From positions 2,604,001 to 2,668,000 of the forward strand of contig NZ_CP083451.1 of assembly GCF_020080045.1 (NCBI RefSeq): a stretch of DNA of 64,000 bases, given 5' to 3'. The notes beneath the pieces were generated by a model. It searched no databases. It saw only the letters and a program-made list of their open reading frames with translations, and was not told the origin of the DNA. Of this stretch, positions 1-64,000 are shown one piece after another (position 1 is the stretch's first letter; every line of letters starts with the position of its first letter). This DNA is from Comamonas odontotermitis (GTDB lineage: Bacteria; Pseudomonadota; Gammaproteobacteria; Burkholderiales; Burkholderiaceae_C). Both the position numbers and the translations under genes were made by a program.

Positions 1-126
1 GACAACCGTCAAATGCGCAAGCTTAGGCAAAGCCGGGTGAGACACCATAAGACTCCTAAGCCTTTATCGCATTTGGAATTTCCGTGATTTCTGAGACTAT
101 TTGAGGCAGCGTGAGACGATGCTATT
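1..126. other. flank outside the island's left att repeat
   Basis: No gene is seen in these bases. They lie outside the left copy of the att repeat, so they should be either the chromosomal DNA that originally followed guaA or the end of a second element. The sequence alone does not decide between these. Confidence 0.4.
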
Positions 127-141
127 TCACTCCCACTCAAT
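127..141. repeat. attL: left direct repeat of guaA island
   Basis: TCACTCCCACTCAAT is identical to the 15 bases at 11381-11395, which encode the last codons of guaA on the minus strand. The match stops sharply on both sides. A short duplication of a target gene's 3' end at the distal end of an element, with the integrase beside the intact copy, is the expected product of tyrosine-recombinase integration. Confidence 0.85.
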
Positions 142-226
142 TATCAATTATCATTTTTAATCATTAAAATTCAATGAGATAAAAACTCATCACTTCACCA
201 AAACCATGAAAAATACCATTACTGAA

Positions 227-409
227 TCATATGGATGGCTTAGATTCTGCACAGGAATCGTGTCCAAACGCTCTGTTTATCTGCCTCAACAGGATAGCCA
301 GCTCGGAGTGATCCCCGTCGCGAATAACCTCATCTAAGAGTTGAAGTGAATAGATTGGATCGGCTCGAAAATTCTGAGCCACAACCTCATCATGCTCACG
401 GTCTTTCAT
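227..409 (-). pseudogene. truncated addiction-module antidote (HigA-like N-terminus)
   Basis: The 60-residue product starts like the 'putative addiction module antidote' (XRE) family: MKDREHDEVV, an ADPIYSLQLLDEVIRDGD stretch and an ELAILLRQINRAFG stretch. Family members are normally near 100 residues and continue into a helix-turn-helix; here the frame ends after a short unrelated tail, and no HTH coding was seen in the remaining 85 bases before attL. No RelE/HigB toxin gene lies beside it. It sits 48 bases downstream of the nuclease-like gene on the same strand. It is probably a remnant, although a short functional protein cannot be excluded. Confidence 0.5.
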
Positions 410-457
410 TCCAAATAACCATTATCTAATTAAACCGAGCAGCTAATTCATCAGAAG

Positions 458-1027
458 TTAGGTCAGCAGCTCTTTTAGATAAAGAGTGCTGGCATTGAAT
501 ACTTCACGCTTGTAAGGCTTATCTGGCAGCGTTTTCCCAATCTTCTCAATTTTAGGTACAGTTGGTTTTTTTTGCAAAAGGGCCGGTTTTCCACCATAAA
601 GAACCACAAAACGCTCTTGCAACGAAAATTTATGCCCATAAAAATCTTCCAACAAACCCAATGCATAACGAACAAACTGCCGCGTACTCTTGAATTGACC
701 GCAGTACCCAACCGGATTACCCGACTTCAAATCTATGTAGAGCGCAGTTAACTCCCTTTCCTTTGCGATCAGTACAACACAATCACAAGCCCGGTGATGG
801 TCATGCCCATTGCCAGCCGTCAACAGTGGCGACATTAGTGCGTTCCTCCCGCGCCCTTTATCAGGATTAAAACTGAACCATTCCCCATTCGGAGCCAGTA
901 GTTTCACTAGTTTTAACTTAGCGAGGGCGTCGTCCTCTTTAATCAATATGTTCGTGTGTTGATCACCACGGTATGTACAGCATGAAAGCGATAATCGTAA
1001 CGCCTCAAGCTCCGCAACTAAAGGCAT
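458..1027 (-). CDS. PD-(D/E)XK nuclease-like protein, partner of ATPase
   Basis: This 189-residue protein carries a plausible PD-(D/E)XK core: Asp82 (RACDCVVL), then YIDLKSG with Asp99 and Lys101, followed by Gln111 and a helical KSTRQFVRYALGLL segment. The start codon overlaps the stop of the upstream ATPase gene by one base (TGATG), so the two are very likely translationally coupled. ATPase plus separate nuclease is a common layout for anti-phage cassettes, but I could not match this pair to a named system. The nuclease call rests on motif reading only; the gene is certain, the function moderate. Confidence 0.6.
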   Translation of the reverse strand: MPLVAELEALRLSLSCCTYRGDQHTNILIKEDDALAKLKLVKLLAPNGEWFSFNPDKGRGRNALMSPLLTAGNGHDHHRACDCVVLIAKERELTALYIDLKSGNPVGYCGQFKSTRQFVRYALGLLEDFYGHKFSLQERFVVLYGGKPALLQKKPTVPKIEKIGKTLPDKPYKREVFNASTLYLKELLT

Positions 1028-2454
1028 CAGAGGTCACCCCCATACAAAATTTCACCTTGTATGGCATTCATGACCTCAATAGTGTCATCAAAAGTTTCTA
1101 CCTCAATTCCGCGATCAGGGTAGATATTAGCCAGCTTCAGCGTCCTTACTTTACCGCGCCGACCAGCACCAGTTGAGGGCTTTGCTATTGTTGCCGTCAT
1201 GTAAAGTCGAACAACTGCCGGATCAAGAAGTTCCTCATCTACATACTTGTATTGCTGCTGAACAGATCTCGTATGTTCTGTTCTTTGATGCAGCATGATC
1301 AGTGTATTTAACTCTTTGACCAAGTAGTCGCTGTGAGTCGTAATGAATACTTTGATACCTGCGTTGACCATACGCGCCACAAGCCGAGCAAAAGCTCGCT
1401 GATTCTTGGGATGAAGATTCAGTTCCGGCTCATCAATGATAAAAATATCACCGGAGCGCGCTCGGCATCGCAAGTAGAAACCAACATCCAGCAGGGCGCG
1501 AATACAACTCGACGCCTCATTCATCGTAAAGCGCTGTTTACCTGCACCTTTCGCCTGATAGACAAGCTCTTGTTTTACAACCTTATAACTGCCACCGATG
1601 ATGGCGTCGAAAGCGACTAATAATTCAGGATTATCCGCTGCCAGCTCCCCGGTTCTCTTGTCAATATCCTCAAGCTGTCTGACAAAATCAACGTTATCTT
1701 CAACTGGCCACGCATAATCAGTCTCAATTTCTTGAAGTATCTTAAAAGGATTTCTTCTGAGTTCTTTTGAATCAATCTGATTTATGGCCTTAAGCATACG
1801 AGTGCGAGCCATATCTAGCTCTTTACGGAAAATTGCTGCTCCCGTTCTTTCGGCACTGGATATGTGAACTCTAGGCAAATGCTGCGCGAAGACAATCTCA
1901 GCAATAGCGTCTACGATGAAATCGGTTAGCCCTCCGAAAGGGCGCATGATAACTTCTTCATCCGCCACCAACACTTCAAGCATAACGCTATCGGATTCTT
2001 TGGTTAAGGTGGCAAGAACTTTCCCCCCCGTGCCAGCCTTCACGGTTCGTTGAAACGCCTTACTTGAAATATCAGTTTCAAGGCAAGCACTTGGTATGAA
2101 TACTGTTTTTTCAAATATCTCAGCTTGGGTAGCGAACGCTCTCGGCAATCCGCCGACATAAATTTTACCCATTCTTTTCAAGTAGTCGTCGATCTTTCCA
2201 TCGAACATCGCCCCAAGATCGATACGATATTGATTAGAATCTTTTAAAAGGGTGTCAATTTCGTCTTCTATAACTACACGAAGTATTTGCCTCCAACTGC
2301 GCAAAAAACCATACACTGCATAAGTTGCGTAAGTTTTACCCGTGTTATTTTCTCCGCATATAAGCGTGAGATTAGCTAGCTCCAGGTCAACCTGATCTAG
2401 TAAGCCGAGATTTTCAAATTGAAAGTGCATCAGCGCTACGCTCCGTTTTATCAT
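1027..2454 (-). CDS. AAA/ABC-type ATPase (OLD/AAA_15-like), probable defence
   Basis: This 475-residue ATPase has Walker A GENNTGKT (34-41), a signature-like NEASSCIRALLDVG (312-325), Walker B DIFIIDEPE (336-344) and a histidine switch ITTHSDYLV (371-379). The order and spacing are those of SMC/OLD-like ABC ATPases with a long inserted middle region. No TOPRIM nuclease domain follows, unlike OLD or GajA; the next gene may supply the nuclease. Met9 (2430) is an alternative start that places the beta strand closer to the N-terminus. Base composition is clearly more AT-rich than the chromosome, as is usual for island cargo. Confidence 0.8.
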   Translation of the reverse strand: MIKRSVALMHFQFENLGLLDQVDLELANLTLICGENNTGKTYATYAVYGFLRSWRQILRVVIEDEIDTLLKDSNQYRIDLGAMFDGKIDDYLKRMGKIYVGGLPRAFATQAEIFEKTVFIPSACLETDISSKAFQRTVKAGTGGKVLATLTKESDSVMLEVLVADEEVIMRPFGGLTDFIVDAIAEIVFAQHLPRVHISSAERTGAAIFRKELDMARTRMLKAINQIDSKELRRNPFKILQEIETDYAWPVEDNVDFVRQLEDIDKRTGELAADNPELLVAFDAIIGGSYKVVKQELVYQAKGAGKQRFTMNEASSCIRALLDVGFYLRCRARSGDIFIIDEPELNLHPKNQRAFARLVARMVNAGIKVFITTHSDYLVKELNTLIMLHQRTEHTRSVQQQYKYVDEELLDPAVVRLYMTATIAKPSTGAGRRGKVRTLKLANIYPDRGIEVETFDDTIEVMNAIQGEILYGGDL

Positions 2455-2673
2455 TGATCCTTCGCAATCAGTGCGCGAGTTTTGCGTGTAGCGTTAACCG
2501 AACACACATGCATAATTATTTGCAGGATTAGCACTCATCTAAACGGGCCGACTGAAACAGGATCCCCAAGCCATAACATCGCCCCTCGTTCCACACCCGA
2601 AAAGTGGTTTAATCAAACGCCATTTTAACCAGCAAATAGCAAAAAAAACACCAAAACAGAACCACTCGCGTGG

Positions 2674-2856
2674 CTATTTACGCGCGAAAACAACTTGGCT
2701 CATTTTGGCTCTGATTTCTGACTGCATAACGCTGAACTCAATCATCAGATTCTCCACGTCTATGGATGTGCGCCTTCCCCTCGGCGCGGCAACAACCACA
2801 ATTTTAGCAGTCCAGCTACCCGCCCGAGATTTCCATTCAGCTTCACAAGCACGCAT
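2674..2856 (-). CDS. small hypothetical protein
   Basis: This is a 60-residue frame with an in-frame stop just upstream of the ATG, so this is the only reasonable start. The product is basic and has no recognised domain. It lies between the ATPase promoter and oriT. No strong ribosome-binding site was seen and the opposite strand also has an open frame here, so existence as a gene is uncertain. Confidence 0.3.
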   Translation of the reverse strand: MRACEAEWKSRAGSWTAKIVVVAAPRGRRTSIDVENLMIEFSVMQSEIRAKMSQVVFARK

Positions 2857-3014
2857 ACCGCTTCAAGGTCAGCCCGAGACCATATCTGCCGATTCAGCCC
2901 TACCGCTCTCAGAAATGCAGAGCAGGACAACCCCTTGGACGATCCGCTTCTCCCTTTGGTGCTTTGTCCTCTTTTATCCCAAACTCCAAGCGCGATTGGT
3001 GAGACGCGGCAGCG

Positions 3015-3125
3015 ACCGTCAGCCTCGCAGAGCAGGATGCCATCGAGCCGCAGGCGAGTAAGGGGCGGTGGTGGAGGCCTTAGCTGCGTAGCAGCGTAGG
3101 CCTACAACACACATCTTGCCTGCTA
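3015..3125 (+). other. oriT: oriT, IncP (RK2)-like, with predicted nic at 3118/3119
   Basis: Bases 3020-3038 (CAGCCTCGCAGAGCAGGAT) match my memory of the RK2 oriT region exactly. Downstream, GAGTAAGGGGCGGTG resembles RK2 GAATAAGGGACAGTG, then comes an inverted repeat (arms AGGCCTTAGCTGC and GCAGCGTAGGCCT, 3075-3103), then GGCCTAC and CACACATCTTGCC, in the same order as RK2 GGCCTAC and TTCACCTATCCTGCC. CATCTTG|C fits the MOBP consensus YATCYTG|Y, putting nic after base 3118. No relaxase gene is present in the island, so cleavage should be by a helper relaxase. Confidence 0.75.
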
Positions 3126-3180
3126 CCTCTCTGCGATTCTATGCGACTGGAGCAGAATCGCCAGTAAAATATGGCGTAAT

Positions 3181-3276
3181 CGCGTACATTCGCGCTAATT
3201 CGCATACACTCGCGTAGCATCGCATTAATCAATTCTTCTAATCGCATAGAATCGCATACATTCGCATAAAAACGCG
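3181..3276. repeat. 10-bp phased CGC repeat array beside nic
   Basis: CGC begins at 3181, 3191, 3201, 3211 and 3221, then at 3243, 3253, 3263 and 3273. That is one copy per 10 bases with a single 22-base step. The local consensus is TCGCRTANAN, with AT-rich filler. Ten-base phasing puts every copy on the same face of the helix and would favour bending. In RK2 the accessory protein TraK binds a bent region next to nic, so an accessory-protein binding site is a reasonable inference. Confidence 0.7.
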
Positions 3277-3455
3277 TTTCCGACTGAGTTCATGAGCATC
3301 AAGGACGGACTGACACCAAAAGGAGGGGGCTTTGAGAGGCCATCAGCTAGGCCAGCCAAATCTAAGTCTTGTAAATTGCTCGACCCGGGTGAGAACATAG
3401 CCTCCGTTTACGCGCTTTTTTCGAAACTCGATCATCAAGAAACAACGGAGTAATC

Positions 3456-3665
3456 ATGGCACGAAAAACCCTCGCAGAGCGCCGTTCTGATGCCCTTTCG
3501 GAGCTTGAAATGGCGAAAGCCAGATTGGCAAAACTCGACAATGAGGCAGCCGAAAGAATCGGAAGAATTGCAATAAAGTCAGGATTGGTTAATCTTGAGC
3601 TTACGGACGATCAAGTCCGAGAAGAATTCGACAAAATCGTGGAAAGGATTAGCAAGGGGAATTGA
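3456..3665 (+). CDS. TraC-like conjugal transfer accessory protein
   Basis: This small 69-residue protein is predicted to be mostly helical: a charged N-terminal coiled-coil segment followed by ERIGRIAIKSGLVNLELTDDQVREEF. The 'RIGRIA.KAGL' pattern is that of TraC-like oriT-proximal proteins of Ti and related plasmids (TraCD group), which assist relaxosome function. It has a good ribosome-binding site (GGAG at 3447-3450) and is the first gene after oriT and the phased array, the position of traK in RK2. Its start is clear; its exact role is inferred. Confidence 0.6.
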   Translation: MARKTLAERRSDALSELEMAKARLAKLDNEAAERIGRIAIKSGLVNLELTDDQVREEFDKIVERISKGN

Positions 3666-3667
3666 TC

Positions 3668-3892
3668 ATGAAGACAGCTCACCGCATCAGCGCATTGGCC
3701 AATCAACTCAACGAACTGCAAGCCTGCCTCGGTCGAGCCAGTGGACGGCCTAGCAAGAGCGTTATGGAAGCCCAGCGCATAGCGGCCGAGCTGGCTTCTT
3801 CACTCGAAGATTGGCACCTTGAAACGCTACACATCCCTGAACCGGAGCGTGACCTTTATCGCGCACAGAATCCCTATTACGCTGCCCACTGA
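3668..3892 (+). CDS. small hypothetical island protein
   Basis: This 74-residue product starts at ATG 3668, two bases after the stop of the TraC-like gene, with AAGGGGA just upstream; an in-frame TTG at 3662 would overlap that stop. The product (MKTAHRISALANQLNELQAC...) appears helical with no signal peptide or recognised domain. Tight coupling to the TraC-like gene suggests a role in mobilisation. A terminator follows at once. Confidence 0.55.
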   Translation: MKTAHRISALANQLNELQACLGRASGRPSKSVMEAQRIAAELASSLEDWHLETLHIPEPERDLYRAQNPYYAAH

Positions 3893-3911
3893 CGCCGCGC
3901 ACCGCCTTATC

Positions 3912-3964
3912 AAAAGCTCACTTCGGTGGGCTTTTTTTGTCCGCAAAACGTATCAAACCGGACA
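3912..3964 (+). terminator. terminator plus TGTCCG inverted pair (copy 1)
   Basis: GCTCAC-TTCG-GTGGGC followed by seven T residues forms a rho-independent terminator for the two small genes upstream. It runs directly into TGTCCGCAAA (3938-3947) and an inverted CGGACA (3959-3964). The whole block from CACTTCGG onwards is repeated in inverted orientation at 9779-9822 behind the integrase gene. Confidence 0.7.
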
Positions 3965-4034
3965 GCCGAGCCCCTTTCACGCGTCAAGAAAAACGCGATC
4001 AAAATCATAGCGTTGAGAAACAATCTCGTGAAGA

Positions 4035-4095
4035 TTGACGGACAGTTTACGGACATAAATCATTGAATTCTATGCGGATACAAGATTATCCGCAT
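4035..4095 (+). promoter_or_regulatory. operator/promoter region of trbJ operon
   Basis: Two direct half-sites, TTGACGGACA (4035-4044) and TTTACGGACA (4046-4055), are spaced 11 bases apart. The same paired motif occurs on the other strand at 8135-8155 in oriV (TTGACGGACA and TTGGCGGACA). Further on is a perfect 9-bp inverted repeat, ATGCGGATA (4072-4080) and TATCCGCAT (4087-4095), with a 6-base loop. TTTACGGACA begins 115 bases before the trbJ ATG, nearly the same distance as upstream of alpA. These are strong operator candidates; the regulator is unknown. Confidence 0.55.
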
Positions 4096-4127
4096 ATTTA
4101 AAACCGCTCCATATCGGTCAATAATCA

Positions 4128-4160
4128 AACCTCGGACGATGACAAAATGAGGTATTCGGT
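4128..4160 (+). promoter_or_regulatory. trbJ leader, duplicated upstream of alpA
   Basis: The 33 bases before the trbJ start (AAACCTCGGACGATGACA, then AAATGAGGTATTCGGT) are almost identical to the leader of alpA on the minus strand at 9580-9612, differing at two positions. The GAGGTATTCGGT block contains the ribosome-binding site in both cases. Confidence 0.7.
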
Positions 4161-4952
4161 ATGGAAATGGAATCGCAAAAAACGTCGGCTTATGCCGCCC
4201 GAAAATTCGGTCGAGGCGCGGCGCTCGCTCTAGCAATGGCGAGCGCAGGCCTTGGTGTAAGTCTCTACATGGCACCGGCTCCGGCCTATGCCATCTACTG
4301 CTCGAACTGCTCTACGTTCTATCAGCAGATGTACGAATACGCCGAAGCGGTGAATACGCAACTGAACACCGCGCAGCAGTTGCAGACGCAGATCCAGCAG
4401 TACGACAACATGATTAAGCAGGGCATGTCACTGCCCAGCCGCATGTTCAACACCATCACTGGCGACCTCCAGCGCGTGGCCAGCGTCTACAACTCGGCGC
4501 AGTCGCTCGGCCGCAACATCAGCAATCTGGACGAACAGTTTCGCCAGCAGTTCAAGGGCTATGACAGCTATCTGAACTCGATTGGCCAAGGGCAAAACAA
4601 CATGCCGCAGCGCTATCGGGACTGGGCACAATCCGGCTTCGATAACGCCCGCACGGCCATGCAGGCCGCTGGCGTGAATACCAGCACATTCGAGGATGAG
4701 AACGCGATGCTGGACCAGTTGGTAAGCCGTTCACAGTCGGCCGTTGGTCGCCAGCAGGCCATTCAAGCAGGGAACGAGATTGCGGCGCAGAACGTGCAGC
4801 AGCTCCAGAAGCTGCGCGATCTGGTGGCCACACAGATCACCCTGCAAGGCAACTACATGGCGCAGCAAAACGAACGACAGTCCGTTAGCGATGCCTCCGA
4901 ACAGCAATTCCGCAGCCGTGAAAATACACGCGGCCCGTCTGAGGGGTTCTAA
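4161..4952 (+). CDS. trbJ: P-type conjugative transfer protein TrbJ
   Basis: TrbJ is the VirB5-like periplasmic/pilus-tip component of IncP mating-pair formation. The 263-residue product has a long signal peptide cleaved near AYA-IYC (44/45), a Cys47-xx-Cys50 pair at the mature N-terminus, and Gln-rich helical repeats (TQLNTAQQLQTQIQQYDNM) typical of the family. The start at 4161 follows GAGGTATTC at good spacing; Met3 is an alternative. It is first in a tight operon with the trbK-position gene and trbL. Its C-terminal tail FRSRENTRGPSEGF is repeated in the next protein. Confidence 0.88.
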   Translation: MEMESQKTSAYAARKFGRGAALALAMASAGLGVSLYMAPAPAYAIYCSNCSTFYQQMYEYAEAVNTQLNTAQQLQTQIQQYDNMIKQGMSLPSRMFNTITGDLQRVASVYNSAQSLGRNISNLDEQFRQQFKGYDSYLNSIGQGQNNMPQRYRDWAQSGFDNARTAMQAAGVNTSTFEDENAMLDQLVSRSQSAVGRQQAIQAGNEIAAQNVQQLQKLRDLVATQITLQGNYMAQQNERQSVSDASEQQFRSRENTRGPSEGF

Positions 4953-4954
4953 CC

Positions 4955-5137
4955 ATGATGATTTCTAAGGCGCTGATTGCCGCCCTCTGTCTCGTCTCGG
5001 CCCTTGGTGGGTCGGCACTGACGGCCGTGGTCGTCACGAACGCCGCCGCGCCGGAATGCGCAGCGGTCGGCAATGGCCATCAGGATGACCAATTCCGCAG
5101 CCGCCCAAACACTCGCGGCCCGTCTGAGGGGTTCTGA
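4955..5137 (+). CDS. small exported protein at the trbK position
   Basis: This 60-residue protein has an N-terminal hydrophobic signal/anchor (ALIAALCLVSALGGSALTAVVV) and lies two bases after trbJ and two before trbL, exactly where RP4 has trbK, the entry-exclusion lipoprotein. No clear lipobox cysteine is seen, so lipidation is doubtful. Its last 15 residues (FRSRPNTRGPSEGF and flanks) repeat the end of TrbJ, and the DNA matches over about 47 bases (4904-4951 and 5089-5136), implying a recent tail duplication. An entry-exclusion role is inferred from position only. Confidence 0.6.
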   Translation: MMISKALIAALCLVSALGGSALTAVVVTNAAAPECAAVGNGHQDDQFRSRPNTRGPSEGF

Positions 5138-5139
5138 CT

Positions 5140-6783
5140 ATGCGACGTTCAACCGTTTACGCACTTGTCGGCGCGGTGCTCTTGCTATCCGCAACTAGTG
5201 CGATGGCTGCCGGGGTCGATTTGGCGCAGAGCAACACGTCTATGAACAGCCTTCTGCGGCTGATTCAGAACGCTTCAAACCAATGGGCACCGCGCCTGCA
5301 TGATTACGCCTTGTGGCTCTTGGGATGCCTTGCCGTCATCCAGTTAGTTTGGACTTTTGCTCCTTTGGTCATGCGCGGGGCTGAACTGGGCGACATCCTC
5401 CATGAACTGGTGAAATTCATCCTCGTGATAGGGTTCTTCTATGCGATGCTCGATCACGCGACCGAGTGGGGCGGGGCCATCGTCAACAGCTTCCGGCAGG
5501 CCGGGGCGCACGCGGCAGGGTTGGGTAGTGCGGAGCTGATGCCGGGGGATATGTTCTCAACTGCTGTGGACTTTTCACGGCAGGTGCTGACGGCCGGTGT
5601 TTCGATGTTCAGCCCAATCACATCGGTTGTGGTGGCCGTATCTGCATTGATCGTCCTGATGTGTTTTACGTTTATAGCGGCTCTGGTGTTCGTGACGCTG
5701 GTAGAGGCCTACGTCATCATCAATGCCGCCGTCCTGTTTATGGGTTTCGGTGGCTCTCAATGGACACGCGAATATGCACTGGCTCCCATTCGCTATGCCG
5801 TTGCGGTAGGTGCCAAGCTGTTTGTCCTGACTCTGATTGTGGGTCTGATCATGCAGGTTTCCGCAGAATGGTCGGCAGCCTACACCAACGACGAAGCGTC
5901 GTTGATGACCTTGGTCGGCCTGTCTTTGGTGTGCGCCTACCTGACCAAAACCATCCCTGAACTGATCGGCGGCATGATTAGCGGCACGTCGATGGGCGGC
6001 GGCTCTGCAATTGGGGGCATGGCCGCAGCCGGTGCAGCCGGTGCGGCGGCCGCAGTCGCTACTGTTGCAACAGCAGGGGCAGCAGCCCCGGCCGCAGGAG
6101 CACTAGGGGCCGCAGGAACTGGCGGAGGCGCTGCCAGTGCCGCGGGTGGTGGACTGGCCTCCGCACTGAACGCCAGCATGGCAGGCGGCAGTACCGCAGG
6201 GGGCATCGGTGGTGCGACGGGCGTCAGCAGCGCTGGAATTGGCGCAAGCACAGGAGGGGGCACCGGTGCGGCCGCAAAGGCCGCAGGTTCTCGCGTCGGG
6301 GGTGGTGCCGCGTCAGGATCGGCGAATCCAGTGTCGGCGGCCGCTTCGCCAGCTAGCCAAAAAGCAGGCAGCGGCTTGAAACAAGCCGCCAAACAGGCCG
6401 GAAGAGCGGCCAAGGGCGGTGACGACGATACGGATCAGCAGGCCGTCGCTCAGCAACGGCAGATGACACCAAAAGAAGGGACCGGCGGCAACGGCAAGGT
6501 TGTTGCGCAGGGCGCCGAGGTGGCCACACGGGCGCTTGGCGTGCTGGGCGCTATCAGCGTACCCGGTATGGAAAGCTCCCACGGGCTTTCGCTCGGGGGC
6601 ACCGGGTCTCCCCCTCCCGTCCCCGGCGGCGACAGTCCAACGCCTGATGACGGCGCAGAGCCGACTACACAAGCGGAATCCAACATTATTCGTCCGACAT
6701 CGGACACAGCTAGGACCGGAAATGTCGGCGCGCTCAATGTGCCCGGCATGGATTCTGGCGTTAACTCTCAATCGGAGGCGTAA
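5140..6783 (+). CDS. trbL: P-type conjugative transfer protein TrbL
   Basis: TrbL is the VirB6-like polytopic inner-membrane component of the mating channel. The 547-residue product has an N-terminal signal-like helix, then several transmembrane segments (LHDYALWLLGCLAVIQLVW, FILVIGFFYAML, SALIVLMCFTFIAALVFVTL, LFVLTLIVGLIM) over residues 1-285. A very long Gly/Ala-rich, Pro/Thr-containing cytoplasmic tail follows, as in other TrbL proteins. It starts two bases after the trbK-position gene. Other Trb components (TrbB-I) are missing from the island. Confidence 0.88.
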   Translation: MRRSTVYALVGAVLLLSATSAMAAGVDLAQSNTSMNSLLRLIQNASNQWAPRLHDYALWLLGCLAVIQLVWTFAPLVMRGAELGDILHELVKFILVIGFFYAMLDHATEWGGAIVNSFRQAGAHAAGLGSAELMPGDMFSTAVDFSRQVLTAGVSMFSPITSVVVAVSALIVLMCFTFIAALVFVTLVEAYVIINAAVLFMGFGGSQWTREYALAPIRYAVAVGAKLFVLTLIVGLIMQVSAEWSAAYTNDEASLMTLVGLSLVCAYLTKTIPELIGGMISGTSMGGGSAIGGMAAAGAAGAAAAVATVATAGAAAPAAGALGAAGTGGGAASAAGGGLASALNASMAGGSTAGGIGGATGVSSAGIGASTGGGTGAAAKAAGSRVGGGAASGSANPVSAAASPASQKAGSGLKQAAKQAGRAAKGGDDDTDQQAVAQQRQMTPKEGTGGNGKVVAQGAEVATRALGVLGAISVPGMESSHGLSLGGTGSPPPVPGGDSPTPDDGAEPTTQAESNIIRPTSDTARTGNVGALNVPGMDSGVNSQSEA

Positions 6784-6785
6784 TC

Positions 6786-7112
6786 ATGATGAACGATGTA
6801 TTTTTTGGCCTGATGATGCTCGGCGGCTTTTTTGTTCTCGGTATTGGTATGTGGGCGCTTGGCCAATGGCTCCGACGCAAAGGCTTTGGCCCGCAGCTCG
6901 ATGCACTGGATAAGCAGTACACGGCACTACAGCATCGGGTGAACCGATTGGCTCTGCCTGCCGCTGCGCATTTCTACGGCGGCATGGGTATGCTTAATCG
7001 CATGCCACTTTTCGGCAGCAAGAATCAGGTGGTATTGGTAGAGCGTGTGAGAATGGCCATCCTTCAGATGGAAGAGGAAGAACGGCAGCGACGCAGGGTC
7101 ATCAATCGCTGA
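6786..7112 (+). CDS. membrane-anchored protein of the trb operon
   Basis: This 108-residue protein has one N-terminal transmembrane helix (FGLMMLGGFFVLGIGMWAL) followed by a basic, helical soluble part ending in a charged EMEEEERQRRR-type segment. It begins two bases after trbL and ends just before the operon terminator, so it is very likely co-expressed with the transfer genes. I do not recognise the family; it does not look like TrbM or TrbN. Confidence 0.7.
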   Translation: MMNDVFFGLMMLGGFFVLGIGMWALGQWLRRKGFGPQLDALDKQYTALQHRVNRLALPAAAHFYGGMGMLNRMPLFGSKNQVVLVERVRMAILQMEEEERQRRRVINR

Positions 7113-7138
7113 CGCGCACAGCCAGTTCCATCACCCAC

Positions 7139-7167
7139 AACCCCGCCTGAGTGCGGGGTTTTGTTTT
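7139..7167 (+). terminator. terminator of trbJKL operon
   Basis: AACCCCGC-CTGAGT-GCGGGGTT followed by TTGTTTT is a clear rho-independent terminator 26 bases after the last gene of the operon. Confidence 0.85.
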
Positions 7168-7914
7168 CCTGCCGCAGCATCTCCGTCTATTACACACCGC
7201 AAAAACGGCCTGTATCGCTCTGTGAGAAGTTTTCACACATGACAGTCACAACAACATTCCGACACTGAAAAAACGCCGCCACGGCCCATACAGCAGGGAT
7301 TTTGGACGCTTTCGCAGGCCGTAAGAGGCCTTATGTCGATTTTGGCCCTGCCCTTCCCTTTTTGGTGCCTGATCGTCTTTTTGCCGGTTTCAACGGCTCG
7401 ACCAGGTGCTGCGACCGGTGGGTAATCCACGGAACTAGCCGCGTCGGCGACGGCAGGCCCGCCCTACTTTTTTGGTGCCCAACGGCCGTAGGCCGACCAA
7501 GAGCAGCAAGCTAGGAGCTGCGCCATCAAGGCGCGGCACTTAGCGCGCATGCTGGAGATTCTTAGAGAATCTTAGATGGAATTTGCGAACGGCCCGCAAA
7601 CGCCCGCCGTTGCTGGGTTTTCAGAAACCGGCCGGGCGCCGTTAAACAGGGGGTGGGGTGCCGTTAAACAGGGGGGAGCGGCGTTACGGTCGGATGCCTT
7701 GGGTCGCCCGTTTCTCCTTTGCCCTTAGCGTACTCGTCCAGCCTCCAACCCACGGCAGCAAGCTCGGCCAGCGCCTTGGGGCGGAGCGAACGCCTTTCAT
7801 GAGGGAGGGGAGCTGCCGCGAAGCGGTGGGAACCCCGCAAGGGGCCACGCTTTTGGATCGTGGCGCGATTTCGCACGAATAGGAGTTCCGAACTAACGGA
7901 TGGGGGCCATCGAC
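7168..7914. other. long non-coding stretch preceding oriV
   Basis: No convincing gene was found; short frames on both strands overlap each other and lack ribosome-binding sites. It contains two TTTTTGGTGCC boxes (about 7360 and 7467), a short ATTCTTAGAGAAT hairpin near 7558, and the GTTAAACAGGGGG direct repeats described separately. A regulatory RNA or replication accessory sites are possible, but nothing here proves either. Confidence 0.4.
7638..7676 (+). repeat. paired GCCGTTAAACAGGGGG direct repeats
   Basis: GCCGTTAAACAGGGGG occurs at 7638-7653 and again at 7660-7675, a 22-base period that matches the 21-22-base period of the oriV iterons further on. The motif is different from the RepA iteron. 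A second iteron class or a regulator site is possible. Confidence 0.45.
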
Positions 7915-8134
7915 TTATGCACAGGCAAAAGGGTTTTAAACAGTTTTATATATAGTTTTAAAAGATTTAGCGTAAAAAGAAGGAAATTTAATCTTTTAAT
8001 TCAATGGATTACGCGCGATGCCGGTTCCTAATAGACGGATACCGGTTCCTAATAGACGGCGAAACGGTTCCTAATAGACGGTTTCAGGTTCCTAATAGAC
8101 ACTCTATCCACAGCGTGGCGGGTTGTTCCCACTT

Positions 8135-8155
8135 TGTCCGCCAACTGTCCGTCAA
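8135..8155 (-). promoter_or_regulatory. paired TTGACGGACA operator-like motif in oriV
   Basis: Read on the minus strand, TTGACGGACA (8155-8146) and TTGGCGGACA (8144-8135) repeat at 11 bases. This nearly duplicates the pair upstream of trbJ (4035-4055), with 19 of 21 bases identical over the whole unit. It sits between the iteron cluster and the repA stop. Confidence 0.5.
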
Positions 8156-8162
8156 TCAAAAT

Positions 8163-8190
8163 GAAAAAAGCCCGCAACGGGGCTCTTTTG
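8163..8190. terminator. bidirectional terminator behind repA
   Basis: AAAAAAGCCC-GCAACG-GGGCTCTTTT forms a short stem with A and T runs on either side, so it could act in both directions. It lies 20 bases beyond the repA stop on the minus strand. Confidence 0.6.
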
Positions 8191-8209
8191 CGATCTCACT
8201 CACCGTCTA

Positions 8210-9268
8210 TTAGGAACCGCCCAGCGGTTCCGACGAGGAATTGCGGTGCCTCATGACCAGTAGAGGGCCATCCTTCCCCGCTTCTTCGCACAAGGCATAT
8301 TCAGGCAGGTCATCGGCTTTGATGATCCCGCGAAGGAAGAAACAGAATTTTTTGAACGAGCCACCGCTTCCACTGCGTTCGTAAAGGGTCTTGAAAGCCC
8401 ATTTAGCGCTATCCCTGCCTGCGGCACGGCGAGCCAGTCGGTAGATAAAGCGTCCTATGCCCGGCTCGATCAGAAAGTAGTCCCGGTGTACTGTAAGTAC
8501 CTCCGGCCGCTTGCCCTCGGTGACTTCTCGATAAATCCACTCCGGGGCTTCAATCTCGACAGAACTTATCTTCTTGGTGTCCGTGCGTGACAGAACACGA
8601 TAGCGCGCGATCAGCCCCTCGGCTTCGGTTGTCCGGAACTTGCCGCTTTCGCGCACTGTCTTGATGGTAGTACCCCGCAACCGATCTAGCGCGGCTTCCA
8701 CTCCCTTAACCTGACTACTACCGTTACCACGTCGGGCAAATCTGAGGATGTCGCTAACATGCAGCCGAAACACTCTCCCCGGCTTGCCACCCTTTCCTTC
8801 TCGATAGCGGTTCATAGCTTCGGTCAAGTGAGACACCATCATCAGCACAATGTCGTAGTCCCAAATGGAGGCCATTCCGTGCGCTCCTGCGGACACTTCC
8901 ACGTATCCATCCGGCAGGTCGTAGCGGATCAGTTCTCCGGCTCGCTTGTCCTTCTTGGATAAACGGAACACGGCCACATCCATGACGCTGCGATTGTCGC
9001 GGCCGCCCACGTCATAAAGGCTGGGCGCAAAAAAATCTGGCTGAGCGTCGCCTTGTGGAGGCTTGCGGACAAGTGACAACGCTTTGTCCCGCTCTTTTGC
9101 CCTTTCCATCTGTTCATGCACGGTCGAGACGTTAGACGGTCTACCGCGTTCAGCAGCCGGAGTTCGGTCACTGTTCCGCTTCCTGATATTTTCAAGGCGT
9201 TCCAGTAGCCCGCCAGAGTCGCCTATTACCGCGCCTATGGGCTTAAGACCGCTGTTTCGGCTACTCAT
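8210..9268 (-). CDS. repA: replication initiator RepA (RPA family)
   Basis: This 352-residue protein resembles the RPA-family initiators of IncW-type plasmids: a charged N-terminal 90 residues, then FFAPSLYDVGGRDNRSVMDVAVFRLSK, IRYDLPDGYVEV, MASIWDYDIVLMMVSHL and the C-terminal winged-helix region RDYFLIEPGIGRFIYRLARRAAG. It should bind the iterons just beyond its own stop codon and recruit host replication proteins. The ribosome-binding site is weak. It lies 80 bases downstream of alpA on the same strand and may be read from the alpA promoter. Confidence 0.85.
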   Translation of the reverse strand: MSSRNSGLKPIGAVIGDSGGLLERLENIRKRNSDRTPAAERGRPSNVSTVHEQMERAKERDKALSLVRKPPQGDAQPDFFAPSLYDVGGRDNRSVMDVAVFRLSKKDKRAGELIRYDLPDGYVEVSAGAHGMASIWDYDIVLMMVSHLTEAMNRYREGKGGKPGRVFRLHVSDILRFARRGNGSSQVKGVEAALDRLRGTTIKTVRESGKFRTTEAEGLIARYRVLSRTDTKKISSVEIEAPEWIYREVTEGKRPEVLTVHRDYFLIEPGIGRFIYRLARRAAGRDSAKWAFKTLYERSGSGGSFKKFCFFLRGIIKADDLPEYALCEEAGKDGPLLVMRHRNSSSEPLGGS

Positions 9269-9348
9269 GCACGGCCCAACCGGAGCTGTATTAAGCCCAG
9301 TACAAGCGGTCTACTCGTAAATGTCGCCTGCAAGTTGGCCGCCACAAT

Positions 9349-9579
9349 TCAGGCCCCCATTCCGGGACGAGGGGCCGGGCTGGAATGTTTGCACGCATCA
9401 ATCCATGCCTCGACCTCCGCCAAATCCCACACGACCTTGCGGCTACTGAGCGCAATGCGCTGAGGAAATTTCCCCTGCTTTTCAAAGTTGTAGATCGTGC
9501 GCTCGCACAGCGGAATCATCTCCAGCAGCTGCTTTTTGCTAATGAGAACTTTACTTGCTCTCCTTAATTCTTTTTCCAC
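9349..9579 (-). CDS. alpA: AlpA-family excision/transcription regulator
   Basis: This 76-residue winged-helix protein has the AlpA/MerR-like pattern ISKKQLLEMIPLCERTIYNF then KFPQRIALSSRKVVWDLAEVEAWI, as in regulators and directionality factors of integrative elements. It starts at GTG (9579), with GAGG at good spacing; the leader matches that of trbJ almost base for base. It lies between int and repA, all on the minus strand. It probably controls excision and may regulate the shared operator motif; both are inferences. Confidence 0.8.
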   Translation of the reverse strand: MEKELRRASKVLISKKQLLEMIPLCERTIYNFEKQGKFPQRIALSSRKVVWDLAEVEAWIDACKHSSPAPRPGMGA

Positions 9580-9713
9580 ACCGAATACCTCGTTTTGTCA
9601 TCATCCGAGGTTTAATTATTGCTACACAATTCCGGAAAACTCCAGCATCTACGATGATATTTTTTCAATTAAATCAATCACTTAGTGTCCGTAAATTCAA
9701 CGTTTGACGGACA
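9580..9713 (-). promoter_or_regulatory. alpA-repA promoter region with shared leader and operator
   Basis: On the minus strand the leader AAACCTCGGATGATGACA then AAACGAGGTATTCGGT (9612-9580) matches that of trbJ. Further upstream are TTTACGGACA (9695-9686) and an inverted TTTGACGGACA on the plus strand at 9703-9713. TTTACGGACA begins 116 bases before the start codon here and 115 before trbJ. The two promoters therefore look like copies of one regulatory unit. Confidence 0.6.
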
Positions 9714-9778
9714 ATCTTGATAACGCAAACCGCTGTTTTAATTAGGTTTGCAATAGGCACTTAAACCCAATTTATCGC

Positions 9779-9828
9779 GTCCGGAAATTCATCGTTTTTC
9801 GGACAAAAAAAAGCCCACCGAAGTGGGC
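9779..9828 (-). terminator. int terminator plus inverted GTCCGG pair (copy 2)
   Basis: Read on the minus strand, GCCCAC-TTCG-GTGGGC then eight T residues (9828-9804) terminates int. It continues into GTCCGAAAAACG and CCGGAC (9804-9779). The block is a near copy, inverted, of 3920-3963. The two copies enclose the trb-oriV-repA-alpA core. Confidence 0.7.
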
Positions 9829-9863
9829 ATTTCGCTACAGAATGCAGGTCTCTAGGCTCCGAA

Positions 9864-11072
9864 TCAGTCCTTGAGGCGGGTCTTCCTGATTGTCCACTCG
9901 TCGATCATGTCGGCCCAATCTTGGAGCATCGCCCGGCGCTGATCGCGGTACTCGGCCTTGTTGTAGATGGCACGAACGCCCTTCTGTTCGTGCGCAAGGC
10001 ACTTCTCGATCCAGTCGGTGTTATAGCCCGCCTCATGCAACAGCGTGCTGGCTGTGCGCCGCAAGTCGTGCGGTCCAAACTTGCCAAGTGACTGCCCTTC
10101 CTTCTGGGCCAGCCGATAGGTAAGGGTAAGCACCTGATTGAGCGTTGCGCTGCTCATCGGCAAGTCTGAGTCATAACGTGATGGCAGAATGTATTCCGAA
10201 CCGCCGGCGAAGGTCTTCAGCGCGATGAAAATATCCAGCGCCTGCCTCGACAGGAACACCAAATGGGGATTGCGGCGCTTCATCCGCTCCTTGGGGATTG
10301 TCCAGAGCGCGTCGGTGAAATTGATTTCGTTCCACGTTGCGTTGGTCAGTTCGCTTTTGCGAACCATCGTTAGCAACAGCAGCTTGGCAGCCGCTCGAAT
10401 TGAAGGTGTGGTGCCGATACGCTCCATGTACTGGTACATCAAGCCAATTTCCTCGGGCGTCAGTGCTCGATCTCGCGGCTCAAACTTGGCGATAGTTGAC
10501 GGGCGCACCAAATCGGCCGGGTTCTCAACCTTCTGTCCGCGTTCGATAGCCCAGCGGAAGACCTGCATCATAATTTCGCGGCAAAGCACGGCCGTTGATG
10601 GCCTGCCTTGTTCCACGATGGCATCAGTCAGCGCCCGCAAGTCCTCGTGGGTAATTTCTATCAGTTTCCTGTTGCTGAATTTCGGCTTTAGCTCTCGCTC
10701 GTATGTTCCACGGCGCATGTCGCGGGTGGAATCTGCCATTTGATAGCCGCGCAACCACTTCTCGGCCCACGCGCCGAATGTCTCAGCATCCTTGACGCGG
10801 GCTTTGTCCCGCGCTTTCTCCTTGGCTGGAGATTTCCCTGCGGCGATCATCTTCTTGGCTTCGCCCAGCCGTTCGCGAGCTTCCGCTAGCGTGATCCCTC
10901 CGACACCATAGCGGCCGAAGGTGATGGTCTCTTGCCTGCCGTGGATCGAGTAGTTGTAGCGGAACGAAATCGAACCCGCAGGGGTGATGGCCACGTAGAG
11001 GCCGTCACGGTCATTCACTTTGTACAGCTTGTCCTTTGGCTTGAGGTTGCGCAGCTTGGTATCAGTCAGCAT
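9864..11072 (-). CDS. int: P4-type tyrosine integrase of the guaA island
   Basis: This site-specific recombinase integrates and excises the island at guaA. It has the N-terminal DUF4102-like domain (LTDTKLRNLKPKDKLYKVND, GLYVAITPAGSISFRYNY), a core-binding SAM-like domain, and the catalytic domain with Arg in MVRKSEL, Lys in ERMKRRNPH, HDLRRTAST and the tyrosine in GVRAIYNKAEY. I chose the start at Met 11072 (MLTDTKLRNL...), the usual start for the family; an upstream ATG at 11120 would add 16 residues. It lies beside the intact guaA end, as expected. Confidence 0.92.
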   Translation of the reverse strand: MLTDTKLRNLKPKDKLYKVNDRDGLYVAITPAGSISFRYNYSIHGRQETITFGRYGVGGITLAEARERLGEAKKMIAAGKSPAKEKARDKARVKDAETFGAWAEKWLRGYQMADSTRDMRRGTYERELKPKFSNRKLIEITHEDLRALTDAIVEQGRPSTAVLCREIMMQVFRWAIERGQKVENPADLVRPSTIAKFEPRDRALTPEEIGLMYQYMERIGTTPSIRAAAKLLLLTMVRKSELTNATWNEINFTDALWTIPKERMKRRNPHLVFLSRQALDIFIALKTFAGGSEYILPSRYDSDLPMSSATLNQVLTLTYRLAQKEGQSLGKFGPHDLRRTASTLLHEAGYNTDWIEKCLAHEQKGVRAIYNKAEYRDQRRAMLQDWADMIDEWTIRKTRLKD

Positions 11073-11094
11073 GGTCGGGTTGGGTTTCCTCTCA

Positions 11095-11245
11095 AAAATA
11101 CCATGCTCAAAAAGCCCCACAAATCCTCAAAAAACTTCTTTAAGGACAATGCGTTACCTAAATTCGATACCATGAACACCCCATCAGAGGCGGCATGGTA
11201 TCGAGCGCCGAACATGGCATCAGGTTCAAATCGTACCATCTACCA
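11095..11245. repeat. TACCATG repeats between int and attR (arm-type sites?)
   Basis: ATACCATG occurs near 11097, again inside CGATACCATG (11165-11174) and inverted as CATGGTATCG (11194-11203), forming a 10-bp perfect inverted repeat. More partial copies (TACCATC, TACCATG) lie at 11234-11247. Repeated short sites between an integrase gene and the core att site are the usual layout of integrase arm sites, though an int autoregulatory operator is also possible. Confidence 0.5.
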
Positions 11246-11310
11246 TGCCATAGAAACGGTGTGCTTGGCGATGCGAAAATTTGCCAGACAGTGCTACGCC
11301 AAGAACGAAA

Positions 11311-11332
11311 AAAGCCCGCAATTACGCGGGCT
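11311..11332 (-). terminator. terminator downstream of guaA, inside the island
   Basis: On the minus strand AGCCCGC-GTAATT-GCGGGCT then six T residues forms a terminator 49 bases after the guaA stop. It lies on the island side of the att repeat, so the island appears to supply the terminator guaA now uses. Confidence 0.75.
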
Positions 11333-11380
11333 TAGGGGTGTTTTAATGCTTCTTGGTGCCAGTCTGTGCCGGACGCGGGA

Positions 11381-11395
11381 TCACTCCCACTCAAT
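11381..11395. repeat. attR: att repeat at 3' end of guaA
   Basis: This copy of TCACTCCCACTCAAT encodes the last residues and stop of GuaA (ATTGAGTGGGAGTGA on the minus strand). It is identical to 127-141. Because the repeat restores the coding end, guaA stays intact after integration. Confidence 0.85.
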
Positions 11396-12997
11396 GGTCG
11401 CAGGCGGCTTGCTCGATACGTCGTAGGTCACGCGGTTGATACCGCGCACTTCGTTGATGATGCGGTTGGACACGCGCTTGAGCAAGCCGTAAGGCAGTTC
11501 GGCCCAGTCGGCGGTCATGAAATCGCTGGTCTGCACGGCGCGCAGGGCCACCACGTAGTCGTAGGTGCGGCCATCGCCCATCACGCCCACGCTCTTGACA
11601 GGCAGGAAGACGGTGAAAGCCTGACTGGTCAGGTCGTACCAGCTCTTGCCGCTTTTTTCGTCGATCCAGTTGTTCAGCTCTTCGATGAAGATGGCATCGG
11701 CGCGGCGCAGCAGGTCGGCGTACTCCTTCTTCACTTCACCCAGAATGCGCACGCCCAGGCCAGGGCCGGGGAACGGGTGGCGATACACCATGCCACGGGG
11801 CAGGCCCAGGGCTACGCCCAGTTCGCGCACTTCATCCTTGAACAAATCGCGCAGCGGCTCCAGCAGTTTCAGGCCCAGCTGCTCCGGCAGGCCACCCACA
11901 TTGTGGTGGCTCTTGATGGTGGCGGCCTTCTTGCTCTTGGCGCCGCCCGACTCGATCACATCGGGGTAGATGGTGCCCTGCGCCAGGAAGGTGGCGCCCT
12001 TGCTGCCAGCTGTGGCAGCCTTGAGCTTGGCGGCCTCGGACTTGAACACATCCACAAAGAGGCGACCGATGATTTTGCGCTTTTGCTCGGGATCGGTCAC
12101 GCCGGCCAGCTCGCCCAGGAACAGCTCGGACGCATCGACCCGCACCACCTTGGCGTGCAGCTTGCCCTCGAACATCTCCATGACCATGTCGCCCTCGTTC
12201 AGGCGCAGCAGGCCGTGATCGACGAACACACAGGTCAGCTGGTCGCCGATGGCGCGGTGAATCAAGGCAGCGGCCACGGAAGAATCCACGCCGCCAGACA
12301 AGCCCAGAATCACCTCTTCATCGCCGACCTGCTCGCGGATCTTGGCAACAGCCTCTTCGATGTAATCACCCATGATCCAGTCGGCCTGGGTGCCGCAGAT
12401 GTCGAGCACGAAGCGGTTGAGCAGCGCCTGGCCTTGCACGGTGTGCGTGACCTCCGGGTGGAACTGCACGGCGTAGTAGCGGCGCGCTTCGTCGGCCATG
12501 CCCGCGATAGGGCAGGACGGCGTGGAGGCCATGATCTTGAAGCCTGGGGGCAGCTCGGTGACCTTGTCACCGTGGCTCATCCAGACCTTGAGCATGCCGT
12601 GGCCTTCGGGCGTCGTGAAATCCTCGATGCCCTTGAGCAGTTCGGTGTGGCCGTGGGCGCGGACCTCCGCGTAGCCGAATTCGCGGCTGTTGGAGCCTTC
12701 GACCTTGCCGCCCAACTGGGTGGCCATGGTCTGCATGCCGTAGCAGATGCCCAATACCGGCAGACCCAACTCGAACACCGCGTCAGGGGCGCGGTCGTCC
12801 ACTTCGTAGACGCTGGCATGGCTGCCCGAAAGGATCACGCCCTTGAGCTTGCCGTCTGCGGCAAATTCGCGCACCCATTCGCTGCTGACGTCGCAGGGAT
12901 GGACTTCGCAATACACATGGGCCTCCCGCACGCGGCGAGCGATCAGCTGGGTGACCTGGGAGCCAAAATCGAGGATGAGGATCTTGTCGTGTTGCAT
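11381..12997 (-). CDS. guaA: GMP synthase (glutamine-hydrolysing)
   Basis: GuaA converts XMP to GMP with glutamine and ATP in the cytosol, the last step of guanine nucleotide synthesis. The 538-residue protein has the class I amidotransferase nucleophile Cys85 in GICYGMQ and FHPEV, the PP-loop GLSGGVDSS near residue 233, and the conserved C-terminal PATIEWE. Length is normal. Its 3' end is the island's attachment site. guaB lies upstream on the same strand, separated by vapBC. Confidence 0.97.
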
Positions 12998-13029
12998 GGT
13001 GTTCAGGGGCTAGGGTGACAGAAAGGGAA

Positions 13030-13470
13030 TCAGAAATCTTCGGGCGCCAGCAGTGCAATGCCGCGCTTTTTTGCAGCAGCCTGCTGGGCTTGGTCAAAAG
13101 TGGCCAGCGGCAGGCGCAACGATTGCGCCAGCCACAGATAGGCGGCATCGTAAACAGGCAATCCGGTATCCAGCGCCACATCGAGCACGGCCTTGTGCTG
13201 CGCGGGAGCGAGATCGTGCAACTCCACGCGGTGGCGTATGGCCTCCAGCACGCTCCACAGGCCTTCAACGCTGGTGGTGGGGATGCGGCCGTTGTTCACT
13301 CCCGATGCGATCAGGTTTCCGCACTCCCATTGCCAGAGGTTGGGGGCCTGCGGATCAACTTCGTCGCGGCGGATACGGGTGTAGAGGCGCTGGGTATGCG
13401 GGCTGGCGTTGTCGGGCAACAACCAGGCGGCGGTGACTGTGGCGTCCAGAATGAAGGCCGTTGCGCTCAT
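13030..13470 (-). CDS. vapC: PIN-domain toxin VapC
   Basis: This 146-residue PIN-domain ribonuclease retains all four acidic positions: Asp9 (ILDATV), Glu49 (WECGN), Asp108 (PVYDAAYLWLA) and Asp126 (ATFDQA). Its start overlaps the end of the antitoxin gene by four bases (13467-13470). PIN toxins of this type cleave tRNA or rRNA and are held inactive by their partner. It ends 32 bases before guaA on the same strand. Confidence 0.88.
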   Translation of the reverse strand: MSATAFILDATVTAAWLLPDNASPHTQRLYTRIRRDEVDPQAPNLWQWECGNLIASGVNNGRIPTTSVEGLWSVLEAIRHRVELHDLAPAQHKAVLDVALDTGLPVYDAAYLWLAQSLRLPLATFDQAQQAAAKKRGIALLAPEDF

Positions 13471-13727
13471 GCCTGGCTCCTGCCTGTCTGGCGCATGGCT
13501 GCTACACCATTCGCAGCATCTGGCGCGCGAACAGTCTGCTGCAGCGCGTGAATCTGCTGCAATTCCCGGGCAATCTGCTCATCGGTGATCACGGGCTTGC
13601 GGCGCACCGGCAGCATGCGCACGACTTCCTTGCCGTGCCGTGTGATGCGCACTTCCTCGCCCTGCTCCACCGCCTCGATCAGAGCGGAGAAGCGGGTCTT
13701 GGCTTCGTAGATACCAACAGATTGCAT
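13467..13727 (-). CDS. vapB: Phd/YefM-type antitoxin VapB
   Basis: This 86-residue antitoxin begins SVGIYEAKTRFSALIEAVEQGEEVRITRHGKEVVRMLPV, the standard Phd/YefM DNA-binding fold, with an extended C-terminal part that should wrap the toxin. It is first in the vapBC pair. A long inverted repeat starts 15 bases upstream of its start and is the obvious autoregulatory operator. Confidence 0.88.
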   Translation of the reverse strand: MQSVGIYEAKTRFSALIEAVEQGEEVRITRHGKEVVRMLPVRRKPVITDEQIARELQQIHALQQTVRAPDAANGVAAMRQTGRSQA

Positions 13728-13741
13728 GGGCTGAAAATAAA

Positions 13742-13805
13742 AAAATCTGGCCTGAAATTGAATTCAGACCAGATTTTATCACAAAGACCAGAATTTGGGA
13801 TTCTG
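13742..13805. promoter_or_regulatory. vapBC operator: nested inverted repeats
   Basis: Arms AAAATCTGG-c-CTGAA (13742-13756) and TTCAG-a-CCAGATTTT (13763-13777) pair at 14 of 15 positions around a 6-base centre. A second, shorter palindrome CAGAAT/ATTCTG (13789-13805) carries the same ACCAGA half-site. This arrangement immediately upstream of an antitoxin gene is typical of conditional-cooperativity operators. Confidence 0.7.
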
Positions 13806-13821
13806 ATCAGATTAGCGCTGT

Positions 13822-15297
13822 TTAGTCAGCCCGGTAGTTCGGCGCTTCCTTGGTGATCTGCACGTCGTGCACGTGCGATTCACGGATACCGGCAGCAGTG
13901 ATTTCAACGAACTCGGCCTTGTTGTTCATCTCTTCGATGGTGTTGCAGCCGCAGTAACCCATGGCCGCTCGCACGCCGCCTGCCATCTGGTAGACGATGG
14001 AGACCATCGAACCCTTGTAGGGAACGCGGCCTTCAATGCCTTCTGGCACCAGCTTGTCGGCATTGGGGTTGCCCGTGGAGGATTCCTGGAAGTAGCGGTC
14101 TGCCGAGCCTTGCTGCATGGCGCCGATGGAGCCCATGCCACGGTAGCTCTTGTACGAGCGGCCCTGGAACAGAATGACTTCGCCCGGCGCCTCTTCGGTA
14201 CCGGCGAACATGCCGCCCATCATCACCGACGATGCGCCAGCGGCGAGCGCCTTGGCAATGTCGCCCGAGAAGCGGATGCCGCCATCGGCGATCAGCGGCA
14301 CACCCGTGCCGGCCAAAGCCTTGGCCACGCTGTCGATGGCCATGATCTGTGGCACGCCCACACCTGCCACGATACGCGTGGTGCAGATCGAGCCAGGGCC
14401 GATACCGACCTTGACCGCATCGGCGCCTGCCTCAGCCAGCGCCAGCGCAGCAGCGCCGGTGGCGATGTTGCCACCCACCACATCGATATGTGGATAGTTC
14501 TGCTTGACCCAGCGCACGCGGTCGATCACGCCCTTGCTGTGGCCATGGGCTGTATCCACGATGATGGCATCGACACCGGCCTTGGCCAGCAGTTCGACAC
14601 GCTCCTCGGTACCGGCACCCACACCAACGGCAGCGCCCACGCGCAGCGAACCTGCACGGTCTCGCGCGGCATTCGGGAACGTGGTCTGCTTGGTGATGTC
14701 CTTGACGGTAATCAAGCCCTTGAGCTCGAATGCGTCATTGACGACCAGGATGCGTTCGAGCTTGTGCTTGTTGAGCAAAGCCTTGGCCGCTGCAGGCGTG
14801 GTGTCATCCTTTTCATTGACGGTGATCAAACGCTCGCGCGGCGTCATGATGTCACGCACCTTGACGTCGTAGCGGGTTTCAAAGCGCAGATCGCGGCTGG
14901 TCACAATGCCAACCACCTTGCCGCCGTCGCACACCGGAAAGCCCGAGATACCCAGGTTTTCCGACAGCTCCAGCACCTGAAGCACGGTGTGCTCAGGGGT
15001 GATCACGACAGGATCGTGCACCACGCCAGATTCATGGCGCTTGACCTTGGATACTTCGACGGCCTGCTGTTCGGCTGTCATGTTCTTGTGAACAATCCCG
15101 ATACCGCCTTCCTGGGCGATGGCAATCGCCAGGCGCGCTTCCGTCACCGTATCCATGGCGGCAGACACCAGGGGCAGGTTCAGCGTGATATTGCGGGAGA
15201 ATTTGGTAGAGAGAGAGGTGTCCTTGGGCAGGACTTGGGAGTATGCGGGCACCAGCAACACATCGTCGAAGGTGAGCGCTTTTCCGATCAGGCGCAT
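13822..15297 (-). CDS. guaB: IMP dehydrogenase
   Basis: GuaB oxidises IMP to XMP with NAD+, the committed step to GMP. The 491-residue protein has the TIM barrel split by a CBS pair (about residues 95-205, including [12 protein letters not shown] and [11 protein letters not shown]), the catalytic cysteine in [11 protein letters not shown] near residue 303, and the flap [17 protein letters not shown]. Length is normal for bacterial enzymes. It would normally be followed directly by guaA; here vapBC intervenes. Confidence 0.96.
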
Positions 15298-15438
15298 TGT
15301 GAAAGCTCCAAAAAAAGGATTCTACCGTCTTTTGCAAATGGTCTGCAGGAGGCAGAATTTTCTGCAAGGGGACACCCAGTGTTTTGCGCAACCAACAACT
15401 TGGTGCGCCATTTATAGATGGCGCGCTACACTGCTTCC

Positions 15439-15993
15439 ATGAAATTAATCAAGCTGCTTCTCATCTGCGCGTCCCTGGGTGTGGCTGCGCCCGCCATGGC
15501 CCAATGGCAGTGGATCGACAAGGACGGCCGCAAGGTCTTCAGCGACCGTCCACCAGGGCTGGATGTGCCTGATAAGAACATTCTCAAACGGCCCAAGGGC
15601 TATGGCGGTGTCCCAGGCGCCAAGACTTCGGGTACCGGCCCTGCCCTGCGCGACGTTGCTGCTCCGGAGGAAGGCGAAGCGACGACCGCCTCCGAAGGCG
15701 CCGCCCCCGCAGCCAAGCCAGCGACCAAGACCGCCAGCGGCAAGGACAAGGAACTGGAAGCCAAAAAGGCCGCAGAAGACAAGGCCAAGGCCGATGCAGA
15801 CAAGGCAGCCAAGGAAAAACAGGTGGCCGCCAAGGCTGACAACTGCAAGCGCGCCCAGCAAGCCAAGGCCATGTACGACACCGGCAAGGCAGTGCGCATG
15901 CCCAACGAAAAAGGCGAAATGGTGTTTCAGAACGCCGAACAGCGCGCAGCCGAGATCAAGCGCACCGACGACGCGATTTTCAACAACTGCTAA
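15439..15993 (+). CDS. DUF4124 exported protein
   Basis: The start at 15439 gives MKLIKLLLICASLGVAAPAMA, a good signal peptide cut before QWQWIDKDGRKVFSDRPP, the DUF4124 motif (W-W-D-G-V/H-YSD pattern). An Ala/Lys-rich low-complexity middle (about residues 75-140) follows, then a short conserved end with two cysteines. It is periplasmic, with unknown function. An upstream ATG at 15418 would spoil the signal peptide. A 31-base piece of this gene (15574-15604) recurs upstream of the FAH-family gene at 60252-60282. Confidence 0.8.
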   Translation: MKLIKLLLICASLGVAAPAMAQWQWIDKDGRKVFSDRPPGLDVPDKNILKRPKGYGGVPGAKTSGTGPALRDVAAPEEGEATTASEGAAPAAKPATKTASGKDKELEAKKAAEDKAKADADKAAKEKQVAAKADNCKRAQQAKAMYDTGKAVRMPNEKGEMVFQNAEQRAAEIKRTDDAIFNNC

Positions 15994-16011
15994 ACCGTCG
16001 GCCAGCCGGCA

Positions 16012-16038
16012 AAAAAGCCACGCAATGCGTGGCTTTTT
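16012..16038. terminator. bidirectional terminator
   Basis: AAAAAGCCACGC-AAT-GCGTGGCTTTTT lies between the convergent DUF4124 and rnfH genes and can serve both. Confidence 0.85.
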
Positions 16039-16059
16039 CATGCGCAGGTCTGCCCTGTA

Positions 16060-16404
16060 TCAGGCGCCATAGCCTTGCTTGGACTGCGGCCTGCGCCGCG
16101 AAAACAGCCCTGCCCGGCGCGCGCCCTGCTTGGCAAAACGCTCACGGCGCGCCTTCTTGGGATCTACCTTGAGGGGCTGGTACAACTCGATCCGGTCTCC
16201 ATCGGCCAATACCGTATTGCGCGGCTGCACGCTGCCCCAGATGCCAACATCCTGCTCCGCACCCAGCACCTGGCCACTGCGCTGGGCAGCTACTGCCAAT
16301 GCATCAGCCACCGTGGCCCCCACCTGCAACTGCAACGCAAACGACTGCACCTGCCCATCGCACGCCCATGCCACCTCGACATCGATAAAGGCAGACTCAG
16401 CCAT
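16060..16404 (-). CDS. rnfH: RnfH family ubiquitin-like protein
   Basis: This 114-residue beta-grasp protein of the RnfH/UPF0125 family has a VEVAWACDGQVQSFALQLQVGATVADAL N-terminal pattern and VGIWGSVQPRNTVLADGDRIELYQPLKVDPKKARRER, the family signature. Its exact role is unknown despite the name. It overlaps the end of ratA by 8 bases, the pairing seen in most beta- and gammaproteobacteria. Confidence 0.9.
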   Translation of the reverse strand: MAESAFIDVEVAWACDGQVQSFALQLQVGATVADALAVAAQRSGQVLGAEQDVGIWGSVQPRNTVLADGDRIELYQPLKVDPKKARRERFAKQGARRAGLFSRRRPQSKQGYGA

Positions 16405-16837
16405 AGATCTTCTCGGCGCGCTGGATGAAGGCGTCCATCATCGTTGCGGCAATCTTGTCAAAAATGGGGCCCACCACGGCGGCGAGCGTCATGCTGTCAA
16501 ACCCGTAGCTCAGATTCAACTCCACCTTGCAGGCGCGCTGGCTGCCATCGCCCACCGGATAAAAATGCCAGTCACCCTGCAGGTGGGAAAACGGGCCCTT
16601 GACCAATTGCATCTGCAGGCGCCTGCCAAGCTCGTAGGTATTGCGGGTGATGAAGGATTTCTTGATTCCTGCCAGCGCAATACCCACTTCGGCCGTCACT
16701 CCGTCTGCATGCTGCTCCAACACGCGCGCATGATCGCACCAGGGCAGAAACTCCGGGTAACGGGGCACATCGGCCACCAGATCAAACATTTCCTGGGGGC
16801 TGTACCAGATCAGAACGGACTTGTTGACGGTTTTCAT
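16397..16837 (-). CDS. ratA: RatA/COQ10-like START-domain protein
   Basis: I chose the start at Met 16837, giving [34 protein letters not shown], the standard N-terminus; a further ATG upstream only adds an unrelated 20 residues. The 146-residue START/polyketide-cyclase-fold protein contains [14 protein letters not shown] and [22 protein letters not shown]. coli RatA was described as blocking 70S assembly, while the family also resembles COQ10 ubiquinone-binding proteins; both views are open. Confidence 0.9.
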
Positions 16838-16971
16838 GCAAACGCTGGAGGCGGACCGCATGCGAGAACGCGGCCCTGAATATTCATGGAAAATCACGGA
16901 TTGGGCAAAAACGCCAGCGCCAACAGCCTTACAGCTCTTGGAAACCTCGTTTTGCCCCTAACATTGCAATT

Positions 16972-17445
16972 ATGTCGAAGACGAACAACACCAACAGCCG
17001 CATAGCCGATAACAAGAAGGCGGCATTCAACTATTTCTTTGAAGAGCGCTTTGAAGCAGGCATGGTGCTGCACGGCTGGGAAGTGAAAGCCCTGCGCGAA
17101 GGCAAGGCCCAGCTGACCGACGGCTACGTGCTGATCAAGAACGGCGAACTGTTCCTGCTGGGCTGCCAGATCAACCCTCTGAAGACCGCCTCCACCCACG
17201 TCAACCCGGATTCGGCACGCATCAAGAAGCTGCTGATGAAAAAGGACGAAATTCGCCGCCTGATCGGCAAGGTCGAGCAAAAGGGCTACACCCTGGTGCC
17301 CATCAATCTGCACTGGAAGAATGGCCTCGCCAAATGCGATATTGCCTTGGCCAAGGGCAAGGCCGAGCACGACAAGCGCGATGTGATCAAGGAACGCGAG
17401 AGCAAGCGCGAGGTCGAGCGCGCAATGAAGGTGCATACGCGCTAG
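16972..17445 (+). CDS. smpB: SsrA-binding protein SmpB
   Basis: SmpB carries tmRNA to stalled ribosomes. The 157-residue protein shows the OB-fold signatures [35 protein letters not shown] and the basic C-terminal tail [26 protein letters not shown] that enters the mRNA channel. It is divergent from ratA-rnfH. No ssrA gene was recognised nearby. Confidence 0.96.
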
Positions 17446-17539
17446 GCAAAACAGCCCATATCGGGCATCTGTCCCACACGCGGGCGCCCCGTCTTCTGGT
17501 TAGAGTGGCTGGGTCTCTTGTCCACCAAGGAGCTCACCC

Positions 17540-17938
17540 ATGTTCCCCCGCATCTCGACTCTGGCCCTCCCTTTGTCCGCCCTGCTGCTGGCCGCCTGCA
17601 GCTCAACCGGCACCATGCACAGCAGCGCCAGCACGCCCGTCAAGGCAGCTGACGGCAGTCTGATCGGCCCCAATGGGCACACGCTCTACACCTTCAGCAA
17701 GGATGCCGTGGGCAGCGGAAGCTCTGCCTGCTATGGGCAATGCGCCACCAACTGGCCGCCGCTGCCTGTGGCTGAATCGGCCAAGCCTGTTGGAGATTTC
17801 AATATCATCGTCCGCGATGACAACAGCCGCCAATGGGCGTACAAGGGCCAGCCGCTGTACTACTTCGTCAAGGACGGCAAGCCTGGTGACAAGACCGGCG
17901 ACGGTGTAGGCGGCGCCTGGAAGATTGCACGCCCCTGA
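17540..17938 (+). CDS. secreted-repeat lipoprotein (COG4315-like)
   Basis: This lipoprotein has lipobox LLAAC-SST at residues 16-20 and two copies of the 'secreted repeat' motif: GHTLYTFSKDAVGSGSSACYGQCATNWPPL and QWAYKGQPLYYFVKDGKPGDKTGDGVGGAWKI. It is anchored in the outer membrane or facing the periplasm; the function of the family is unknown. It has a good ribosome-binding site (AAGGAG). Confidence 0.85.
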   Translation: MFPRISTLALPLSALLLAACSSTGTMHSSASTPVKAADGSLIGPNGHTLYTFSKDAVGSGSSACYGQCATNWPPLPVAESAKPVGDFNIIVRDDNSRQWAYKGQPLYYFVKDGKPGDKTGDGVGGAWKIARP

Positions 17939-17957
17939 CAGCGACAGCGCCACTGGC

Positions 17958-17990
17958 AAAAAAGCCGCACGATGTGCGGCTTTGCTTTTG
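17958..17990 (+). terminator. terminator of lipoprotein gene
   Basis: AAAGCCGCAC-GAT-GTGCGGCTTTGCTTTT forms a strong hairpin with a T-rich tail, between the convergent lipoprotein and enoyl-CoA hydratase genes. Confidence 0.75.
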
Positions 17991-18003
17991 AAGGGGCGAT
18001 CCT

Positions 18004-19110
18004 TTACTCAGCCCAGCCCTTCAGGTGCGCCAGCGGATGCGCAGGCGCGGGCCAGGGGCTCACAAACATCCGGGCCACTTCGCCCAGATCCACCTCTTCA
18101 ATCCGCGCGGGACTCCAGCGCGGGTTGTGGTCCTTGTCCACTGCCAGCGCGCGGATGCCTTCGAGCGTCTCGCTCTTGCGATCTGCCCGCAGGTAGAAGC
18201 AGTGGCGCACCATGTCGCGTTCCATGCGCAGATCGTCGGCCAGGGTCTGCTGGCGGGCGCGGCGGATCTGCTCCAGCACCACAAACAGCATCAGCGGCGA
18301 GCGCTTGCGCAAGGTCTCTGCCGTTGCCTTGGCGAAATCGCTGTCAGCCGCTTCCAAGGCCTTGATGATGGCGGGTACATCGCCTTTGGAAAAATATTGG
18401 CCAATTTCAGCATCAGCGCCCGCTTGGCGAGCGGGAGCTGCTACCAATTTTGAAGCAACATAGTCTTCCACCGCCTTGGCATCGACAAAGCTGCCAGCGG
18501 CCAGCCCATCCCATACGGCTGCCTGCTCACTGCTGGGCAGATAGCCATCGGCAAGCTTGTATGCAATGGCGTCGGCTGCGCCGATCATCTGGCCGGTCAG
18601 CGCCAGGTATTCGCCCACGTGGCCGGGACAACGCGAGAGGAAATACCCGCCGCCCACGTCAGGGAACAGGCCAATCGCCGTCTCCGGCATGGCCATCTTG
18701 GTGCGCTCGGTCACGATGCGCAGGGTGCCGCCTTGGCTGATCCCCATGCCCCCACCCATCACGATGCCGTCCATGAAGGCGATGTAGGGCTTGCCAAAGT
18801 GGTGGATCAGGTGGTTGAGCGCATATTCCTCGGTAAAAAAGTCTTCCAGCTCGGGGTTGCCCGCCATGCCCGCTGCGTGCAGAAAGCGGATATCGCCGCC
18901 TGCGCAAAAGGCTCCGAACGCGCCCTCCTTGTTGCTGCCGCGAATGGCGACGGCAACGATGTTCTCGTCCTTCTGCCAGCGCAGCAGCACGTCCATCAGC
19001 TCGCGCACCATCGCCAGCGACAGCGCGTTCAGCGCTTTGGGGCGGTTCAGGGTGATGAAACCGATGCGGCCATGCACCTCGCTTTGTACGTCTTCCGTGT
19101 AAACCGACAT
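18004..19110 (-). CDS. enoyl-CoA hydratase/3-hydroxyisobutyryl-CoA hydrolase family
   Basis: This 368-residue crotonase-fold enzyme has the long ECH_2 architecture of 3-hydroxyisobutyryl-CoA hydrolases: LNRPKALNALSLAMV, the oxyanion-hole GAFCAGGDIRFLH, GGGMGISQGGTLRIVTER, and the C-terminal half with RADRKSETLEGIRALAVDKDHNPRW. It probably acts in valine or related acyl-CoA breakdown. A ribosome-binding site AAGGAG precedes the start. A stretch near 18395-18465 (encoding YVASKLVAAPARQAGADAEI) resembles the dispersed hairpin repeats, as if one had inserted in frame. Confidence 0.85.
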   Translation of the reverse strand: MSVYTEDVQSEVHGRIGFITLNRPKALNALSLAMVRELMDVLLRWQKDENIVAVAIRGSNKEGAFGAFCAGGDIRFLHAAGMAGNPELEDFFTEEYALNHLIHHFGKPYIAFMDGIVMGGGMGISQGGTLRIVTERTKMAMPETAIGLFPDVGGGYFLSRCPGHVGEYLALTGQMIGAADAIAYKLADGYLPSSEQAAVWDGLAAGSFVDAKAVEDYVASKLVAAPARQAGADAEIGQYFSKGDVPAIIKALEAADSDFAKATAETLRKRSPLMLFVVLEQIRRARQQTLADDLRMERDMVRHCFYLRADRKSETLEGIRALAVDKDHNPRWSPARIEEVDLGEVARMFVSPWPAPAHPLAHLKGWAE

Positions 19111-19340
19111 ACTGACTCCTTATCGTTATTCCGTCTCGCAATCATCCGATTACTTTGTCGGCGTTGTGGGGGCGCCGAACCTTGTCGTGCGTCAGCATTG
19201 CCTGCGCTTTGCCTTCGCGTACTCGAATGATTGAGAAACGGATGTAAAAACAAAACCGCAACCATAGCCGAAAAAAGGCGCTGGCTGCGGCCAATCAGGT
19301 GCCAAATCCGGCAGCGGACAGGGATGGGCGTGGCGCCGCG

Positions 19341-20396
19341 TCAGGCCGCAGCGGTGCTGTCGGTGATCTGGCGGATCACATCCAGGCTCATGCCGCCAGC
19401 CGCCACCAGGGCCTGGCCTGCCTGCAACTGCCAATAGCTTTCGCTGCCTGCCGTCTGGCGCCACAGGTGCAGCCTGCGGGTGAACAGTTGCAGGTCAAAC
19501 TCGGTGGTGAATCCAATCGCGCCATGGACGGAATGCGCAAGCGACGCCACCTCCACCGCCGCCTCGCCCGTGCGCGCCTTGCCCACAGCCACTTTGAGCG
19601 GATCGGCCAGCACGCCACCTGCCTCGCAGGCGATCTGCGCTGCCATGCGCGCCGCGCTGACGTGCTCGGCCATTACCGCCAACTCGTGCTGAATGGCCTG
19701 AAACTTGCCGATCGGCCGGCCGAACTGCTGGCGCTCGTTGGCAAAATTGAGCGTGCTCTCGAACGTGGTGAGGAGGCTGCCTGCCAGCAACGCCGACACC
19801 AGCCCCGCCTGCGCCACCAGCAAGGATGCAGGTGCGGGCACGCGCGTGGCCGATACCAGGGTTTCGGCCTTCCAGCGCAGATCGGCATCGAGTACAAAAA
19901 TGCTCGGGCTGGCCTGCGCACCAGCCACAGGCAACAGCACCAGTTCACCGCCGTGCTGGCCCAGTACCCATTGCGCCACGCGGGCGCCGCGTACACCAGA
20001 TGTACCAACGCCGCCGCCTTCCACCAACAGATGCGGTGCAAGCGCAATCGCGCCCTGAGGTACAGCCACGCCAGCTGCCACCAGCCAGCCCCGCGCCAGC
20101 ATGGTTTCTGCCAGTGGCAGTGGCATGGCGTGCTGGCCAAGCAGATCCCAGACGGCAAAGGCGTCGCGCAGCGCAAGGCCAGCGCCGCCCTCGTCCTCGG
20201 GTAGCAACAGATCGGCAAAGCCGGTGTCCTCGATCTGCTGCCACAGGGTTGCCGCCGTGGCAGAGATTTTGGTCAAATCCGTCTCTGGCGCGCAACCATT
20301 GTGCGCTGCCACTTCATTTTCTATAGCACGCACTATCGCGGGCGTGCATTGCCCGGTCAGCACATCACGCAGGGCATCGATGATCAAATGGTCCAT
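19341..20396 (-). CDS. acyl-CoA dehydrogenase family protein (small subunit)
   Basis: This 351-residue member of the acyl-CoA dehydrogenase family lies 16 bases after a second dehydrogenase gene. It has the C-terminal helical domain pattern SLLTTFESTLNFANERQQFGRPIGKFQAIQHELAVMAEHV and HSVHGAIGFTTEFDLQLFTRRLHLW. The N-terminal part is shorter and diverged, as in paired FadE-type heteromers in which one subunit lost catalytic residues. FAD-dependent oxidation of an acyl-CoA is likely; the substrate is not known. Confidence 0.85.
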   Translation of the reverse strand: MDHLIIDALRDVLTGQCTPAIVRAIENEVAAHNGCAPETDLTKISATAATLWQQIEDTGFADLLLPEDEGGAGLALRDAFAVWDLLGQHAMPLPLAETMLARGWLVAAGVAVPQGAIALAPHLLVEGGGVGTSGVRGARVAQWVLGQHGGELVLLPVAGAQASPSIFVLDADLRWKAETLVSATRVPAPASLLVAQAGLVSALLAGSLLTTFESTLNFANERQQFGRPIGKFQAIQHELAVMAEHVSAARMAAQIACEAGGVLADPLKVAVGKARTGEAAVEVASLAHSVHGAIGFTTEFDLQLFTRRLHLWRQTAGSESYWQLQAGQALVAAGGMSLDVIRQITDSTAAA

Positions 20397-20412
20397 GTTC
20401 TTCTCCTTGCGG

Positions 20413-21570
20413 TCAGCGCAGGCCCAGACCGCGCGCGATCATGCCGCGCAGAATGCTGCGGGTGCCGCCGCGCAGCGTGTAGCACGGCGAGACCAGGGTG
20501 AGGTAGTTCAGCGTCAGCATCAGTTCGTGCGGAATGGCGGCGCCTTCCCGCGCCATCAGGTCATCGGCAATCGCGGCGGGAATGTACTGCTCCAGCACCG
20601 TGCCCTGGTCTTTGACAAGAGCGGCCTCCACGATGGGGCTCTGGCCCTGCACCAGCTTTTCCTGCACCGCCACGGACAGCGCACGCAGCGGAGCCAGCCG
20701 CGTCAGGATCTGGCCTGCGAGCCTGAGCGATTCAGCGCGCGGCGTCGCCTCGGTGCGCAAAAAGGCCAGCCACTGGTCGAACAGCACCACCGATGAGAAC
20801 AGGCGCTCGGGCCCGCTGCGTTCAAAGGCCAGCTCGGCCGTCACCTGCTCCCAGCCCTGCCCTTCGGCACCCACCAGCGCATCGGGCGCCAGTTGCACGT
20901 TCTCGAAAAACACCTCGCAGAAGTGGCTGTCGCCCGACATGTCTTCGATCGGCCGCACGGTCACACCGGGCAGGTTCAGGTCGACAATCAGTTGCGACAG
21001 GCCCTTGTGGCGGTCTGCCGCCTCGCCCGAGGTGCGTACCAGCGCAATCATGTACTGGCAGTGCTGGGCGTTCGTTGTCCAGATTTTCTGGCCGTTGAGC
21101 AGCCACCCCGCATCATTGGGCACGGCGCGCGTGCGCACACTGGCCAGGTCCGATCCGGCGTTGGGCTCGCTCATGCCGATGCAGAAAAAGCTCTCGCCCC
21201 GCGCCACAGGCGGCACATAGCGCTGCTTTTGCGCCTCGGTGCCGTATTTCAAGATCAGCGGCGCACTCTGGCGCTCTGCAATCCAGTGCGAACCCACGGG
21301 CGCGCCAAAGTTCAGCAACTCTTCCACCACCACGTAGCGTGCAAAGGCGCCCTGCGCATGGCCGCCGTAGGCGGTGGGAAACGTCATGCCCAGCCAGCCT
21401 TTTTCGCCCAGCCTGCGGCTGAAGGCCGGGTCATAGCCACTCCAGGATTTGGCGCGGATATGCGCAGGAATGTCCTTGACCGCATCCTGCAGAAAGGCGC
21501 GTACTTCGGCGCGCAGTGCCTCGCCTTCCGGTGGAATGCGCGTCAGGCCCAGTCCATTGAGAATTGTCAT
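20413..21570 (-). CDS. acyl-CoA dehydrogenase
   Basis: I chose the start at Met 21570 (MTILNGLGLTRIPPEGEALRAEV); a longer frame upstream overlaps the previous gene and reads as non-coding. The 385-residue enzyme shows FFCIGMSEPNAGSDLASVRTRAV (FAD/substrate loop), GWLLNGQKIWTTNAQHCQYM and AELAFERSGPERLFSSV. It probably forms a heteromer with the next gene product. It is co-directional with the CoA-transferase, MaoC and Bug genes, suggesting activation of an acid to a CoA thioester and its beta-oxidation. Confidence 0.9.
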   Translation of the reverse strand: MTILNGLGLTRIPPEGEALRAEVRAFLQDAVKDIPAHIRAKSWSGYDPAFSRRLGEKGWLGMTFPTAYGGHAQGAFARYVVVEELLNFGAPVGSHWIAERQSAPLILKYGTEAQKQRYVPPVARGESFFCIGMSEPNAGSDLASVRTRAVPNDAGWLLNGQKIWTTNAQHCQYMIALVRTSGEAADRHKGLSQLIVDLNLPGVTVRPIEDMSGDSHFCEVFFENVQLAPDALVGAEGQGWEQVTAELAFERSGPERLFSSVVLFDQWLAFLRTEATPRAESLRLAGQILTRLAPLRALSVAVQEKLVQGQSPIVEAALVKDQGTVLEQYIPAAIADDLMAREGAAIPHELMLTLNYLTLVSPCYTLRGGTRSILRGMIARGLGLR

Positions 21571-21584
21571 GGTCTTGCTTTCAA

Positions 21585-22562
21585 TCAATCCAGAGACACG
21601 CCCGTGCTTTTCACCACCCCCGCCCAGCGCTTGATTTCGCTCTGGATGTAGTCGCCATACGCCTTGGGGGTCGAGCCCAGTGGCTCGGTGCCTTGCACGC
21701 GCAGCTTCTCCAGCACGCCCGGGTCCTTGAGGGCCTTCATCAACTCTGCATTGAGGCGTTCCACGATCGCATCTGGCGTTTTGGCGGGCACCATCACGCC
21801 TTGCCACGCGCCAGCCTCAAACCCTGTCATGCCGCTTTCAGCCAGCGTAGGCGCATTGGGAAAATTGGGAATGCGCGCCGCGGTACTCACAGCCAGCAGC
21901 TTGAGCCTGCCGTCCTTGATGAAGGGTGCTACCGAATTGATGGTGTCGGTCATGAAATCGATCTGGCCCGCGACCAGATCCACGTCGGCCGGAGCGCTGC
22001 CCTTGTAGGGCACATGACTTGCATCAATTTTGTAGTGCTGCACCACCTGAAACGCCGCCAGATGGGTGACATTGCCGTTGCCGGCCGAGCCATACGAGAG
22101 CTTGCCCTTGTTGTCCTGCGCGTACTTCACGAATTCCTGCACGGTGTTCGCGGGCACCTTGGGATTGACGACGAGCCCCAGCGGTACCACCGCCGTCAAC
22201 GCCACCGGGCGCAGGTCCTTCGCCACGTCATAGCTCAGTTTTTTGTAGAGCGATGGGCTGAGCGCAATCGACGAGGTGTTGTAGAGCACGGTATAGCCGT
22301 CAGCCGGCGCCTTGGCCACCATCGCGTTGCCGATGTTGCCATTGGCCCCGGGGCGGTTGTCCACAATGACCGACTGCCCCAATTGCTGGCCCACCTGCTG
22401 CGCCAGCACGCGCGCCACCATGTCCGTGGGCCCCCCTGGCGGAAAGGGTACGATCAGCGTGATCGGCTTGCTTGGCCAGGCATCCTGCGCCTGCGCCGCA
22501 CCACAGACGGCCGCCACGGTGACGGCGAGCAGCGCCGTGCCACGTAAAAATCCGCATTTCAT
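21585..22562 (-). CDS. Bug-family tripartite tricarboxylate binding protein
   Basis: This 325-residue periplasmic binding protein has signal peptide LRGTALLAVTVAAVCGAAQAQ, then WPSKPITLIVPFPPGGPTDMVAR and VDNRPGANGNIGNAMVAKAPADGYT, the hallmark of Bug proteins. These proteins bind small carboxylates and usually work with TctAB permeases; none is in the window. Its place in the acyl-CoA cluster suggests it senses or delivers the acid the enzymes degrade. Confidence 0.92.
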   Translation of the reverse strand: MKCGFLRGTALLAVTVAAVCGAAQAQDAWPSKPITLIVPFPPGGPTDMVARVLAQQVGQQLGQSVIVDNRPGANGNIGNAMVAKAPADGYTVLYNTSSIALSPSLYKKLSYDVAKDLRPVALTAVVPLGLVVNPKVPANTVQEFVKYAQDNKGKLSYGSAGNGNVTHLAAFQVVQHYKIDASHVPYKGSAPADVDLVAGQIDFMTDTINSVAPFIKDGRLKLLAVSTAARIPNFPNAPTLAESGMTGFEAGAWQGVMVPAKTPDAIVERLNAELMKALKDPGVLEKLRVQGTEPLGSTPKAYGDYIQSEIKRWAGVVKSTGVSLD

Positions 22563-22640
22563 ACTGTGTCTCCTGTCGTTTTCTCATCAAGGCGCTAAAA
22601 GATAGGCAAAAGGTACAACGCCAACCACAGCCGCGCAGGC

Positions 22641-23150
22641 CTATGCCCCTCGGCCCGCCAGCAGGCGCACGGCGGTATACACCATCACCTGCTGCTGCCG
22701 CTGGTTGTAGACCTCGATCCGCGATGTCACCACCGCGCGGCCACCTTTGCTCGTTGGTTTGATGTCGGTCACCTCCACCAGCGCCTCAACGGTGTCGCCT
22801 ACCACTACCGGGGCCAGAATCTTCTGGTGCAGCTCCAGCATGGCCAGGCCCGTGCCCTGGATCATGCTTTGCAGGATGAAACCTTCGATCAGGGTGTAGG
22901 TGAGCGCACCGGGCACCGGGCGGCCCTGAATGGCGCCGCCGTCGTAGCCGTCTTCGATGAAGATCGCTTCGAGCATGCCCGTGGTGTTGATGAAATTGAC
23001 CAGATCGGTCTCGGTCACCGTGCGGCGGAAAGTGCGCAGCTGCTGGCCCACCCGCAGGTCCTGCCAGACAAAGCCTTGCCCCATGCGGGGCGTGCCTGCC
23101 AGCGCAGCCGCACGGTTTTCAGTAGAAGAAATCAGGTTGCTCACGCTCAT
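22641..23150 (-). CDS. MaoC-like (R)-enoyl-CoA hydratase
   Basis: This 169-residue hot-dog-fold protein has WQDLRVGQQLRTFRRTVTETDLVNFINTTG, QGRPVPGALTYTLIEGFILQSM and VGDTVEALVEVTDIKPTSKGGRAVVTSRIEVYNQRQQQVMVY. Family members hydrate enoyl-CoA or act as beta-hydroxyacyl dehydratases. The usual Asp/His pair of the hydratase-2 motif is not obvious, so the reaction may differ. It is 25 bases from the CoA-transferase gene. Confidence 0.85.
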   Translation of the reverse strand: MSVSNLISSTENRAAALAGTPRMGQGFVWQDLRVGQQLRTFRRTVTETDLVNFINTTGMLEAIFIEDGYDGGAIQGRPVPGALTYTLIEGFILQSMIQGTGLAMLELHQKILAPVVVGDTVEALVEVTDIKPTSKGGRAVVTSRIEVYNQRQQQVMVYTAVRLLAGRGA

Positions 23151-23175
23151 TCTGTCTCCGCTTCATGCTATCTAT

Positions 23176-24381
23176 TCAGGAGTCATTCGACTGCAAGGCC
23201 GCAATGCGCGCCTCGTCCCAGCCAGCCGCGCGCAGCAGCTCCTGCGTGTGCTCGCCCAGGCGCGGTGGCATGCCGATGGGTGGTTGCGCACCATTGATAC
23301 GCACGGACGAACGCGGAAACTTCACCACGCCCATTGCGGCGTCTTGCTTTTCCACAAAGAAGCCCGTGGCCTGCAGGTGCGGGTCATGGGGCAGATCGTC
23401 CATGCGCGCCACCGGCGCAGCAGGAATCTCCAACTGCTCGCAGGTAGCCAGCCAGTAGGCCGTGTCCTTTTGCGCAACGTAGCCGCTCATCGTCTCGAGC
23501 AGCAGGGCAATGTTGCGGGTACGCATTGCCTGCGTGGCAAAGCGCTCGTCCTGCGCTAGCTGGGGCTGGCCGATAGCCGAAAAAAAGCGGCGCCAGTGCG
23601 CGTCGGTATACGGCATCATGCAGACATGGCCGTCCTGCGTTCTGTAAGGCTTGCGCCAGGGTGCCATCACGCGCGGATAGCCTGCCCCGCTGAGTGCAGG
23701 GGTGAAATGCATGCCATAGAAGTGCTCCACCAGGTTGAAACCCACCATGGTTTCGTACATGGGCACCTCGACAAAGCTGCCCTCGCCCGTGCGCTCGCGC
23801 TGGTAGAGCGCCGCCAGCACCGCATGCGCGCCCACGAGGCCGCAGGTCTTGTCGGCCGCAATCGTGGGCAGGTAACGGGCCTCGCCCGTCTGGCGCTCCA
23901 TGAGGTCTGCCAGGCCGCTCATGCCCTGGATCACGTCGTCATAGGCAGGCAGGCCGGCATAGGGGCCATCTTCGCCAAAACCGTGCAGGCCCACGTAGAT
24001 GAGGCGTGGGTACTGCCTGCGCAGGCTGTCCGGATCAAGCCCCAGCCTGGCGAGCTTTTGCGGCCGCATGCTGTGCATGAAGACATCGGCACCCTGCAAG
24101 AGTGCATGCAGCGCCGCCTGCGCCTCGGGCTTCTTCAGATCCAGCACCACGCTCTTCTTGCTGCGGTTGGAGCCCATGAACATCGCCGCCATGCCCGGCT
24201 CCACCGCCGGACCGGTGTAGCGCGTGGAATCGCCCCCCGGCGGCTCGATCTTGATCACCTCCGCACCGTAATCGGCCAGCACCTGGCTGGCCATGGGGCC
24301 GAAAATCACACTGGAAAGATCCAGCACCCGCACGCCTGTCAATGCACCCAAGGCTTGCCTCCGTCGTTGTGGTGATAGCAA
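23176..24381 (-). CDS. CaiB/BaiF family (class III) CoA-transferase
   Basis: This 401-residue protein has LTGVRVLDLSSVIFGPMASQVLADYGAEVIKIEPPGGDSTR and NRSKKSVVLDLKKPEAQAALHALLQGADVFMHS; the catalytic aspartate region YVGLHGFGEDGPYAGLPAYDDVIQG is conserved. These enzymes move CoA between carboxylic acids, here probably activating the substrate of the cluster. It is first in the minus-strand operon and divergent from the LysR gene. Confidence 0.93.
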   Translation of the reverse strand: MLSPQRRRQALGALTGVRVLDLSSVIFGPMASQVLADYGAEVIKIEPPGGDSTRYTGPAVEPGMAAMFMGSNRSKKSVVLDLKKPEAQAALHALLQGADVFMHSMRPQKLARLGLDPDSLRRQYPRLIYVGLHGFGEDGPYAGLPAYDDVIQGMSGLADLMERQTGEARYLPTIAADKTCGLVGAHAVLAALYQRERTGEGSFVEVPMYETMVGFNLVEHFYGMHFTPALSGAGYPRVMAPWRKPYRTQDGHVCMMPYTDAHWRRFFSAIGQPQLAQDERFATQAMRTRNIALLLETMSGYVAQKDTAYWLATCEQLEIPAAPVARMDDLPHDPHLQATGFFVEKQDAAMGVVKFPRSSVRINGAQPPIGMPPRLGEHTQELLRAAGWDEARIAALQSNDS

Positions 24382-24405
24382 TGGAGGCGATTATTTGATA
24401 TGTTT

Positions 24406-24417
24406 GACACACGTGTC
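24406..24417. promoter_or_regulatory. palindrome between CoA-transferase and lysR
   Basis: GACACACGTGTC is a perfect 12-bp palindrome in the 76-base divergent intergenic region. It is a good candidate LysR-type binding site controlling both directions. Confidence 0.55.
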
Positions 24418-24457
24418 TATGTCGTAATTGACAGCTGCTGATATGCAGGAGGTATCA

Positions 24458-25357
24458 ATGGATCTGCGCCAACTGCGCCACTTCGTCACCTTGGCGCAAA
24501 CCCTGAACTACCGGCAGGCAGCCGAGCAGCTGCATATGTCGCAACCCCCCCTGTCGCAATCCATCCGCAAGCTGGAAGACGACCTGGGCGTGCAATTGTT
24601 TGAGCGCGACCGGCGCGGCACCGTACTGAGCACTGCAGGTGTGGCCGCGCTGGAGAGCGCCAAACTCGCGCTCTACCATGCCCGGCAGGTCAAGGCCGTA
24701 TCGCAGGCCACTGCCAGTGGCGAAATCGGCCGCTTGCACATCGGCTTCATCGGTTCAGCCACGTTTTCGCTGATTCCGCAGCTGGTACAAGCGTTCCGGG
24801 CGGCCTACCCTGCCATCGACCTGGTGCTGACCGAATCGACCACGCGAGAAATCTGTGCCCACGTTGCCAGTGGCGATTTTGATGCCGGCCTGCTGCGCTA
24901 CCCGGTCACACAGGCCACTGATCTGTCCATCACCATGGTCGAGCCCGACCGCCTGATCGCCGCCCTGCCAGCCGGCAACCCTCTGCTGATCAAGGACGAG
25001 CTGCGACTGATCGACCTGGCCCATGAACCCTTTGTGAACTACCGCCCGAGCGAAGTGCCCGGCTTGCACGCCCTGGTGGTGCTGGCTTGCCAGAATGCGG
25101 GCTTTCTACCGCAGATCAAGCAGCATGCCGTGCAGGCGCAGACCCTGGTGAGCCTGGTCGGTGCAGGCCTGGGGGTAGCGCTGGTGCCCGCCGTGGTGGC
25201 CAAGGCAGCCACGCCCGGTGTCGTGTTCCGCGAGCTGGCCGATACCGCCGATCTGCCGCAGATCGGCATTGCGCTGGCGCTGAACCAAAGGCAGCCGGTG
25301 GCAACGGCGCAGCGGCTGCGCGAGTTGCTGATGCATCAGCAGTACGGCGCGCCTTGA
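24458..25357 (+). CDS. LysR-type transcriptional regulator
   Basis: The start at ATG 24458 follows AGGAGG (24447-24452) and gives MDLRQLRHFVTLAQTLNYRQAAEQLHMSQPPLSQSIRKLEDDLG, the standard winged HTH. The substrate-binding domain follows (IGRLHIGFIGSATFSLIP...). It is divergent from the acyl-CoA cluster and is therefore its likely local regulator; the inducer is presumably a cluster substrate or its CoA ester. Confidence 0.92.
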   Translation: MDLRQLRHFVTLAQTLNYRQAAEQLHMSQPPLSQSIRKLEDDLGVQLFERDRRGTVLSTAGVAALESAKLALYHARQVKAVSQATASGEIGRLHIGFIGSATFSLIPQLVQAFRAAYPAIDLVLTESTTREICAHVASGDFDAGLLRYPVTQATDLSITMVEPDRLIAALPAGNPLLIKDELRLIDLAHEPFVNYRPSEVPGLHALVVLACQNAGFLPQIKQHAVQAQTLVSLVGAGLGVALVPAVVAKAATPGVVFRELADTADLPQIGIALALNQRQPVATAQRLRELLMHQQYGAP

Positions 25358-25416
25358 AGCTTCTGCCGTTGTGCAGCAATTGCCGGGATACAGGCAGCAA
25401 CGGAAAAGCAGAAAAA

Positions 25417-25911
25417 CTAAGGCGTCGGCGGTCCGATCTGCGAGGCACATTGCCGAAAATCATCGACTGCAGCGGTATCGGCAAACCACGCCTTGGGCAT
25501 CACCTCGTACAGGTTGTCTGCGATGTACAGCAGGAAGACATGCCTGTCTTCCTTCCATTTGCAGTAGTCTGCCCAAGGCCGCTGGCTGCGTCCGCTCGGA
25601 CCTTGTCCCTGCAGGTGTTGCGCGTCCCATGTCATCGTGAACGCGCCCGAAAGATCCTTGTACTGCCCATGGAGCTTGTTCACCTTGTAGGGCACATAGA
25701 ACTTCTCGGCAATCCACTGTCCCAGCAGACCGCCGATGCCCGCCGCCAGCACAACCAAGCCCCACCGATACGCCAACGCAATACCCACCGCGCCTGCCAA
25801 GGCCAGCACTGCACAGCAGAGGTATGCAATCCTGACCGCCCGGGCCCGGTGCAATTGCTGCGCCTGCAGGTAAATCGTAGGAGTTATCCGGCCTGAAACA
25901 GTGTTTGCCAT
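25417..25911 (-). CDS. YcxB-like two-helix membrane protein
   Basis: This 164-residue protein has two adjacent transmembrane helices (VRIAYLCCAVLALAGAVGIALAY and WGLVVLAAGIGGLLGQWIA) followed by a soluble domain SGAFTMTWDAQHL, WADYCKWKEDRHVFLLYI and VMPKAWF, which is the YcxB family pattern. Function is unknown. It converges on the LysR gene, 59 bases away. Confidence 0.7.
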   Translation of the reverse strand: MANTVSGRITPTIYLQAQQLHRARAVRIAYLCCAVLALAGAVGIALAYRWGLVVLAAGIGGLLGQWIAEKFYVPYKVNKLHGQYKDLSGAFTMTWDAQHLQGQGPSGRSQRPWADYCKWKEDRHVFLLYIADNLYEVMPKAWFADTAAVDDFRQCASQIGPPTP

Positions 25912-26029
25912 GGTCTCGCTCTACAACAGTTGGAGATTTATACCATTGCATCTGTCCAATACCGCAGCAGGTACGGCAGCGGATCGCCAGGCACCGCTAC
26001 AGATTGGGTGGCTTGGCTGCCCAGAACGT

Positions 26030-26058
26030 GAAAAAGGCCGCAAAAGCGGCCTTTGGGA
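26030..26058 (-). terminator. terminator of the translation operon
   Basis: On the minus strand AAAGGCCGC-TTTT-GCGGCCTTTTTC lies 34 bases after the typA stop and ends the rimP-typA run. Confidence 0.85.
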
Positions 26059-26092
26059 GGTATTGGAGCGCTCTGCGGCACCCCAGCACGGA

Positions 26093-27922
26093 TTACATAC
26101 CTTCGCGCTGTGCACGCTTGCGGTCGTGTTCCTTCAGGTGGCGCTTGCGCACGCGCAGGCTGACGGGGGTGATTTCCAGCAGTTCGTCGTCCTCGATGAA
26201 CTCCACGCCGTATTCCAGCGACAGCTCGATAGGAGGCGTGATCTTGATTGCATCTTCCTTGCCCGAGACGCGGAAGTTGGTCAACTGCTTGGTACGGGTA
26301 GCGTTCACCACCAGATCGTTGTCGCGGCTGTGGATGCCGACGATCATGCCTTCGTACACGGGATCGTTGGCCTTGACGAACATGCGGCCACGGTCGTCCA
26401 GCTTGCCCAGGGCGTAGGTGAAGATTTCACCGTCGTCCATCGAGATCAGCACGCCGTTCTTGCGACCGCCGATTTCGCCCTTGTAAGCCTCGTAGCTGTC
26501 GAAGATGTTGGAGATCAGGCCGGAACCACGGGTCAGGTTCAGGAATTCGTTGGTGAAACCGATCAGGCCACGGGCTGGAATGCGGTATTCCAGGCGGACA
26601 CGGCCACGGCCATCGGGCTCCATGTTTACCAGTTCACCCTTGCGCTCGCCCAGAGCCTGCATCACGCCACCCTGGTGGCCTTCTTCGATGTCGGCGGTAA
26701 CCAGCTCGATAGGCTCGTGCTTTTCGCCGTCCACCATCTTCATCACCACGCGGGGCTTGGAGACGGCCAGTTCATAGCCTTCGCGGCGCATTTCTTCCAG
26801 CAGAATGGTCAGGTGCAGTTCACCACGGCCAGACACTTCGAAGATACCGTCTTCGTCGGTTTCCTTGACGCGCAGCGCCACGTTGGAGCGCAGCTCCTTC
26901 TGCAGACGGTCCCAGATCTGGCGGCTCGTCACGAACTTGCCTTCGCGGCCAGCCAGCGGCGAGGTGTTCACGCAGAAGTTCATGGTCAGCGTGGGCTCGT
27001 CAATCTTCAGCATGGGCAGCGGCTGAGGATTGGAGATGTCGGTGATGGTTTCGCCGATACCGATGTTTTCAATACCGCTCACCAGCACGATCTCGGAAGG
27101 ACCGGCTTCGGTGGCCTGCACACGGTCGATACCCTGGAAGGTGTGCACCTGGTTGATCTTGCCGTTGTAGCTCTTGCCATCCGGGCCGGCCATCACGGCC
27201 ACTTGCTGGCCGGGCTTGAGCGTACCCTGGGTGATGCGGCCCACGCCGATACGGCCCACGAAGGTGGAGTAGTCCAGCGCCGACACCTGCATCTGCAGCG
27301 GCGCCGTGGCATCGCCTTGCACCGCTGGCACGTGTTCCAGAATGGTTTCGAAGAGGGCCGACATGTCGGGACCCCATTGCGCGCCGGGCTCGCCCTCTTC
27401 CTTGGACGACCAGCCATTGATACCCGAGGCATACACCACGGGGAAATCCAGCTGTTCATCGGTGGCGCCCAGCTTGTCGAACAGGTCAAAAGCGGCGTTC
27501 ACGACCTTGTCGGGGTTGGCACCGGGCTTGTCCACCTTGTTCACCACCACGATGGGCTTGAGGCCCAGCGCCAGCGCCTTCTTGGTCACGAAACGCGTCT
27601 GGGGCATCGGGCCTTCCTGCGCATCGATCAGCAGCACCACACCGTCCACCATGGACAGCGCGCGCTCCACTTCACCGCCGAAGTCCGCGTGGCCGGGGGT
27701 GTCGAGGATGTTGATGTGGGTGCCGTTCCACGACACTGCGCAGTTCTTGGCCAGAATGGTGATGCCGCGCTCGCGTTCGATGGCATGGTTGTCCATCACG
27801 GTGTCCACGACCTTTTCGTGCTCGGCAAAAGTGCCGGACTGGCGCAGCAGTTGGTCAACCATGGTGGTCTTGCCATGGTCAACGTGGGCGATGATCGCAA
27901 TATTGCGGATTTGTTTGCTCAT
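26093..27922 (-). CDS. typA: ribosome-associated GTPase TypA/BipA
   Basis: This 609-residue translational GTPase has P-loop [16 protein letters not shown] near residue 12, switch [16 protein letters not shown] and [11 protein letters not shown]-like domains III and V and the BipA-specific C-terminal domain follow ([32 protein letters not shown]). It assists 50S assembly and stress adaptation. Its start overlaps the truB stop by four bases, so the two are coupled. Confidence 0.96.
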
Positions 27923-28950
27923 GATGTTTCCAAAATGCCGCTGGCTTGTGGACGCGGCGTTCCTTCCAAAATTTGTTGAATCTCGATGGGGCTGAGAAGC
28001 CGGTCGGGAATGAGTTCCCGCGCCCGGATGTGCGCCACGCCCAGCAGTGCCGGTAGGTGGTCATTTGCCTCCAGGCCGCCCAGCGGCACATCGCCATAGA
28101 CGGCGACAGCCTCCGCATCCGCCCAATCACCCCGCCGGCGCAGGCCGGACAGAAATCTGGCTGCATTATCGCCATCGAGCATGACACGCGTGTGCGCCGC
28201 CAGCAATGTATCTGCCGGCAGTGCATATTGCAGGCGTTCGGCATCAGGCGTTGCTTCGATCTGCTCGATGGTGACGGTGCGCGAGAGGTCAATGCCACCG
28301 GTCTCGATGCGGCGCAGGCTGCGCAGATGTGCGCCCGCCCCCAAGGCCGTGCCAATGTCTTCCGCCAGGGTACGCACATATGTGCCCTTGCTGCATTGAA
28401 CGAGCATCTTGATGGCAACGAACGATTGCTCGTCTTCGCAGACAGCCAGTTCCAACCGATAGATGGTGACCGCGCGCGCTTCGCGCTCGACAGTGATGCC
28501 GGCACGCGCATACTCATACAGGGCCTTGCCATCGCGCTTCAAGGCGCTGTACATCGGCGGTACCTGCTGAATGTCGCCGGTGAACTGCGCGGCAACCAGG
28601 GCCAGGCGTTCAGCGGTCAGGGCAGCGCGTTCTGCAGCACCCAGCTCCCATGTCTGCACCACATCCCCTTCGGCATCGCCGGTGGTGGTGGTGGCGCCCA
28701 GGCACACCAAGGCCTCGTAAGTCTTGGGCGCATCGAGCTGCAGTTGGCTGAACTTGGTGGCCGCGCCAAAACACAGCGGCAGCACGCCGGTCGCAAGCGG
28801 ATCAAGCGTACCGGTGTGGCCAGCCTTTTCAGCGCGCAGCAACCACTTCACTTTCTGCAAAGCGTCGTTACTGGACAGGCCAATGGGTTTATCGAGCAGC
28901 ACCACCCCATGCACAGGGCGCCGCTGCACCCTGGTGCGAGTGGCGTTCAT
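27919..28950 (-). CDS. truB: tRNA pseudouridine-55 synthase TruB
   Basis: TruB makes pseudouridine 55 in the T-loop of tRNAs. The 343-residue protein has [21 protein letters not shown] and the catalytic Asp50 in [18 protein letters not shown], then the thumb and [19 protein letters not shown]-terminal extension of about 60 residues follows the usual end, including the PUA-like part. It begins three bases after rbfA. Confidence 0.95.
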
Positions 28951-28953
28951 GCT

Positions 28954-29331
28954 TCAACCTTCTTCGGGGCCGCGCGACGCCACTGCCTTGGCGATCAAGG
29001 CGTTCATGTCAGCCGCACGCTCGGTGGTGCGGTCGTAGATGAAGTGCAAGGTCGGCACGGTATGGATGTGCAGGCGCTTGAACAGCCCATTGCGCAGGAA
29101 ACCTGCGGCCTGGTTCAGCGCGTCCTGGGTCTGGTCCGGATCACCCACCAACAGGCTGAAGTACACCTTGGCGTGGGCATAGTCCGGCGTCACCTCTACG
29201 GCTTGCAGGGTCACCATGCCGACGCGCGGATCCTTCAACTCGCGGGCGATCAACTCCGACAGATCCCGCTGGATCTGGTCGGAGACTTTGAAGCTGCGGT
29301 TCGGTGCAGCAGATTTGCGTTTGGTTGCCAT
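28954..29331 (-). CDS. rbfA: 30S ribosome-binding factor RbfA
   Basis: I chose the start at Met 29331 ([38 protein letters not shown]); an upstream in-frame ATG at 29364 adds eleven unlikely residues. The 125-residue protein is the KH-fold assembly factor for 16S rRNA 5' end maturation, with [18 protein letters not shown] and [24 protein letters not shown]. Confidence 0.94.
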
Positions 29332-29426
29332 GTATAAAAAGTGAGCTGAAGGCGCTTGTCGCACAAGGGATTCAAGGTCTTCTCAACCTCCAATCCTTGC
29401 ACGACTTGCGCCAGCAGCTATCGCCT

Positions 29427-32273
29427 TTAGAGCGTACGGGCGATTTCCTTGATCTCGAAGACTTCCAGCATGTCGCCTTCTTTGATGTCGTTGTAGTTGC
29501 GCAGCTTGATACCGCACTCGAAGCCTTCCTTGACTTCCTTGACATCGTCCTTCATGCGGCGCAGCGACTCGATCTCACCCGTGTAGATGACCACATTGTC
29601 GCGCAGCAGGCGGAAGTGCGCACTGCGGGTGACATGGCCCTGGGTGATGTACGAACCCGCCACAGTACCGATCTTGGAAGCCACGAACACGGTGCGGATC
29701 TCGGCCATACCGATGATCTCTTCGCGCTGCTCGGGCGCCAGCATGCCCGACATGGCCGCCTTCAACTCATCGACAGCGTCGTAGATGATGTTGTAGTAGC
29801 GGATGTCGACATCATTGCCTTCAGCCGTCTTGCGTGCCTGGGTGTCTGCACGCACGTTGAAGCCGATGACGATGGCCTTGGAAGCCAGTGCCAGGTTGAC
29901 GTCGGATTCGGATATACCACCGACTCCGGCATACACCATCTGCACCTTGACCTCGTCGGTCGACAGCTTGAGCAGCGAAGCAGCCAGTGCCTCCTGCGAG
30001 CCCTGGGTGTCGGCCTTGATGATGATCGGCAAGGTCTGCACATTGCCTGCGCCCATCTCGGCGAACATGTTCTCCAGCTTGGCGGCTTGCTGCTTGGCCA
30101 GCTTGGTGTTGCGGAACTTGCCGGCACGGTAGGTGGCAATTTCACGGGCGCGGCGCTCATCGGGCAGCACCATGAAGTCGTCACCAGCTTGCGGCACGTC
30201 GGACAGACCCTGGATTTCGACCGGGATCGAAGGACCTGCGTCCTTGGCAGTCTTGCCGTCCTCGTCCACCATGGCGCGCACGCGGCCATAGGTCTGGCCT
30301 GCCAGCACCACGTCGCCCACCTTGAGGGTACCCGACTGCACCAGCACCGTGGCTACAGGGCCGCGGCCCTTGTCCAGCTGGGCTTCGATCACGATACCCT
30401 TGGCATTGGCGTCCACCGGAGCCTTCAGCTCCAGCACTTCGGCCTGCAGCAGCACCTGCTCCAGCAGCTCGTCGATGCCCTGGCCGGTCTTGGAGGACAC
30501 GGCAACGAATGGCGAATCACCGCCGTATTCTTCAGGCACCACCTCCTCCACCACCAGCTCCTGCTTGACGCGGTCTGGATTGGCTTCGGGCTTGTCTGCC
30601 TTGGTGATGGCCACCACGATAGGAACACCAGCCGCCTTGGCGTGCTTGATGGCTTCCTTGGTCTGTGGCATCACGCCGTCGTCGGCTGCCGCCACCAGAA
30701 TCACGATGTCCGTGGACTGGGCACCACGGGCACGCATGGCCGTGAAGGCCTCGTGACCCGGGGTATCCAGGAAGGTGACCACGCCGCGCGGCGTTTCCAC
30801 ATGGTAGGCACCGATGTGCTGGGTAATGCCGCCGGCTTCGCCCGCAGCAACCTTGGTGCGGCGGATGTAGTCCAGCAGCGAGGTCTTGCCATGGTCGACG
30901 TGACCCATCACGGTCACCACAGGTGCACGTGGCAGGGCTTCGGCTTCGGCCTGGTTCTCTTCCTCGACGGTGAATGCTTCTGGATCATCCAGTGCAGCCA
31001 CGTGCGCCTTGTGGCCCATTTCCTCCACGACGATCATCGCGGTGTCCTGGTCCAGCGGCTGGTTGATGGTGACCATCTGGCCCATCTTCATCAGCGCCTT
31101 GATCACTTCGGATGCCTTGATGGCCATCTTGTGGGCCAGTTCGGCCACGGTGATCGTCTCAGGCACATGAACGTCCAGCACGCGAACTTCCACGGGCGCA
31201 GCGGCTTGGTGGTGGTCGTTGCGGCCATTGCCTCGGCGACCGCCGCCACGGGGGCCGGCGCGCCAGTTGTTGCCACGGTTGCCCACACCGCCGGAGCTGT
31301 CGCCACGGGTCTTGATTTCCTTTTTCTTGCCGTTGTCGTTCTGGTTGCTCCAGCTCGATGACAGCTTGGCCGACTTGACTTCCTTGTTGACGCCAGCGCC
31401 CGGGCCGGTCTTGGCCGCACCCGCTGTACCCGTAGTGGCAGGCTTATGCAGGGTACCCTTCTTGGCGTCAGCCGGCTTGACTTCCTTCTTCTCTTCCGAA
31501 GGCTTCTTGGCGACGAGCACCTTCTTGGGCGCATTCATCATGGCACGGATGGCCTCGGCTTCGGCCAGCGCCTTGCGGCGACGGTCGTCCAAATCTGCGG
31601 CGCGCGCAGTCTCTTCCGCAACACGGGCCTGGGACTCTTCCTCTGCCTTGCGCTTGGCATCAGCCTGCGCCTCGGCGCGAGCGGCAGCTTCTGCGGCATG
31701 CTCACGCTTTTCTTCTTCCTTGGCAGCCTTGGCTTCAGCAGCCTTGGCGACTTCGGCAGCAGCGTAGGCGGCAGCGCGCTCTTCGGCTTCACGCTCCTTG
31801 CGTTCGCGCTCTTCACGCGCAGCACGTTCCTGAGCCAGGTCAGCCTCCTGCTGGCTAATCGAATCGGCTTCGCGGCGGGCTTCTTCCTCGCGCTTGACCA
31901 GATCGGCCTTGTGCTCGGCTTCCTTTTGCTTGGCTTCGGCGTGCTTGATGGCTTCTTCCGAATTGGCTTCCACCACATCATCGCGCTTGACGAAGGTGCG
32001 CTTCTTGCGCACTTCGACCTGGATCGTGCGCGCCTTGCCCGTGGCATCGGCCTGCTTGATCTCGCTGGTCGACTTCTTGGTCAAGGTGATCTTCTTGCGG
32101 TCTGCAGAGCCATGAACAGCCTGCAAATGCGTCAGCAGCTTTTGCTTGTCTGCCTCAGTCAGTGCATCGGACGCAGCTTGCTTGGGCAGGCCTGCAGATT
32201 GCAGTTGCTCCAGCAAGGTTTCCGGCGATTTTTTGAGTTCAGCGGCGAACTCAGCAACAGTATTACTCGACAT
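29427..32273 (-). CDS. infB: translation initiation factor IF-2
   Basis: IF-2 delivers fMet-tRNA to the 30S subunit. The 948-residue protein has the N-terminal IF2_N motif, a long Lys/Glu/Ala-rich linker (about residues 60-380), then the G domain with [17 protein letters not shown] near residue 453, [15 protein letters not shown] and [10 protein letters not shown]. Domains II-IV end in [10 protein letters not shown]. Long N-terminal linkers are usual in betaproteobacteria. It is 23 bases after nusA. Confidence 0.97.
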
Positions 32274-32296
32274 ATCTTGTTCCGTGCCTCCCGACC

Positions 32297-33781
32297 TTAT
32301 TCCTGTCCATCAAACCAGTGCTCGCGTGCCTTCAAAATCAAGGCCTTCGCGTCTTCTTCTGACTGGCCGGTCAGCTCGGTCAATTCATCAATGGCCAGAT
32401 CGGCCAGGTCGTCGCGCGTGTGGATTCCACCAGCTTCCAGTTGGGTCACCAACTCAGGCGTCATCCCTTCGAGATCACGCAATTCTTGGGAAACACCGGC
32501 AACACTCTCTTCACGGGCAATGTCCATCGTCAGCAGCGCATCCTTGGCGCGCGAACGCAGTTCATTGACCGTTTCTTCGTCAAAACGCTCGATCTCCAGC
32601 ATTTCCTGCAGCGGCACATAGGCCACTTCTTCCAGGCTGGAGAAGCCTTCTTCGATCAGGATGTCGGCGATTTCCTCGTCCACATCCAGCTTTTCCATGA
32701 ACAGCTTGCGCGAGGTGCTGGTTTCCTCTTCCTGCTTGAGGGCAGATTCGGCAGCATCCATGATGTTGATCTTCCAACCCGTGAGGTCGGAAGCCAGGCG
32801 CACGTTCTGGCCGCCGCGGCCGATGGCAATGGCAAGGTTTTCCTCGTCCACCACCACATCCATGGCGTGCTTTTCTTCATCCACCACGATCGATGACACA
32901 TTGGCAGGCGCCAGTGCACCAATCACGAACTGGGCAGGGTCCTCGGACCACAGCACGATGTCGACACGTTCGCCAGCGAGCTCGTTCGTCACCACATTGA
33001 CCCGGCTGCCGCGCACGCCGACGCAGGTACCGATCGGATCGATGCGCTTGTCGTGGCTGAGCACGGCAATCTTGGCGCGGCTGCCTGGATCACGGGCGCA
33101 GCTCTTGATCTCGAGCAGGCCTTGTTCGATCTCGGGCACTTCGTTGCGGAACAGCTCCACCATGAATTCGGGGGCCGAGCGCGACAAGAGGATCGGTGCG
33201 CCACGCAAGGTCAGGTCCACGTCCATGATCATGGCGCGCACACGGTCACCATTGCGTAGATTTTCCTTCGGAATCATTTCCGCACGACGCAGTCGGCCTT
33301 CGACACGGCCCGATTCCACGATCAGGTCGCCCTTGTCCATGCGCTTGACGGTGCCCGAGAAGATCTTGTCGCCACGCGCCATGAACTCGTTGAGCAGCAT
33401 TTCGCGCTCGGCGTCACGGATCTTTTGCAGGATGACCTGCTTGGCAGCCATCGCGCCGATGCGACCGATGGGCAGGGATTCGATCTGCTCTTCCAGGAAG
33501 TCGCCGATCTGTGCATCGGGCTTGCGGTCCACCGCATCCATCAGCATTTCTTCGGCTTCCGGGTTCTGCAGACCAGCGTCGTCAGGCACCACCAGCCAGC
33601 GGCGGAAGGTGTCATAGTCGCCCGTATCGCGGTCGATGGCCACACGCACATCCACTTCGCCTTCATACAACTTCTTGGTTGCCTGGGCCAGGGCAGATTC
33701 CACAGCGCCAAAAACCACATCGCGCTCAACGTTCTTTTCGCGCGCGATGGCATCCACCAGCATCAACAATTCGCGATTCAT
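32297..33781 (-). CDS. nusA: transcription termination/antitermination protein NusA
   Basis: This 494-residue protein has the N-terminal RNA-polymerase-binding domain ([37 protein letters not shown]), S1 domain ([21 protein letters not shown]), two KH domains ([45 protein letters not shown]) and acidic AR2-like repeats at the C-terminus. It modulates pausing and binds nut sites and rRNA leaders. It lies between rimP and infB, as in most bacteria. Confidence 0.97.
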
Positions 33782-33850
33782 GCGACGACTCTCCTATTTC
33801 AATCTTCAAACAGAAAGTGGAGAACAGACCCACTTCCCATAGCACTCGAT

Positions 33851-34447
33851 TCAGCCCTGCTCATCGGCAGCAGGCGCTGCAGCACGGCCTTTGAAACTGA
33901 CAATGGGCGCCAGGCGCGCCTCGCGCAACTCCTCCAGCGTGAACCCCATGCTTTGCAGCGGTGCAGGCGGACGCTTCTTGCTGACACGCGCACCAGGCTT
34001 GACCGGCGGCGCATCGCTCCAGACGATCTGCCAGCCTCCAACCTCGGTACGCTCCAGCGTGCCGCGAAACTTCTTGCGATTTGCACTGATGCCGGTACCT
34101 TCGGCGGCAGCGCCAATGGCTTCCTTCAAGGTCAGGTCAATCACTTCGCCGGTAAAGCGGATGAAATCCTGCTCATGGCGCAGCGGACGATCGATGCCGG
34201 GCGAGGACACTTCCAGGCGCGTGTAATCGACTCCGTCGACTTCCAGGGCAAACTGCAACTGGCGGGTGACTTTCTCGCAATCCTCAACCGTCACAAACTG
34301 CTCTGGCACACCCTCGGGGCGGAGGTCTTCCGCAGTCCAGGGCAGATCAATGGTGATGCGCAACAGGCCACCAGCGGAGCGTTCGATCTCCACCAGGTCA
34401 TAGCCCAGGCCAGTCACCGTTTGTAAGGCGATTTCTTGCAAGCTCAC
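33851..34447 (-). CDS. rimP: ribosome maturation factor RimP
   Basis: This 198-residue protein is first in the rimP-nusA-infB-rbfA-truB-typA run. It shows GYDLVEIERSAGGLLRITIDLPW, CEKVTRQLQFALEVDGVDYTRLEVSSPGIDRPLRHEQDFIRFTGEVIDL, the RimP signature, and a basic C-terminal tail of about 30 residues. It is required for 30S maturation. The promoter should lie in 34448-34535. Confidence 0.95.
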   Translation of the reverse strand: MSLQEIALQTVTGLGYDLVEIERSAGGLLRITIDLPWTAEDLRPEGVPEQFVTVEDCEKVTRQLQFALEVDGVDYTRLEVSSPGIDRPLRHEQDFIRFTGEVIDLTLKEAIGAAAEGTGISANRKKFRGTLERTEVGGWQIVWSDAPPVKPGARVSKKRPPAPLQSMGFTLEELREARLAPIVSFKGRAAAPAADEQG

Positions 34448-34534
34448 GTGTAATATTTATCCCGCAAATACGAAAAACCCGAGAGCCACGGAAAGTTACA
34501 CATTCCGCAGCTTCGAGCCGAAAAACATGCGACC

Positions 34535-34562
34535 AAAAAAAACGGGCGGTTGGCACCGCCCG
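34535..34562 (-). terminator. terminator behind thioredoxin gene
   Basis: On the minus strand CGGGCGGT-GCCA-ACCGCCCG then eight T residues is a strong terminator. It separates the thioredoxin gene from the rimP promoter. Confidence 0.85.
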
Positions 34563-34652
34563 GTTGGTCGTGTATTACATCCATTATAGGGGCAAACCAG
34601 TAGCTTTGCAACGACTGGACACCGATTGCGTACCCGCGTGCGTTCCCTGCAA

Positions 34653-35018
34653 TCAAGCCCGCGCGGCCAGCAGTTGGCGCACATTGGCCAGCAATGCGTG
34701 GGCTGCATCCCCGGGAGGCAGCGCAGGCGCTCCAGAAGCGGCAAAACGCTCCAGCATGCGCTGCAAGACGCCGATCTGCGGCAGCAACGGCCCCAGAAAT
34801 ACCGGCTGGTCGCCCTGCCCCACAAGCACCGTGGGAAACGTTGCAATATCCAGATCGCCCACCACGTCTTCCTCGTCTTCCACATCCAGCCAGGCGAACT
34901 GCATGGAAGGCAATTGCGCTGCCAGCGCATCGAACACCGGCTGGTACTCCTTGCAGGTACCACACCACTCAGCGCACAGACACACCACCAGCCAGGGTGC
35001 AGACGCAGCCTCTGTCAT
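34653..35018 (-). CDS. thioredoxin-like protein
   Basis: The start at 35018 gives MTEAASAPWLVVCLCAEWCGTCKEYQPVF; Met 35045 is an alternative. The 121-residue thioredoxin-fold protein has active site WCGTC (rather than WCGPC) and the cis-proline FPTVLVG. There is no signal peptide, so it is cytosolic. The altered CGTC centre and short length suggest a specialised reductase rather than TrxA. Confidence 0.85.
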   Translation of the reverse strand: MTEAASAPWLVVCLCAEWCGTCKEYQPVFDALAAQLPSMQFAWLDVEDEEDVVGDLDIATFPTVLVGQGDQPVFLGPLLPQIGVLQRMLERFAASGAPALPPGDAAHALLANVRQLLAARA

Positions 35019-35221
35019 ACAGACTTTCCCCTTCAGCAATTGCAAAGCCGTGTTTGTACCACCATTGGCAAGCCCGAATCCCAGGTATTAATTTGCAAAA
35101 CTTGCCGTTGCAGGCTTGAATCATTGAAAAAAACTACCATTTTGTGCTTATTCGGTTGCACACTGGACAATGCAATGGTCAGTGAACGCAGCCAGCCAAA
35201 AATCGGGAGCACTCATTCACC

Positions 35222-36199
35222 ATGGATAGCAAAAACTACTACCAAGTTCTCGGAGTGGAAAAAAAGGCCTCGGCGGACGATATCAAAAAGGCGTACCGCA
35301 AGCTGGCCCGCAAATACCACCCCGACATCAGCAAGGAAAAGGATGCCGACAAACGCATGGCCGAATTGAACGAGGCCAATGCCGTGCTGTCGGATGCGGA
35401 AAAGCGCGCCGAGTATGACGCCATGCTGGACGCGCCGAGCGGCTTTGCAGGCGGGGCGCGTGGCGGCAACCCTTTCCAGAATGCCGAGGGGTTCAATCCG
35501 GGCGATTTCAACTTCAGCCGCCAGCACATGGACGGCGACGCCGACTACAGCGATTTCTTCAACCAGATGTTCGGCCAGGCCCGTGCACAGCGCGGCGCTG
35601 GCGGGCCCGGCAGTGCGAGCGGCCGCATGCCCCCCATGCGCGGCGAAGACCAGCACGCCAGCATCGAGCTGGATCTGATCGACAGCTACCAGGGGGCCGA
35701 ACGCATGCTGACCCTGCATGGCCGCCAGGTGGACGAGCACGGCGACGTCGTCACGAAAGAGCGCCAGTTACAGGTCAAGATCCCCAAGGGCGTGCGCGAA
35801 GGACAGATGATCCGCCTGGCCGGCCAGGGCGGCCCGGGCTACAACGGCGGCGAAGCGGGCGACCTGCTGCTGGAAGTGCATTTTCGCGCCGACAAGCGCT
35901 GGCGCACGGAAGGCAAGGATGTCTACATGCCTCTGCCGGTGGCGCCATGGGAGGCTGCGATTGGCGGCTCTGCCGAGGTGAATACGCCTGCGGGCACGCT
36001 GGAAGTGACCATTCCCGCCGGCTGGTCGGCAGGGCGAAAGCTGCGCCTCAAAGGCAAGGGGCTGCCCGCCGCAACGCCAGGTGACCTGTATCTGGAGCTG
36101 CAGTTGACCACGCCGCCAGCCGACAGCGCCGAGGCCAAGGCCGCCTACGAGGCGTTTGCCCAGGCCTTCCCTCGCTTCCAGCCCCGCCAAGGAGTCTGA
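35222..36199 (+). CDS. cbpA: DnaJ-like co-chaperone CbpA
   Basis: This 325-residue class II J-protein has a J domain at residues 5-70 with the HPD motif in KYHPDISKEKD, a Gly/Phe-rich linker, and two C-terminal substrate-binding domains (IELDLIDSYQGAERMLTLHG; AAIGGSAEVNTPAGTLEVTIPAGWSAGRKLRLKGKGLP). It stimulates DnaK and binds DNA in E. coli. It is followed at two bases by its modulator. Confidence 0.93.
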   Translation: MDSKNYYQVLGVEKKASADDIKKAYRKLARKYHPDISKEKDADKRMAELNEANAVLSDAEKRAEYDAMLDAPSGFAGGARGGNPFQNAEGFNPGDFNFSRQHMDGDADYSDFFNQMFGQARAQRGAGGPGSASGRMPPMRGEDQHASIELDLIDSYQGAERMLTLHGRQVDEHGDVVTKERQLQVKIPKGVREGQMIRLAGQGGPGYNGGEAGDLLLEVHFRADKRWRTEGKDVYMPLPVAPWEAAIGGSAEVNTPAGTLEVTIPAGWSAGRKLRLKGKGLPAATPGDLYLELQLTTPPADSAEAKAAYEAFAQAFPRFQPRQGV

Positions 36200-36201
36200 A
36201 T

Positions 36202-36528
36202 ATGAACCACTACACCGCCAGCATTCACACCACTACGCTGGAAATCCTGGACGACGACGCACTGGACGCCGTCACCCTGGCCCGCGCCTGTCACCGCAGC
36301 GTGGAATGGGTGCAGGCCCGCGTCGTGGACGGTGTGCTCACCCCCAGCACCGGCACGCGCCACGCAACTGCCGTAACCAGTTGGCGCTTTGCCAGCCCCT
36401 CCATCGTGCGCGCCAGGCGCGTGGCACAGCTTGAGCGCATGTACGACGCCGACCCGCAACTGGCCGCGATGACCGTGGATCTGATGGAGGAAGTGCTGGA
36501 CCTGCGCCGCAAGCTCCAAGGCTTCTGA
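36202..36528 (+). CDS. cbpM: chaperone modulator CbpM
   Basis: This 108-residue MerR-like helical protein (DDALDAVTLARACHRSVEWVQARVVDGVL, then LERMYDADPQLAAMTVDLMEEVLDLRRKL) belongs to the CbpM family that binds the J domain of CbpA and inhibits it. Its position directly behind cbpA supports this. Confidence 0.88.
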   Translation: MNHYTASIHTTTLEILDDDALDAVTLARACHRSVEWVQARVVDGVLTPSTGTRHATAVTSWRFASPSIVRARRVAQLERMYDADPQLAAMTVDLMEEVLDLRRKLQGF

Positions 36529-36548
36529 CAGTGCCGCAGGCAATAAAA

Positions 36549-36574
36549 AACCGCACCCTATGGTGCGGTTTTCT
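36549..36574 (+). terminator. terminator of cbpAM
   Basis: AACCGCACC-CTAT-GGTGCGGTTTT hairpin with T-tail, 20 bases after cbpM. Confidence 0.85.
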
Positions 36575-36678
36575 GTATGACAGCCGGCGGAAAATGCGCC
36601 ATCCGCATGCCGCGCCTGATCGTGGCAAGCGCGGCATGCGGACGGCACAAAAACGGTTCGCCGCCGCTACGGGGCGAA

Positions 36679-36849
36679 TTAACCGCCCTTGTGCGTACGC
36701 TTGCCTGGGTTCTTCTTGGTGCGGGTAGCCACACCGCGAGCGCGGCTCGACTTTTGACCACGGCCTGGGGTAGGCAGGCTCTTGCCATTGGGCAGCGCTG
36801 GTTGAGGGGTGAACTTGCGATCAGCTTCCGTAACGATTTTATTGCCCAT
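36679..36849 (-). CDS. small basic protein
   Basis: This 56-residue protein starts MGNKIVTEADRKFTPQPALPNG; an upstream Met (36906) would add 19 residues without a good ribosome-binding site. The C-terminal half is strongly basic (SSRARGVATRTKKNPGKRTHKGG) and could bind nucleic acid. I do not recognise a named family. The opposite strand also has an open frame, but this one begins with a usable GAGG ribosome-binding site. Confidence 0.5.
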   Translation of the reverse strand: MGNKIVTEADRKFTPQPALPNGKSLPTPGRGQKSSRARGVATRTKKNPGKRTHKGG

Positions 36850-37200
36850 GCTGGGACCTCGCGATAAAGACAAAACCCTTATTAGGCCACAGAAGCAGCG
36901 GAACAAAGAAAAACCAGAGACTAAATCCCACGCATTCGTGCGAAATTAGCCGACTAAACCACGCCAACACCTTGTTTTTCAATAGCCTCATTGCATGGCA
37001 TTCACGAGGGTGCTTGTAAATTTCTTGAACCTGCTTACGATCCTGTGATCAATCAAGCCATCGAGACTTGCACAAATTCAGCCCAGGCCCCATGTTTTGG
37101 CCGCGAGAATATGGCTGTAGAGGCCCGCTTGCCTGGTTGTCTGTCCGTTTGTTTGTACCAGTGCCGCCCATTGTTTATTGCTTGAGGAGAAAGGTTTTCT
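36850..37200. other. intergenic region between small basic protein and lipocalin
   Basis: This stretch of about 350 bases is more AT-rich than its surroundings. Apart from the ribosome-binding site AGGAGAAAGG just before the lipocalin gene, I see no gene, hairpin or repeat worth calling. Confidence 0.4.
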
Positions 37201-37815
37201 ATGGATGAGCGAGAACCGCAAGATTCCCAGCCCGGTCGCGCGCCGTGGCTGCCTGTGGTCACTGTGGGTCTGTCGGCCCTTGCGGCCTATGCGGTGTACC
37301 GGTGGTTCGGCAACCATTCCAGCAAGGTGGTGCCCGCCGCGCAGATCGAGCCGGTGTCCGACTTTGACGTGGAGCGCTTCGTTGGCGACTGGTATGAGAT
37401 CGCGCGCATCGAAAAAGGCCTGGGCAAGCCGCTGACCCGCTCGCGCATCGAGTACGAACTGCAAGATGACGGCAGCCTGTCCATCACCATGCGGGGCTTT
37501 CATGCCGGCACCCACCGCTGGGTGGAATCCACTGGCAATGCGCGCTTTGTCGGATCCCCGCACTTTGGCGCGATGAAAGCATCTTTTCTCGGCCCGTTCT
37601 ATGAGGGCTACCACATTGTCGCCATCGATCCGAACTACCAGTGGGCCATGATCATGGGCGACACCACGGATTCGTTCAAGTTGCTCTCGCGCGAGCCGGT
37701 ACTGGACGGCGAAACCACCGAACTGCTGCTCTACCAGGCGGAGCTGATGGGAGTGGAGGCCGAACGCATCCATTGGGTGATGCAGGACGGCGTGAATCCG
37801 ACGGGGCAATGGTAA
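37201..37815 (+). CDS. blc: membrane-anchored bacterial lipocalin
   Basis: This 204-residue protein has an N-terminal membrane helix (WLPVVTVGLSALAAYAVYRWF) in place of the usual lipobox, then the lipocalin motif DVERFVGDWYEIARI and ending YQWAMIMGDTTDSFKLLSREPVL. Lipocalins of the Blc type bind lipids in the envelope. The usual Blc length is near 175, the difference being the anchor. Confidence 0.85.
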   Translation: MDEREPQDSQPGRAPWLPVVTVGLSALAAYAVYRWFGNHSSKVVPAAQIEPVSDFDVERFVGDWYEIARIEKGLGKPLTRSRIEYELQDDGSLSITMRGFHAGTHRWVESTGNARFVGSPHFGAMKASFLGPFYEGYHIVAIDPNYQWAMIMGDTTDSFKLLSREPVLDGETTELLLYQAELMGVEAERIHWVMQDGVNPTGQW

Positions 37816-37847
37816 GGGATAGAAATCCACTCTGGCGCGCATCCATA

Positions 37848-37863
37848 AAGCGCCAATAGCTAT
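37848..37863 (-). repeat. dispersed hairpin repeat, copy A
   Basis: On the minus strand ATAGCTATTGGCGCTT fits the shared core ATAGCTNNTKGCGCTT also found at 39508 and 44077. An AT-rich arm extends to about 37875. Confidence 0.5.
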
Positions 37864-37875
37864 CAAATTAATATC

Positions 37876-37901
37876 AAAAAGGAGCATTTCTGCTCCTTTT
37901 T
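37876..37901. terminator. bidirectional terminator after lipocalin
   Basis: AAAAAGGAGCA-TTTC-TGCTCCTTTTT lies between the convergent lipocalin and livF genes and can serve both strands. Confidence 0.85.
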
Positions 37902-37940
37902 GATTTTCAGGCTTTGCACTGACCTTGCCCGGGCCTTCCG

Positions 37941-38693
37941 TTACACACCAACCAGCCGGGCCCCAGCCCTCTCCCGCTCCAGCAACGCCACCATGCTGCC
38001 TTCGAACTGGATTTCGCCCTTCTCCAGCACATAGGCCCGGTCGCTTACCAGTTGGGCGAAGTGCAGGTTCTGCTCGCACAGCAGGATGCTCACGCCATGC
38101 GCCTTGAGCTGCAGGATCATCTGCACCATCTGCTCCACGATGACCGGCGCCACGCCTTCCGAAGGCTCATCGAGCAGCACCAGGTAGGGGTTGCCCATCA
38201 GGGTGCGCGCCACAGTCAGCATCTGCTGCTCACCACCGCTCATCTGGCCCCCTGGGCGCTCGGGCATGGCTGCCAGATTGGGAAAGAAGGCCAGCAGGCG
38301 CTCCGCCGTCCAGTCGCTCGCCACCGTGCCGTCCGGCCAATGGCGGGCAGGCTGGCGGCCCACCTCCAGGTTCTCCAGCACCGTCAGCTCGGTGAAGATG
38401 CGGCGATCCTCGGGCACGTAGCCCAGGCCCAGGCGGGCAATCTGCCAGGCTTCATGGTGCGAGATATCGCTCCCGCAAAAACGCACCTGCCCGCTGCGCC
38501 GTGCCAAAAGACCCATGATGGCCTTGAGCGTGGTGGATTTGCCCGCACCGTTGCGCCCCATCAGCGCCACCACCTCGCCACGCCGCACGTTCAGCGACAC
38601 ATCAAACAGGATATGGGCCGCGCCGTACCAGGCGTTGAGCTGGCGGGCCTCCAGCAGCACATCTGCGTTTTCAGCATTCACGGCGCCGTTCAT
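37941..38693 (-). CDS. livF: branched-chain amino acid ABC transporter ATPase LivF
   Basis: This 250-residue ATPase has Walker A GRNGAGKSTTLKA, signature MSGGEQQMLTVARTLM and Walker B YLVLLDEPSEG, plus LivF-typical GYVPEDRRIFTELTVLENL. It overlaps the end of livG by four bases. No permease (LivH/LivM) or binding protein is present beside the pair. Confidence 0.88.
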   Translation of the reverse strand: MNGAVNAENADVLLEARQLNAWYGAAHILFDVSLNVRRGEVVALMGRNGAGKSTTLKAIMGLLARRSGQVRFCGSDISHHEAWQIARLGLGYVPEDRRIFTELTVLENLEVGRQPARHWPDGTVASDWTAERLLAFFPNLAAMPERPGGQMSGGEQQMLTVARTLMGNPYLVLLDEPSEGVAPVIVEQMVQMILQLKAHGVSILLCEQNLHFAQLVSDRAYVLEKGEIQFEGSMVALLERERAGARLVGV

Positions 38694-39469
38694 GCCGCCT
38701 CCCCGTGGGCTGCCGCCTCGTAAGTAGTGCCCTTGCCCAGGTAGACAGCCTGCACTTCGGGGTTGCTGCGCACCTCGTCCGGCGAGCCTTCGGCGATCAG
38801 GCGGCCACGCGCCAGCACGATGATGCGGTCCGCATAGGCAAACACCACATCCATGCTGTGCTCGGTGAACAGTACCGCCATGTCGCGCTCGCGCGCCAGG
38901 CGCTGCGTCAGCGCCATCAACTGGTGGCGCTCGGCCTGGGCCATGCCGGCCGTGGGCTCGTCCATCAGCAAAAGTGCCGGTTGGTGCGCCATGGCAATGG
39001 CCAGTTCCACGCTTTTCACGTCGCCATAGGCCAGTTCGCTGCAGGGGCGATCTGCCTGGGCCTGCATGCCCACCAGCGCCAGCAGGGCAAGCGCCTCGTC
39101 ACGCCGGAAATCACGTGCCTTCTGCCACAACCCAAAGCTGCGGCCTGCCGCCGACAGCAGCGCCATCTGTACGTTTTCAACCACCGTCAGCGACGCAAAG
39201 GTTTCCGCAATCTGGAAGGTGCGCCCGACCCCCAGGCGCCAGATCTCGCGCGGCAGCTTGCCCACCAGCTCGGTGCCATTCAGGCGCACCGATCCGGCGT
39301 CTGCCCGCAACTGTCCACCCACCATGTTGAAGATGGTCGTCTTGCCTGCGCCATTGGGACCGATCAAGGCCAGCACTTCGCCGCGCCGCAGCGAAAAGCT
39401 GACATCGGCCACCGCCTGCACGCCGCCAAAGCGCTTGCCCAAATGGCTCACCTGCAGCAATTCCGTCAT
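38690..39469 (-). CDS. livG: branched-chain amino acid ABC transporter ATPase LivG
   Basis: This 259-residue ATPase has VSHLGKRFGGVQAVADVSFSLRRGEVLALIGPNGAGKTTIFNMVGG, the LivG N-terminus, then RTFQIAETFASLTVVENVQMAL and Walker B LLLMDEPTAGM. It works with LivF as a heterodimer on an HM-type permease. It lies 66 bases after yejF on the same strand, separated by a dispersed repeat. Confidence 0.88.
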   Translation of the reverse strand: MTELLQVSHLGKRFGGVQAVADVSFSLRRGEVLALIGPNGAGKTTIFNMVGGQLRADAGSVRLNGTELVGKLPREIWRLGVGRTFQIAETFASLTVVENVQMALLSAAGRSFGLWQKARDFRRDEALALLALVGMQAQADRPCSELAYGDVKSVELAIAMAHQPALLLMDEPTAGMAQAERHQLMALTQRLARERDMAVLFTEHSMDVVFAYADRIIVLARGRLIAEGSPDEVRSNPEVQAVYLGKGTTYEAAAHGEAA

Positions 39470-39507
39470 GATTTATGCATCAAAACAATATCCAGCCCTT
39501 GCCCATC

Positions 39508-39536
39508 AAGCGCAATCAGCTATTAAAACAATAGTT
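39508..39536 (-). repeat. dispersed hairpin repeat, copy B
   Basis: On the minus strand ACTATTGTTTTAATAGCT followed by GATTGCGCTT matches the core of copies A and C. CTATT/AATAG pairs as a small stem. Confidence 0.55.
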
Positions 39537-41176
39537 CACGGAGCCACCGGCGACAGCTCCAGGCTTGAAGCCATCAGGCGCTGGGTATAGGCCTCGCGCG
39601 GGGCGTCCAGCACCTGCATCACTTCGCCCGATTCGACAATCCGCCCGTCCTTCATTACCAGCACCTGGTGCGCCATGGCGCGAATCACCGCGACATCGTG
39701 GGTGATCAGCACATACGACAGCCTGCGCTCCTTTTGCAGCCGCTGCAGCAAGGCCAGCACCTGCTGCTGGATGGTGACATCGAGCGCACTGGTGGGCTCA
39801 TCGAGCACCAGAATATCGGGATTCACGATCAATGCACGGGCAATCGCCAACCGCTGGCGCTGGCCGCCCGAGAATTCGTGCGGGTAGCGCTCAAGCAGAC
39901 CAGGGAACTGCTCCTCGGTCAGGCCCACTTCTCGCAGCAATGCCAGCACCTGCTGCTGCAGATCGGCGGTGGGCATGCGGGGGTGGGCCAGTTGCAGCCC
40001 CTCGCCAACGATCTCCTGCACCGTCATGCGCGGCGACAGGGACGAGAACGGGTCCTGGAACACCACCTGCACCTTGCGGCGCAACTGCTGGTTGGCAGCC
40101 GTGTTGCGCTGCGCGGGCAATTGCCAGGGCTGCTGCTCGATGCGCAGCTCACCCGTGCTGGGCAAGAGGCCCAGAATGGCCTGGGCCAGGGTGGATTTGC
40201 CTGAGCCCGACTCGCCAATCACGCCCAGTGTCTGGCCCTGCGCCAATTGCAGGCTGGCTTCGCGCACCGCCTCGAACCGACCCTTGCGGAACCAACCCTT
40301 GAAGCCCGGCAGCGGCGTGGCATAGGCCACGGACAGGTTCTGCGCCTGCAGCACAGCCTGCGCACCCGCCTGGGGCGCGACGACATCGCGCTGCGGCGTG
40401 CTGGCCAGCAGCTTGCGTGTATAGGGATGCTGCGGCGCAGCAAATACCTCGGCCACACTGCCCTGCTCCACCAGCAGGCCTTTTTCCATCACAGCCACCC
40501 GGTCGGCAAAGTGCCGCACCAGTGGCAGGTCGTGCGTGATCATCAGCACCGCCATGCCTGTCTCGCGCTGCAGCTCGTTCAGCAGATCCAGAATCTGCCC
40601 GCGCAGGCTCACGTCCAGCGCTGTGGTGGGTTCATCGGCAATCAGCAGCTTGGGTTTGCAGGCCAGTGCCATGGCGATCATGGCGCGCTGGCGTTGCCCG
40701 CCACTCAACTGGTGCGGATAGCTGCCGGCGCGCCGCTCGGGCTCGGGGATGCCTGTGGTGGCCAGCAGTTGCACGGCCTGCGCCCAGGCCGCCTTGTCCG
40801 ACAGCCCTTGCTTGAGTTGCAGCACCTCTGCAATCTGCGCGCCCATAGTCATCAGCGGGTTGAGTGCCGTCATCGGCTCCTGAAAGATCACCGCGATCTC
40901 ATCGCCGCGCACGGCCTGTATCTCACGCTCTGAAATTTGCAGCAGATTGCGCGCACCCATCAAGGCCTCGCCGCGCAATTGCGCGTCACCCACCAGGCGC
41001 AGCAGCGACAGTGCCGTCACGGATTTCCCCGATCCGGATTCACCCACCAGCGCCAGCTTTTCGCCCGCATGCATCGAAAAACTCACACCCTTGACCACGT
41101 CCTGGCCACCAAAGGCCACATGCAGGTCGCGCACCTGCAACAGCGGTGCGGCCTCTGCCCGAATGGTGTCAACCAT
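39536..41176 (-). CDS. yejF: microcin C/oligopeptide ABC transporter ATPase YejF
   Basis: This 546-residue tandem ATPase has two complete nucleotide-binding domains: GESGSGKSVTALSLLR, LSGGQRQRAMIAMAL and LLIADEPTTALDV in the first, and GESGSGKSTLAQAILG, FSGGQRQRLAIARAL and ILVLDEPTSALDV in the second. This fused form is typical of YejF. Its start overlaps the end of yejE by eight bases. Confidence 0.93.
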   Translation of the reverse strand: MVDTIRAEAAPLLQVRDLHVAFGGQDVVKGVSFSMHAGEKLALVGESGSGKSVTALSLLRLVGDAQLRGEALMGARNLLQISEREIQAVRGDEIAVIFQEPMTALNPLMTMGAQIAEVLQLKQGLSDKAAWAQAVQLLATTGIPEPERRAGSYPHQLSGGQRQRAMIAMALACKPKLLIADEPTTALDVSLRGQILDLLNELQRETGMAVLMITHDLPLVRHFADRVAVMEKGLLVEQGSVAEVFAAPQHPYTRKLLASTPQRDVVAPQAGAQAVLQAQNLSVAYATPLPGFKGWFRKGRFEAVREASLQLAQGQTLGVIGESGSGKSTLAQAILGLLPSTGELRIEQQPWQLPAQRNTAANQQLRRKVQVVFQDPFSSLSPRMTVQEIVGEGLQLAHPRMPTADLQQQVLALLREVGLTEEQFPGLLERYPHEFSGGQRQRLAIARALIVNPDILVLDEPTSALDVTIQQQVLALLQRLQKERRLSYVLITHDVAVIRAMAHQVLVMKDGRIVESGEVMQVLDAPREAYTQRLMASSLELSPVAP

Positions 41177-42347
41177 GGCGCACCTCCGCGTGTCCGGGCT
41201 GGGCAGGCAAGGAAGTCGCTACAGTTTGTGTAGCCGTCTGCGCCTTGTTGGAGGGCGCTGCCGGGGTATTGAGCTGCTTTCTCGGATCGAGTGCATCGCG
41301 CAGCGCATCGCCCATGAAGGTGAGCAAAAGCAAGGTGATCACCAGAACACCAAAGGTGGCAAGTGATATCCACCAGGCGTCAATGTTGTTCTTGCCCTGC
41401 GAGAGCAGCTCGCCCAGGCTTGGCGTGCCGGGCGGCACGCCCAGGCCCAGGAAATCCAGCGAGGTCAGCGTCAGGATTGCGGCACTCATGCGGAAAGGCA
41501 GAAAGGTCACGACCGGTGTCAGGCTGTTGGGCAGAATGTGCCGCCACATGATCTGCCAATTGGGCACGCCCAGCGCGCGAGCAGATTTGACATAGTCCAG
41601 CTGCCGGTTGCGCAGAAACTCGGCGCGCACATAGTCTGCCAACCCCAGCCAGCCAAACAGGCTCAGCAGAATCAGCAGCAGCGCCACGCTGGGCGCAAAC
41701 ACCGCGCTGAAGATGATCAGCAGGTACAGCTCGGGCATCGAGCCCCAGATCTCTGACAGGCGCTGCAGCAGCAAGTCGGTCTTGCCGCCGAAAAAACCCT
41801 GAATTGCGCCCGCCACCACGCCCAGCAGCACGCCAATGGCCATCAGCGCCAGGCCAAACAGCACGCTGACGCGAAAGCCGTACAGCAGCTGCGCCAGCAG
41901 GTCGCGCCCCCTGTCATCAGTGCCCAGCCAGTTGTCGCGCGACGGAGGCGAAGGATTGGGCGCCTTGGCAAAGTAATTGATGGTGGATTTACCGTAGCGG
42001 TTGATGGGGAAAATCGCCCAATTGCCATCCTTGGTCAGTTGCTGCTGGATGAAGGGATCGAGAAAATCGGTAGTGGTGTGGAAATCACCACCAAACGTGG
42101 TTTCCGGGTAATCCTTGGCCAGCGGAAAGTAGGTGTGCCCTTCGTAGCGCACGACGAGCGGCTTGTCGTTGCTGATCACCTCTGCAAACAGGCTCACCAC
42201 CACCAACACCACAAAGACCACCAGGCTGTAGAACCCCAGCTTGTTGGATTTGAAGCGGCGCCAGGCACGGGCGGCGGGAGAGCGGCCCGGGGCCGCAGTG
42301 GAAACACGCTCGGTCATCGGTATGGTCTGCGGAGACTGTGCTGGCAC
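41169..42347 (-). CDS. yejE: ABC transporter permease YejE
   Basis: This 392-residue DppC-like permease has an N-terminal membrane helix (LGFYSLVVFVVLVVVSLFAEV), the long YejE periplasmic insert and the permease core with DRGRDLLAQLLYGFRVSVLFGLAL, EFLRNRQLDYVKSARALGVPNWQIMWRHILPN. It pairs with YejB to import microcin C-like peptides or other oligopeptides. Confidence 0.92.
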   Translation of the reverse strand: MPAQSPQTIPMTERVSTAAPGRSPAARAWRRFKSNKLGFYSLVVFVVLVVVSLFAEVISNDKPLVVRYEGHTYFPLAKDYPETTFGGDFHTTTDFLDPFIQQQLTKDGNWAIFPINRYGKSTINYFAKAPNPSPPSRDNWLGTDDRGRDLLAQLLYGFRVSVLFGLALMAIGVLLGVVAGAIQGFFGGKTDLLLQRLSEIWGSMPELYLLIIFSAVFAPSVALLLILLSLFGWLGLADYVRAEFLRNRQLDYVKSARALGVPNWQIMWRHILPNSLTPVVTFLPFRMSAAILTLTSLDFLGLGVPPGTPSLGELLSQGKNNIDAWWISLATFGVLVITLLLLTFMGDALRDALDPRKQLNTPAAPSNKAQTATQTVATSLPAQPGHAEVRHG

Positions 42348-42466
42348 AGCTCCCCTCCTGTCGCTGAATGGTTGGGCCTGTAGCCGACTATATCGTCATT
42401 GAAAGCACCATTGACGGCACTATTGATAGCGCCATTGGCCGACAGCAAAACGGCGCGCCTTCGGCC

Positions 42467-42952
42467 ATGCTGTGCGCCATGCCTGCTGCCAATCCCCCCC
42501 ATGCCCTGCGCACTGCGCTGCAGGGCATTGCCGTCTTTGAAGCCCTCAAGGGCGTTGCTGCACTGCTGGGCCTTCTGGGTCTCTTGAGCCTGCTGCACCA
42601 CGATCTGCACCACCTCGCGCTGGAGCTGATCGGGCACTTCGGCCTGTCGCCCGAAGCCCGCTACCCGGCAGTGCTGATCAACTGGGTGGACAGGATCAAT
42701 GCCAGCTCCATCCACACCCTGGTGCTGCTGGGCTCCCTCTACATCGCACTGCGCTGGCTGGAGGCCTGGGGCCTGTGGCACGACAAGGCGTGGGGCGAAT
42801 GGCTGGGCGCGCTGTCTGCGGGCCTGTACATCCCATTGGAGATTCGGCACCTTCTGGCGCATCGCCACTGGCAGGGTGCGCTGGTGCTGCTGCTCAACCT
42901 CGTGCTGGTGGCCGTGCTGCTGCGCCGCCTGTATCTGCGGCGCAAGGCGTAA
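42467..42952 (+). CDS. DUF2127 membrane protein
   Basis: This is a membrane protein with several helices (LKGVAALLGLLGLLSLLHHDLHHLALELIGHFG; VLLGSLYIALRWLEAWGLW; LVLLLNLVLVAVLLRRLYL) and the DUF2127 pattern of an HHDLHH segment with EWLGALSAGLYIPLEI. It sits on the plus strand between yejB and yejE, which are both on the minus strand. I chose ATG 42467; an open extension to 42368 contains a 12-base tandem repeat (STIDGTIDSAIGR) and looks non-native. Function is unknown. Confidence 0.7.
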   Translation: MLCAMPAANPPHALRTALQGIAVFEALKGVAALLGLLGLLSLLHHDLHHLALELIGHFGLSPEARYPAVLINWVDRINASSIHTLVLLGSLYIALRWLEAWGLWHDKAWGEWLGALSAGLYIPLEIRHLLAHRHWQGALVLLLNLVLVAVLLRRLYLRRKA

Positions 42953-42974
42953 GGGGTGGCTGGGCATGCGCGCC

Positions 42975-44003
42975 TCAGTCAAACTTGACACGCGGATCCA
43001 CCCACACGTAACACAGGTCGCTGACAAGCTTGGTGACCAGGCCGATCAGCGTAAAGAGGTACAGGGTGCCCAGCACCACCGGGTAATCGCGGCGGATCAC
43101 GCTCTCGTAGCTGAGCAGGCCCAGCCCATCGAGCGAGAACTGCGTCTCGATCAGGAGCGAGCCGGCAAAGAACGCGCCAATGAATGCCGCAGGAAAGCCG
43201 GTCACAATGGGCAGCAATGCATTGCGGAACACGTGGCGCCATAGCACCTGTCGCTCCGACAGGCCTTTTGCGCGCGCCGTCATCACATACTGCTTGCGGA
43301 TTTCCTCCAGGAAGGAATTCTTGGTGAGCATGGCGGTCACCGCAAAACTGCCCGCCACCATGGCCGTCACCGGCAAGGTGATGTGCCAGAGGTAATCGAT
43401 GATGCGCGCGCCCCAGCTCAGAGCCTCCCAATTGGACGAGGTAAGCCCGCGCAGCGGAAACCATGCCAGTTGCCCGGCAAACACCACCAGAAGCAGCACG
43501 CCCAGCACAAAACCGGGAATGGCATACCCTACCAGCACGAACAGCGAGCTGACCAGATCGAAGCGTGAGCCTGCCCGCACCGCCTTGGCAATGCCCAGCG
43601 GCACGGCCACCAGATAGCTGATCAGAAAGGTCCACAGGCCCAGGCTGATGGAGACCGGCAGCTTCTCCTTGATGAGTTGCCAGACGCTCTTGTTCTGAAA
43701 GAAGCTGCGGCCCAGGTCAAACCGGGCAAACTGGCCCACCATCTGCACAAAGCGCTCGGCAGGCGGTTTGTCAAAGCCATAGAGCGCCTTGATCTCGTCG
43801 AGACGCTTCTGATCAATGCCCTGGCCGCCGCGGTAGCTCATGCCGCCGCCCTCTGCACCACCGCCAGCACCCGCCTTGGCCTCGGCCAGGTACTGCTCCA
43901 CCGGGCCACCGGGTACGAACTGGATCACGACAAAGGTCAGCAGCAGCACGCCCAGCAGGGTCGGGATCATCAGCAGCAGGCGTTTGAGGATGTAGGCGAA
44001 CAT
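42975..44003 (-). CDS. yejB: ABC transporter permease YejB
   Basis: This 342-residue DppB-like permease has the N-terminal MFAYILKRLLLMIPTLLGVLLLTFVVIQFVPGGP and the core FLEEIRKQYVMTARAKGLSERQVLWRHVFRNALLPIVTGFP. It contains the Gly-rich insert GAGGGAEGGGMSYRGGQGI seen in other YejB proteins. It is separated from yejE by the opposite-strand DUF2127 gene. Confidence 0.92.
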   Translation of the reverse strand: MFAYILKRLLLMIPTLLGVLLLTFVVIQFVPGGPVEQYLAEAKAGAGGGAEGGGMSYRGGQGIDQKRLDEIKALYGFDKPPAERFVQMVGQFARFDLGRSFFQNKSVWQLIKEKLPVSISLGLWTFLISYLVAVPLGIAKAVRAGSRFDLVSSLFVLVGYAIPGFVLGVLLLVVFAGQLAWFPLRGLTSSNWEALSWGARIIDYLWHITLPVTAMVAGSFAVTAMLTKNSFLEEIRKQYVMTARAKGLSERQVLWRHVFRNALLPIVTGFPAAFIGAFFAGSLLIETQFSLDGLGLLSYESVIRRDYPVVLGTLYLFTLIGLVTKLVSDLCYVWVDPRVKFD

Positions 44004-44064
44004 GCGTGCGGGGCTCCTGCGTCAGGCGTCTGCGTGGCTCACGGAATCGATATCCGTCGAAAAT

Positions 44065-44092
44065 ACTATCAAAAACATAGCTCCTTGCGCTT
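44065..44092 (+). repeat. dispersed hairpin repeat, copy C
   Basis: ACTATCAAAAACATAGCT followed by CCTTGCGCTT matches copies A and B in the core ATAGCTNNTKGCGCTT, with a CTAT/ATAG mini-stem. It lies between yejA and yejB. Confidence 0.55.
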
Positions 44093-44140
44093 GCACAGTG
44101 GGCAGAAAAGGCCTTTTTATCATAGTTTTTCGGGATCGCT

Positions 44141-46000
44141 TCAAGGCTTGGCTGTTTCTGCCGTCAACGGTGGCAGCCGCGCCCACCAGTTGTTGATGAC
44201 CCAGGTTTCCCCCGGCGCATAGGCCGGAATCTGCGGCGGCACAACCAGGCGCCAGGCGTCGTACACCATGCGGTGGCTGCCTGCGTAGTACTGCGGAATC
44301 AGGTAGTGGCCTGCAACAATGATGCGCTCAAGCGCATGGCAGGCCGGCAGCAGCTGCTCCTCGGTCTTGGCACTGCTCATCTGGGCGATCATGGCGTCGA
44401 CGGCGGGGCTCTTCAAGCCGATGAAGTTGCCCGAGCCTTCCTGATCGGCAGCGGCACTGCCAAACAGCTCTGCATATTCCTGGCCCGGGTTGTTGGTGCC
44501 GGGAATGTTGAGCGTGATGATGTCAAAATCAAACTTGTCCATGCGCTGCTGGTACAGCGCGAAATCCACCACGCGCAGCTTGAGCGTGATGCCCAACTTT
44601 TCCAGGTTGCGTGTCCAGGCGCTGACCACCTTGGCGCCCCCTTCGCTGCTGTCCAGGTATTCCAGTACCAGCGGCTCACCCTTGGCATTGCGCAGCAGGC
44701 CGTCGCTGCCCACTTTCCAGCCCGCATCTGCCAACAGCTTCTGCGCCTTGCGCAGATTGCCGCGCAGGGTATGTTCGCCCCCCGCTTCGCCTGAGGCACC
44801 GTCCGTGCGGGGCGGCTCCTGGATGGGATCCAAGGTTCCCGCAGGCAAATCCTTTTCAAAAGGCTGGAGCAAGGCCAGTTCGGCTGCGCTGGGCGCGCCA
44901 TGGGTCTCGCAGGCCGTGTTGCCAAACAGGCCATGCACCCGCTGGTAGGCGCCATAGAACATCTGGCGACTCATCCACTCAAAATCGTAGGCCAGTCCCA
45001 AGGCCTGCCTTACGCGCGCATCCTGCAAGAGCGGGCGGCGGGTGTTCAGAAAATAGCTTTGAAAGCCCGACGGCAGCTTGTTGGCAAAATCCCCCTTGCG
45101 CAGCTCTCCGCTGTCAAAACGCTTGCCATAGAGGCGCCGCGCCCAGTCGCCTGCGCTGAAAAAACGCATCAGGTCGAATTCGCCCGCCTTCAAGGCCTCC
45201 AGCCGTGCCGTGCTGTCCCGGTAGATCTTGATGGTGACCTTGTCGAAGTTGTTGCTGCCCACGCGCACCGGCAGATTCTTGCCCCAATAGCCCGGGTCGC
45301 GCACGTAGGTGATGTCCTTGCCGAAGTTGACCGGCCCGATCTTGTACGGGCCGCTGCCGATCGGAATGTCGGTCACGATCTGGTCAAACGGCTTGGCCTT
45401 GCCATCATCGCCCTTGCCCCAGTCGCGGCTGAAGACCGGCAGACCGCCCACCGTCAGCGGCAGATCGCGGTTGGGCTTTTTGAAGCGAAAGCGCACGGTA
45501 CGGTCGTCAACCACATCGCAGCCGTCCACATCCACCAGCAGGGTTTTATACCCGGGTGATACATATTTGCTGATCAGCGTTTCATAGCTGTGTTTCACAT
45601 CCTGCGCGGTGACGGGCTTGCCATTGTGAAAGCGCGCCTCCTTGCGCAGCCGGAAGGTGGCAGACAGGCCGTCTGGCGCCACCACCACATCCTCGGCCAG
45701 CAGGCCGTAGCCGGTGGCCGTTTCGTCCAGGCTGCCGGTCAGCAGGCTCTCGAACAGCATGTCGCTCAGGTAGGCCGGGGGCGAGCCCTTGATCGTGAAC
45801 GGGTTGTATTTGTCGAAGGTGGAGTAACGCAGGCCGCTCACCAGCCGCAGCTCACCGCCCTTGGGGGCGTCTGGGTTGACATAGCCAAAATGCTTGAAAT
45901 CCGCGCCATAGCGCGGCTCGCCCCACAGGGCATAGGCATGGTTGGCCCAGGCAGGAGCGGCAGCGGCCGCACACAATATCAGCGGAAGGCAAAAGCGCAT
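44141..46000 (-). CDS. yejA: extracellular solute-binding protein YejA
   Basis: This 619-residue family-5 binding protein has signal peptide [19 protein letters not shown], then [36 protein letters not shown] and [26 protein letters not shown]. It should capture oligopeptides for YejBEF. It is first in the yej gene set on the minus strand. Confidence 0.93.
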
Positions 46001-46110
46001 GCGACAATTCTGCCTCAGCCGGGGGCCTTGCTGCGCATTTTGTGGCGAATGGGCGTCCGACCATTTTTTGGCCGGTCTGCATTGGATCGGTACTTATCAG
46101 GAGAAGAACA

Positions 46111-46911
46111 ATGGGTTTTCTGACCGGCAAGAAGCTGCTGATCACGGGTGTGCTGTCCAACCGCTCCATCGCCTACGGCATTGCCAAGGCCTGCCACGAA
46201 CAAGGCGCCGAGCTGGCTTTCAGCTATGTGGGTGAGCGTTTCAAGGACCGCATCACCGAATTTGCCGCCGAATTCAACTCCAGCCTGATTTTTGACTGCG
46301 ATGTGGCCGATGACGCACAGATCGAAGCCATGTTCAAGGGCCTGGGCGAGGCCTGGGGCAAGTTCGACGGCTTTGTGCATTCGATCGGCTTTGCACCGCG
46401 CGAGGCGATTGCCGGCAACTTCCTCGACGGCCTCTCGCGCGAAGGCTTCCGCATTGCGCATGACATCAGCGCCTACAGCTTTCCCGCCATGGCCAAGGCT
46501 GCACTGCCTTACCTGAACGACAAGTCATCGCTGCTGACCCTGTCGTACCTGGGAGCCCTGCGCTCCATCCCCAACTACAACACCATGGGCCTGGCCAAGG
46601 CATCGCTGGAAGCATCGGTGCGCTACCTGGCCGAGGCCGTGGGCCGCACCGAAGACGGCCGCGCCATCCGTGCCAACGGCATCTCGGCCGGCCCGATCAA
46701 GACGCTGGCTGCCTCCGGCATCAAGGATTTCGGCAAGCTGCTGGGCCGCGTGGCCGATGCCGCCCCGCTGCGCCGCAACGTGACCATTGAAGACGTGGGC
46801 AACGTCGCCGCCTTCCTGCTGAGCGACCTGGCCTCGGGCGTGACCGCCGAGATCACCTACGTGGACGGCGGCTTCAGCCAGACAGCAGGCCTGTCGGCCG
46901 ACCAGGTGTAA
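46111..46911 (+). CDS. fabI: enoyl-[acyl-carrier-protein] reductase FabI
   Basis: FabI reduces trans-2-enoyl-ACP with NADH, the last step of each fatty-acid elongation round, and is the triclosan target. Start ATG 46111 follows CAGGAG. The 266-residue SDR-fold protein has [18 protein letters not shown] and the active-site Tyr146, Tyr156 and Lys163 ([19 protein letters not shown]), then [17 protein letters not shown]. Confidence 0.96.
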
Positions 46912-46943
46912 GAAGCAGCCCCCGCTTTTTCCGGATAAAAAGG

Positions 46944-46975
46944 GCCCCGCAAACGGTTGCGTTTGCGGGGCTTTT
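46944..46975 (+). terminator. terminator of fabI
   Basis: GCCCCGCAAAC-GGTTGC-GTTTGCGGGGC followed by TTTTC is a perfect 11-bp stem. Confidence 0.9.
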
Positions 46976-47018
46976 CTATCGGTTCGAAACCATTACCGGC
47001 GATAAAACAGATCACAAT

Positions 47019-48035
47019 TCATCTATCGCCACGGCCTTTTGCCAGCATGTGCATGATCAGACGAATCAGCACGTCCTTTTGCGAGGGATGAGATTCGGCC
47101 ACCAAAAGCGCCAAGGCCGCCAAACCAACGTCATTGATCACAGGCTGGCCCTCAGAATCCAGCAACCGCCCATTTCGATGCAGGAACTCGACAAATAAAA
47201 ATGCGCCACTGCGCTTATTACCGTCCGCAAATGGATGGTTCTTGATCACAAAATACAGCAAATGGGCGGCTTTGGACTCAATGCTCGGATAAGCGGGTTC
47301 GCCGAACACGCTTTGGTCCAGATTGCCCAGTAGCGCGCCCAGTCCATCTCCCCGCTCTTTTGCAAACAGTTCGGTCGCCTCACCTCGTCGCATCAAATCG
47401 GCCTTAAGACCGGCCAGTGCCATTCGGGCTTGATCAACGGTTGGCAACCGACCGCCCGGTTGGGCAAATGGCTCGGTAAGCAAGCCTTCGTCGTAGCGTT
47501 GCAGCCATAAAAAGGCATGGGTGTAACGCGTCACGATATCCACCAGCCCGCGACCGGTTTCTACCGTCAATTCCGGTATCTGTGCCGCCTTGCGCACCAA
47601 CTCCAATGCCGTGTGCAGTTCTGCAGCGTTTGCTTCCAATCTGTGACGATGGAGGGTGTAGCCTCGCGTGAGGTGTTCGCGAAGCACTCCTGTGGCCCAT
47701 TGGCGAAACTGCACGCCTTGTTGCGATTTGACCCGGTATCCGACAGAGATGATGACATCCAGGTTGTAAAAGCGTACGGGCCTATCGGAATGGGCAACGT
47801 GCAAAATTTGCACATTGCTTTCTTCTGCCAACTCGCCTTCCTTGAACACATTGCGGATATGCTTGGTAATTACCGAGCGCTCGCGGCCAAAAAGCTGGGT
47901 CATCTGCTCCTGGCTGAGCCAAACGGTATCGCCCTGCACTCGCACATCGACCAGGCCTTGCGGCCCGGAGTAAATGGCAATGGGATGAATTGCATCATGC
48001 ATGTCTGGTATTACATCAGAACAAAGGGATTGCAC
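47019..48035 (-). CDS. RhuM-type virulence protein fused to Fic/Doc domain
   Basis: This 338-residue two-domain protein has an N-terminal RhuM domain (VDVRVQGDTVWLSQEQMTQLFGRERSVITKHIRNVFKEGEL; RFYNLDVIISVGYRVKSQQGVQFRQWATGVL) and a C-terminal Fic/Doc domain with HPFADGNKRSGAFLF near residue 264. HPFxDGNKR is the Doc-like form of the motif, and Doc is a kinase, while classical Fic enzymes are AMPylators. No antitoxin gene is adjacent. Composition differs somewhat from neighbours, suggesting transfer. Met12 (MHDAIHPIAIY) is an alternative start. Confidence 0.8.
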   Translation of the reverse strand: MQSLCSDVIPDMHDAIHPIAIYSGPQGLVDVRVQGDTVWLSQEQMTQLFGRERSVITKHIRNVFKEGELAEESNVQILHVAHSDRPVRFYNLDVIISVGYRVKSQQGVQFRQWATGVLREHLTRGYTLHRHRLEANAAELHTALELVRKAAQIPELTVETGRGLVDIVTRYTHAFLWLQRYDEGLLTEPFAQPGGRLPTVDQARMALAGLKADLMRRGEATELFAKERGDGLGALLGNLDQSVFGEPAYPSIESKAAHLLYFVIKNHPFADGNKRSGAFLFVEFLHRNGRLLDSEGQPVINDVGLAALALLVAESHPSQKDVLIRLIMHMLAKGRGDR

Positions 48036-48115
48036 TAACCCTTTTTGAGTTGGGCCTCAATATTGGAGGCCAACTTATACGCAGCAACCGCTGACAGCTA
48101 TTATTTTTATAAACC

Positions 48116-50590
48116 TCAGTGGTAGCGCTTGAGCCGCAGCGCATTGCCCAGCACGAACACGCTCGACATGGCCATGGCGCCTGCGGCAAACACCGGCGAC
48201 AGCAGCGTGCCGTAGAACGGGTACAGCAGACCTGCAGCGACCGGAATGAGCGCCACGTTGTAGGCAAAGGCCCAGAACAGGTTCTGGTGGATATTGCGCA
48301 TCGTGGCGCGCGACAGGCCGATGGCGGTGACCACACCGCGCATGTCACCGCCCATCAGCACCACATCGGCCGATTCGATGGCGATATCGGTGCCCGTGCC
48401 AATGGCCACGCCCACATCGGCCTCGGCCAGCGCAGGGGCGTCGTTGATGCCGTCGCCCACATAGGCGAGCGCACCATGCTCGGCCCGCAGGCGCTTGACG
48501 GCGTCAACCTTGCCATCAGGCAGCACTTCGGCCACCACCTCGTCAATGCCCAGCTGCCGGGCAATCGCTTCGCCAGTGCGGCGGTTGTCGCCCGTGATCA
48601 TGGCCACCTTCAGCCCCATGGCATGCAGGCCATCAATGGCCGCCCGCGTGGTGGGTTTGATCGGGTCGGCCACCGCAATCATGGCAGCCAGCTGGCCGTT
48701 GATGGCCGTATACAGCGGCGTCTTGCCTTCGGCACCCAGACGTGCGGCATCTTCGGCGAATACCGAGACATCGGCTCCCAGTTGCGCCATCATGCGGTCG
48801 GCGCCCACCTCTACCCGGGCGCCGCCCACCTGGGCCCGCACCCCAAAGCCGGTCACCGATTCAAATCCGGCCAGTTGCGGCATCTGCAGGCCTTCCGCCT
48901 TGGCGGCTTGCACGATGGCCTGCGCAATCGGGTGCTCGGACTGGCTCTCGACGGCTGCCACCGCAGACAGCACCGCAGCGCGCTCAAAGCCGGGCGCCAG
49001 CACCAGGTCGGTCAGGGCAGGCTTGCCTTCGGTCAAGGTACCGGTCTTGTCAACGGCTACGACCTTGGCGTCCTTGAGCAGTTGCAGGGCTTCGCCCTTG
49101 CGCAGCAGCACGCCCAGCTGCGCAGCGCGGCCCGTGGCCACCATGATGGAAGTGGGCGTGGCCAGCCCCATGGCACACGGGCAGGCAATGATCAGCACCG
49201 CCACGGCGTTGACCAGGGCAAAACTGAGCGCAGGCGCGGGCCCTGCCAGCAGCCATACTGCAAATGTGAGCACGGCGGCAATCATCACGGCCGGCACGAA
49301 CCACATGGTCACCTTGTCCACCACCGCCTGAATCGGCAGCTTGCCGCCCTGCGCCTGCTCCACCATGCGGATGATCTGCGCCAGCACCGTCCCTGCCCCC
49401 ACCTTAGTAGCTTCCAGGGTCAGCGCGCCCTTCTGGTTGACAGTGCCGCCCACCACCTCGGCGCCCACCTCCTTGCGCACGGGCACCGGCTCACCGCTGA
49501 TCATGGATTCATCCACAAAGCTGTCGCCTGCGGTCACCACGCCGTCGACGGGAATGCGCTCACCTGGGCGCACCTGCACGGCATCACCCTGGCGCACCTC
49601 GGCAATCGCCACCTCCACCCACTCACCACTGCGCTGCACCAGCGCAGTCTTGGCCTGCAGTTGCACCAGGCGCTTGATGGCCGCAGAGGTATTGCCCTTG
49701 GCCTTGGCCTCCATGAAGCGGCCCAGCAGGATCAGCGCAATGATGACCGCTGCCGCCTCGAAATACACATTGACCGTGCCCGCCGGCAGCCACGACGGCG
49801 CAAATGTGGCCACCACGGAGTAGAGATACGCCGCAGACGTACCCACCGCCACCAGGGAATTCATATCGGGCGCTGCGCGCAACAACGCTGGAATGCCCTT
49901 GGCGAAAAAGCGCCGCCCAGGCCCCGCCAGCGCCAGCGTCGTCAGCACAAACTGCAGCAGCCAACTGGCCTGCTGCGGCAGCCACTGGCTGACCCAATGG
50001 TGAAAGCCGGGGATCAGGTGCCCACCCATCTCCAGCACAAACACCGGCAAGGCCAGAGCCGTGGCAATGAGCAGGTCACGCTTCAAGGCCTGCAATTCAT
50101 GCTGCTGGCGCTCGCTTTGCTGATCGGCGGCCGCCGTAGCGTCCTGTATCGGCCGGGCTTCATAACCTGCCTTGGCCACCGCCGCCAGCAAAGCTGGCAG
50201 CGCCACTTCGCCCGTGGCCTTGATGGATGCCCGCTCGGTGGCCAGATTCACGGTGGCGCCTTGCACGCCTGGCACGGCCTTCAAGGCACGCTCGACCCGG
50301 CCGACGCAGGACGCGCAGGTCATGCCCTCCACGGCCAGCTCAATCTGCTGCACAGGCACGGCATAGCCCGCCTTGGCGATGGCTGCAATGGCATCACCGC
50401 CCACAGCCGATGCCTGCGCGTCGGCAGCCAACTGCAGGCTGGCACGCTCGGTCGCCAGATTCACCGAGGCACTTTGCACGCCCGGCACGGCTTGGAGGGC
50501 ACGCTCCACCCGCCCTACGCAGGATGCGCAAGTCATCCCTTCAATGGGCAGCTCCAGCGTGGCGGGGTTCTTCAGGATTGCTTGGGTCAT
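48116..50590 (-). CDS. copA: copper-translocating P-type ATPase with two HMA domains
   Basis: This 824-residue P1B ATPase has two N-terminal metal-binding domains, each with [15 protein letters not shown] (near residues 19 and 89). The CPC motif [11 protein letters not shown] is near residue 468, the phosphorylated DKTGTLTEG near 513, then [12 protein letters not shown] and [17 protein letters not shown]. It exports Cu(I) from the cytosol. No CueR gene is next to it in the window. The regulatory sequence should lie in 50591-50700. Confidence 0.92.
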
Positions 50591-50831
50591 GGCGTTCTCA
50601 TCTTTGTTGGATCACGTTGTCCGCCACTCTAAAGATTGCCATGGTGTGAAGGTCAAGCGCAGGGTTTGCCGGTTGGCAACAACAGCCATTTTGGCCACCA
50701 ACCCTTATGCAGCATACGCAATGCATTCATTTTTTATAGCAGGCGTTGCCAAACGACGGGCGGCATGGCCTGGATTGGGGGGCGAGCGCTAGCATGCAGC
50801 CATTCTTTTCATGCGGTATTCAAAGGCCCCC

Positions 50832-51704
50832 ATGCTCCCCACGCATATTCCACCCCGATTGCGCTATTGGTTGTTTGGCTTGCTGCTCCTCATCGTCTCC
50901 GCTGCACAGGCCGCCGACAGACCCGCCCTGTGGCTGGCACAGAAGTACCCGGGAGGTCTGGATCTGCAGCAGTACTGGGTGAGCGAAAAGTACGACGGCG
51001 TGCGTGGCTACTGGGACGGAACTGCATTGTGGACGCGCCAGGGCGAGCGTATTGCCCCGCCTGCCTGGTTCACCACAGGCTGGCCCGCAACGCCAGTGGA
51101 AGGCGAGCTGTGGGCGGGGCGCGGCCGCTTTGCCGATGCCCAATCCACCGCACGCAAGGTTGTGCCCGCCGATGCCGAATGGCGCCGTATCCGCTTCATG
51201 CTGTTTGACGCGCCCGCCACGCCCGGCCCCTTTGGTGCGCGCCTCCCAGCACTCGCACAGTTTGAAAAGGCAGCGAACCAGCCCTGGGTGCAAGCCGCAC
51301 CGCAATGGAAGGAAACCAGCGAAGCCAGTTTGCTGAAACGCATGGCGCGCGTCGTCAAGGAAGGCGGCGAAGGCCTGATGCTGCACAAGGCGAGTGCCCC
51401 GTACCGCAGCGGCCGGGGCGACGATGTACTCAAACTCAAACCGCAGGACGATGCCGAGGCGCAGGTGATCGGCCATATCCCCGGCAAAGGCAAATACGCA
51501 GGCCAGACCGGCGCCCTGCTGGTACGCACAACGACAGGCCTGGAATTCAGGCTGGGCAGCGGCCTCAAAGATGCGGACCGCCTGCATCCGCCCGTCACCG
51601 GCACTTGGGTCACCTACCGCTACCGGGGCTTGCACGACAGCGGCTTGCCGCGCTTTGCCAGCTATTGGCGCGTGCGCGAAGACGCAACGCCCGTTGCCCC
51701 GTGA
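50832..51704 (+). CDS. exported ATP-dependent DNA ligase (LigE-like)
   Basis: The start at 50832 gives a signal peptide MLPTHIPPRLRYWLFGLLLLIVSAAQAA; an ATG at 50811 is also possible. Ligase motif I is SEKYDGVRGYWDG with the nucleophilic lysine at residue 53; VEGELWAGRGRF, GEGLMLH and DDVLKLKPQDDAEAQVIG give motifs III, IV and V. Minimal LigE ligases act in the periplasm and have been linked to DNA uptake or extracellular DNA. Length is normal. Confidence 0.85.
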   Translation: MLPTHIPPRLRYWLFGLLLLIVSAAQAADRPALWLAQKYPGGLDLQQYWVSEKYDGVRGYWDGTALWTRQGERIAPPAWFTTGWPATPVEGELWAGRGRFADAQSTARKVVPADAEWRRIRFMLFDAPATPGPFGARLPALAQFEKAANQPWVQAAPQWKETSEASLLKRMARVVKEGGEGLMLHKASAPYRSGRGDDVLKLKPQDDAEAQVIGHIPGKGKYAGQTGALLVRTTTGLEFRLGSGLKDADRLHPPVTGTWVTYRYRGLHDSGLPRFASYWRVREDATPVAP

Positions 51705-51830
51705 TTGATACGCTTCAAAAAGCGTCGCTAAAAGCGCTTGACTGGCAGGCGCTCTACTTCATTTTCAAGCTGAAACCCCGCAGGATTCATCTCCCCGGCC
51801 TCACCACGCCGACAAGTACCGGCAACCATA

Positions 51831-51859
51831 AAAAAAGCAGCAACGCAGTGCTGCTTTTT
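51831..51859. terminator. bidirectional terminator
   Basis: AAAAAAGCAGCA-ACGCAG-TGCTGCTTTTT lies between the convergent ligase and decarboxylase genes. Confidence 0.85.
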
Positions 51860-51888
51860 GCTTTCGAGCCGAGAGACCCGAGCGCCTG

Positions 51889-54438
51889 TCAGGCCTTGGG
51901 CGTACGCGGCTTGGGTGCCTTGGCAGCCCTGGTGGACTTGGCAGCGGCCTGCGGAGCCTTCTCCACAGGCGAGATCTTGCCGACGCTGGCGTCGCCTACA
52001 GGCTTTTCAGCCTTCAGCGCCTTCTTCATGGCCGCTTCCGTCTTGATCTTGCCGGATTTGGCGGGCGCACGGCCTGCCAGCATGGGGCTGGTTTTCTTGC
52101 CAGCGGCCACGGGCGCCGAGATCACCTGCGTCTGCACGGCCTGATCGCCCGCATCCAGCGCCACGCAGTCCGCGTAGTAGCGCACTTCGCCCTTGTCGTC
52201 CACCAGCTCCACGAGGCCGTGGATATCGGTCTCGAAGCCGGGGCAGAGTTTGGAGAATTCGCGCGCGAAGATGAGGTAATCGACAATCTTGCGGTTGAAG
52301 ACTTCACCTGGAATCAACAGCGGAATGCCCGGTGGGTATGGCGTTACCAGACCCACGGTCACGCGGCCTTCCAGGTGGTCGATCTCGACGCGGTCCGTCT
52401 TGCGGCGGGCAATGTGCGCGTAGGCGTCCGAGGGCTTCATCGCAGGCGTCAGCTCCGACAGGTACATCTCGGTCGTCAGGCGCGCGATGTCGTACTTGGC
52501 GTAGAGCTCATGCACATGCTGGCACAGGTCACGCAAGCCCATGCGCTCGTAGACCTTGTGCTGCTGGCAGAACTCGGGAAGGATGCGCCACATCGGCTGG
52601 TTCTTCTCGTAGTCGTCCTTGAACTGCTGCAGCGCGGTCAGCATGGTGTTCCAGCGGCCCTTGGTGATGCCGATGGTGAACATGATGAAGAACGAGTACA
52701 GGCCCGTCTTCTCGACCACCACGCCGTGCTCGGCCAGGTACTTGGTCACGATCGATGCTGGAATGCCGGTCTTGTCGAACTTGCCGTCCAGGTTGAGGCC
52801 GGGCGTGACGATGGTCGACTTGATCGGATCGAGCATGTTGAAGCCGTCGGCCAGCTCGCCAAAGCCGTGCCAGCTGTTGGAGCTGGCCTTGCCGCTCTTG
52901 CTCTTCTTGCCCTTGATGATCCAGTCGTCGGCGCGGCCCATGCCCTCTTCGGCCAACTCGTGCGGGCCCCAGACCTTGAACCACCAGTCGTTCTTGCCGA
53001 ACTCGTCTTCCACCTTGCGCATCGCGCGGCGGAAATCCAGGGCCTCGACAATCGACTCCTCCACCAGCGCAGTGCCGCCGGGCGGCTCCATCATGGCGGC
53101 AGCCACGTCGCAGCTGGCGATGATGCTGTACTGCGGACTGGTCGAGGTGTGCATCAGGTACGCCTCGTTGAACAGGTTGAAGTCGAGCTTCTGGGTCTGG
53201 CTGTCCTGCACCAGCACGTGCGATGCCTGGCTGATGCCGGCCAGCAGCTTGTGGATCGACTGCGTGGCATACACGACCGAGTGCTTGGGGCGCGCGCGCT
53301 TCTTGCCCATGGCGTGATAGCTGCCATAGAAGGGGTGGAAAGCCGCGTGCGGCAGCCATGCCTCGTCAAAGTGCAGGTTGTCCACATAGCCATCGAGCTT
53401 TTGCTTGATGGTTTCGGTGTTGTAGAGCACGCCGTCATAGGTGGACTGCGTGAGCGTCAGCACGCGCGGCTTGACCTTCTTGGGGTCCACGCCCTTGAGC
53501 AGCGGATTGGCGGCAATCTTGGCTTCGATGGTCTTGGGCGAGAACTCGCTCTCGTGGATCGGGCCGATGATGCCGAAGTGGTTGCGCGTGGGCTTCAGGA
53601 AGACAGGAATCGCCCCCGTCATGATGATGGAGTGCAGGATGGACTTGTGGCAGTTGCGGTCCACCACCACCACATCCCCGGGCGCCACGGTGTGGTGCCA
53701 CACCATCTTGTTGGAGGTGGACGTGCCGTTGGTCACGAAGAAGCAGTGGTCGGCGTTGAAGATGCGTGCGGCATTGCGCTCGCTCTCGCCGATTGCACCG
53801 TTGTGGTCGAGCAGTTGGCCCAGCTCTTCCACCGCGTTGCAGACGTCGGCGCGCAGCATGTTCTCACCGTAGAACTGGTGGTACATCTGGCCGATGGGGC
53901 TCTTGAGGAAAGCCACGCCGCCGCTGTGGCCGGGGCAGTGCCAGCTGTAGGAGCCGTCTTCCGCGTAATCGAGCAGCGCCTTGAAGAACGGCGGCTGGAT
54001 GCTCTCGAGGTAGTTCTTGGCTTCACGGATGATGTGCTTGGCCACGAACTCGGGCGTGTCCTCGAACATGTGGATGAAGCCGTGCAGCTCGCGCAGGATG
54101 TCGTTAGGCAGGTGGCGGCTGGTCTTGGTCTCGCCATAGATGTAGATCGGCACATCGGGGTTCTTGCGGCGCACTTCGGAGATGAAGTCGCGCACATTGC
54201 GCACGATCAGATCTTCGTCGCCGCCCTGCGTGAATTCCTCGTCATCCACCGACAGGATGAACGCACTGGCGCGGCTTTGCTGCTGTGCGAACTGCGAGAG
54301 ATCGCCATAGCTGGTCACGCCCAGTACCTCGAAGCCCTCTTCCTCGATCGCATGGGCGAGGTCGCGGATGCTCAGACCGGAGGTGTTCTCCGAGCGGAAA
54401 TCCTCGTCGATGATGACGATGGGAAAGCGAAATTTCAT
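51889..54438 (-). CDS. Orn/Lys/Arg decarboxylase with basic C-terminal tail
   Basis: The start at 54438 gives MKFRFPIVIIDEDFRSENTSG. The 849-residue PLP-dependent class III decarboxylase has the wing domain (1-130), core with SWHCPGHSGGVAFLKSPIG and the PLP-binding lysine in ATQSIHKLLAG near residue 393, then PYPPGIPLLIPGEVF. The last 75 residues are a Lys/Ala/Pro-rich tail resembling histone H1 and not found in E. coli SpeF, CadA or AdiA. The exact amino acid substrate (arginine, lysine or ornithine) cannot be decided by eye. Confidence 0.9.
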   Translation of the reverse strand: MKFRFPIVIIDEDFRSENTSGLSIRDLAHAIEEEGFEVLGVTSYGDLSQFAQQQSRASAFILSVDDEEFTQGGDEDLIVRNVRDFISEVRRKNPDVPIYIYGETKTSRHLPNDILRELHGFIHMFEDTPEFVAKHIIREAKNYLESIQPPFFKALLDYAEDGSYSWHCPGHSGGVAFLKSPIGQMYHQFYGENMLRADVCNAVEELGQLLDHNGAIGESERNAARIFNADHCFFVTNGTSTSNKMVWHHTVAPGDVVVVDRNCHKSILHSIIMTGAIPVFLKPTRNHFGIIGPIHESEFSPKTIEAKIAANPLLKGVDPKKVKPRVLTLTQSTYDGVLYNTETIKQKLDGYVDNLHFDEAWLPHAAFHPFYGSYHAMGKKRARPKHSVVYATQSIHKLLAGISQASHVLVQDSQTQKLDFNLFNEAYLMHTSTSPQYSIIASCDVAAAMMEPPGGTALVEESIVEALDFRRAMRKVEDEFGKNDWWFKVWGPHELAEEGMGRADDWIIKGKKSKSGKASSNSWHGFGELADGFNMLDPIKSTIVTPGLNLDGKFDKTGIPASIVTKYLAEHGVVVEKTGLYSFFIMFTIGITKGRWNTMLTALQQFKDDYEKNQPMWRILPEFCQQHKVYERMGLRDLCQHVHELYAKYDIARLTTEMYLSELTPAMKPSDAYAHIARRKTDRVEIDHLEGRVTVGLVTPYPPGIPLLIPGEVFNRKIVDYLIFAREFSKLCPGFETDIHGLVELVDDKGEVRYYADCVALDAGDQAVQTQVISAPVAAGKKTSPMLAGRAPAKSGKIKTEAAMKKALKAEKPVGDASVGKISPVEKAPQAAAKSTRAAKAPKPRTPKA

Positions 54439-54607
54439 GGGCAGTGCCTCACAATGAACAGAGCAAACAACAGACAAGAAAAGAAACAGGCGCGAAGTGT
54501 ACGGAATTTAGAACTCCGTTTTATGTAATGAATGTCAATTGCCGCAAAATTGATCAACATATCGCACAATGCAGCAACAAGTCTGAGCGAACAAGGAGGA
54601 ATCGACA

Positions 54608-55042
54608 ATGGCACTCTCAAGTATCTGGTGGCTGATGGCGGGTATTGCCGTGATTGCCGAGCTGCTGACCGGCACACTGTATCTGCTGATGGTGGCCATT
54701 GGCCTGGCTGCCGCCGCCATTGCCGCGCACCTAGGTGCTGGCGAGACAACGCAGGTAGTGGTGGCTGCGGCTGTGAGCGCGGCAACCGTCCTCGCGTGCT
54801 ACCTGCGGCAAAAGCGCCTGGGCGCCCTGCACAACACCCAGGGGGACCGCAGCATTCACCTCGACATTGGCGAGCAATTGACTGTGGACCACTGGCAGCC
54901 CGACGGCACTGCCCAGGTGCGCTACCGCGGCGCGCAGTGGACTGCCGTTCTGCAGCACGGCACGCAACCCACGGCCAGCGGCCACTACCGCGTTGTGCGG
55001 CTCGATGGCAACCGGCTGATGGTGGAGCCTGCCGCCGCGTAG
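54608..55042 (+). CDS. NfeD-like membrane protein
   Basis: This 144-residue NfeD1b-like protein has paired N-terminal membrane helices (WWLMAGIAVIAELLTGTLYLLMVAIGLAAAAIAAHLG; VVVAAAVSAATVLACYL) then an OB-fold (GEQLTVDHWQPDGTAQVRYRGAQWTAVL). It partners the SPFH protein encoded next on the same strand. A strong AAGGAGG ribosome-binding site precedes it. Confidence 0.88.
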   Translation: MALSSIWWLMAGIAVIAELLTGTLYLLMVAIGLAAAAIAAHLGAGETTQVVVAAAVSAATVLACYLRQKRLGALHNTQGDRSIHLDIGEQLTVDHWQPDGTAQVRYRGAQWTAVLQHGTQPTASGHYRVVRLDGNRLMVEPAAA

Positions 55043-55321
55043 TGCCATCTAGTGTCACCGGCAGGGATGCCGCCCGGGCATGTCGGCGCCACGGCCAGGC
55101 GTGTCTCGATCAAAAGCAGGAAGATCGGCCGCCATCGCGCACCAGTGGTGCGGCCCTGCCTCCAAAACAATAGCATTCACCCACCCAGGTCATTGCGGCG
55201 CCGCATCAGGGCACGCATGTTTTAATCGGGCTACGGGCTCCTATTGAGGCCCACAGGCCCTCGGGCCACTGCCGCCCGCAGTCACTGCGGTCACCGCCGG
55301 AATCCATCCAGAGGAGAACAC
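55043..55321. other. intergenic region between nfeD and SPFH genes
   Basis: This holds 279 bases without a gene. The only clear element is the ribosome-binding site GAGGAG at the end. The gap is longer than usual for an nfeD-SPFH pair and may hold a promoter of its own. Confidence 0.35.
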
Positions 55322-56239
55322 ATGGAAATTGCAATCATTGCCCTTGTCATCGTGGTGATATTTGTCGCCATGTCCGTCAAGATCGTGCCCCAGCAGCATG
55401 CATGGGTCAAGGAACGCCTGGGCCGCTATGCCGGCACACTGGCGCCAGGCCCGCGCTTCATCATCCCGTTCGTCGACAAGGTCGCCTACAAGCACAGCCT
55501 GAAGGAAATTCCGCTCGACGTGCCCAGCCAGGTCTGCATCACGCGTGACAACACCCAGTTGCAGGTCGATGGCATCCTGTACTTCCAGGTGACCGACCCG
55601 ATGCGCGCCAGCTACGGCTCGTCCAACTACATCATGGCCGTCACCCAGTTGGCTCAGACCTCGCTGCGTAGCGTGATCGGCAAGCTCGAACTCGACAAGA
55701 CCTTTGAAGAGCGCGACATGATCAATGCGCAGGTGGTCTCGGCCATTGACGAGGCCGCGCTGAACTGGGGCGTGAAGGTGCTGCGCTATGAGATCAAGGA
55801 TCTGACGCCACCGGCAGAAATCCTGCGCTCCATGCAGGCGCAGATCACGGCAGAGCGTGAAAAGCGTGCGCTGATTGCCGCCTCCGAAGGTCGCCGCCAG
55901 GAGCAGATCAATATCGCAACCGGCGAGCGCGAGGCCTTCATTGCCCGCTCCGAAGGTGAAAAACAAGCCGCCATCAACAAGGCCCAGGGCGAGGCCGCAT
56001 CGATCACTGCCGTGGCCGACGCGACCGCGCAGGCACTGGAGCGCATTGCCGCCGCCATCCGCCAGCCCGGCGGCGAGCAGGCCGTGCAGTTGAAGGTGGC
56101 CGAGCAGGCTGTCACCGCCTATGGCCAGTTGGCCAGCGATGCGACCACCACCTTGGTCGTGCCCAGCAACATGACGGAAGTCTCCAGCCTGATCACCTCG
56201 GCAATGAAGATGATCCAGACCACGCAGCGCGGCAACTGA
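55322..56239 (+). CDS. SPFH/stomatin-like membrane protease regulator (QmcA-type)
   Basis: The start at 55322 gives MEIAIIALVIVVIFVAMSVKIVPQQHAWVKERLGRYAGTLAPGP, a single N-terminal membrane helix followed by the Band 7 domain and a long helical region (ERDMINAQVVSAIDEAALNWGVKVLRYEIKDLTPPAEILRSMQAQITAEREKRA). The 305-residue length fits QmcA/stomatin. It should form membrane cages with FtsH-type proteases or organise microdomains together with NfeD. Confidence 0.93.
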   Translation: MEIAIIALVIVVIFVAMSVKIVPQQHAWVKERLGRYAGTLAPGPRFIIPFVDKVAYKHSLKEIPLDVPSQVCITRDNTQLQVDGILYFQVTDPMRASYGSSNYIMAVTQLAQTSLRSVIGKLELDKTFEERDMINAQVVSAIDEAALNWGVKVLRYEIKDLTPPAEILRSMQAQITAEREKRALIAASEGRRQEQINIATGEREAFIARSEGEKQAAINKAQGEAASITAVADATAQALERIAAAIRQPGGEQAVQLKVAEQAVTAYGQLASDATTTLVVPSNMTEVSSLITSAMKMIQTTQRGN

Positions 56240-56250
56240 CCGTCCAACCC

Positions 56251-56316
56251 ATATGGACGGGCTTCAATGTCCGTCCATAAAGCGCAAACCGCTACTGAAT
56301 CAGTAGCGGTTTTTTC
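56251..56316 (+). terminator. two hairpins after SPFH gene, second a terminator
   Basis: ATGGACGG/CCGTCCAT (56251-56279) is followed by ACCGCTACTG-AAT-CAGTAGCGGT and a T-run (56288-56316). The second hairpin is a clear rho-independent terminator. Confidence 0.8.
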
Positions 56317-56366
56317 TTGTCCGTGCGACGAAGGTATGCGTCCGGCGCCAGGCCCCGGTTTACGGC

Positions 56367-57158
56367 TTACTCCACTGGCCGCCAGCCCAGCCGGGCCGAG
56401 ATCGACTGGCTGGCCGCTTTCAGCAGCGCGGTATAGCGCTCTGGCGTATTCGCATCGCAGCGCATGGTGGGAAAGGAGATCGACAGCGCCGCAATCACCT
56501 TGCCAAAGCGGTCGAACACCGGCACGGCGATGCAGCGCAGACCGGGTTCGGCTTCTTCGTTGTCTTCGGCAAGGCCGAGCTTCCACACGCGCGGCAGGAT
56601 CTGCATCACCGCCTCGGCCGTGTCCAGCGTCTGCGGCGTGAAAATCTTCAGTGGCTGCAAATCCAGCAGCGCCCGCGCCTTGCTGGGCGTCATGTGGGCC
56701 AGCAGTACCTTGCCGATGGCCGTGCTGTGCAAGGGCTTGCGCCGCCCGATCCGCGATTGCATGCGCAACCCGAAATCCGATTCGATCTTGTGGATGTAGA
56801 TGATGGCGTCTTCATCCAGGGCGCCCAGGTGGATGGTTTCGCGTGTCAGCTCGCCCAGGCGGCGCATGTCTTCATCAGCCTCACGCACCAGATCCGTATT
56901 CTCCAGCGCCTTGCCGCCCAGCTCAAACAGCTTGAGCGTGGCGCGGTACAGCTCCGATTCGCCGTCCTGCGCCACGTAACCCAGGGCCTTGAGCGTCTGC
57001 AGCAGCCGGTGCACGGACGATTTGGACAGCGCCAGCTGCTGGGCCAGCTCGGTCACACTCACATCACGCCTGTTGCCCAGGCACTCCAGAATGGCAAACG
57101 CCTTCTCAACGGCAGCTACGGTGTCGGATTTGTCCTGGATGGTGGTCATGGGCAGCAA
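56367..57158 (-). CDS. IclR-family transcriptional regulator
   Basis: This 263-residue protein has a winged HTH (VEKAFAILECLGNRRDVSVTELAQQLALSKSSVHRLLQTLKALGYV) and the IclR effector domain (GLRMQSRIGRRKPLHSTAIGKVLLAHM; EPGLRCIAVPVFDRFGKVIAALSISFP). It is encoded 39 bases after kduD on the same strand, so it probably controls the ketodeoxy-sugar-acid genes, like KdgR. Met4 is an alternative start. Confidence 0.92.
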   Translation of the reverse strand: MLPMTTIQDKSDTVAAVEKAFAILECLGNRRDVSVTELAQQLALSKSSVHRLLQTLKALGYVAQDGESELYRATLKLFELGGKALENTDLVREADEDMRRLGELTRETIHLGALDEDAIIYIHKIESDFGLRMQSRIGRRKPLHSTAIGKVLLAHMTPSKARALLDLQPLKIFTPQTLDTAEAVMQILPRVWKLGLAEDNEEAEPGLRCIAVPVFDRFGKVIAALSISFPTMRCDANTPERYTALLKAASQSISARLGWRPVE

Positions 57159-57197
57159 AACGGGGCGGTCTATGTCTTTGAGGATGTACAGATCCCA

Positions 57198-57995
57198 TTA
57201 TCGGGCCAGCCAACCGCCATCGACAGCCAGCGTATGGCCATGCACATAGTCTGCCGCAGATGAGGCCAGGAACACGGCCGCGCCGCCCAGGTCTTCCGGC
57301 GCGCCCCAGCGGCCTGCCGGAATGCGCTGCAGTATTTCGCGCGTACGGCCCGCATCCTTGCGCAGCGCCTCGGTGTTGTTGGTTTCGATATAGCCCGGAG
57401 CAATCGCGTTCACATTGATGCCCTTGGCCGCCCACTCATTGGCCAGCAGGCGCGTGAGACCCAGCACCCCACTCTTGGCCGCCGTGTACGAAGGCACCCG
57501 GATGCCGCCCTGAAAGGACAGCAGCGACGCAATATTGATGATCTTGCCGCCGCGCCACGCCCCACCCTGCTCCACCCCACGTGCCAGCATGTGGCGCGCC
57601 ACCGATTGGGACAGGAAAAACAGCGTCTTGAGGTTGGTGTCCATCACGGCATCCCAGTCTTCCTCGGAGAAATCCAGCGCATCGGCACGGCGGATGATGC
57701 CTGCGTTGTTCACCAGCACATCCACATGGCCCATGTCTGCCAGTGCCTGCTCCATCACGCCCGGGATGGCGCTGGTGGATGCCAGATCGGCCCGCACCGC
57801 CACAAACCGGCGGCCCAGCGCACGAACCTGCAGCGCGGTCTCGGTCGGCTCACTGCGATTGACACCCACGATATCGGCCCCCGCGCGCGCCAGCGCCACC
57901 GCAATGCCTGCACCGATACCGGTGTTGCACCCCGTCACCATGGCCACACGGCCACGCAGATCAAAAGGGTTGAAGGGGACAGCCGTTGGAGACAT
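57198..57995 (-). CDS. kduD: 2-dehydro-3-deoxy-D-gluconate 5-dehydrogenase-like SDR
   Basis: This 265-residue short-chain dehydrogenase has VTGCNTGIGAGIAVALARAGADIVGVNRS, NNAGIIRRADALDFSEEDWDAVMDTNLKTLF and catalytic YTAAKSGVLGL, with NVNAIAPGYIETNNTEALR, all typical of KduD. KduD interconverts 2,5-diketo-3-deoxygluconate and KDG in uronate/pectin breakdown. The adjacent KdgT-like permease supports the assignment. Confidence 0.87.
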   Translation of the reverse strand: MSPTAVPFNPFDLRGRVAMVTGCNTGIGAGIAVALARAGADIVGVNRSEPTETALQVRALGRRFVAVRADLASTSAIPGVMEQALADMGHVDVLVNNAGIIRRADALDFSEEDWDAVMDTNLKTLFFLSQSVARHMLARGVEQGGAWRGGKIINIASLLSFQGGIRVPSYTAAKSGVLGLTRLLANEWAAKGINVNAIAPGYIETNNTEALRKDAGRTREILQRIPAGRWGAPEDLGGAAVFLASSAADYVHGHTLAVDGGWLAR

Positions 57996-58017
57996 GGGGT
58001 TCCTTTTGTTTTTGTGA

Positions 58018-58335
58018 ATGACGCCGGGATGGCGTTGCTTGCAGATCGATGGCGGCCATGGGTCTCACCAGTCATGGCCCAGAGCCGGGCAATCCTTGAG
58101 ACATCTTCGGGCCCACACCATCACAGAGATAAGACAAGTATAGAAATCAAATTTATTTTCCGGAACCATGTTCTATTTTTTTCTAATTTTTTTCATTATT
58201 TTCAAAATTCCTAGGGTTTACATCATGATTTTTTATGGAATTTCTATGAAACACTGCATGCGTCAAGACTTTGTTGTCTGACAACAAACAAACCACACAT
58301 AACAAAAGCGCCTGCCGCGGCGCAAGGAAAGAGAC
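58018..58335. promoter_or_regulatory. divergent control region kduD / kdgT
   Basis: This is a 318-base AT-rich region. TTGTTGT-CTG-ACAACAA (58271-58287) is a perfect 7-bp inverted repeat of the type bound by GntR/FCD regulators. GGAACCATGTTC (58163-58174) and TGGAATTTCTATGAAA (near 58238) resemble IclR-type sites. Both directions of the cluster could be controlled from here. Confidence 0.5.
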
Positions 58336-59358
58336 ATGCACATCAAGAAAGCCATCGAGCGCGTGCCCGGCGGGCTCATGCTGATTCCCCTGCTGCTGGG
58401 CGCCTGCGTCCACACCTTTGCGCCCGATGCGGGCAAGTACTTCGGCTCGTTCACCAATGGGTTGATGACGGGCACGGTGCCGATCCTGGCCGTCTGGTTC
58501 TTCTGCATGGGCGCCACCATCAACCTCAAGGCCACTGGCGTGGTACTGAAGAAATCGGGCACCCTGGTGCTCACCAAGATCCTGGTCGCCTGGGTGGTCG
58601 CCATGATCGCGACCCGGCTGCTGCCTCCCGGCGGCATTCAGACGGGTTTGTTCACCGGCCTCTCGGTGCTTGCCCTGGTGACAGCCATGGACATGACCAA
58701 TGGCGGCCTGTACGCCGCGCTGATGCAGCAGTACGGTACCCAGGAGGAAGCCGGTGCCTTTGTGCTCACCTCCATCGAATCGGGCCCACTCGTCAGCATG
58801 CTGATCCTGGGCGCCACCGGCGTGGCCGTTTTCGAGCCACGCCTTTTTGTCGGCGCAGTGCTGCCGTTTCTGATCGGTTTTGCGCTGGGCAACCTCGATG
58901 CCGAACTGCGCGAGTTCTTCGGCCGCTGTGTGCATCCCTTGATTCCGTTCTTCGGCTTTGCACTGGGCTGCTCGATTGACCTGGGCGTGATTGCCAAGAG
59001 TGGGTTCACCGGTGTGTTCGTCGGCCTGGCAGTCATCGTCATCACCGGCGTGCCGCTGATCCTGGCCGACAAGGTGATCGGCGGCGGCAACGGCACGGCA
59101 GGGCTGGCAGCTTCGTCCACTGCAGGCGCCGCGGTGGCCAATCCGCAGATCATCGGCAACATGATCCCCGAGCTCAAGCCCATGGCCGATTCGGCCACCG
59201 CCATCACCGCCACGGCCTGCCTGCTCACCGCCATCCTGGTGCCGATCCTCACCGCGATGTGGGCGCGCAAGTACGGAATGCTGCGAAATAAGGAGCAAAC
59301 TGCGCAAACTGCACCTGCGCAAAACCCCAATTCACTGGTGCAGGATGGCCATTTCTGA
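58336..59358 (+). CDS. kdgT: 2-keto-3-deoxygluconate permease KdgT
   Basis: This 340-residue polytopic transporter of the KdgT family has [83 protein letters not shown] and [27 protein letters not shown], the family signatures. It imports KDG by proton symport. It is first in the plus-strand kdgT-SDR-FAH run. Confidence 0.92.
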
Positions 59359-59411
59359 CCACCGAACACAGCCAACCCCCAAGGAAAGATCGACAGGAAA
59401 GATGAGAAAGA

Positions 59412-60173
59412 ATGAGTAATTTGACCCTCCCCTCCCAACGCCTTGCAGGCAAGGTGGCCCTGGTGACCGCAGCTGGCCAGGGCATTGGTCGCGCCAGTGC
59501 CGAGCGGCTGGCCGCCGAAGGCGCGCGCGTGATCGCCACCGACATCCACATGCAGTCGCTCTCGGGCTCCGGCCTGGATGCACGGCAGCTTGACGTGCTG
59601 GACAACGCCCAGGTGCAGGCGCTGGCGGCCGAACTGGGGCCCATCGACATCCTGTTCAACTGCGCAGGCTTCGTACATGCGGGCTCCATCCTGGAATGCA
59701 GCGAAACCGACTGGGACTTTGCCTTCGACCTGAATGTGAAGGCCATGTACCGCACCATCCGTGCCTTTCTGCCCGGCATGCTGCAAAAGGGCGCTGGCAG
59801 CATCATCAACATGTCGTCGGCTGCCTCCAGCATCAAGGGCGTGCCCAACCGCTTTGCCTACAGCGCCTCCAAGGCTGCCGTCATCGGCATGACCAAGTCG
59901 ATTGCCGCCGATTACTGCACCAAGGGCGTGCGCTGCAATGCCATCTGCCCTGGCACGGTCGATTCGCCATCGCTCGCCCAGCGCATTGCCACGCAGGCGC
60001 AGCACGAAGGCCGCTCGGTGGACGAAGTGCGCGCCGCCTTCATCGCGCGCCAGCCCATGGGCCGCGTGGGCAAGCCCGAGGAAATCGCGGCGCTGGTGGC
60101 CTACCTGGCTTCCGACGAAGCCGCCTTCACCACGGGCCAGGCGCATGTGATCGACGGCGGCTGGGCCAACTGA
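59412..60173 (+). CDS. SDR dehydrogenase, 2-keto-3-deoxy-sugar-acid type
   Basis: This 253-residue short-chain dehydrogenase has LAGKVALVTAAGQGIGRASAERLAAEGARVIATDI, FNCAGFVHAGSILECSETDWDFAFDLNVKAMYRTIRAF, catalytic YSASKAAVIGMTKSIA and ICPGTVDSPSLAQRI. This is the BDH2-like group that includes 2-keto-3-deoxy-L-fuconate and L-rhamnonate dehydrogenases. With the FAH-family gene downstream it suggests oxidation of a ketodeoxy acid to a 2,4-diketo acid. Confidence 0.82.
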   Translation: MSNLTLPSQRLAGKVALVTAAGQGIGRASAERLAAEGARVIATDIHMQSLSGSGLDARQLDVLDNAQVQALAAELGPIDILFNCAGFVHAGSILECSETDWDFAFDLNVKAMYRTIRAFLPGMLQKGAGSIINMSSAASSIKGVPNRFAYSASKAAVIGMTKSIAADYCTKGVRCNAICPGTVDSPSLAQRIATQAQHEGRSVDEVRAAFIARQPMGRVGKPEEIAALVAYLASDEAAFTTGQAHVIDGGWAN

Positions 60174-60251
60174 CTACAGCTGCTCGCAACGAATGACAAC
60201 GAGTGGGTAGCGGCTGCGTGACACCCCTCGCACCCCGCCCTGCATAGACTA

Positions 60252-60282
60252 AAGAACATTCTCAAACGGCCCAAGGGCTATG
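60252..60282 (+). repeat. 31-bp copy of DUF4124 gene segment
   Basis: This segment is identical over 31 bases to 15574-15604 inside the DUF4124 gene (both contain AAGAACATTCTCAAACGG). It lies in the 137-base gap ahead of the FAH gene and is followed by GAGAACATT, which forms TTCTCA/TGAGAA pairing with it. Confidence 0.8.
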
Positions 60283-60310
60283 AGAACATTGTTTTGATAA
60301 TGGAGACTGC

Positions 60311-61156
60311 ATGAAACTGCTGCGCTACGGCCCTGTGGGCCAGGAAAAACCCGGATTGCTGGATGCCAGCAACACCTTGCGCGACCTGTCTGGCGTGGTG
60401 GCCGACATCCACGGCGACACCCTGAGCGATACGGCGCTCGCCAAGCTGCGCGCCATTGACCCGGCCACCCTGCCCGCCGTCGGCGGCCAGCCCCGCATTG
60501 GCCCCTGCGTAGGCCGGGTGGGCAAATTCATCTGCATCGGCCTGAACTATGCCGACCACGCCGCCGAATCAGGCGCGGCGATTCCCACCGAGCCCGTGGT
60601 GTTTGGCAAATGGACCAGCGCCATCTGCGGCCCCAACGACGACGTCGAGATTCCGCGCGGATCGACCAAAACTGACTGGGAGGTGGAACTGGGTGTGGTG
60701 ATCGGCAAGCCCGCCAAATACATCACCGAGGCCGAGGCGCTCGACCATGTAGCTGGTTACTGCGTGATCAATGATGTGTCCGAACGCGAATGGCAGATAG
60801 AGCGCGGCGGCACCTGGGACAAGGGCAAGGGGTTCGACACCTTCGGCCCCATCGGCCCCTGGCTGGTGACGCGTGACGAAGTGCCCAATCCGCAGAACCT
60901 CACCATGTGGCTGGATGTGGATGGCAAGCGCTTCCAGAACGGCAACACCAAAACCATGATCTTCACCGTGGCGCAGATCATCGCCTACCTCAGCCGGTGC
61001 ATGAGCCTGCAACCAGGCGATGTGATCTCGACCGGCACGCCACCCGGCGTCGGCCTGGGCATCAAGCCCACGCCCGTCTACCTGAAGGCGGGCCAGACCA
61101 TGCGCCTGGGGATTGAGGGCCTGGGCGAGCAGCAGCAGACCACGGTCGCCGCCTGA
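60311..61156 (+). CDS. fumarylacetoacetate hydrolase-family enzyme
   Basis: This 281-residue FAH-fold hydrolase has IGLNYADHAAESGAAIPTEPVVFGKWTSAICGPNDDVEIPRGSTKTDWEVELGVVIG with the Glu/Asp metal ligands and VSEREWQIERGGTWDKGKGFDTFGPIGPWLVT. This close group includes ureidoglycolate lyase-like and 2,4-diketo-3-deoxy-L-rhamnonate/fuconate hydrolases, which cut the C-C bond to give pyruvate plus a hydroxy acid. Context with KdgT and the SDR favours the diketo-acid hydrolase. Confidence 0.85.
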   Translation: MKLLRYGPVGQEKPGLLDASNTLRDLSGVVADIHGDTLSDTALAKLRAIDPATLPAVGGQPRIGPCVGRVGKFICIGLNYADHAAESGAAIPTEPVVFGKWTSAICGPNDDVEIPRGSTKTDWEVELGVVIGKPAKYITEAEALDHVAGYCVINDVSEREWQIERGGTWDKGKGFDTFGPIGPWLVTRDEVPNPQNLTMWLDVDGKRFQNGNTKTMIFTVAQIIAYLSRCMSLQPGDVISTGTPPGVGLGIKPTPVYLKAGQTMRLGIEGLGEQQQTTVAA

Positions 61157-61175
61157 TCCACTGTGGCACCGAACG

Positions 61176-61204
61176 GCCCGCACGGCGTTGCCCTGCGGGC
61201 TTTT
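61176..61204 (+). terminator. terminator after FAH gene
   Basis: GCCCGCA-CGGCGTTGCCC-TGCGGGC followed by TTTT, 20 bases after the stop. Confidence 0.8.
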
Positions 61205-61450
61205 GCTATCTAAGCGCTGGCATCTTCGGGGCACCCGGGCCATGTGGATCATTGCTCAGGTCTTCTCGGCGATCTCGGGTTCGGTGGTTGCCAGCAGCAC
61301 CTTATGCATCAACGAAAGCAATCCAAATTGAGATTCAGATAGAACTTCAACTATCAAATACCTGTTAACGCTGACGTACAAACCAACCATTGCTCATCTT
61401 TTGATACAGGAATATCCGCTAAGCTTCGCAGCTTCATTCGCCCATCATGA

Positions 61451-61786
61451 ATGCCCATGAGCCGCCTGCTTGCACAACTTCTTGTTCCTTTGGCCCTGGC
61501 CAGCCTGTCTGCTCCCGTCTGGGCGCATGACGACGACCACCATGGACGCCGCCACCATCGCAAGGAGTACAAGGAAGAGTACTGGGACGGCCAGTGCAAG
61601 GTCGAGCGCAAGTGGAAGAAGAATGGCGAGTACAAGGAAAAGCGCAAGTGCCGCGACCGGCCCGTCGTCTACCAGCAGCCGGTGTATGTGGAGCCGCAAC
61701 CGGTTGTGGTGGCCCCCCGCCCCGTGATCGCCGTTCCCAGGCCCGAAGCCATTGTGATCAGCCCGCAGATCGTGATTCGTCCCTGA
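61451..61786 (+). CDS. small exported histidine/arginine-rich protein
   Basis: This 111-residue product has signal peptide MPMSRLLAQLLVPLALASLSAPVWA, then a His-rich DDDHHGRRHHRKEYKEEYWDGQCKVERKWKKNGEYKEKRKC with two Cys, and a C-terminal Pro/Val-rich repeat (PVYVEPQPVVVAPRPVIAVPRP). It is periplasmic or outer-membrane exposed, with unknown function. Metal binding through the His cluster is possible but unproved. Confidence 0.7.
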   Translation: MPMSRLLAQLLVPLALASLSAPVWAHDDDHHGRRHHRKEYKEEYWDGQCKVERKWKKNGEYKEKRKCRDRPVVYQQPVYVEPQPVVVAPRPVIAVPRPEAIVISPQIVIRP

Positions 61787-61881
61787 CGGCTGTGCGTCAA
61801 GCCACTTGAAGCATTTATGAGCCCTGGCGCCCGATGGGAAAGCGCCTCTAGCTATATAAAAAATAGCAAATCAGTTCACTG

Positions 61882-61917
61882 CAAAGCGCTGTCAGACACT
61901 TGTTTGACAGCGCTTTG
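61882..61917. terminator. perfect 13-bp inverted repeat before P1 peptidase gene
   Basis: CAAAGCGCTGTCA (61882-61894) and TGACAGCGCTTTG (61905-61917) pair perfectly across a 10-base loop and are followed by GATTTTG. It could be a terminator for the upstream gene or an operator for the peptidase gene 45 bases on. An AT-rich CTATATAAAAAATAG stem precedes it, like the dispersed repeats. Confidence 0.5.
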
Positions 61918-61962
61918 GATTTTGTGGCACCTGCGCGCTCAGCCTTGGCCCACAATCGGCCC

Positions 61963-62985
61963 ATGTCTTTCAACGCAAAACAATTTCCGGCCACGGGCGC
62001 CATCACCCTGGTGCAAGGCATCGAGGTCGGTCACTTCACGGACAGCCGCCGCCCCACGGGTTGCACAGCCATTCTGGCCAGAGATGGCGCGGTGGGCGGC
62101 GTGGACGTACGCGGCGCCGCCCCCGGCACGCGCGAGACTGACCTGCTGCACCCCACCAATCTGGTCGAGCGCGTGCACGCCATCGTGCTGGCCGGTGGCA
62201 GCGCCTGGGGGCTGGATGCTGCCAGCGGAGCCATGCGCTGGCTTGAAGAGCAAGGTGTGGGCCTGGACATCTCGGTGGGCCGCATTCCCCTGGTGCCTGC
62301 GGCCGTACTGTTTGATGTGCTGGTGGGCGATATGCGCGTGCGCCCCGACGCCGCCGCCGGCTATGCCGCATGCAAGGCGGCCAGCCGCGCCATGCCTACG
62401 CAAGGCAATGTGGGCGCCGGTGCGGGCGCTGCCGTAGGCAAGATCTTTGGCATCGACCGCGCCATGAAAGGCGGCATTGGCACGGCTTCTGTCACTGTCG
62501 ACGGCGTGACCGTGGGCGCCATCATTGCCTGCAACGCACTGGGCGATGTGATCCACCCCGACACCGCCCAGGTGGTAGCGGGCGCGCGTACCGCAGATGG
62601 CAGGCAACTCATGGATACGCGCCGCGCCCTGCTGCGTGGCGAGCCGCCCAGGCCGTTGTTGGCGGGCACCAACACCACCATTGGCGCGGTGGCAACAGAC
62701 GCCACCATCACCAAGGCCCAGGCGAGCCGCCTGGCCACCGTCGCACACGATGGCCTGGCGCGCGCCATCAACCCGGTGCACACCATGTCGGACGGCGACA
62801 CGCTTTTCTGCCTGGGCACGGGTGCCACCGGCCGCAGCCCTGGCATGATGGTGCTGGCCACCATGGCCGCCGAAGCCGTGGCCCAGGCCACCTTGCAGGC
62901 TGTGCTGCACGCGCGCAGCTTACATCTGGATGCCGGAGAAAACCACAAAGCGCTGCACTTGCCCAGCGCCGCTGATTTACAGTAA
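61963..62985 (+). CDS. P1 family (DmpA-like) peptidase
   Basis: Start ATG 61963 gives [39 protein letters not shown]. The 340-residue protein of the DmpA/peptidase S58 family has [29 protein letters not shown] and the autoprocessing region [27 protein letters not shown], then [26 protein letters not shown] with the expected catalytic serine/threonine stretch. It is an N-terminal-nucleophile aminopeptidase, usually on beta-amino or D-amino acid peptides. Confidence 0.85.
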
Positions 62986-63026
62986 GCGGTCTTCCAATAC
63001 CGCTGCATGCGCAGCACCCGAACACC

Positions 63027-64000
63027 ATGGGTGACCGATCCACCACGATGCGCCACAAGGCCTACCAACTGCGCCAGACGTTGATCACGCTGGTGCTCAA
63101 TATCCGCGATGCAGTGGTGTCCGGCGGGCCCTTGGTGATCATTGCGGTGGCGCTGATCGTGGCGGCCTACTGGTGGCTCAAGCCCAATCCGCCGTCGCAA
63201 GTGACGCTCGCCACCGGCCCGGCGCAAAGCGCCTATGCCAGTTTTGGCGACCAATACCGTTCGGCACTTGCCAGCAACAAGATCATGGTGAATCTGGAGG
63301 CCAGCGAAGGCTCGTTCAGCAACCTCCAACTGCTGCGCGAAGGCAAGGCAGACCTCGCCTTTGTGCAAGGCGGAACGGCCAGCCTGACCGATGAAGACCT
63401 GGAAAGCCTCACCTCGCTGGGCGCGCTCTTTCTTGAGCCGGTCTGGCTGTTCTACCGCACCGATGCGGCGCAGCGCCTCAACAAGCGCCCGCAGTTGACC
63501 AGCATGACCCAGCTGGCCGGCTGGAAGGTGAATGTCGGCACGGCTGGCAGCGGCGTGCCCACCCTGTTCAACCAGCTGCTCGAGGCCAACCACCTCAGCC
63601 CCAGGCAGCTGACGCTGTCGCAATTGACGGAAACACCGGCCACGGTCGATTTTCTGGCGGGCAAGCTCGATGCCATGGTCTTCGTCTCCGCGCCCGAATC
63701 CCTGATGGTGCAGATGCTGCTGCAAACGCCCGGGGTGCAGTTGATGGATTTTCCGCAGAACGAGGCCTATGGCCGCAAGTTCAGGTTCTTGACGCCGGTC
63801 ACGCTGCCGCGCGGCATCGTGGATCTGGCAGCGAACGTGCCGCCGCGCAATGTGCACCTCCTGGCATCCACCACCTCGCTTCTGGCGCGCGACGATACCC
63901 ACCCCGCCATCAAGCAGCTGTTTGCCCAGGCGTCGCAGAACATCCACAGCAATGCAGGTTGGTTCAACCGGACGCGTGATTTTCCCAATACCAAGAGCAG
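63027..64000 (+). CDS. TAXI-family TRAP transporter binding protein (cut by window edge)
   Basis: ATG 63027 opens a frame that runs off the end (324 complete codons). The product begins [17 protein letters not shown], then a membrane helix [19 protein letters not shown], then [58 protein letters not shown], the TAXI pattern. TAXI proteins deliver substrates such as glutamate or other small acids to TRAP permeases; this one is membrane anchored rather than secreted. No permease is in view. Confidence 0.85.

Follow-up and report, generated by a model that had tools for sequence, protein, structure and literature searches.

The 64,000-nucleotide stretch of DNA analysed here (the window) contains a complete 11.25-kb relative of the genomic island GIsul2, integrated at the 3′ end of guaA with both ends inside the window (Table 1). 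Judging from its sequence and that of its relatives, this island seems, on balance, to be mobilised by plasmids of the pSN1216-29 group, with its own trb block changing the exclusion identity of the borrowed channel. Use of the helper, incorporation of island subunits into its channel and the change of exclusion are inferred together. In the proposed mechanism, the integrative mobilizable island would excise via its own integrase, helper TraI and TraJ would process its oriT, and the helper coupling protein and channel would export its DNA. Four island subunits (TrbJ including its tail, TrbK, TrbL and their small partner) would replace or mix with the helper VirB5, exclusion and VirB6 proteins. 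The resulting machine would have an exclusion identity unlike that of the helper, such that helper-holding cells could be entered while cells with the same island type would refuse entry. A first-pass annotation had proposed channel hijacking with altered entry exclusion, and this is the reading best supported by the oriT, gene order, selection, cassette swap and tails described below; RK2/RP4, its suggested helper, is probably not the natural one.

Table 1. Features of the guaA island (window positions)
Feature	Position	Strand	Evidence or remark
Attachment repeat TCACTCCCACTCAAT, outer end	127-141	none	identical 15 bp at 11381-11395; GAGTGGGA core
Cargo, PD-T4-4 B-like phage-defence protein	458-1027	-	PADLOC PDLC04034, 6.7e-98
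Cargo, PD-T4-4 A-like ATPase	1027-2454	-	PADLOC PDLC04033, 8.9e-210
traJ remnant, two frames	about 2677-2945	-	tblastn with TraJ proteins
oriT	3005-3135	+	match to pSN1216-29 (see text)
Inverted repeat, expected TraJ site	3068-3087/3091-3110	+	arms 80% complementary
Array of eight TCGCR words	3180-3266	+	spacings 10,10,10,10,22,10,10
TraC-like small protein	3456-3665	+	PF07820 4.6e-09, above its cut-off
76-aa ORF, kept in related loci	3662-3892	+	dN/dS 0.13-0.29
trbJ (VirB5-like)	4161-4952	+	TIGR02780, E=1.4e-92; intact
trbJ variable tail	from about 4875	+	last 25 residues
trbK-position ORF, 60 aa	4955-5137	+	C-terminus repeats TrbJ tail
trbL (VirB6-like)	5140-6783	+	TIGR02783 3.1e-108; PF04610 2e-25; intact
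Fourth operon gene	6786-7112	+	30.8% over 104 aa, 1.7e-17, to pSN1216-29 ORF between virB6 and virB8
Terminator-like hairpin and T-run	7139-7160	+	hairpin scan
Replication initiator A	8210-9268	-	PF10134 8.9e-65; 62.5% to pSN1216-29 RepA
AlpA-like regulator	9349-9579	-	helix-turn-helix regulator annotation in relatives
Tyrosine integrase	9864-11120	-	NF007246 1.7e-46, below its cut-off; relatives annotated integrase
Attachment repeat TCACTCCCACTCAAT, guaA 3′ end	11381-11395	none	second copy of 15-bp repeat
guaA	11381-12997	-	3′ end is the island integration site

The idea that such islands reshape a helper is already published. Guédon 2017 proposed, in the passages drawn on here, that the guaA island GIsul2, with TrbJ, TrbK, TrbL and no relaxase, reshapes an IncP helper, and extended the proposal to the “IncP island” (PMC5704250). 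New here are the pSN1216-29-type oriT, the traI/traJ survey of 18 loci, the cassette swap and the TrbJ/TrbK tail match. The window's island shares with GIsul2, as partial accounts describe it, a position at the 3′ end of guaA and repeats having a GAGTGGGA core (PMC9376610), and the trbJ-trbK-trbL genes, AlpA and lack of a relaxase (PMC9376610, PMC5704250). The integrase is 88.6% identical over 394 aa to that of the GIsul2 copy in pAB3 (L006), and AlpA 64.6%. The two differ in cargo (sul2/ars in GIsul2, PD-T4-4 here) and in replication (repA/repC versus RPA-type). The IncP island of Burkholderia glumae and relatives, likewise listed at guaA with trbJ, a small ORF and trbL, is described in the same partial account as having its own MobP relaxase, TraJ and TraK (PMC5704250), whereas the window's island has no traI and a broken traJ.

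The reported absence of relaxase and coupling-protein genes was borne out: pSN1216-29 relaxase, coupling-protein and VirB4 sequences gave no tblastn match in the window's first 13.5 kb. Profile searches of the host genome found no PF03135 (VirB4) or PF03432 (relaxase) match, and its sole PF04610 match is the island TrbL; a conjugative helper is absent from the present host genome. The host here is Comamonas-like, while a whole-island copy at 99.7% occurs in 2 of 5,426 E. coli genomes, an indirect hint of excision and transfer. IS421 is inserted in trbL of one E. coli island copy.

The first-pass annotation had called the oriT RK2-type. The block itself is real, with its inverted repeat and ATCTTG/CC at 3118/3119, the position proposed earlier as nic. 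By analogy with RK2, the repeat at 3068-3110 is the expected TraJ site, and nic is expected at 3118/3119. The RK2 label is too narrow: alignment to the RK2-type oriT of pBS228 covers only 57 bp at 78.9%, versus 96.9% over 131 bp for pSN1216-29, a whole-oriT match that includes the TraJ-site repeat, and RK2 is thereby ruled out as the closest oriT. Words similar to the TCGCR array also lie between oriT and traK of pSN1216-29. Across 18 sister loci, nine have traI and traJ, six traJ alone, two a broken traJ (the window's island, itself counted, is one of these) and one neither. In island L084, TraJ is identical to that of pSN1216-29-group plasmids, and traI-traJ-oriT is 98.1% identical to pSN1216-29 over 2,516 bp, so the two kinds of element come into contact and recombine.

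The subunit genes point the same way. The plasmid list for TrbJ is headed by the pSN1216-29 group (62.8%), which is also among the best plasmid matches of TrbL (53-56%, N-terminal half), equalled in score there by Nitrosomonas and Nitrosospira plasmids. The group's B5-67aa-B6-101aa order is that of trbJ-small ORF-trbL-small ORF in the island. Given the oriT match, TrbJ/TrbL kinship and common gene order, pSN1216-29-group plasmids are probably better helper candidates than RK2/RP4, and literature searches found no earlier assignment of this group as island helper. These plasmids also carry a related RepA; they differ from the island in having full transfer machinery, no integration and other TrbJ/TrbK tails. 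That IncP-1 plasmids (RK2/RP4) are the natural helpers, as proposed in print (PMC5704250, in the portion consulted) and in the first-pass annotation, is in keeping with the similar oriT layout; the short oriT match and the 38-45% identity of RK2-type TraJ to 12 compared island and pSN1216-29-group TraJ proteins make it highly unlikely. With a concrete helper family named, the proposal of 2017 on island mobility, open until now, can be put to the test. Counting against the proposed mechanism, identity between island and helper subunits is only moderate.

Profile matches and ORF coordinates agree that trbJ, the trbK-position gene and trbL are intact in one operon, as first annotated. The terminator ascribed to the operon is present as a hairpin and T-run, weak evidence alone since the scan gave 4 such sites versus 4.7 expected by shuffling. 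The description “only VirB5/VirB6-like genes” overlooked the fourth operon gene, the TraC-like gene and the broken traJ. The trbK-position ORF lies between trbJ and trbL and has a hydrophobic N-terminus, as expected of a TrbK exclusion protein. The lipobox pattern [LVI][ASTVI][GAS]C, as in RP4 TrbK, was not found by eye in its 60-aa sequence, and it gave no BLAST match to the 67-aa ORF of pSN1216-29. An AlphaFold2 model of TrbJ was set aside (mean pLDDT 39.1), and three solved structures matched by sequence (E 0.24-0.85) are not relatives.

Both trbJ (dN/dS 0.02-0.07) and the N-terminal part of trbL (0.06-0.11), compared with L005, L009 and L011, were shown to be under purifying selection. The ratio is 0.34 for the trbK-position ORF versus L011, and for the fourth gene 0.17 versus L009 and 0.88 versus L005, the latter from very few changes. 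Low trbJ/trbL ratios across loci from several genera rule out decay of the trb genes, so that their being functionless remnants is extremely improbable, despite the broken traJ and the IS421 insertion in one E. coli copy.

In three sister loci (L012, L084 and L085), the trb block has been exchanged as a cassette, with its left edge immediately before the TrbJ C-terminal tail. The TrbJ body is 97-98% identical, but the tail falls to 40%, TrbK to 35% and the TrbL N-part to 60%. By BLAST, DNA identity of 93-94% returns at 7183 in all three; this right edge rests on BLAST because the aligned stretch is too short for it to be visible in 40-bp windows. The trb block is read as an exclusion-specificity cassette. 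Island and helper subunits are homologous but diverged, and mismatched subunits could instead poison the helper channel, reducing helper transfer to the island's advantage. Such interference is quite unlikely, leaving unexplained both the joint change of TrbJ tail, TrbK and TrbL and the matching tails.

TrbK, the exclusion protein, carries the TrbJ C-terminal tail again at its own C-terminus. The last seven residues are identical between a locus's own TrbJ and TrbK in 17 of 18 island loci, and the pSN1216-29-group tail occurs in none of the 18. Across divergent systems, TrbJ/VirB5 tails match the tails of their own TrbK/Eex (33 non-redundant systems; 0 of 20,000 permutations). A match at p<0.05 is lacking in 11 of 35 systems. 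Mechanical rules yielded candidates for a TrbJ-small ORF-TrbL set at 66 of 91 loci, including some wrong picks (e.g. L031, L037, L041); L096 was added, 61 loci passed strict limits on the gaps and the requirement of a hydrophobic N-terminus, and 20 remained once TrbJ at ≥70% identity was removed. Five of six fetched EexN plasmids were used, L144 (IncX4) being left out as its eex does not adjoin virB5; R46 and R388 are also in this sample. Among 30 PF07996 loci, eight had a candidate small ORF and seven were kept. In RP4, TrbK lacking its eight C-terminal residues is said to have lost exclusion in work by Haase in 1996.

It is tentatively suggested, as a possibility somewhat short of likely, that TrbK/Eex proteins of MPF_T systems exclude by displaying in the recipient a copy of the C-terminal tail of the donor pilus-tip protein TrbJ/VirB5 as an exclusion allotype, probably read by the VirB6-type channel protein TrbL, and that guaA islands trade tail, TrbK and TrbL in a single cassette, escaping exclusion by helpers and rival islands. 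No earlier report of a shared VirB5/Eex tail was found among titles, abstract openings and passages, which included few subscription papers. If true, tail copying of a donor tip protein by TrbK would be a candidate rule for MPF_T self-recognition, directly testable, and would explain why TrbJ as well as TrbK shields recipients from RP4. One passage holds the TrbK C-terminal region essential and says that this IncP exclusion protein has no known donor partner (PMC8923210). Part of another account reports that recipients were protected against the RP4 channel by either protein, TrbJ or TrbK, on its own (PMC11045733). This last observation, like the phage-defence cargo, would suit a role confined to host protection, in which incoming plasmids are kept out by TrbK, perhaps aided by TrbJ, TrbL is passive and no helper is remodelled. 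That role is unlikely: it would need neither trbL nor the fourth gene, yet trbL is under purifying selection and is swapped jointly with trbK.

For a borrowed channel with altered exclusion, the analogy with SGI1 drawn in the first-pass annotation is apt. SGI1 also carries a few channel genes, including an exclusion partner of the VirB6/TraG kind, and its TraG-S, functional at 37% identity, disables IncC exclusion, according to the sections consulted (PMC5389848). SGI1 differs in its F-type channel and IncC helper, and kinship is not claimed. Against the borrowed-channel reading, VirB5 was no substitute for TrbJ-TrbK in RP4 (PMC11045733). A further precedent is ICERspD18B, a guaA island with trbJ-trbK-trbL that is recorded as having reached E. 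coli at 2.76e-7.

The trb block and oriT lie within a complete integrated island of ~11.25 kb. Its left part carries a PD-T4-4-like phage-defence pair, a frame-broken traJ remnant, oriT, a TraC-like gene and a 76-aa ORF, followed by trbJ, a 60-aa ORF (TrbK), trbL, a 108-aa ORF and a terminator-like hairpin, and on the right by a RepA-type initiator, an AlpA-like regulator and a tyrosine integrase. The adjoining GuaA finds its nearest named match in Comamonas terrae (97% identity). The whole island recurs at 99.7% identity in 2 of 5,426 E. coli genomes, and 164 have a match to at least part of the query, including the widespread integrase region that it spans. In sister islands the cargo slot holds other defence-like genes, by annotation only: SIR2 plus ATPase (L085), TIR (L088) or restriction-modification (L089).

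Features of the island and its surroundings (window positions unless a locus is named)
Feature	Position	Remark
Left end repeat	127-141	TCACTCCCACTCAAT
Defence pair	458-2454	island cargo
oriT	3005-3135	
TCGCR words	3180-3266	eight, spaced 10 bp apart save one gap of 22; between nic and TraC-like gene
TrbK	4955-5137	60 aa
Fourth operon gene	6786-7112	108 aa
Right end repeat	11381-11395	TCACTCCCACTCAAT; 3′ end of guaA
Two small minus-strand ORFs	13030-13727	between guaA and IMP dehydrogenase-like ORF; toxin-antitoxin-like by eye
IS421	L004:7633-8745	in trbL of a near-identical E. coli copy

GIsul2, a guaA island described as carrying TrbJ, TrbK and TrbL but no relaxase, is proposed to reshape the channel of IncP helpers on the model of SGI1 (PMC5704250). 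The first-pass annotation, which read the oriT with trbJ and trbL as a possible hijacker of a helper's channel, reached the same proposal independently. The island is a new, reduced member of the GIsul2 kind whose mechanism had already been proposed; this analysis adds a better-fitting helper candidate and a putative exclusion code that is new and testable. For a related element, ICERspD18B, transfer to E. coli from a Rheinheimera donor is reported at a frequency of 2.76e-7 per donor (PMC7775301).

The putative code would reside in a tail shared by TrbJ and TrbK. In the window, TrbJ ends in QFRSRENTRGPSEGF and the 60-aa protein in QFRSRPNTRGPSEGF; IncP-1 plasmids show the same pattern in other letters, GSYRASPSKTW (TrbJ) with GGFKPSEKKEW (TrbK) in pBS228 and GSYRASPARTW with GDFKPSPKREW in R751. 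In a set of 20 non-redundant operons, own tails have a mean local score of 40.7 vs 19.0 for cross pairs, the own-tail value being reached by 0 of 20,000 permutations, and the best site of the TrbK tail in the whole of TrbJ is the extreme C-terminus in 13 of the 20. No such signal is seen in four controls on these operons: TrbJ tail against TrbK head, head against head, TrbJ middle against TrbK tail, and TrbL head against TrbK tail. Because the idea arose from these operons, further systems were collected afterwards. Seven VirB5-EexN pairs from IncN, IncW, IncX1, IncX3 and a Vibrio plasmid, including R46 and R388, which had been examined before, score 24.3 (own) vs 12.7 (cross; 8 of 20,000 permutations); with seven more loci the values are 19.7 vs 11.4 (0 of 20,000). 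In the merged set, TrbJ/VirB5 identity cut-offs of <70%, <40% and <30% leave 33, 14 and 11 systems, and at each the own-pair mean is reached by 0 of 20,000 permutations.

Matching tails are common, not a universal rule. Against shuffled TrbK tails, the own match stands at p<0.01 in 20 of 35 systems and at p<0.05 in 24. The 11 unmatched systems (L027, L046, L051, L055, L063, L070, L074, L113, L136, L138, L139) mostly have long or different small ORFs. Matches are weak in R46, R388, L145 and L146 (0.016-0.046); in L146 and L145 the best site is 28 and 62 residues, respectively, away from the end of VirB5. The own TrbK ranks first for just 10-12 of the 23 TrbJ tails, because tails resemble one another among related systems.

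Published facts fit a reading in which the tail is displayed. The C-terminal region of TrbK is described as essential for exclusion, and IncP TrbK as having no known donor partner (PMC8923210); TrbJ or TrbK in the recipient is reported to protect from the RP4 channel (PMC11045733), and VirB5 to sit on VirB6 before pilus assembly and at the pilus tip (PMC12624023). A donor VirB6-type protein would read the VirB5 tail, and TrbK in the recipient would present the same tail and thereby stop the step with which DNA transfer begins. With its own tail, TrbK and TrbL, an island would change the exclusion 'password': island carriers and helper-holding cells would admit each other, and island carriers would exclude cells with the same cassette.

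In three sister islands these parts were exchanged as a unit. TrbJ of L012, L084 and L085 is 97-98% identical up to its last 25 residues, whereas identity is 40% in those residues, 35% in TrbK and 60% in the TrbL N-part. DNA identity in 40-bp steps falls from 0.92 (4801) through 0.80 (4841) to 0.48 (4881), for many E. coli genomes the megablast alignment breaks off at 4875, and 93-94% identity restarts at 7183; the TrbJ tail, TrbK, TrbL and fourth gene were therefore swapped together. Two other types, whose TrbJ body differs too (68-75%), do not reveal this edge. Tails in the 18 island loci fall into RGPSEGF (9), PGPSKGF (3), RGGVKGY/RGGVKEY (3) and WGPSEDF (3). The four cassettes occur, at coverage of at least 80%, in 24, 33, 3 and 5 of 5,426 E. 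coli genomes, all chromosomally. The helper plasmids examined end in TGSNKGY, TGTNKGY or TGENKGY; helper-like tails are few among 115 full-length TrbJ homologues compared irrespective of gene context (TGSNKGF 1, TGRDKGF 1). Relative to L005, L009 and L011, trbJ of the window has a dN/dS of 0.02-0.07, the trbL N-part one of 0.06-0.11 and the TraC-like gene one of 0-0.05; values are less clear for the 76-aa ORF (0.13-0.29), TrbK (undefined, 0.00, 0.34) and the 108-aa ORF (0.88 vs L005, at dS 0.014; 0.17 vs L009).

The helper candidate is the group of pSN1216-29, reported as self-transmissible and broad-host-range (PMC6232296), despite which MOB-suite types it 'mobilizable'. The window oriT shares 96.9% identity with those of pSN1216-29 and pJHX613, 96.2% with that of a Salmonella plasmid from the group, 83.6% with L016 and L017, and 80.8% and 76.4% with L020 and L022 over 127-130 bp; an RK2-type oriT aligns over 57 bp (78.9%). 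Among plasmids the group has the closest TrbJ (62.8%); its TrbL N-terminal half, at 53-56%, is equalled by some Nitrosomonas and Nitrosospira plasmids. pSN1216-29 matches the four-gene order, with a related fourth gene (30.8%, 1.7e-17) and a RepA of 62.5% identity; its 67-aa ORF gives no BLAST match to the window's 60-aa ORF. In the Stenotrophomonas plasmid L018 (NZ_CP043565; 22.8 kb) the trb set is near-complete and the oriT 87% similar, and the annotation lists neither a relaxase nor a coupling protein.

Among the 18 island loci (14 including the integrase; the examined stretch of L007, L008, L010 and L012 either stops short of it or does not contain it), nine retain the N-terminal two-thirds of traI with traJ (L007, L009, L012, L014, L084, L086, L087, L089, L090), six traJ without traI (L005, L008, L010, L011, L013, L088), two a broken traJ (window, L004) and L085 neither. 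Within the stretches examined, none matches the helper coupling protein or VirB4. Over 2,516 bp, the traI-traJ-oriT segment of L084 shares 98.1% identity with pSN1216-29, and TraJ is identical, so DNA does pass between islands and plasmids of this group. The oriT half to the left of nic reassorts with the first bases to the right, and all four combinations occur among islands and plasmids (L002-L022, L084-L090): the CCYTAGCTGCG repeat type with TGCTACC (window, L003, L004) or GTACTGC (L084), and the ACTGGTGCGGG type with TGCTACC (L005) or GTACTGC (L007, L012, L085, L086, L087, L089, L090); further variants exist. This mosaic suggests recombination at or near nic, perhaps with the relaxase as agent, and ordinary homologous recombination could give it too. 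The TCGCR words possibly form a binding array for a TraK/TraC-like protein.
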